Under the pieces are notes generated by a model. The model saw nothing but the letters and a program-made list of their open reading frames with translations. It ran no database searches and was not told the DNA's origin. A program made the translations under genes and the position numbers. From a virus: DNA of 22,784 nt. The DNA is taken from the IMG/VR virus record IMGVR_UViG_3300008050_000347, positions 1 to 22,784 of that record; one strand, 5' to 3'. This document shows positions 1-22,784 of the stretch, in pieces. How positions within the stretch are numbered: position 1 is the first letter of the stretch; each line of letters starts with the position of its first letter.

Positions 1-579
1 GTCCGCGGAAAGCTCGCACCGCGGCGTGATGTTTTTCCCGACTAAGTGATCGCCCTGTTCATCGTTCACATCCGTATGGTTCAGCGTGAACGTCACAGTC
101 GCGGAGCTTGGGCTAGCATTAGTGCCTACACTAAGTCCAAAGTCCGGAACTCCAAAGCCGTTCCATTCAAAGAATGGCTCGCCTGTCTCATGCGGCAGGA
201 AATTGGATACGTCTGCGTGTCCAATCGAAAGTCCTGCCACATGTGCATTTTCGGCGTGTTGATGGCCCGTAATATCCACGCTCACGTAGTCGCCTGCGGT
301 CATGTTAATCGTGAGCTGAGTAATAACGCCTGCGCCAATCACGTTGCCAAACTCAAGAAGGTGTTGGCCCAAGTCGGAAACAAAGTCGTTGCCGCAATAA
401 GTCGCGCTCTGAGTGAAGTCGTCCTGTTCCGTGATCTGCCTTTGACAAGCCACGTTTCCGTCCTCGTCATTTGTCGCAACGTTCTGCACCCCTTTTGAGG
501 TTGTTGAACTTTGCGTGTTGAATTCTGCGGCCAACCCAAAAAGATTGGATGCCTGTAGGTCGATAGTTGCGTCTGCCAT
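1..579 (-). CDS. Putative tail tube / major tail protein (partial, C-terminus missing)
   Basis: The frame opens with ATG at 579 and stays open for 193 codons to the left edge, so the C-terminus lies outside the window. A very strong ribosome binding site (GGAGGT) sits 8 bases before the ATG, fitting a highly expressed structural protein. The start is MADATIDLQASNLFG; the body is rich in Thr, Asp, Asn and Gly with alternating hydrophobic residues, as expected for a beta-rich tube or shell protein, and ends in the window with FTLNHTDVNDEQGDHL. It follows gp10-like and terminator-like genes, which is where the major tail protein usually lies in long-tailed phages. I recognise no diagnostic motif, so the role rests on position, composition and translation signal. 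A decoration or baseplate protein is the alternative. Confidence 0.5.
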   Translation of the reverse strand, partial: MADATIDLQASNLFGLAAEFNTQSSTTSKGVQNVATNDEDGNVACQRQITEQDDFTQSATYCGNDFVSDLGQHLLEFGNVIGAGVITQLTINMTAGDYVSVDITGHQHAENAHVAGLSIGHADVSNFLPHETGEPFFEWNGFGVPDFGLSVGTNASPSSATVTFTLNHTDVNDEQGDHLVGKNITPRCELSAD

Positions 580-597
580 TTTATTACCTCCGTTGAT

Positions 598-1353
598 TTA
601 GTTATAACTTTTTCCAGTTGCATACACGAGATCTAAATGCACTGTTTGACGCCACAACCGTGCTCGGTTACTGCGGCCCCCTGTGCGGTAGATTTCGGGT
701 TCATCTGGAATGTCTGTAAGGGTGCACCATGTCACGTTCCCTGTCTGCTCGAGGTTGCCTGTAGAACGCAACCATGCGCACACAGTGCCCGCGAACTTCA
801 TAGCGAGTTCTCTAGTTGTCCACAGGGACTCAATGCGTGTGTCAGACCGGAGCGAGCACCATGTGGCGTCCGCGCCTTGAAGCCTGCTGATTGGGAACTC
901 AGAGGACGCACCGCTTGTCATCATCCATACGTTCGAAAACTGGTCGTCGTTGGAGTCGCCTTTCACGGGCAGAAAACCGCGGAAGCAATCTTGGCCCTCC
1001 ACAGCTCCAACGAACGCGGCGAAGCTTTCAAACGCGGCCTTCTCCGCTCTGTACCACGCATCAGAAATCACATCTGCGCTGATCGCAAGCGTTCCCGTCC
1101 ACGCGCCCCGGCCTGTGAGCTCTTGCCCAGATTGCAGATAATAGTTTACGGGAATCCCGCCTACGTCTGTAGATTCAGATATGATCCAATCGCTCCCGTC
1201 ATACCAATAGCTGAGGCCGTCCCCGGTGTCCGTGTACACTGCGGAACCGGAAGAGACTTCCCCTGTGTCGTACCAATAAGCCGGACTCTGTAGTGTGTCC
1301 GGTTGTGCGTCCGAAGACGTCGTTACATAGCTGAATTCATAAACGGGTTTCAT
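598..1353 (-). CDS. Probable tail terminator/completion protein with extra N-terminal region
   Basis: A 251-residue protein starting with ATG at 1353; its start overlaps the stop of the upstream gp10-like gene by 4 bases (ATGA), so the two are probably translationally coupled. The C-terminal third (about residues 190-245: WLRSTGNLEQTGNVTW, then a Pro/Glu loop, then LWRQTVHLDLVYAT) looks like the end of phage tail terminator proteins, which cap the tail tube and join it to the head. The protein is longer than the usual 130-160 residues. The N-terminal region (about 20-60) contains two YWYD motifs (26-29 and 49-52) in a Ser/Gly/Thr-rich stretch. The family call is weak and based on position as much as on sequence; a neck protein with an added surface domain is possible. 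Confidence 0.4.
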   Translation of the reverse strand: MKPVYEFSYVTTSSDAQPDTLQSPAYWYDTGEVSSGSAVYTDTGDGLSYWYDGSDWIISESTDVGGIPVNYYLQSGQELTGRGAWTGTLAISADVISDAWYRAEKAAFESFAAFVGAVEGQDCFRGFLPVKGDSNDDQFSNVWMMTSGASSEFPISRLQGADATWCSLRSDTRIESLWTTRELAMKFAGTVCAWLRSTGNLEQTGNVTWCTLTDIPDEPEIYRTGGRSNRARLWRQTVHLDLVYATGKSYN

Positions 1354-1841
1354 ATGCCAATCCCTTTCGTTAGGTCCGCAATGACCTTATCGATCAACTC
1401 GTCAATATTATCCTCTGAGTCGGTGTATGCACGATAAATAAATTTGTCGTCCGCCTTCCGGCCTTTCTGTTTCGTCCGCACGCCGCGTTCACTCCACTCT
1501 ACGCCTTTCTTGTCGTGCATCTTTTCCGCGTACTTTCCGCCCTTGGAGTTTATGGGCACGCCAATTGAAACCTTGTGTTTGTCCGCGTCAGACGTAATCG
1601 AGTCCCGTAGCGACCCCGTGGAAATCCCGGCTGAACTCCGGCGCGTGCGGCCGCTCTTGTTCATCTTCGCGTAGTCCATTTTCTGCGGGGACTCTGGGCA
1701 GTATGTTTTCGCCAACCCAACAACCCGCAGGCCGATCTCTTTGAGGAGCCGCTTTGTTCCTCTGCCGTATCTTATCCCCGCCCGCTTGAGCGAGACATTA
1801 AGCCTCTGGAGTTGCCGCGTGTCTATGGAGACGTTGTTCAT
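1350..1841 (-). CDS. HK97 gp10-like neck/tail-completion protein
   Basis: A 163-residue basic protein starting with ATG at 1841, overlapping the stop of the minor capsid gene by 4 bases. It starts with an amphipathic stretch (residues 8-32, QLQRLNVSLKRAG and KRLLKEIGLRVVGLA), then a polar segment CPESPQKMDYAKMNKSGR, then GISTGSLRDSIT, a pattern typical of HK97 gp10-like proteins ('hydrophobic-helix, T/SG-L-R-S/D-I'). These proteins sit at the head-tail interface and help complete the connector. Its place between the minor capsid protein and a terminator-like protein agrees. The family match was made by eye from this pattern. No unusual features are seen beyond high Lys content. Confidence 0.6.
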   Translation of the reverse strand: MNNVSIDTRQLQRLNVSLKRAGIRYGRGTKRLLKEIGLRVVGLAKTYCPESPQKMDYAKMNKSGRTRRSSAGISTGSLRDSITSDADKHKVSIGVPINSKGGKYAEKMHDKKGVEWSERGVRTKQKGRKADDKFIYRAYTDSEDNIDELIDKVIADLTKGIGI

Positions 1842-2710
1842 CGTTCCACCTCCGAAGGCAAAAGTGCACGCACAAAGTGAACACAGTTGGGATGAAATAC
1901 TCCGGCGGCGATTGCGTCCGCGTACGTTGGATATCCCTTTGTCGCTCCGGTCATGGAAATAATTTTACCGGCCCAGTCGTCGCACGGGTCGTCCTCGTAC
2001 ACATTGCTCGACCCTGTCACTCCGCCTTCGATCTTGTACAAGTCATATCCGAGCTCTTCGGTTGCCTCTGTGATATAGGTTTGCCTCGCGGCAGTTGCGT
2101 GGAGCGTACGGTTGAGCATTCCGAAATAATTGTCCGCAGTCCAATTCCGGCCCCGTTTATCCTTAAAAGTGAACCGACCCGTGGCCTTTCGCACTTTCTC
2201 TTCCATGCGCTTCGCAAGCTTGCGATTGGTTAGACCCTCTACGGCGCCTTCTGCAATTGTTGTGGACACAGCCGCTCGCACGGCGCGAATGTCACTCGTC
2301 AACATCCCGCCGACGTGCGCGTTCATCGCGACCTGTGAGTTCACAGTGCCCGGATTGATGAGGCCCACAATGTCGGCAACATGCTTCTTGGAGAACGCGC
2401 CGAAGGTGCCTGCGACTGCGCCTTTGGGCAAATCTTCCCGTGCGTACGTCCAGAAGTTCTTAGCGGTGATTTTTACTTCGGAGTCGACCCATTCATTGAC
2501 GTTGGTGTTCAGGACCTTGTACTGCTTTCCCAGTTCCGTGAACATCTTGTTCCGGACCGCGGCGTTCGTAGCGAAGTTGGGAAGTGCGGAGAATTGCGCT
2601 ATGGTGCCCACGACAGCTCGCTGTGCCGTGCCAAGCATACGTGTCGCACGCTTGCGGCCTTGAGCGATGTTCCTGTTGAGCTGTTGCGCTCTCCGCTTTC
2701 CGTTAGGCAT
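1838..2710 (-). CDS. Minor capsid / head morphogenesis protein (Mu gpF / SPP1 gp7-like)
   Basis: A 290-residue protein starting with ATG at 2710, one base after the preceding stop. The N-terminus is very basic (KRRAQQLNRN, QGRKRATRM), the middle is helical, and the C-terminus holds the recognisable signature: DDPCDDWAGKIIS followed by GYPTYADAIAAGVFHPNCVH. This Cys/Asp and G-x-FHPNCxH arrangement is characteristic of phage minor head proteins of the Mu F / SPP1 gp7 and minor-capsid-2 group, a few copies of which associate with the portal and help head assembly or DNA ejection. The position downstream of the capsid genes fits. The middle part contains TNRKLAKRMEEKVRKATGRF, also typical of the group. 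I am confident of the family, less so of the exact role. Confidence 0.8.
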   Translation of the reverse strand: MPNGKRRAQQLNRNIAQGRKRATRMLGTAQRAVVGTIAQFSALPNFATNAAVRNKMFTELGKQYKVLNTNVNEWVDSEVKITAKNFWTYAREDLPKGAVAGTFGAFSKKHVADIVGLINPGTVNSQVAMNAHVGGMLTSDIRAVRAAVSTTIAEGAVEGLTNRKLAKRMEEKVRKATGRFTFKDKRGRNWTADNYFGMLNRTLHATAARQTYITEATEELGYDLYKIEGGVTGSSNVYEDDPCDDWAGKIISMTGATKGYPTYADAIAAGVFHPNCVHFVRALLPSEVER

Positions 2711-2711
2711 G

Positions 2712-3128
2712 TCATCCCCTGTCTAGTTGGGACCTAGTGAGTTGAAGGAACCTCGTAGCCTGCGGAGACATAGTGACGCCGCTTGTGCGCTCCTCTTCCT
2801 GATAATCTACGGACTCGATGTCCCGTGCGCCTGAATTTGCCGCGTGCGTGCGTGCGGTGTTTTCAAGGATAAACAATGCGTGTTCAAAGATCGCGAAATC
2901 AGGCCTGAAGTTTTCCGCTCCGACAACCGGAAAGTCATCATCCCCGTAGATATCTGCCAGGTCGGTCCCGAGATACAAGTTGACCTCCCGCTCCGCCTGG
3001 TTAAGGCCTGCCTTCTGCGTCGCGGACGAATTGCGTTCCCAGTCCATGTGGCGGATATGATTGTCCGCCGCATAGTATGCGTCCGCCTGCGCCAGCTTGC
3101 CGTCGATTGTCAGGTCGAAATAGGACAT
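2712..3128 (-). CDS. Probable head-tail connector (adaptor) protein
   Basis: A 138-residue acidic protein starting with ATG at 3128, two bases after the upstream stop. It begins MSYFDLTIDGKLAQADAYYA and contains DHIRHMDW-like and GLNQAEREVNLYLG segments, giving an expected mainly helical fold with a D/E-rich loop (GDDDFPVVGAENF). Short helical proteins of this length located between the capsid genes and the gp10-like gene are usually the adaptor that binds the portal and starts the neck. I see no sequence motif that proves this, so the call rests mostly on synteny and size. The C-terminal segment (SGVTMSPQATRFLQLTRSQL) is predicted helical. An unrelated structural accessory protein is possible. 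Confidence 0.45.
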   Translation of the reverse strand: MSYFDLTIDGKLAQADAYYAADNHIRHMDWERNSSATQKAGLNQAEREVNLYLGTDLADIYGDDDFPVVGAENFRPDFAIFEHALFILENTARTHAANSGARDIESVDYQEEERTSGVTMSPQATRFLQLTRSQLDRG

Positions 3129-3130
3129 CC

Positions 3131-3514
3131 CTAATCTCCCGCTTGAAGTTGCAAGAACTCCTCAATGTGAGTGCGAGCTGTCCCAGGCTTCTTGACGCCA
3201 GACGCAATAGTGAGTCCGAGTTCCTGCTTCGCAAAGGACCGCAATGCGCCCACGTCGTTGGACGTGCGCCAGTCGAACGGCGCGGCTTCGCCCTTATTTC
3301 CGTCAATATCGCTGTCCTGTGCGCTTTTCAGGGCCACGCCCGTGTCTTTAGTCAGATCACGCGCTATCGCAGGCTGTGCGACGTTTACGGGCTCTGTGTC
3401 CACAATGCCCGCCCGGGATTCAAGCTCTTCAACGCGAGCATAAAGTTCTCGGAACCTTGCGTTCAAGGCCGCCGCGGTGACTAACCCGTGTCTGATTGCT
3501 TTATATATTGCCAC
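3131..3514 (-). CDS. Capsid-region protein with coiled coil and HeH/SAP-like C-terminus
   Basis: A 127-residue protein beginning with GTG at 3514, chosen because GGAGA lies just upstream and the frame gives a compact gene ending 2 bases before the next. Residues about 12-36 (TAAALNARFRELYARVEELESR) read as a short coiled coil. Residues 88-122 (DVGALRSFAKQELGLTI, then GVKKPGTARTHIEEFL) match the two-helix pattern of HeH/SAP-like modules, in which the first helix carries L-x2-x-A-x2-LG and the second follows a basic loop. Such small modules often bind DNA or other proteins. It sits between the cement-like protein and the connector, so a virion or head-completion role is likely. The function is not known. 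Confidence 0.5.
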   Translation of the reverse strand: MAIYKAIRHGLVTAAALNARFRELYARVEELESRAGIVDTEPVNVAQPAIARDLTKDTGVALKSAQDSDIDGNKGEAAPFDWRTSNDVGALRSFAKQELGLTIASGVKKPGTARTHIEEFLQLQAGD

Positions 3515-3537
3515 TTTGGTTCTCCATTAAAATTGTC

Positions 3538-3565
3538 GGCGGGGGCTTTCACCCGCCTGCTTTTT
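3538..3565 (+). terminator. GC-rich hairpin with T-run on plus strand, in 3515-3585 gap
   Basis: GGCGGG at 3538-3543 pairs with CCCGCC at 3552-3557, followed by TG and then CTTTTTA on the plus strand. On the minus strand, the direction of the surrounding genes, the hairpin is followed only by ACAATTTTAA, a weaker U-tract. It may act as a bidirectional or partial terminator between the cement-like gene and the next virion gene, or stabilise the 3' end of the mRNA for the abundant proteins upstream. Confidence 0.45.
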
Positions 3566-3585
3566 ATCCCAAGGGAGTCAGGGGA

Positions 3586-3999
3586 TTAACAAACGCCAAC
3601 GATATAGCAGTCCACATCCATATCAGTTGCATTGAAGTCTGACGTCACTACAACCTTCGCGTAGCACTCTTCAACTTCACGCGGCACAATGAATGATGCC
3701 AACTTTTCACCTGCCGCGATGGAGGTACTAGCCTCGACCGTTGCTGTGAAAATCGTATTGTCAAATGTTCCGCCGCTTGCATCTGCGGTCACAACGGTGA
3801 TTACGAGAGTTTCCCCTGAACCCGTTGCCAACGCGGAATTGGCGACTACTTTGAGCTCCTGTGCGCCCATAGTCTGAGCCAAAAGGAATTCTGCGGATGT
3901 GGTTGCTCCAGAACTGGCAAGGGCCTGCGCGTCGAAGATCAAATCTCCTTCACAGTACAGGTCGCCGCCGATTTTGTTAGTTGCAATTGCTTTTGCCAT
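3586..3999 (-). CDS. Probable capsid cement/decoration protein (Bbp16-like)
   Basis: A 137-residue, Ala/Thr/Ser-rich protein starting with ATG at 3999 and preceded by CGGAGAAAT, a good ribosome binding site. Sequence features are MAKAIATNKIGGDLYCEGDL at the start, LLAQTMGAQELKVVANSALATGSGETL in the middle and a beta-rich C-terminal half ending in DMDVDCYIVGVC. The order scaffold, major capsid, small beta-rich protein is the usual setting of decoration proteins that bind the outside of the head; the sequence resembles the Bbp16 cement family by eye. It is separated from the major capsid gene by a terminator-like hairpin. Alternatively it could be a head fibre base. Confidence 0.5.
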   Translation of the reverse strand: MAKAIATNKIGGDLYCEGDLIFDAQALASSGATTSAEFLLAQTMGAQELKVVANSALATGSGETLVITVVTADASGGTFDNTIFTATVEASTSIAAGEKLASFIVPREVEECYAKVVVTSDFNATDMDVDCYIVGVC

Positions 4000-4020
4000 T
4001 TTATTTCTCCGTTAAGGTTT

Positions 4021-4057
4021 AAAAAATAGGAGGTCGAGCTGAGTTGCCCAACCCTCC
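4021..4057 (-). terminator. Intrinsic terminator-like hairpin downstream of major capsid gene
   Basis: Read on the minus strand, GGAGG (4057-4053) pairs with CCTCC (4033-4029); with one bulged G the stem continues inward through TTGGG with GCTCGA, giving about ten pairs including G-T pairs. It is followed directly by TATTTTTT. It lies 5 bases past the stop codon of the major capsid gene, the usual place for a leaky terminator that sets the ratio of capsid protein to downstream genes. Confidence 0.6.
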
Positions 4058-4061
4058 CAGG

Positions 4062-5012
4062 TTAGGCCACTACAGCCTCGGTGCCGTCATCGAAGTTGTA
4101 CGAGTCGACGATGCGGATTCCATTCCACGTCGCAATGCGAGTATTGTACTCACCCTCTGACGTGGACATGTGCAAGGCTGTCGCTTTATACACGCCCAAG
4201 GCGTCCAGTACTGCCGGGTGGCAGTAGATGAATGTGTTCGCCGAATTACCACGGGCATCACGGATCATCTTGTTGATCTGCGCTTCTGTCGGAAGTGCCT
4301 TGAACCCGGTGTCTGTGCTTCCATCTGCGGTCAATTCAATATTGACGATAGACGACACATTGCGCGGGTTTGCAAGCTGAACAGAAAAATACGCTTTGAT
4401 GCGTTCGCCGTATCCAACTTTCTTTTTGCTGTCGTCGTCGGTGAACTCGTAAGCGTTGCCGCCGTTGAGCGGGAGCATGTCGAAAACTTTTCCGTTGCCG
4501 AATCCGTTTGCGTCATACAGGCCACTAGTTTCACCCTCTACCCATTTCACACAGGCCATAGAGTACTGCGTGCTTGAGGTGGTGCCGCCAGCTGTTTGTT
4601 CCCGTCCGTTTGCTTTCGCATAAGGCCGGATGGTGTTGTATATGAGCGAGCGTTCCGTGTCCGCTCCAGTCTGCCGCAGGATGGTGGGCATTTTCTTGGC
4701 AAAGTATGCCGCCGCGCCTCCCATCTTCTTGGCCTTGTCTTCACCCACTCGGATGACGCCGCCCAGAACGCTGAGGTCCTGATAGCCCAGAGTCCCTTCA
4801 GACCCGATGTCCGGCAGTTCGTCGTCAAGGTTGACGAGCTGTGCGCCATCGACCTCTTTGAGTTCTTCGTACACGTTTCGAAGCCCGTGGGATGCGGGTT
4901 GCATCGGAAGCATCGCCAAGATAGGCGCTTCCTCGGTTACTGCGTCGATTTCAGCCGCTTGTTTTTTCGCCATGCGGATACCCACATCGCGGAAGAAGTT
5001 TTTGAATTTCAT
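4062..5012 (-). CDS. Major capsid protein
   Basis: A 316-residue protein with ATG at 5012, preceded by TAGGAG on the minus strand. It begins with a helical, charged segment (MKFKNFFRDVGIRMAKKQAAEID), as in N-arms or delta regions of capsid proteins. The pattern VTEEAPILAMLPM near residue 26 and DLSVLGGVIRVGEDKAKKMGG further on are typical of phage major capsid proteins of this size. The C-terminal part (NSANTFIYCHPAVLDALGVYKATALHMS, then TRIATWNGIRIVDSY) is typical of capsid A-domain strands, where the coat protein ends in 'W-x-G-I-P/R-I-x-x-x-D'. It directly follows the scaffold gene. I expect the HK97 fold from this, though fold cannot be shown from sequence alone. Confidence 0.8.
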   Translation of the reverse strand: MKFKNFFRDVGIRMAKKQAAEIDAVTEEAPILAMLPMQPASHGLRNVYEELKEVDGAQLVNLDDELPDIGSEGTLGYQDLSVLGGVIRVGEDKAKKMGGAAAYFAKKMPTILRQTGADTERSLIYNTIRPYAKANGREQTAGGTTSSTQYSMACVKWVEGETSGLYDANGFGNGKVFDMLPLNGGNAYEFTDDDSKKKVGYGERIKAYFSVQLANPRNVSSIVNIELTADGSTDTGFKALPTEAQINKMIRDARGNSANTFIYCHPAVLDALGVYKATALHMSTSEGEYNTRIATWNGIRIVDSYNFDDGTEAVVA

Positions 5013-5037
5013 TTTCTAGCTCCTATTATATTTTGCA

Positions 5038-5661
5038 TTATTTGTCGCCCCATATCGCCTTCTGATTGTCAGCGATACTCGAGGCACCCGTGTTCTCGTT
5101 ATCGTCGTCGCCGCCAGCGCCGCCCTTGCCTCCCGTACCTCCAGGAGCCTCAGCCGCAATGAATGACTTGTGCGAGTCTCTCACTGTGCTCAAAACCTCA
5201 TCCACCTTCTCCTGATCCGACAGGTCTTCGACCCCTGACAGCGCCTGAGTGACTATGAGCTTCGCAGTTTCGTGCGGTGTGCCCGCAGTCCACTGGATAG
5301 CGCCCGTGATATCCGAGAGCCGCGCCTGTCGTTGCGTAGTGGCAAACTCTGCCTTATCCGCTTCGCGTTGTTCTCTCTCGGCCGCGAGCTGGTTCTTCAG
5401 CTCCTGCGTCTCCTGCTCTATACGCTCTGCCTCTGGCAACTTAGCTCGCTCAGCCTCGGATACCTTGCGCTCCGCAGTTTCGGCTCTTTCCTTGTACTTC
5501 TTTTTATCAGAAAGAATCCCCGCGTGCTTACCTTTCTCCGCGTCGAGTTCGCTTGTCAGTCTTTCTACTTCCGCACTGGTGTCCAAGGCCTCAACCGCCT
5601 CAATTACGTCGGCGTCCAGTTCCTTTTCCTTCAATACGGTTAGTATGTCGGTCAGTTTCAT
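5038..5661 (-). CDS. Capsid scaffolding protein
   Basis: A 207-residue, very acidic protein with ATG at 5661. Residues about 30-105 form a long Glu/Lys/Ala-rich coiled coil (AEVERLTSELDAEKGKHAG, KERAETAERKVSEAERAK, ELKNQLAAEREQREADKAEF). A Gly-rich linker (GGTGGKGGAGG) and an Asp/Asn stretch (DDDNENTG) follow, ending with QKAIWGDK. Coiled coil, flexible region and a small C-terminal tail located directly upstream of the major capsid gene is the classic layout of scaffolds, which guide procapsid assembly and then leave. No protease domain is visible in it or beside it, so a non-proteolytic exit is possible. Confidence 0.8.
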   Translation of the reverse strand: MKLTDILTVLKEKELDADVIEAVEALDTSAEVERLTSELDAEKGKHAGILSDKKKYKERAETAERKVSEAERAKLPEAERIEQETQELKNQLAAEREQREADKAEFATTQRQARLSDITGAIQWTAGTPHETAKLIVTQALSGVEDLSDQEKVDEVLSTVRDSHKSFIAAEAPGGTGGKGGAGGDDDNENTGASSIADNQKAIWGDK

Positions 5662-5733
5662 GTGTTTCGGTCCTTATGTTTTTGGGCTTCCCCAGTAGCT
5701 AATTCAACGGCAATAGCAGGGCCGAGTACCTGA

Positions 5734-7398
5734 TTATGGCTCAGGAAATGCCAAAGATTTTGGGACGTCGTTGGGACTCCAGTTGTCCACAGCGTCCATG
5801 ATTTTGTCGAAATCTTCTTGGGGCAAAGATGAACCAACCCGGTTCATTCTTTCAACCAGCTTTTTCGTGATCATACGCGACACCTCGTCCGGCACGCTCA
5901 CGTTCCCCGCCATGACGATGGCCTGGATCTCTTGCAAGAAGTCCCCGACGTCGAAGTCTGTATTGTACACGGGTTCCCATGTTGGGAAGTCCGCGTCCCA
6001 CGCCGCAGAGATGGTGACGGCCTTTTGTTCTGCGGCCTGCAATGTCTCCGCTCTTGCGGTCATGACTGCGGCCACGTCCAGAAAGTCCCACGCCTTCGCC
6101 TCTGCGCTCGCGACCTGACGCGAGTCCTGTTGGAGTGCAAGGCCCACGACTTCGAACAAGTCTGCCTTCAGCCCCGTCAAGCGCGGCGCGATAGACCCGA
6201 TGGCGCTCGCATCCGGCGTCAGGTAATAGGGCGACGGGTCTTCCTTGTCCACAGTGATCGGATACTTGAAGCCAATCACTAGGCGTGCCACGTCTGCCGT
6301 GGAGCGTGCATATCCGTCTTGTTGCGCTCGTGCCATTACGGATGCCGGAAGTACGAGCTGAGGATATACGGTGTTGAAATAGTTGGCGCGGTCTACAGAG
6401 CCCAGATCCATGATGGTCCGGTTAATGCTCTCCAGATCGTCAAACGGGATGGGCTCTGCGCTCGTATCGCCGCATAAAACGAACGGCACGACGTCAAGCG
6501 GCTGTCCGTTGGACTTTGTCAACGGGATCTCCGTTTTTGAAATCTGCGTGCGCACGTTGGACTGGTATCTCAAGTCTGGCGTCTCTTTCACGCGATATTC
6601 CGTGACCTTGCCTAGTTCCCACAAAGTGACGACGCGGCAGTGCGTTGCTCGCATGTCTGGTCGCGCGTTTTCGTGTTCGACGCGCTGTGTTTTGATCCAG
6701 ACAAGTGTTCCCTGCTCATTGAAGTGCCAGTCGAGAACGTCGAGCGCGGAATAGAACTGCCAATAAGGCCGGATCTTGTTGTTCTCTTTCTCCTGTACAC
6801 TGAACTGAGTCCCGTCGCCTTTCCGGGCCGGAGCGTCAACGCCAACCCAACACCAACCCGCCGCGAGTATATGGCGAGAGACCCTCCGCATAATGTCATT
6901 CACGCTCTGCCCATCCCGGGTGATGTCAGCGACGACGCCTAGGTCTGCGGCTTCTCGCACGGGAGGATCCTGGAACACGTACTGGTTGATCTTTGACGCG
7001 ATGCGGCCCAGATATGGGAATGCGTGCGTCTGTTGGAGCCGCCCTGTTGAGCGCGATCCGTCCGGACGCTTGCCGCCGCACCAGTCGATCTCATTCTCCC
7101 CGGCATACCGGGAAAGTCGCGCGTTGACGTACGGACGCCCCCCGCCCAGGCCTAGCAGGTTCGTGACGAGCTGTTGTCTGCGTGCGGTGTACGTGGGATG
7201 CCTGCGATAGACGACTATTTCGTCGGGCGTCGCATTCAGCGGCATGCCAGTGGGCGCTGTGATCGTCCCGTCGATGTACCCGCGGAGCGCCTGGGATGCG
7301 TCTTCTCCCAACTCGCACGAGTTCAAAATTTCAGTTGCGTTGAAGCCAGTTTCGTCTCTCATGGTTGGGTATTTTGTCCGTGTGGCTACGGATGTCAA
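5734..7398 (-). CDS. Portal protein (DUF4055-like)
   Basis: A long protein of up to 554 residues ending at 5734. It lies between terminase and scaffold, the conserved position of the portal, the dodecameric ring through which DNA enters and leaves the head. The N-terminal region has RRHPTYTARRQQLVTNLLG and NARLSRYAGENEIDW, then ASKINQYVFQDPP, matching the 'HP-x-Y ... YL ... F-x-x-P' layout of DUF4055-type portals. The C-terminal half is helical (LFEVVGLALQQDSRQVASAEAKAWDFLDVAAVMTA is the typical long portal helix). The start is uncertain: TTG at 7398 leaves 13 bases after the terminase stop, whereas ATG at 7362 (MRDETGFN) would give 542 residues. Neither has a clear ribosome binding site. Confidence 0.8.
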   Translation of the reverse strand: MTSVATRTKYPTMRDETGFNATEILNSCELGEDASQALRGYIDGTITAPTGMPLNATPDEIVVYRRHPTYTARRQQLVTNLLGLGGGRPYVNARLSRYAGENEIDWCGGKRPDGSRSTGRLQQTHAFPYLGRIASKINQYVFQDPPVREAADLGVVADITRDGQSVNDIMRRVSRHILAAGWCWVGVDAPARKGDGTQFSVQEKENNKIRPYWQFYSALDVLDWHFNEQGTLVWIKTQRVEHENARPDMRATHCRVVTLWELGKVTEYRVKETPDLRYQSNVRTQISKTEIPLTKSNGQPLDVVPFVLCGDTSAEPIPFDDLESINRTIMDLGSVDRANYFNTVYPQLVLPASVMARAQQDGYARSTADVARLVIGFKYPITVDKEDPSPYYLTPDASAIGSIAPRLTGLKADLFEVVGLALQQDSRQVASAEAKAWDFLDVAAVMTARAETLQAAEQKAVTISAAWDADFPTWEPVYNTDFDVGDFLQEIQAIVMAGNVSVPDEVSRMITKKLVERMNRVGSSLPQEDFDKIMDAVDNWSPNDVPKSLAFPEP

Positions 7399-7411
7399 CC
7401 CAATTGTAGGA

Positions 7412-8629
7412 CTAAAAGACCAGGATGCCGGAGGGGGCCGCCATCAACGGCCGCAGGGCATATCGGAGCGCGTCGATGAAATGATTGTTTGCATCTAGGA
7501 TGATCGGCAATACGTCTCCGGTGCGCGGATCGACCTTGTAGCTGTACTTGCGAAACTCTTTTATCGTCCCCACGCACCGCGGGTGGACCACAATGCGCCG
7601 GAAGCTCCGGATGAACGCGATGCCGTCCTCGACGCTCCCCTTGCCCTTCTTCACGCCCGTCACCAGCGGCATCCCGTGCCTGCGCAGGTAGCTGATGGAT
7701 TCTGGCCGCGCACTGTCTGCCCGGACGACGAACTTCTCGATGCCGGGGATACAGGACGCCAGATAGGCGTGCGTGTGGTCGAGCTCCAAACCCACTTTCC
7801 CCGCCTCGTGAGAAACATAAAGCGTGTCCCCGGCCGCATACGCGCGAACGCCCGTTGTCGGATCTTGGGAGAACCCAAAGTCGACCCCGTGGTACGGAGC
7901 CCCGAACGAGTCTTCGATGTCGAATTCGCGGACTTCATACTTGTCCCTGAAGATCTGCGCGTCAGACGCTTGCCAGTACTCGCCGCCCCATACGTGGGCA
8001 TAGAGCTCTGGGTCTATTGTCTTGTCGCGCTCCGCGAGCTCTAGCAGGACATCGGGGCAATACGGGTTGTCTGTGTAGTTCACTTCAACGTCGAGCACCT
8101 TGTCCCCGTACTCGCGGACGCTGTTCACAGCGTCGTCCGGCTGATCCGGGTTGAACGTGAATATGAGCATTCGGCCGGGCTCGCGGATAGAGGGGTTCAG
8201 CTTTTCTAGCGACTTCGCAGAAATACTCTGAGCTTCCTCGCACCACACGAACTTGATGCCTTTGATCGACTTGATGCTGTCTTTTTTCGTGCCTGCGTTC
8301 ATGCCCTTGAACAGGAACTTCGCGCCGGAGACTGTGTTCACGAGTTCTGTTTTCGTGATGTGAAAATGCTCGGACAATCCAAGCTCCTCAACCCAGGCCT
8401 CGAGCGTCGCTTTCACAGAGTCATCAATTGAGTTCTGAACTTCGCGCGTGCAAAGGATGTGGCCGGGGTCTGCAAACGAGTTCAAAACCAGGAACCTGCC
8501 CACCTCCTCCGTCTTGCCCCCGCCGCGGCCCCCGTGGATCAGGAAGTACTCATATCTGCCCCGCTCCTGCGCCTTGTACAGGAACGCCAGTTTCGGGATT
8601 GGGTTGTTGGTCTTGACTCGAATTTCCAC
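7412..8629 (-). CDS. terL: Terminase large subunit (ATPase and nuclease)
   Basis: A 405-residue DNA packaging motor. Residues 33-40 are a Walker A (GGRGGGKT), residues 127-133 a Walker B with the catalytic acidic pair (FVWCEEA), and residues 158-170 the coupling region TFNPDQPDDAV. The C-terminal RNase H-like nuclease is shown by GVDFGFSQDPTT (Asp250), VRADSARPESI (Asp305) and a final DANNHFIDALRYAL. All metal-binding acids expected of a PBSX/SPP1-type terminase are present. The start is GTG at 8629, with GGAG six bases before it; the upstream gene ends 3 bases earlier. Length fits the family. It acts with the terminase small subunit encoded further upstream. Confidence 0.93.
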   Translation of the reverse strand: MEIRVKTNNPIPKLAFLYKAQERGRYEYFLIHGGRGGGKTEEVGRFLVLNSFADPGHILCTREVQNSIDDSVKATLEAWVEELGLSEHFHITKTELVNTVSGAKFLFKGMNAGTKKDSIKSIKGIKFVWCEEAQSISAKSLEKLNPSIREPGRMLIFTFNPDQPDDAVNSVREYGDKVLDVEVNYTDNPYCPDVLLELAERDKTIDPELYAHVWGGEYWQASDAQIFRDKYEVREFDIEDSFGAPYHGVDFGFSQDPTTGVRAYAAGDTLYVSHEAGKVGLELDHTHAYLASCIPGIEKFVVRADSARPESISYLRRHGMPLVTGVKKGKGSVEDGIAFIRSFRRIVVHPRCVGTIKEFRKYSYKVDPRTGDVLPIILDANNHFIDALRYALRPLMAAPSGILVF

Positions 8630-8632
8630 AGG

Positions 8633-8863
8633 TTACTCCGGGCGGGTGATAAAACAAGGCGTGCCCTCTCCCCACCAGGCCCCGAGCACGTTGAACTCAA
8701 ACCACTCCTGTGCGTCCTCTGCGGACATGCCGTGGTTTTTGCGAAGCGTCGCCAGCACCTTCTCGGTGTCGTAGCAGGTGATCGTGCCGGGGATCCCGGC
8801 ACGCTCCACCGTCCCCGCGACACAAGACGCGAACTCTGGGAGCTGAATACCTCCATCCATCAT
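8633..8863 (-). CDS. Small conserved phage protein, unknown function
   Basis: A 76-residue protein from ATG at 8863, which overlaps the stop codon of the previous gene (ATGA). GGAGG sits 8 bases before the ATG. The frame is open further upstream, but this start has the ribosome binding site and gives tight coupling. The sequence TITCYDTEKVLATLRKNHG, then MSAEDAQEWFEFNVLGAWWG, then GEGTPCFI is a pattern I recognise from small proteins near terminase or replication genes in many phages ('M-S-x-E-x-A-x-E-F/W-F-E-F-N-V-x-G-A-W'). Its function is not known to me. Confidence 0.7.
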   Translation of the reverse strand: MMDGGIQLPEFASCVAGTVERAGIPGTITCYDTEKVLATLRKNHGMSAEDAQEWFEFNVLGAWWGEGTPCFITRPE

Positions 8864-9072
8864 CTCTGCACCCTCCTGTCGATGCGAACAGCGTGGAGCG
8901 GGAGCGAGCGCGGAAATGCGTGTCCCTCGAACTTGACAAGGATCTCCGTAAAGCCGCGAAGGTTGCGGCGTGCGATGACTTTGCCCGGGGTTCCGACCGC
9001 GATGTTCGTATTCGGGGATCGGCGGTTGCGGAGCGACTTGTACCCGTTGCGGGCTAGGATTACGTTGTCCAT
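8860..9072 (-). CDS. Small basic protein, unknown function
   Basis: A 70-residue, strongly basic protein (many Arg and Lys: RNGYKSLRNRRSP, KVIARRNLRGFTE, HAVRIDRRVQR). ATG at 9072 follows the stop of the preceding gene without a gap, and its stop overlaps the next start. It is embedded in a chain of tightly coupled genes, which supports that it is translated even though I do not recognise it. The alternating hydrophobic pattern (NTNIAVGTPGKVIARR, EILVKFEG) could form a small beta-barrel that binds nucleic acid; this is speculative. Confidence 0.6.
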   Translation of the reverse strand: MDNVILARNGYKSLRNRRSPNTNIAVGTPGKVIARRNLRGFTEILVKFEGHAFPRSLPLHAVRIDRRVQR

Positions 9073-9495
9073 TTACGCAACCTCCAAACCGAAGTTGCAA
9101 CGGACCTCGCAGAGATATTCGTAAAGGTCGGATTCGGACGCGGTGCGGATGTCGCTTTCCGGCTCGTACAGGAACTGACGCAGGTTGTGCGCGGTGTTAA
9201 GAAACTCGATGCGCTGAACCAGTTCGTCGCGGGTCAAAGCGGAGTCTGAACCGTCAGCGTCTGTGATCAGTTCCACCTCATTTTGTACTTCGGCGGAGAT
9301 TGCGGCGGTCAGCTCTGCAAGTGCTTCTTCTTTGCTGTTATGGGTGACAATAAACCCCGCAGACTCGGCACGGTAAAACGCAAAAGTTTTGTCTGCGGTT
9401 TTCGTTGCGCGGCCGAGCTGTGCTTGACGCTCGAAATAGAAGATGTCTTCTCCGTGGGCTTTCATGGACTGCTTGGTTGTGGTTGCTGTATACAT
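9073..9495 (-). CDS. Acidic protein of unknown function at head of terL operon
   Basis: A 140-residue protein starting with ATG at 9495, preceded by AAGGAA at a good distance. It begins with MYTATTTKQSMKAHGEDIFYFERQAQ and carries a helical acidic middle (SKEEALAELTAAISAEVQNEVELITDADGSD) and a second helical region (RDELVQRIEFLNTAHNLRQFL). It is the first gene after a strong promoter at 9557-9585, so its transcript would run into terL. I do not recognise the family. Because of its position it may be a regulator or a packaging accessory protein, but nothing in the sequence shows either. Confidence 0.65.
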   Translation of the reverse strand: MYTATTTKQSMKAHGEDIFYFERQAQLGRATKTADKTFAFYRAESAGFIVTHNSKEEALAELTAAISAEVQNEVELITDADGSDSALTRDELVQRIEFLNTAHNLRQFLYEPESDIRTASESDLYEYLCEVRCNFGLEVA

Positions 9496-9556
9496 GGTAC
9501 GTGTTCCTTTGGGTTACGTTTGAGGCGGTGCTAAATGCTCCGCCCATCTGCCCCCG

Positions 9557-9585
9557 GTTATAAGGAACAGGAGGCAGAGCGTCAA
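9557..9585 (-). promoter_or_regulatory. Sigma70-type promoter driving the terL/virion genes
   Basis: On the minus strand TTGACG (9585-9580) and TATAAC (9562-9557) are separated by exactly 17 bases. Both boxes are close to consensus (TTGACA, TATAAT). It lies in the 110-base gap between terS and the 140-residue protein, with about 61 bases from the -10 box to the ATG at 9495, leaving room for a leader. The -35 part shares AGCGTCAAC (plus-strand reading) with the promoter at 10678-10706. Confidence 0.75.
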
Positions 9586-9605
9586 CACGGTACTTCACAT
9601 TTCTT

Positions 9606-10130
9606 TTACGAGCTGTCCGGGCCCCCCTCCGAGTTCCCAGGCTTCTCACCGTTAAATTCGACCACAAAGTTCGTCGGGCCTGCTCCGGCGTCGATGTTGA
9701 TATTCGTGCCGTCCGTCCAGAGCTTCAGGTATTTTCCCATGAGCTCCAGAGCCTTCAGCCGCCCTTCTAGTTTGACGGACACACCGTGCGGGCCGTGCGA
9801 GACGCCGGAGATGCACTGTCTCGCCGCCTTCGGGATATCAGACAGCGGTTTCAGGGCCCCGGTATCGTCGAAGATGTCGAGCGGATCCACGGACGCCATT
9901 CGCGTAATCATGGAGATGACCTCCGCGGCCTGGATCTGGGATAAGCCGAGCGACCGTTCCACAACATCGCCGAGTTGGTCCTGTATCTTTCTGTTCTTGA
10001 GCAGTCTGACGCCGGACACGGCCGCCGAGCGTTCTGCGTATCCTGCCGCCGTTGCCGCGCGTGTGGAGTTGAAATCAACGAGGTACTCTTCACAGAATTT
10101 CCGTTGGCGGGCTGTCAGCACCTCTGTCAC
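9606..10130 (-). CDS. terS: Terminase small subunit
   Basis: A 174-residue protein starting with GTG at 10130; the GTG overlaps the TGA stop of the nuclease gene (GTGA) and GAGGGG lies 8 bases upstream. A longer open frame exists but would overlap the nuclease gene heavily. The N-terminus LTARQRKFCEEYLVDF followed by NSTRAATAAGYAERSA is the well-known DNA-binding helix-turn-helix of the Terminase_2 small-subunit family, and VRLLKNRKIQDQL continues it. The middle (GLSQIQAAEVISMITRMASVDPLDIFDDTGALK) is also typical. It recognises phage DNA and delivers it to the large subunit encoded about 1 kb downstream. The C-terminus (GAGPTNFVVEFNG) fits the large-subunit-binding tail. Confidence 0.9.
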   Translation of the reverse strand: MTEVLTARQRKFCEEYLVDFNSTRAATAAGYAERSAAVSGVRLLKNRKIQDQLGDVVERSLGLSQIQAAEVISMITRMASVDPLDIFDDTGALKPLSDIPKAARQCISGVSHGPHGVSVKLEGRLKALELMGKYLKLWTDGTNINIDAGAGPTNFVVEFNGEKPGNSEGGPDSS

Positions 10131-10480
10131 AGCTCTATCCCCTCGCGTTCGCAGAGAGTGTCCACAATTTTCAGTCCTTGGCGCAGGCCTCGGGCTATGA
10201 ACACAGTTTGACCTAGGGCGGACATCTTTTCGGTCACTTCTTTCTGCGCACCGGATACCGTACCTTTCAGCGTCTTCACCTCGATCCAGTATGACTTGCC
10301 CTCGGCGCCGATTACGCATAGGTCCGGAATCCCGGCCATCACTCCGATGCGTTTAAACGCCGCACCTTCGCGAGCAGAGCGGTTCCCGCCGTTCGGGACG
10401 TGGAATATGAACAGCCCCCGTTCGCGTGCGACACGGACCATTTCTGCCTGAATAGAGTCCTCTACGCTCCTGCCTGGCAT
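10127..10480 (-). CDS. VRR-NUC domain endonuclease
   Basis: A 117-residue single-domain protein with ATG at 10480 that overlaps the stop of the upstream ribbon-helix-helix gene (TAATG). Residues 26-35 (FHVPNGGNRS), 44-57 (RIGVMAGIPDLCVI) and 64-81 (YWIEVKT-x5-SGAQKE) hold the PD-(D/E)XK core of VRR-NUC nucleases: Asp53, Glu67, Lys69 and the downstream Gln79. VRR-NUC proteins cleave structured DNA; stand-alone phage copies are common beside replication or packaging genes and may resolve branched DNA before packaging. Its place next to terS supports that reading, but the substrate is unknown. Length and motifs are complete, so it should be active. Confidence 0.85.
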   Translation of the reverse strand: MPGRSVEDSIQAEMVRVARERGLFIFHVPNGGNRSAREGAAFKRIGVMAGIPDLCVIGAEGKSYWIEVKTLKGTVSGAQKEVTEKMSALGQTVFIARGLRQGLKIVDTLCEREGIEL

Positions 10481-10641
10481 TATGCGGTGACCCCGAGCGC
10501 GTCCGCTTCCTTTTCCACGAGGCGCCGGACCATACAGCTCATCGACACGGGTTCGCCTTCTTCCCCCGTCGCCCGAGCGGACAGTTTAACAAGTTTTCGT
10601 TTCGTGTCAGCGTCCATCGTGAACGTAGTGTGTTTCTTCAT
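10480..10641 (-). CDS. Small ribbon-helix-helix-like DNA-binding protein
   Basis: A 53-residue frame from ATG at 10641 to TAA at 10480. GGAG lies 6 bases before the ATG, and the stop overlaps the start of the nuclease gene, so it is a real, coupled gene. The start KKHTTFTMDADTKRKLVKLSA (beta strand then helix) and the second helix VSMSCMVRRLVEKEADAL follow the strand-helix-helix plan of Arc/MetJ/CopG-type dimeric repressors. It is the first gene of the leftward operon, 37 bases after a promoter at 10678-10706. Such a gene in this position commonly autoregulates; the repeats in the adjacent intergenic region are candidate targets. The family call is by pattern, with no fold check. Confidence 0.65.
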   Translation of the reverse strand: MKKHTTFTMDADTKRKLVKLSARATGEEGEPVSMSCMVRRLVEKEADALGVTA

Positions 10642-10677
10642 TGTAAGCTCCATGTGGTGTTATGTCTAAGTCCTATC

Positions 10678-10706
10678 AACATACCGCATACCAGGCACAG
10701 CGTCAA
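10678..10706 (-). promoter_or_regulatory. Sigma70-type promoter for the leftward operon
   Basis: On the minus strand TTGACG (10706-10701) and TATGTT (10683-10678) are 17 bases apart. The -10 box lies 37 bases before the ATG of the ribbon-helix-helix gene. The -35 hexamer and its surroundings match the second leftward promoter (9557-9585) over nine bases (AGCGTCAAC on the plus strand), which suggests a shared control signal. Confidence 0.65.
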
Positions 10707-10780
10707 CGTCGGATTCCGAAAACCGGCAGATTTCCGCACTGCCGCCCAATGCAATAGTCCCGATTGTATAGGTTGAGTCA

Positions 10781-10809
10781 ATAATACCAGGGGTTTGGTG
10801 AAAACGCAA
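10781..10809 (-). promoter_or_regulatory. Putative extended -10 promoter in first direct repeat
   Basis: On the minus strand TTGCGT (10809-10804) and TATTAT (10786-10781) are 17 bases apart and the -10 box is preceded by TGG, an extended -10. The second repeat copy has the same -10 at 10853-10848 with a TTGTAT 19 bases upstream. Either would direct transcription into the leftward operon. The -35 box coincides with the left half of the inverted repeat at 10804-10826, so a bound protein would block it. Confidence 0.45.
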
Positions 10810-10826
10810 TAAGAACGCGATTGCGT
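10804..10826. promoter_or_regulatory. Inverted repeat, candidate operator
   Basis: ACGCAAT (10804-10810) and ATTGCGT (10820-10826) form a perfect 7-base dyad with 9 bases between. It lies between the two direct repeat copies and its left arm is the -35 box of a putative leftward promoter. Size and spacing suit a dimeric helix-turn-helix or ribbon-helix-helix repressor. Confidence 0.45.
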
Positions 10827-10950
10827 CCAGTTGCGCGACTTGAGTCAATAATACCAGGGGTTTGGTGCTCAAATACAACGATACAACAGACGATACTATA
10901 TAAGGGACCCCCACTCCCTCCCCCACCTATTCTCTTACACGGGCGCCCTC

Positions 10951-10985
10951 CTTTAGACTATCTAAAGAAACCCCCTACGGGGGTT
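10951..10985. terminator. Two adjacent hairpins in divergent region
   Basis: CTTTAGA (10951-10957) pairs with TCTAAAG (10961-10967), a 7-base stem with a CTA loop. Two bases later AACCCCC (10969-10975) pairs with GGGGGTT (10979-10985), a 7-base stem with a TAC loop. On the minus strand the second hairpin is followed by TCTTTAG, on the plus strand by CCTTCT, so neither has an ideal U-tract. They may insulate the two operons, attenuate transcription, or form structure at an origin. Confidence 0.45.
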
Positions 10986-11401
10986 CCTTCTACCTTCGTA
11001 AAAAAAAAAGCCATACCAACTGTGTATTAGGCGTTGTATTGTTGTATTCGGGCACCACGCCCCTCGTACGACAGGGCCAACCTATACAACTGCCGAATAC
11101 AATGCGATCATTGTATAGGGCACCGAACCCTTGCAAACAAAGGCTCAACCTATACAATTGGGGTCTTTTCCGCTCAGATACGTGAACACAGCCCCCTGAT
11201 ACGCACCTAATCCGCAGTCCCCGCCCCCGCCGCTCCCAACTCTGCACAGCACGCTCAAATCCCTCTGTATTTCGCGCCTGTGCTCGTTTCCCGCCCTCAC
11301 CCACGTACTTATTCGGATCAGGTCCTCAAACGCAACACAGCTCAGACAGGGTCTCCAACTGCCGCACCCCCGCCCAACGCACACAGGTTCGCAATACGTT
11401 A

Positions 11402-11431
11402 TTGACACGGCAGGATCGCATACCTTACGTT
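11402..11431 (+). promoter_or_regulatory. Candidate rightward promoter for replication genes
   Basis: A perfect TTGACA at 11402-11407 is followed after 18 bases by TACGTT at 11426-11431. The -10 box matches the consensus at only three positions, including the conserved first T, A and last T. It is 67 bases upstream of the first rightward gene, the only good -35 box in that stretch. A phage-encoded activator would explain the weak -10. Confidence 0.45.
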
Positions 11432-11497
11432 CTCCCTTTCAGCGCCGTCCCCGTCCGCGCACATCAAAGTGACGGGGGAACCCACGAGGCACCTCAC

Positions 11498-11680
11498 ATG
11501 AAAACGCATTACCTACTCGACCACAAGCAATCCGCATGTGGTCTTCATAAACCCCGCCGGGCCACAAAGCGAGTCAACTCCGTCGACTGCCCGTCCTGTC
11601 TCGCATGGATAGAGAAGAACTTGAAAATCCGTGCTGAACAAATACACAGGAAAGCGGGGGGGAACACTCATGCTCAGTAA
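11498..11680 (+). CDS. Small CxxC protein, probable zinc-binding
   Basis: A 60-residue protein with ATG at 11498 and a GAGG ribosome binding site 10 bases upstream. The frame is open further upstream, but only this ATG has a binding site. The sequence HYLLDHKQSACGLHKP followed by RVNSVDCPSCLAWIEK resembles small phage proteins with a H...C and a CxxC that together probably bind one zinc ion (His2, Cys13, CPSC). It ends KAGGNTHAQ and overlaps the PrimPol start by 11 bases, so the two are likely co-translated. Function is not known; small zinc proteins of this type are common in early phage operons. Confidence 0.6.
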   Translation: MKTHYLLDHKQSACGLHKPRRATKRVNSVDCPSCLAWIEKNLKIRAEQIHRKAGGNTHAQ

Positions 11681-13778
11681 CATCCTCTCGGAACTCCAGG
11701 CCTTGGACCAATGGGTCTGCTGGCAGTACGAAGAACGCAACGGCCGCCCCACCAAAGTCCCCAGGCAGTCCAACGGAGATCTAGCGAGCGCGACAAACCC
11801 GGCCACATGGACAAGTTTCAGCAATGCGCGAGACGCTGTCGAAGAGTGCGGATTCAGCGGCCTGGGATTCGTGTTCACGGAAAGCGACCCCTATATCGGG
11901 ATCGACGTGGACGGGAGCATAGACGACGAACTCGTCCAGTTCATGGACAGTTATACGGAGAGGTCCCCGTCGGGCACAGGTGTCCACATCTTTATCAAAG
12001 GGGAGCTCCCAGACGGGGGCCGGGGGCGCCGGAGCGGGAAACTGGAGGTCTACGCTCGCGAGCGGTTCTTCACCATGACAGGGCAGGTATATCACGATGC
12101 GCCTATCCGGTCGGATGCGGAAAAGCTCGCACAGTTCATGGCCTACTTCCCAGAGCGCAACGAAACAGTCTTGGAGGACGTCGTCGAAGGGGAGCCTCCT
12201 TTGCGCGACGATGAGGTTTTGACTGCCGTGCGCACGAGCGCACAATCCGCCGTATTCGCCAAGCTATGGGATGGAGACTGGCAGGACACCCACGAGTCGC
12301 AGTCCGACGCGGACGCCGCGCTGTTGAGTCGCTTGCGGTTTTGGACTGGAGGACACCGGGCGCAGAGTCTGCGGTTATTTGGGCAATCCATGCTCGGGCG
12401 ACGCGACAAGTGGAGCCGGGAGGATTATCAGGTGGCGACATGGGACGCTATAAACAGAGGCATAGTGCGCGACATCGCTCCCGTGGACATCCGCGTCCCG
12501 ATGTTCCTGCGTCCGGATGTCGCTGTCGAGGCCGGGCTCTGTGATGTGGAGCAGATCCGGCAGACGTGCGACGCGGCAGTTCGCACAGCTATTCGAGGGA
12601 CTGTCCTGGGGGCCCTCGTTACAGAACTCGAGGCGGTGACGGATCCACCTCTCCCGCTCGCGCTCACGCTTCCGAAGGCCTACGCAATCGCCGGGGCCGC
12701 GCTCACAAGCCGGACGAGCAACCCGCTCGCTTCAGGAGGCCGGGGCGTTGGGCTCGCCAAAGTTGTGATCAACACCGCCGGGGGCCAGGCGTGCAACGTA
12801 TACGCGCTCACCGTTTCGGAGTCCGCCACGGGAAAAGACATCGGGGGCGTGCTCTCTAGCTTTGCCCACGAAAGAAAGTGGCATATCGGGGGCACGGGGT
12901 CCACGGAGGGCCTGCTCGATGCGCTCGCCGCGAAACAGGGAAAGCCTGTCATTATGGAGATCGGAGAGTTTCAGAACTGGGTGGATCAAAGGCACTGGCA
13001 AGCGAAGGCCGCCCCCATGGTCACGGACATGTTCAATAAATACTGGTTCGAGATGTCCCTGTCTCAACGAGGGGAGAATGTAAAGCCCCGGGCGTCGAAC
13101 TACTGCGCTCTGAGCATCACCGCCAATGTACAGCCTGCCGTGATGCAGAGATTCAGCTCAGACCGCGTCGCGTTGGATTCAGGGTTCCTGTCGCGCTTCC
13201 TCCTATGCAACAACCGAGACAATTCGTTCCGGTATGCGGCCTCCGGATTCAAGACTGCGGACGCGGTGAGTCGCATCGGGGAAGCTGTCTCCCCGCTTGA
13301 GGCGCTCCAAGGGAAAGTCTCGTTCTGTACACGCACGAGTTTCGGGGAGCTCGTCGACGAGTTTGAAGGCGCAGAGTTCGCGCCGCACTGGAAACGGTTG
13401 ATCAACGAGTACGGGCCCCGCTTCGCACTCATGCTCACGCCGCAGTGCGGAACAGTTCCGCGAATCGAAGACGAGGGATGCCGGAAGGCTGACGTACTCA
13501 TTCGCTGGCATTACATGCACGCGCTCGACGTGTTCCGGTGGTTTGATAAAGACGACGCGAAATACGAGAAGTTCCTTCACACCGTCTTCAAAGCCGTCGG
13601 GCGTTGCCGGAAGAAAGCAACACGCACCGCGCTGTCTCGTAAGGTAGGAGGAAGTGCGAAGCGCCGGAACGAGGCGCTCGAAGAGCTCGTAGAACGCGGC
13701 TATATAAAGGAGGTATTCAGCGGAAAAATCCTCCGATTCGCTGTAGATACGCCGCCCAGAGAGTGGGCCCAAGAATAA
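11670..13778 (+). CDS. Primase-polymerase (AEP/PrimPol) with C-terminal helicase-like ATPase domain
   Basis: A 702-residue protein from ATG at 11670, preceded by a G-rich site (GGGGGGAA); a GTG 39 bases upstream has no such site. Residues 1-145 hold the archaeo-eukaryotic primase core: WVCWQYEERNGRPTKVP, GFVFTESDPYIGIDVDG (catalytic Asp79 and Asp81), SPSGTGVHIF (His106) and EVYARERFFTMTG. Residues 200-265 (SQSDADAALLSRLRFWTGG and RQ-like LFGQSMLGRRDKW) match the helical domain that follows the core in NrS-1-like PrimPols. The C-terminal half has a loosely conserved P-loop SESATGKD (383-390) and a Walker B-like VIMEIGEF (427-434), as in DUF3987-type proteins, and a winged-helix-like tail (660-690). 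It should start replication by making primers and perhaps unwinding DNA, working with the downstream polymerase. Confidence 0.82.
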   Translation: MLSNILSELQALDQWVCWQYEERNGRPTKVPRQSNGDLASATNPATWTSFSNARDAVEECGFSGLGFVFTESDPYIGIDVDGSIDDELVQFMDSYTERSPSGTGVHIFIKGELPDGGRGRRSGKLEVYARERFFTMTGQVYHDAPIRSDAEKLAQFMAYFPERNETVLEDVVEGEPPLRDDEVLTAVRTSAQSAVFAKLWDGDWQDTHESQSDADAALLSRLRFWTGGHRAQSLRLFGQSMLGRRDKWSREDYQVATWDAINRGIVRDIAPVDIRVPMFLRPDVAVEAGLCDVEQIRQTCDAAVRTAIRGTVLGALVTELEAVTDPPLPLALTLPKAYAIAGAALTSRTSNPLASGGRGVGLAKVVINTAGGQACNVYALTVSESATGKDIGGVLSSFAHERKWHIGGTGSTEGLLDALAAKQGKPVIMEIGEFQNWVDQRHWQAKAAPMVTDMFNKYWFEMSLSQRGENVKPRASNYCALSITANVQPAVMQRFSSDRVALDSGFLSRFLLCNNRDNSFRYAASGFKTADAVSRIGEAVSPLEALQGKVSFCTRTSFGELVDEFEGAEFAPHWKRLINEYGPRFALMLTPQCGTVPRIEDEGCRKADVLIRWHYMHALDVFRWFDKDDAKYEKFLHTVFKAVGRCRKKATRTALSRKVGGSAKRRNEALEELVERGYIKEVFSGKILRFAVDTPPREWAQE

Positions 13779-13793
13779 ATCGCTTAAAATCGT

Positions 13794-13830
13794 CTTCTGT
13801 AAGTCCCTGGTTTTCGGGGGTTTACAGAAG
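13794..13830 (+). terminator. Long bipartite hairpin after PrimPol gene
   Basis: CTTCTGTAA (13794-13802) pairs perfectly with TTACAGAAG (13822-13830); inside, CCC pairs with GGG around a TGGTTTTC loop. It is 16 bases after the PrimPol stop. No U-tract follows (GCATGAAAAAT), so it is more likely an RNA-stability or processing element, or a factor-dependent terminator, than a simple intrinsic one. Confidence 0.45.
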
Positions 13831-13856
13831 GCATGAAAAATAAACGAAATATCCTG

Positions 13857-13885
13857 TTGAGTCTAAACCCGTTTGGCCCCATAAA
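13857..13885 (+). promoter_or_regulatory. Candidate promoter for amidoligase operon
   Basis: TTGAGT (13857-13862) and CATAAA (13880-13885) are 17 bases apart, four matches to consensus in each box. The ATG of the amidoligase gene is 60 bases further on. With the preceding hairpin it suggests a separate transcription unit for the amidoligase set. Confidence 0.4.
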
Positions 13886-13944
13886 TATACACATCGCACG
13901 GGGCGATACACTGACAGCAACCGTAAAACAAAGGACCACGGAAA

Positions 13945-14784
13945 ATGAAAACAGCACTGAAAAACACCACTCGCACTTTCGGAATCGAACTCGAAGTAAT
14001 CGCAGACGGACACCAAGTAGCTCGCAACATGACCGCCGCGGGCCTTCCTACACAGTACGAAGGATACAACCACCGCACTCGCAACGTGTGGAAAGTTGTT
14101 TATGATGCGAGCGTCAGCGGCGGATGCGAACTCGTTTCTCCCCCGCTTAAAGGGATCGAGGGGCTCGAACAGATCGAAACAGCGTGCCGCGTACTCAACG
14201 AAATGGGCGCTCGCGTTAATCGCAGTTGTGGATTTCACGTTCACCACGACGCTCGTGATTTCAAAGTGCAGAACCTTCGCAACGTTGTTCAGCTCTATGC
14301 CGCCTACGAAAGCGAAATCGATAAAATGATGCCTGCATCACGCCGCGGAAACGCGAACGGTTTCCTGCGCTCGCTTAAACAGCACGCTTGCCTTGAAACA
14401 TCCGCTCACGGGATCGTAGCGAGCCAGAACGTTTCCTACCGCACAGACGCTCGCTACACGAAAGTGAACGTCAACGCTTTCACACAGCACGGAACAGTCG
14501 AGTTTCGTCAGCACAGCGGAACGGTAGACGCTGAAAAAGTGATCGCATGGGTTATCCTCACACAGCGCATGATGGAACGTTGCAAAGGCACTCGCAAAGC
14601 ACCAACAGCCGAACAGGGCCGCATCCGCAACATCCTCCAGAGCCTCGGCATTCGCAACTGCGCAGGCGATCAGCTCGAAGCGGGAGAGCTCGCACTTCGC
14701 AACTATGTCAACGCTCGCCGCGAATATTTTCGCACACAGACTCGCCGCGAAGCTCGCCGTGCAACCCGTTCGCGGGTTGCTTAA
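13945..14784 (+). CDS. Amidoligase-family enzyme (COOH-NH2 ligase fold)
   Basis: A 279-residue protein with ATG at 13945 and AAAGGA upstream. Hallmarks of the amidoligase_2 group are in order: FGIELEV (residues 12-18, metal/ATP-binding glutamates), VVYDASVSGGCELVSPPL (51-68), CGFHVHHD (95-102) and a late NVNAFTQHGTVEFRQHSGTVD. Members are glutamine-synthetase-like ligases thought to join a carboxylate to an amine using ATP, making peptide-like metabolites or modifying proteins. The C-terminus is Arg-rich (RREYFRTQTRREARRATRSR). Two genes downstream lies a gamma-glutamylcyclotransferase-like gene, a partnership described for this family. The substrate is unknown. The 3' end of the gene itself forms a perfect TTCG-loop hairpin. 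Confidence 0.8.
   Translation: MKTALKNTTRTFGIELEVIADGHQVARNMTAAGLPTQYEGYNHRTRNVWKVVYDASVSGGCELVSPPLKGIEGLEQIETACRVLNEMGARVNRSCGFHVHHDARDFKVQNLRNVVQLYAAYESEIDKMMPASRRGNANGFLRSLKQHACLETSAHGIVASQNVSYRTDARYTKVNVNAFTQHGTVEFRQHSGTVDAEKVIAWVILTQRMMERCKGTRKAPTAEQGRIRNILQSLGIRNCAGDQLEAGELALRNYVNARREYFRTQTRREARRATRSRVA
14761..14780 (+). terminator. TTCG-loop hairpin inside the 3' end of the amidoligase gene
   Basis: GCAACCCG (14761-14768), TTCG loop, CGGGTTGC (14773-14780): a perfect 8-base stem. It covers the last coding codons before the TAA and is followed by TTAATTCAAC, a weak U-tract. It may act as a partial terminator or 3' stabiliser and would lower expression of the downstream genes relative to the amidoligase. 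Confidence 0.5.
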
Positions 14785-14833
14785 TTCAACTTTCAATAAC
14801 CGGAAAACAAAGAACCCGAACAGGAGACACACA

Positions 14834-15082
14834 ATGAACATCGCATCAAAAACAACCGAGCAGAAACTGGAGGCGCTTTTCGCCACAGTCGAGCAGGAAA
14901 TGAAACAGGAGCTCGAGCGGCTCCCCATCGCGCTCGAGCTTCTCGTCGAGGAGCTCAGTGCGCCTGGCATGGCTCCGCTCAACATGGACGCGGCTTACAA
15001 TGCCGCGCTCGTGGCCGCCGGGGGGATCGCGTACGCATCGGACGCTCGCATGGTCCTCGACTTCATCACACGCAACGTCTAA
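14834..15082 (+). CDS. Small helical protein between amidoligase and cyclotransferase, unknown
   Basis: An 82-residue protein with ATG at 14834, preceded by CAGGAGACA. It is acidic and almost wholly helical (QKLEALFATVEQEMKQELERLPIALELLVEELS), with an Ala-rich second half (DAAYNAALVAAGGIAYASDARMVLDFI). It ends 14 bases before the cyclotransferase-like gene. I do not recognise it. It has no cysteines or catalytic motifs and might be a partner or substrate carrier of the flanking enzymes, which is only a guess from position. Confidence 0.65.
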   Translation: MNIASKTTEQKLEALFATVEQEMKQELERLPIALELLVEELSAPGMAPLNMDAAYNAALVAAGGIAYASDARMVLDFITRNV

Positions 15083-15096
15083 AGGAGGCGGAGACT

Positions 15097-15603
15097 ATGT
15101 TTAACGAAATCCAACCAGCTCGCGTGTTTTACTTCGCATACGGATCCAACATGAGCAGGCGCCAGATGCGTCAGCGGTGTCCCTCCGCGCGATTCAACGG
15201 AGCGGCCCTGCTTCAAGGATGGACGCTCAAAGAGCGACTGTTCGCAGACATCGATCGCCGCAAGGGCGCGATGGTCCACGGGGTCGCATGGGAAGTCACA
15301 GAGCGCTGTGTCCGGTCGCTCGACATCTACGAAGGCGTCTCGTGCGGGCTGTACCAGAAAGAAAAAGTGAGCATCACGCTCGAGAACGGTAGCAACGTCA
15401 AGGCGCTCGTGTATCAGGAGACGCCCCAGGCCAAAGTCGAGCGCAACAACGACGCATTCACACTGTCTTATGTCGCGCTGTGCGCAGAGTCCGCCATTGA
15501 GTGCAAAGTGCCTGTGGCCCCCGTCTTCAAGCGTCGCTTGCGGGCGTACGGTAAGGCGCTCGGCAAGAGCGTGAACATTCACAAGGAAGCTCTGGGCTGG
15601 TAG
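15097..15603 (+). CDS. Gamma-glutamylcyclotransferase-like (AIG2/GGCT) protein
   Basis: A 168-residue protein with ATG at 15097 and a strong AAGGAGG site. The N-terminal FYFAYGSNMS (YGSNM, residues 15-19) is the substrate-binding signature of the family, followed by LLQGWTLKERLFADIDRR; Glu79 in LDIYEGVSCGLYQK is the expected catalytic acid. The C-terminal part (FTLSYVALCAES, KRRLRAYGKALGK) is typical too. Such enzymes release a gamma-glutamyl group as 5-oxoproline by attacking its own amide. Beside an amidoligase it may trim or reverse the amide bonds the ligase makes. The chemistry is inferred from motifs; the substrate is unknown. Confidence 0.85.
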   Translation: MFNEIQPARVFYFAYGSNMSRRQMRQRCPSARFNGAALLQGWTLKERLFADIDRRKGAMVHGVAWEVTERCVRSLDIYEGVSCGLYQKEKVSITLENGSNVKALVYQETPQAKVERNNDAFTLSYVALCAESAIECKVPVAPVFKRRLRAYGKALGKSVNIHKEALGW

Positions 15604-15626
15604 GCCTGGGAGCGCACGAAAAAACA

Positions 15627-15644
15627 AGCCCCGTTCGCGGGGCT
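15627..15644. terminator. TTCG-loop hairpin after cyclotransferase gene
   Basis: AGCCCCG, TTCG loop, CGGGGCT: a perfect 7-base stem. On the minus strand it is followed by TGTTTTTTCG, so it looks like a full intrinsic terminator for leftward transcription; on the plus strand only CTCTTACT follows. It may end antisense transcripts or act in both directions, 19 bases before the next gene. Confidence 0.6.
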
Positions 15645-15662
15645 CTTACTAGGAGAAACAAA

Positions 15663-16085
15663 ATGGCACATGAAGAAAAAGATCAAACACTCGCGGAATT
15701 AGTCGCGAAGTGGAACACGCAGAAAAAATCGGAGCGGGCGGCGACGTCCTCCCGTGTGAGTACGGAGCAGGAAATCATAACGCGCCTGTCGGAACTGGAC
15801 CGCGAGGTTCCTGCGGAAGGCGCTGTGACGTACGAGACGCCGAACGGATTCAAGCTCACAGTCACCACCAAGTTGAACCGCAAGATTGTGGACACGGATA
15901 AACTGCGAGAGCTTCAGGACGACATCCCCGAGAACCTGCGTCCGTGGGCGTTCGTGGAGAGCATCAAACTCGACGCTCGCGGCCTGCGATGGCTGTACGA
16001 AAACGAACCGGGTCTTGCGGCTGTCTGCGGAGAGTTCATCGAAGAAAAACCTGCGAAGCCGGGTTTCAAAGTTGTGGAGGTATAG
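15663..16085 (+). CDS. Conserved early phage protein upstream of Sak4-like ATPase, unknown
   Basis: A 140-residue protein with ATG at 15663 and TAGGAGA upstream. An N-terminal helical part (TLAELVAKWNTQKKSERAATSSRV) is followed by a beta part (AVTYETPNGFKLTVTTKLNRKI) and VDTDKLRELQDDIPENL. It ends with PAKPGFKVVEV. I recognise this as a type of protein that regularly precedes Sak4-type ATPases in phages. It is unlikely to be an enzyme, because no conserved catalytic residues are visible. The last codons carry the ribosome binding site of the ATPase gene (GGAGGT), which ties their expression. Confidence 0.65.
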   Translation: MAHEEKDQTLAELVAKWNTQKKSERAATSSRVSTEQEIITRLSELDREVPAEGAVTYETPNGFKLTVTTKLNRKIVDTDKLRELQDDIPENLRPWAFVESIKLDARGLRWLYENEPGLAAVCGEFIEEKPAKPGFKVVEV

Positions 16086-16087
16086 CT

Positions 16088-16873
16088 ATGGCATTCTCAC
16101 TCGACAGTATCAAAAGCGGGGGCGTTCCCAAGCCTCCCCGAATCCTGTTCCTAGGAGTCGAAGGCATTGGCAAATCCACATTCGCGGCGGCTTGTACACC
16201 AGAGGGGGAGCCGACCGAGGACACAGCTCGCGTGCTGTTCATCCCGGCCAATAAAGAGCAAGGCGTCGATGGGATCCAAGTGAACCAGACGCCCCCGGTA
16301 TCTTCGTTCGAAGGCCTTATGGATATTCTGTACGCGTTGTATGAATCCGCGGCAAAAGGCGAGCTCCAGTTCGACACGCTGTGCCTGGACTCCACGACGT
16401 CCTATGAACCGCTGGTCATTGAGGAGGCCATTGCTCGGGATCCTAAGGCGAGCTCTGTGGACAACTTGAATGGCGGATACGGAAACCAGGAACTCGCGAT
16501 CAATGCGGTCTGGGGCGACCTGTGCGAGGCGTTGGACGCACTGCGCGAGCACGGGGTGTCTTGCATCCTCACGGGGCATGTTCGCGTTCGCAAAGCGAAG
16601 GACCCCATGGTTGCGGAAGACTACGACACGTACGAGCAAGACATCCGCGTCAGCGGTGCGAACTATCTTCAAAGGTGGGCAGACGGAGTCCTGTTCGCGA
16701 ACTACGAGACGCACGTCGACACGGATAACAAGCGCGGCATTGGAAAAGGGAAACGTGTTCTGTACACGCAGAAGCGGCCGGGGCATCCGGGCAAGGTGCG
16801 ACATATTTTTGGGAAGGTCCCATATAAGATGGATCTCGATTGGGCTGTGTGGTCTGACGCGATCAGTAAATAA
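16088..16873 (+). CDS. Sak4-like RecA-fold ATPase (single-strand annealing/recombination)
   Basis: A 261-residue protein with ATG at 16088, two bases after the preceding stop. It contains a Walker A GVEGIGKST (residues 23-31), the segment ARVLFIPANKEQGVDGI, and the Walker B QFDTLCLDSTTSYE (Asp101), then ELAINAVWGDLCEALDALREHG and ILTGHVRVR. This is the pattern of AAA_24/Sak4 proteins, a shortened RecA-like core. These proteins, with a phage single-strand binding protein, promote annealing in recombination and replication restart. The next gene is DUF669-like, its usual partner. A nuclease follows. Length fits the family. Confidence 0.85.
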   Translation: MAFSLDSIKSGGVPKPPRILFLGVEGIGKSTFAAACTPEGEPTEDTARVLFIPANKEQGVDGIQVNQTPPVSSFEGLMDILYALYESAAKGELQFDTLCLDSTTSYEPLVIEEAIARDPKASSVDNLNGGYGNQELAINAVWGDLCEALDALREHGVSCILTGHVRVRKAKDPMVAEDYDTYEQDIRVSGANYLQRWADGVLFANYETHVDTDNKRGIGKGKRVLYTQKRPGHPGKVRHIFGKVPYKMDLDWAVWSDAISK

Positions 16874-16891
16874 CAAAACAAGGAGCTCATC

Positions 16892-17449
16892 ATGAGTTGG
16901 CTAGAAAAAAGAAAAGACGTTGGCACAGGTGCCGAACGCGGCGAAGTACTGGACATCGGCGATTACGTATTCGAGATCACGAAGGCGGAGCTGGTGCAGA
17001 ACAAAAACAAGAACGGGCGCTATCTGGACCTGGAGCACACCGTCATCAGCGACCACAGCAAAGGCCGCAAAGTGTTCACGAGGTGGAATGTGGAGCACCC
17101 GAATCCGACCGCGGAAAGAATCGGTCTGGAGCGCGTGAATCAGATCATCGAATTCGGCGGGATGGACGCAGAGCCGGAGAGTGAGAAAGACATGCTCGGC
17201 GTCATGATCGGCGGCCGCATCACGGTGCGTGAGGATCCAGGCTACGACCCGGACTGCCAGGTGTCGTATTACAAGCGTCCGGACAGTTGCAACTTGGAGT
17301 CCTATACCAAGTTCACGCCGGGGGCAGACGCGTCCAAGGCCGCGGGTGGGGGCAAGAAGTCCTTCGCAGAGCGTTCGTCGGAAAGCGCGAGCGATAAGAC
17401 CGCGGAAACTGCCGCCACGACAACTGCCAAAAAGCCTTGGGAGAAATAA
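16892..17449 (+). CDS. ssDNA-binding protein, DUF669-like
   Basis: A 185-residue protein with ATG at 16892 and AAGGAG six bases before. The opening (MSWLEKRKDVGTGAERGEVLDIGDYVFEITKAELVQNKNKNG) and the central RYLDLEHTVISDHSKGRKVFTRWNVEHPN form a beta-barrel-like pattern that matches DUF669 proteins, the SSB-like partners of Sak4. The tail is a low-complexity Ala/Thr/Ser/Lys-rich linker (ADASKAAGGGKKSFAERSSE) ending in KPWEK, similar in plan to the flexible C-terminal tails of SSBs that bind partner proteins. It is therefore expected to coat single-stranded DNA and cooperate with the adjacent ATPase. Confidence 0.75.
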   Translation: MSWLEKRKDVGTGAERGEVLDIGDYVFEITKAELVQNKNKNGRYLDLEHTVISDHSKGRKVFTRWNVEHPNPTAERIGLERVNQIIEFGGMDAEPESEKDMLGVMIGGRITVREDPGYDPDCQVSYYKRPDSCNLESYTKFTPGADASKAAGGGKKSFAERSSESASDKTAETAATTTAKKPWEK

Positions 17450-17450
17450 G

Positions 17451-18605
17451 ATGCTAGGCCTCGACCCTCACAATTCAACGGTCAAGGCGATGCTCTCAAC
17501 GTGGGAGCGGCGGGAAGAAGATGAATCCCGTCGCCCCTACCTCGGGGCCTCGATGATCGGAAGTGAATGCGACCGTTTCTTATGGCTCGCGTTCCGATGG
17601 GCGTTCGCGCGTCCAACGTTCGACGGACGTATACTCCGTCTGTTCAACCGCGGTCACCGCGAAGAGCCTGTCTTCGAACAGGAGCTCCAGGCCATCGGCT
17701 GTGAAGTCGAGGGCACTCAGCACGAAGAGACGTTCGCCAAAGGGCACGGCAAGGCGCATTGCGACGGCGTTGTTCGCGGCCTTGTTGAAGCTCCAAAGAC
17801 GTGGCATGTCGTGGACTTCAAAACGATGAACGATAAATCATTTAAGAAGTTCCTCAAGTGCTCCTCCGAAGAGGACTTCGCAGAGGCATATCCCAGATAT
17901 TTCGGACAGCTCCAGATCGAGATGGCGCTCATGGGCCTGGACCGCTGTGCGTTGTTCGCTGTAAATAAGAACGACGACAGTCTCCACATGCTCCGTATGA
18001 GGAACGTTGCTGGCGACCATTACGTCGCGCGTGCGGAGAACACAGTAGAAGCAGAGGCGCCTCCTTGCACGGACCGCACGCCGACAGACTACAGGTGCCG
18101 CTTCTGTGACGCCTCCAAGATCTGTCACGGATTGGCGTGCGCGGAAATCAGTTGTAAGACCTGTTGCTACTCGACTCCTGTGGATGATGGGAAGTGGACT
18201 TGCTCTTTGAGCGGGGCCGCGGAACTTGTGCCCAACGAATTTCTGCAAATGGGATGCACAGAACACATCTTTATCCCCGGCACGCTGAAACTGGAGTACG
18301 CAGACTTCGGAGATGGGTGGGTATCGTACAGTAACGGGCTCATAAACGCAGGCGCAGGCACAGAGCTACCTAACGGCCTGTCTTTCCGCGCTCGTGCGAC
18401 CAGCGCAGAATTAAAGCGCAACTGGAGCGCGGTGAAGGATGGAGATTTCGACGCGTTGTTGGAGGAACGTATCTGCTTCCCAGAAAAAACACAGTTCGAG
18501 GCGTGCGACCCGGAGACGGACATTCGCAAGGCGCAACTCCTCGAGCTCATCGAATCCGGAGACGAAAACGCAAAGTCAGATTATTTCAAAGAATACGGCA
18601 ACTAA
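17451..18605 (+). CDS. Cas4/RecB-like PD-(D/E)XK exonuclease with Cys-rich tail
   Basis: A 384-residue protein with ATG at 17451, one base after the preceding stop. A longer frame extends upstream but overlaps the SSB gene. Nuclease motifs are GHREEPVF (69-75), CDGVV (Asp105), VVDFKTM (Asp122, Lys124) and GQLQIEMALMG (Gln153), the order seen in Cas4/RecB/lambda-exonuclease-like enzymes. Cys40 (SECDRFLW) together with C216, C219 and C225 could bind an Fe-S cluster as in Cas4. A further Cys-rich stretch (CAEISCKTCCY, KWTC) and a unique C-terminal region of about 140 residues follow. Context points to a 5'-3' exonuclease supplying single strands for the Sak4/SSB pair. Confidence 0.8.
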   Translation: MLGLDPHNSTVKAMLSTWERREEDESRRPYLGASMIGSECDRFLWLAFRWAFARPTFDGRILRLFNRGHREEPVFEQELQAIGCEVEGTQHEETFAKGHGKAHCDGVVRGLVEAPKTWHVVDFKTMNDKSFKKFLKCSSEEDFAEAYPRYFGQLQIEMALMGLDRCALFAVNKNDDSLHMLRMRNVAGDHYVARAENTVEAEAPPCTDRTPTDYRCRFCDASKICHGLACAEISCKTCCYSTPVDDGKWTCSLSGAAELVPNEFLQMGCTEHIFIPGTLKLEYADFGDGWVSYSNGLINAGAGTELPNGLSFRARATSAELKRNWSAVKDGDFDALLEERICFPEKTQFEACDPETDIRKAQLLELIESGDENAKSDYFKEYGN

Positions 18606-18624
18606 ACTCAAAGGAGAACCTGCC

Positions 18625-19050
18625 ATGAATAAAGTAACAAAACGGTTAGAAGTGAGCGCGGCTCACAACTTGGACCTGCCCTATGATTCGCCCTGTAATG
18701 GCCTGCACGGTCACAACTGGATCATCAACATCGAGCTGTGCTCCAACGCACTGAACGACGACGGGATGATCATGGACTTCAGCTTCATCAAAAAAGCTGT
18801 TCACGGGAAGATCGATCACACGTACCTCAACGAGTCTATCCCAGAGCTCAAGAACTCCACGGCGGAAAACATGTGCCTGTGGGTTCGCGACCAAGTCAAC
18901 GAGGCGCTCGGCACGTACGGCCCCGAGGCTCCGGTCATTGCGTTCTGCTCCCGTGTGGAAATCTTCGAGACGGAGGGCAACGCGGCAGTCTGGGAAACAG
19001 ACGTCGACCTCGACGAACTGGACCCAGACTACATCTACCAACCAAAATAA
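18625..19050 (+). CDS. queD: 6-carboxy-tetrahydropterin synthase (QueD)
   Basis: A 141-residue protein with ATG at 18625 and AAAGGAGA upstream. The T-fold motifs are complete: VSAAHNL (zinc His14), the catalytic cysteine in CNGLHGH (Cys24, zinc His28 and His30), VMDFS-like MIMDFSFIK and KIDHTYLN (His65), then NSTAENMCLWV. The enzyme converts 7,8-dihydroneopterin triphosphate, the product of FolE, to 6-carboxy-tetrahydropterin, the second step to preQ0. It heads a run of four preQ0 genes. The gene ends with a Asp/Glu-rich tail (DVDLDELDPDYIYQPK). A plain QueD rather than eukaryotic-type PTPS is supported by the Cys and neighbours. Confidence 0.92.
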   Translation: MNKVTKRLEVSAAHNLDLPYDSPCNGLHGHNWIINIELCSNALNDDGMIMDFSFIKKAVHGKIDHTYLNESIPELKNSTAENMCLWVRDQVNEALGTYGPEAPVIAFCSRVEIFETEGNAAVWETDVDLDELDPDYIYQPK

Positions 19051-19060
19051 GGATAAGCAA

Positions 19061-19726
19061 ATGACAAAAAACAACACGTTTCAAATCAGCGAGATCTTCG
19101 CGTCGCTCCAAGGGGAGGGACAGTTCGCAGGTATGCCCGTCATATTCGTTCGCTTCGCAGGCTGTGACCTCGAGTGCGCGTTCTGCGATGAAGGCGGCAT
19201 GTTAGGAAGCAACCCTCACCCGGCTAAGATGACAGCGGCCGATATCGTCACGCGGTGTGAAGACTTGGCCAACAGCCTCTATCCGAACATCGTGCTGACA
19301 GGCGGGGAGCCCACTATGCACCTCCGCAACAAGGAGGCGACCGCAGAGCTTCAACTCGCGCTCTCAGGATGCCATGTGGCAATCGAGACGAACGGTCACT
19401 TCCCTGTGCCGCCTTGGGTGGACTGGGTCACGTGGTCTCCGAAAGACGACATGATTCACCACAGGCTCGCTCCCAATGAAATCAAGATGCTCATGGACTC
19501 TGACGGAGACGTATACGGGGACATGACGCCGCAGGAGACGCAGGCGTTCGCGGAAACGGTTTCTGAGGGCACAGACGCGCCTCCCCCCGTTCTGTTCATG
19601 CAGGCGCTGACGTACGACGACCAGACGGATTCCGATCTGTCGGTTCAGCACGCTCTCGCGTTCGTTCGCGAAAACAAAGCATGGCGCCTGGGACAGCGCC
19701 TTCACGTTCAACTGGGACTCAAATAA
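19061..19726 (+). CDS. queE: 7-carboxy-7-deazaguanine synthase (QueE), radical SAM
   Basis: A 221-residue protein with ATG at 19061 and AAGGAT upstream. It begins FQISEIFASLQGEGQFAG, the typical QueE start, and binds a 4Fe-4S cluster through CDLECAFC (Cys35, Cys39, Cys42; spacing CX3CX2C). GGEPTMH (81-87) is the SAM/Mg-contacting motif. It ends WRLGQRLHVQLGLK, as in known QueE. It contracts the ring of 6-carboxy-tetrahydropterin to 7-carboxy-7-deazaguanine, third step of the pathway. Length is normal, so it should be active. It lies 10 bases after queD and 1 base before queC, consistent with one operon. Confidence 0.93.
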   Translation: MTKNNTFQISEIFASLQGEGQFAGMPVIFVRFAGCDLECAFCDEGGMLGSNPHPAKMTAADIVTRCEDLANSLYPNIVLTGGEPTMHLRNKEATAELQLALSGCHVAIETNGHFPVPPWVDWVTWSPKDDMIHHRLAPNEIKMLMDSDGDVYGDMTPQETQAFAETVSEGTDAPPPVLFMQALTYDDQTDSDLSVQHALAFVRENKAWRLGQRLHVQLGLK

Positions 19727-19727
19727 T

Positions 19728-20405
19728 ATGAATGATGAAAGAAAAATACTAGTCGTCCTCTCCGGAGGAATGGACAGCACAGTCGCGCTCTATCACGCCG
19801 TACAGGTGGTAGGCGCTAACAACGTCGGAGCAGTCACGTTCAACTATGGCTCTAAGCACAACGAGCGCGAGGGAGCTTGTGCGGAGCTTAGTGCGCGGCA
19901 CCTCAACATCACGGAGCATATCCAGATTGACCTCGCGTTCATGAACGAGCACTTCAAGAGCGACCTGCTCCAGAGCGGGGGCGAGATTCCGGAAGGGCAC
20001 TATGAGGACAGCAACATGGTCAAAACCGTTGTCCCGTTCCGGAACGGAATCATGCTGTCCGTTGCGACGGGCCTGGCGGAGTCCAAAGGTTACACGGAAG
20101 TGATGCTCGGCAACCACCAAGGCGACCATGCGGTCTATCCGGATTGCCGCAAAGAGTTCACGGACAGCTTCGCCGACGCGATGCGGGCCGGGACGTATGC
20201 AGGAGTCCAACTCGTCGCGCCCTTTGTCAACGTGCGCAAGGAAACGATCGCGAGCGTCGGCCACGAAATGTCCGTCCGGTGGGAGCATACGTTCTCTTGC
20301 TACAAAGGCGGGGAAGCTCATTGCGGTGTCTGCGGCACCTGCGTCGAGCGCAAGGAAGCGTTCGAGCTCGCGGGGATTCCGGACCCGACGTCTTACCTTT
20401 CGTAA
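19728..20405 (+). CDS. queC: 7-cyano-7-deazaguanine (preQ0) synthase (QueC)
   Basis: A 225-residue protein with ATG at 19728, one base after the queE stop; only a weak GGGA site is present, so it probably depends on coupling. The PP-loop is LSGGMDST (11-18); VPFRNGIML (102-110) and LGNHQGDHAVYPDCR (128-141) are conserved QueC segments; four zinc cysteines are at 191, 199, 202 and 205 (CYKGGEAHCGVCGTC). It uses ATP and ammonia to make preQ0 from 7-carboxy-7-deazaguanine. The gene is followed by a strong terminator, so the pathway operon ends here and folE forms a separate translation unit. Confidence 0.95.
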   Translation: MNDERKILVVLSGGMDSTVALYHAVQVVGANNVGAVTFNYGSKHNEREGACAELSARHLNITEHIQIDLAFMNEHFKSDLLQSGGEIPEGHYEDSNMVKTVVPFRNGIMLSVATGLAESKGYTEVMLGNHQGDHAVYPDCRKEFTDSFADAMRAGTYAGVQLVAPFVNVRKETIASVGHEMSVRWEHTFSCYKGGEAHCGVCGTCVERKEAFELAGIPDPTSYLS

Positions 20406-20417
20406 ACCCAAACCCAA

Positions 20418-20448
20418 GGGGCCTTCGGGCCCCGACCGTTTTTTTTTT
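20418..20448 (+). terminator. Intrinsic terminator after queC
   Basis: GGGGCC (20418-20423), TTCG loop, GGCCCC (20428-20433): a perfect six-base GC stem with the very stable C(UUCG)G tetraloop. A run of ten T residues follows at 20439-20448 after a five-base gap (GACCG), which is slightly long. It should end most transcripts from the Que operon; the next gene starts 18 bases further. Confidence 0.75.
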
Positions 20449-20466
20449 AACCAACAGGAGATAGAA

Positions 20467-21339
20467 ATGAAAAAAGTAACACTGACAGTCGAGGCGCTCA
20501 CTCAAATGGTCCGCGAGCGTTTTCCGGAAGACCCCCGCAAAGGCACGCTGAACTTCTACGGCGTTCCCCGTGGAGGCACGAACATCGCGTTCATGCTTGA
20601 ACGTCTGGGCTTCGGGCAGGCTGTGTTTCAGGTCGAAGAGGCGGACTACGTCGTGGACGACATCGTCGACAGCGGGCGGACGTGCAATCGCTACACAACG
20701 GAACTCGCCGTCGGCAAGCCGTTCTTCGCCCCAATCAACAAGCTCGCGGACTGGGATGAAAACTGGTACGTGTTCCCGTGGGAGGAAACGGAAGAGGCGA
20801 GCATCGCGGACTCCGTTGTGCGGACGATGCAGTATATCGGGGAGGACGTAACCCGCGAGGGACTTGTGGACACTCCGGGCCGTGTTGTCAAATCGTGGGG
20901 CAAGCTGTTCGAGGGATACAAGATGGATCCCAAGTCGCTGGTCACCTCGTTCTCTGAAGGGCGTTGCGATGAAATGGTCCTGCTCACGGACATCGAGTTC
21001 TATTCGACCTGCGAGCATCACATGATCCCGTTCTTCGGCCGCGCTCACATCGCGTACCTGCCGGGTGAAAAAGTGCTCGGCGTGAGCAAGCTCGCACGAC
21101 TGCTCGACGTGTTCGCTCGTCGCTTGCAGATTCAAGAGCGCATCGGCCAACAGGTCACAGAGTTCCTTATGCAGGAATGCGGGGCCCGCGGCGCGGCGTG
21201 TATGCTCGAGGCTCAGCACCTGTGCATGGTTGCTCGGGGAGTGGAGAAACAGCACAGCGTCATGAAGACGAGCTCGCTTCGCGGGCTGTTCCGTGAGGAC
21301 CCTGTCGTTCGCTCGGAGTTCTACTCGCTGATCAAATAA
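20467..21339 (+). CDS. folE: Fusion: phosphoribosyltransferase domain + GTP cyclohydrolase I
   Basis: A 290-residue protein with ATG at 20467 preceded by CAGGAG; the frame runs upstream into queC but this start has the binding site and follows the terminator. Residues 1-108 are phosphoribosyltransferase-like: VPRGG (33-37), the PRPP loop VVDDIVDSGRT (62-72) and a W-x-x-FPWE end (100-106), closest by eye to xanthine-guanine-type enzymes, though shorter. Residues 112-290 are a full GTP cyclohydrolase I: DVTREGLVDTPGRVVKSW, the zinc motif CEHH (182-185), FFGRAHIAYLP, KLARLLDVFARRLQIQERI and the second zinc cysteine in EAQHLCM (Cys253). GTP cyclohydrolase I makes dihydroneopterin triphosphate from GTP, the first step to preQ0. 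The N-terminal domain may salvage a purine base. Confidence 0.88.
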   Translation: MKKVTLTVEALTQMVRERFPEDPRKGTLNFYGVPRGGTNIAFMLERLGFGQAVFQVEEADYVVDDIVDSGRTCNRYTTELAVGKPFFAPINKLADWDENWYVFPWEETEEASIADSVVRTMQYIGEDVTREGLVDTPGRVVKSWGKLFEGYKMDPKSLVTSFSEGRCDEMVLLTDIEFYSTCEHHMIPFFGRAHIAYLPGEKVLGVSKLARLLDVFARRLQIQERIGQQVTEFLMQECGARGAACMLEAQHLCMVARGVEKQHSVMKTSSLRGLFREDPVVRSEFYSLIK

Positions 21340-21346
21340 CCGCACA

Positions 21347-21372
21347 GCCCCCGTCCAACTCCGGGCGGGGGC
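21347..21372 (+). terminator. GC hairpin between folE fusion and dpdA-polymerase gene
   Basis: GCCCCCG (21347-21353) pairs with CGGGGGC (21366-21372) around a 12-base loop. No U-tract follows, so it is probably not a complete intrinsic terminator. It lies 20 bases before the next start and may modulate its translation, as that gene also has a poor ribosome binding site. Confidence 0.45.
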
Positions 21373-21392
21373 GCCACACTTGGATTTCCACA

Positions 21393-22784
21393 ATGCACAC
21401 TAAAGAATTCAACATCTTCCTCGCCATTGCGACAGCCAGAGAAACGGAGGCCCTGCTCGGGGTATATCCTAACATCCTCAACTCGTATCACTATTTCAAA
21501 TCCCGTCCGGACTTCATCGCGCAGGTGAACGAGGCGACTGACAATTTCATTCTGGACTCCGGCGCGTTTTCTGCGTTCACGTGCGGCAAGTCAATCTATC
21601 TGGACCAGTACACGGAGTATGTGGACGCTATAGGCGCGGCAGACGGCACAGGCTTCGAGTTCATGACCCTTGACGTCATAGGAGACGGGTTGAAGACGTT
21701 CGCGATGTATGAGCGGTTTTTGGCGCAAGGCCGGGACCCCATTCCGGTGTTCCATTTCGGATCGGATTTCTCACAGCTCGTGACACTCTGCGAGATGGGG
21801 ATCAAGCGGCTCGCGTTCGGGGGGCTGGTGGGACGTGGAAACACAAGAGAGTTTTTGGACGAGGCATGGCGGACAGTGATCAAGCATCAACAAGGAACGC
21901 TCAAAGTCCACGGGCTAGGCCTCACGAACTTTTCAGACATGCTCCGGTATCCTTGGTGGTCTGTGGACAGCTCGTCTGTTTCCGGGTGCTACCGATTCGG
22001 CCGCGCGTTCCAGAACTACGACCGCAATAACCGACGATTCGGAGGCGCAATCAACGTCCACGATTACATGCGGCAGTTCTTCCCAACGTGGGAAGACCAA
22101 CCTATCGGTCCCAAGCCTAACGAGAGCATCGACGGGATCAGCCCTCAGTGCTTTCTGATTGAGAAACAATCAATGCTCTACATTGAGGCACAGGCCCACC
22201 TACGGGAGTTGCGGCTCAAAGAAACATACGCGCACCTCACATCGCAGGCGATGTTCAGCTTCTGTGACTGCGAGGCATGGATACCCGTTGCCGTTCCGGA
22301 CGACGAATTGCCGCTCGTAGCTCCTCCGTCTGTGCGGCTAGGAGGCGGAGCGAGTATTGAGTCCCGCCAGGTGGACTGGGACTTCAGTGCGCACACGATC
22401 GACACACCTGCGCCGGACTACGGCGTCCCTCGCGTCTTTGCGTTGGACTTCGAGACGTTCTACTCCACAGAGTACTCCGTGAAAAAGATGGGCGCATGGC
22501 AGTATACTCGAGACTCCAGGTTCAACGCCTATTGCCTCGGCATCGTGGGCGAAGAGCGTGCATGGTGCGGCCCTGTGGACTGCGTAGACTGGGAACGCCT
22601 GCGCGGGTCGACGTGCCTTGTCCATAATCAAGGGTTTGAACGCAACTGCTTTGACAGGCTCGAGCTCGACGAGATTGTGCCTGCGGATATCTACGCATCT
22701 ATCAAATGGGTGGACACCGCGGACATGTGCGCTTTCCATTGTTATCCCAGGTCTTTGGACGGGGCGATGAGCGCGGTGTTCAAC
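21393..22784 (+). CDS. dpdA: Fusion: DpdA-type DNA-guanine transglycosylase + family A DNA polymerase exonuclease region (partial)
   Basis: The frame opens with ATG at 21393 and has no stop through the right edge (464 codons). Residues about 1-240 are DpdA/TGT-like: FILDSGAFSAFTCGK (Asp55 in the DSGGF/DSGAF general-base position), FEFMTLDVIGDG, RLAFGGLVGRG (GG lid) and RYPWWSVDSSS (Asp192, expected nucleophile). Residues about 345-464 are a PolA 3'-5' exonuclease: FALDFETFYSTEYSV (Asp352, Glu354), LVHNQGFER (Asn412, Glu416 in the exo II position) and DTADMCAFHCYPRSLDGA. Residues 240-345 are a linker. DpdA replaces guanine in DNA by a 7-deazaguanine base. Only a weak TTGGA site lies upstream. 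The polymerase domain itself must lie beyond the window. Confidence 0.88.
   Translation, partial: MHTKEFNIFLAIATARETEALLGVYPNILNSYHYFKSRPDFIAQVNEATDNFILDSGAFSAFTCGKSIYLDQYTEYVDAIGAADGTGFEFMTLDVIGDGLKTFAMYERFLAQGRDPIPVFHFGSDFSQLVTLCEMGIKRLAFGGLVGRGNTREFLDEAWRTVIKHQQGTLKVHGLGLTNFSDMLRYPWWSVDSSSVSGCYRFGRAFQNYDRNNRRFGGAINVHDYMRQFFPTWEDQPIGPKPNESIDGISPQCFLIEKQSMLYIEAQAHLRELRLKETYAHLTSQAMFSFCDCEAWIPVAVPDDELPLVAPPSVRLGGGASIESRQVDWDFSAHTIDTPAPDYGVPRVFALDFETFYSTEYSVKKMGAWQYTRDSRFNAYCLGIVGEERAWCGPVDCVDWERLRGSTCLVHNQGFERNCFDRLELDEIVPADIYASIKWVDTADMCAFHCYPRSLDGAMSAVFN

Follow-up and report, generated by a model that had tools for sequence, protein, structure and literature searches.

The window analyzed here is the complete IMG/VR record IMGVR_UViG_3300008050_000347, a stretch of 22,784 bases from an uncultured phage. 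At its 3' end, an ATG opens a reading frame on the plus strand (21393-22784) that continues for 464 aa with no stop codon and runs off the end of the record. This fused frame encodes a full-length 7-deazaguanine DNA transglycosylase (DpdA), followed by the beginning of a family A DNA polymerase, namely its exonuclease region. A sequence-only reading had proposed both the single stop-free frame and the identity of its two parts. Translation confirms the frame, the motifs were correctly placed within it (DSGAF with D55, GGLVGRG, and YPWWSVDSSS with D192 on one side; LDFETFYS with D352/E354 and HNQGFER with N412/E416 on the other), and the two identities are upheld by the match to phrog_887 and by polymerase homology. 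Searched as a whole, the fused protein gave no match in Pfam or among PDB sequences, and a search of IMG/VR with this single protein found no close relatives.

The genes adjoining dpdA (18625-21339, all on the plus strand) belong to the preQ0 pathway: queD (18625-19050; PF01242 PTPS, 6.3e-26), queE, encoding 7-carboxy-7-deazaguanine synthase (19061-19726; TIGR04508, 2.9e-26, below the curated cut-off of that family; radical SAM, 6.1e-12), queC (19728-20405; PF06508, 2.6e-58), and folE, encoding GTP cyclohydrolase I (20467-21339; PF01227, 1.3e-66 at residues 115-289). This arrangement is best read as a queD-queE-queC-folE-dpdA cassette for dPreQ0, lying directly upstream of a family A polymerase gene. 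Since no genes for ArcS, Gat, or QueF were seen within the window, the base predicted in the phage DNA is dPreQ0, as far as an incomplete record can indicate. FolE carries an N-terminal extension of ~110 aa, whose sequence VVDDIVDSGRT resembles a phosphoribosyltransferase PRPP-binding loop, with a match to Pfam Pribosyltran at only E 0.13. Similarly long FolEs occur in other phages (L196 3048-3953, L318 3484-4512, and L324-L330), and the extended protein is perhaps a second natural fusion within the cassette. A Cas4-like exonuclease gene (17451-18605, plus strand; 35%-38% identity by tblastn to phage exonucleases with a Cas4 domain) precedes queD as a replication-module neighbor. Further upstream is a primase-helicase (11670-13778, plus strand) combining the NrS-1 polymerase helical-bundle domain (PF22763) with DUF3987, a PrimPol-type replication protein located upstream of a family A polymerase. 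Near one another on the same strand are genes for an Amidoligase_2 (13945-14784) and a gamma-glutamylcyclotransferase-like (GGACT) protein (15097-15603), possibly a pair for peptide or wall modification.

The DpdA domain spans residues 1-290 (21393-22262) and is of full length; it is supported by the phrog_887 match, by alignments A1, A5, and A9, and by Foldseek. Residues 4-207 match phrog_887, annotated as queuine tRNA-ribosyltransferase, at 1.6e-34, and relatives of this part are carried by 223 phage records; identity with phage DpdAs over the TGT-like barrel domain is 31%-35%. The NCBIfam model for DpdA (NF041059) scores the window protein at only 18.6 bits against a cut-off of 200, and an accepted relative scores similarly (L008, 17.7). 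Residues D55, H173, and D192 are invariant or nearly so in all three alignments. D55 and D192 are the catalytic aspartates expected of a TGT-type enzyme. Matched through the alignment to relatives, H173 appears to be the histidine that separates DpdA from DpdA2, in which it is lacking (PMC6884629). The window protein thus shares with phage DpdAs of the preQ0-pathway group (Queuovirinae, CAjan, 9g; Hutinet et al. 2019, PMC6884629) the same transglycosylase domain, the conserved histidine, and folE, queC, queD, and queE as neighbors. In contrast to the window chain, which continues into a polymerase, each DpdA of that group that we examined has a gene of its own, encoding about 270-315 aa.

Structural comparisons point the same way. 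The model of residues 1-342 is a barrel of moderate to high confidence. Its top Foldseek match in the PDB, at moderate model quality, is a tRNA-guanine transglycosylase (5egr, 7.5e-05), and it also matches the DNA preQ0 insertase DpdA (7ui4, 8e-04). The DpdA-only model retrieves TGT, and the two-domain model retrieves generic TIM barrels from the PDB. In a viral structure library, phage queuine transferases rank first, with phage DNA polymerases lower in the list for the second domain. The phage protein BFVD A0A6J5LU57 (877 aa, named ART-PolyVal-like) has a fold match to the DpdA barrel (3.4e-04) and is possibly another multidomain protein containing DpdA. The nearest IMG/VR relatives of the DpdA part (L168-L175, 32%-43% identity) are separate genes of 273-290 aa located beside folE, and the closest of these (37%-43%) belong to a shorter subtype carried by uncultured phages other than this one. 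They terminate at window residue 288-290, and their C-terminal stretch, (Y/H)LT(A/S)Q-x-KLF-stop, falls in alignment A9 on HLTSQAMFS at window residues 281-289; the window DpdA domain therefore runs through to its usual C-terminal residues. (A first full-length alignment had set the DpdA C-termini on the exonuclease and was superseded by trimmed rows.)

The second part of the chain is the 3'-5' exonuclease domain of a family A polymerase (22425-22784, plus strand), preceded by a polymerase N-terminal extension (residues 322-344, 22356-22424), of which codons 322-342 have a codon-usage score of 0.32, above 99.8% of non-coding controls. Residues 345-464 are 32%-36% identical to phage polymerases of the P26218 type, and at best 37%-42% identical, with E-values down to 1e-27, to a closer family (L106-L152, L248-L308). 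D352/E354 and N412/E416 align with the exo I and exo II motifs of the polymerase family; in exo II, Glu takes the place of the Asp found in many members, as it does in the P26218-type relatives. In the fold model, residues 345-464 form a confident separate domain, and residues 287-346 are unstructured. The record ends before exo III and before any polymerase motif. One could then imagine the C-terminal part as a stand-alone exonuclease, giving a DpdA with a proofreading-type nuclease for editing ends that are unmodified or mismodified, but we regard this as very improbable: full-length members of the homologous family measure about 590-750 aa (620-660 aa for the close ones) and contain DNA_pol_A wherever full length was seen (PF00476 in all three members scanned; 5.8e-25 in L106), and the rest of the window showed no family A polymerase. 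A polymerase domain is instead predicted beyond the contig end, in frame with DpdA.

Polymerases of the L106/L132/L248 type, related to that of Rhodoferax phage P26218, share with the window the exonuclease start ALDFETFY...HNxxF(D/E)...TADM. Each has a Met of its own 3-22 residues ahead of exo I, whereas in the window DpdA and a linker precede the motif. Among 82 distinct frames of this polymerase type (median length 650 aa), the Met closest to exo I is a median of 5 residues upstream of it (range 3-22), and none has 200 residues or more before the motif. Profiles of DpdA, the clamp, and the polymerases were run against all frames of 323 loci, some relatives being represented by their best 80 matches. 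Only the window's frame carries a polymerase domain among 183 DpdA frames (115 distinct, the window's included), and a C-terminal tail longer than 120 aa is absent from all the others. No DpdA fusion was found among about 80 relatives of the window polymerase, no second fusion in FolE-anchored loci (best FolE 55% identical), where dpdA genes are separate, and none in the 15 DpdA-like loci from one scan of bacterial and archaeal genomes. The IMG/VR scans with alignments A5 and A6 covered the best 80 matches each, and distant fused examples could lie outside them. That DpdA is ordinarily separate from the polymerase, as the sequence-only reading stated, holds for every homolog found. Two separate genes in homologs had been named in advance as evidence against a fusion; they do argue against a conserved architecture, but the fusion in this genome stands. 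Among the loci and matches listed, it was met in no more than one virus. Nor did we find a published DpdA-polymerase fusion in the open-access literature, in line with the earlier reading, which knew of none; the only fused protein mentioned in PMC6884629 is Gat-QueC.

The gene order around dpdA is conserved in other phages. Among distinct loci with at least 3 kb of downstream sequence, the next recognized genes within 4 kb of dpdA include a sliding clamp in 84 of 98 and a polymerase in 77 of 98, and the order dpdA-clamp-polymerase is annotated in R7M, EC151, and Stenotrophomonas phage ply2008005c. This neighborhood suggests that DpdA is functionally linked to the replisome. As in the window, dpdA lies upstream of the replicative polymerase in these three phages, but there all genes are separate and a clamp usually intervenes, whereas the window has one frame and no clamp. 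A similar arrangement is present in L196 (IMGVR_UViG_3300018080_000138), which shares with the window the order folE-dpdA-polA with no clamp between and is unfused: dpdA ends at a TAG, and the family A polA has its own ATG 10 bases on. Because dpdA usually precedes the clamp and/or the polymerase, and in L196 adjoins polA, a fusion would need few steps. In one other phage contig (L069, 1975-3860), a clamp-like gene comes after two DpdA-like frames in tandem.

The junction itself has the look of two adjacent genes that merged when a stop codon was lost, their former intergenic region now being translated as a linker. Codon 291, at the position of the stop in DpdA relatives, reads TGT and differs from TGA by a single base. 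Residues 291-321 (22263-22355) are probably former intergenic sequence now read through, as indicated by codon score, homolog coverage, and disorder prediction. Scored for codon usage with a model trained on the window's own genes, codons 290-321 fall in the 1st percentile of genuine in-frame stretches, a level reached by 12% of stop-free out-of-frame stretches, and codons 322-352 score like real genes, above every random control. Residues 291-321 are predicted to be disordered and are covered by no homolog in alignment A9; the chance of a stop-free run of 32 codons at this composition is 0.30. The earlier description of the linker as coding-like consequently holds from codon 322 onward, but not for codons 291-321; it also seems to have overlooked the probable intergenic origin of this segment and the strong ribosome-binding site (RBS) inside it. 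This RBS-like sequence, AGGAGGCGGAG (22340-22350), forms a duplex of -10.2 kcal/mol with the anti-SD, a pairing strength matched by 0.8% of 5114 internal positions. Its 11 bases are identical to those preceding the ATG of the gene at 15097, and the only gene starts scored with a stronger RBS are those at 15097, 1350, and 16088. Counted over both strands of the window, the hexamer AGGAGG is present 15 times, versus 9.3 expected. Five bases after AGGAGGCGGAG, at the point where the coding signal resumes, is an in-frame ATT (I322, 22356-22358), possibly a relic of the polymerase start or a weak internal one. A TTG at 22357 was rejected as a start, being out of the exonuclease frame.

We consider a recent, genuine DpdA-PolA fusion somewhat more probable than the alternatives taken together. 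Its recent age is suggested by the non-coding-like codons 291-321 together with the strong RBS, which also imply that the polymerase might still start separately. The dpdA stop codon would have been lost, the short intergenic region would have become a flexible linker of ~55 residues, and the start codon of the polymerase would have degraded to ATT with its RBS retained, so that DpdA, linker, and proofreading PolA would be made as one chain.

The strongest competing explanation is that the polymerase is translated, solely or additionally, from the internal ATT behind AGGAGGCGGAG, in which case free PolA would replicate the genome and the long chain would be a side product or a second isoform. 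The RBS before I322, stronger than those of most genes of this phage, makes separate translation of the polymerase possible and counts against the fusion, as does the weak RBS of dpdA itself, odd for the sole source of an essential polymerase. Yet bacteria initiate translation at ATT very rarely and only weakly, and I322 lies about 28 residues before the exo I motif, outside the range of the Met in relatives, which is absent here. No ATG, GTG, or TTG with an RBS occurs between codons 291 and 351, and for the remaining candidate starts from 291 to 366 the RBS is weak or absent. Moreover, the long chain would still be made, since dpdA lacks a stop. We hold an internal start to be unlikely, though worth serious consideration.

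More doubtful still is that a base or indel error, or an artifact in assembling a strain mixture, removed the dpdA stop from a virus with two ordinary neighboring genes. The TGT at codon 291 would need one changed base, and a slip of one base shortly before it would terminate dpdA at a TGA at 22265; the non-coding-like codons, the uniqueness of the fusion among distinct DpdA frames, and the location of the junction, 430-520 bases from the contig end, fit such an error as well. But the normal start of the polymerase is missing along with the stop of dpdA, so correcting one error would not bring back two normal genes. Furthermore, the junction has no homopolymer, and the 26 gene frames of the window are unbroken over 20 kb, which indicates a low error rate. 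Weighing against the fusion overall are its single record, the lack of a fused homolog among those found, the nearness of the junction to the contig end, and a record that stops before the polymerase domain.

If the fusion is translated as one stable chain with both domains active, as we infer, the transglycosylase would exchange guanine for preQ0 in DNA while the tether holds DpdA on newly made duplex, and the exchange could keep pace with replication and precede restriction. Action of DpdA at the fork through such a tether would gain indirect support from the dpdA-clamp-polymerase order conserved in other phages. We put somewhat less than even confidence in this functional reading, in which the transglycosylase moves along with the replicative polymerase and installs preQ0 in daughter strands during their synthesis. 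To our knowledge, when and where phage 7-deazaguanines are installed relative to replication is not settled. If true, the natural joining of DpdA to a polymerase, taken with the dpdA-clamp-polymerase order that is widespread among phages, would indicate that modification takes place at the replisome. The fused protein would also offer a direct test object, with both activities assayable in one protein and the linker as the variable.
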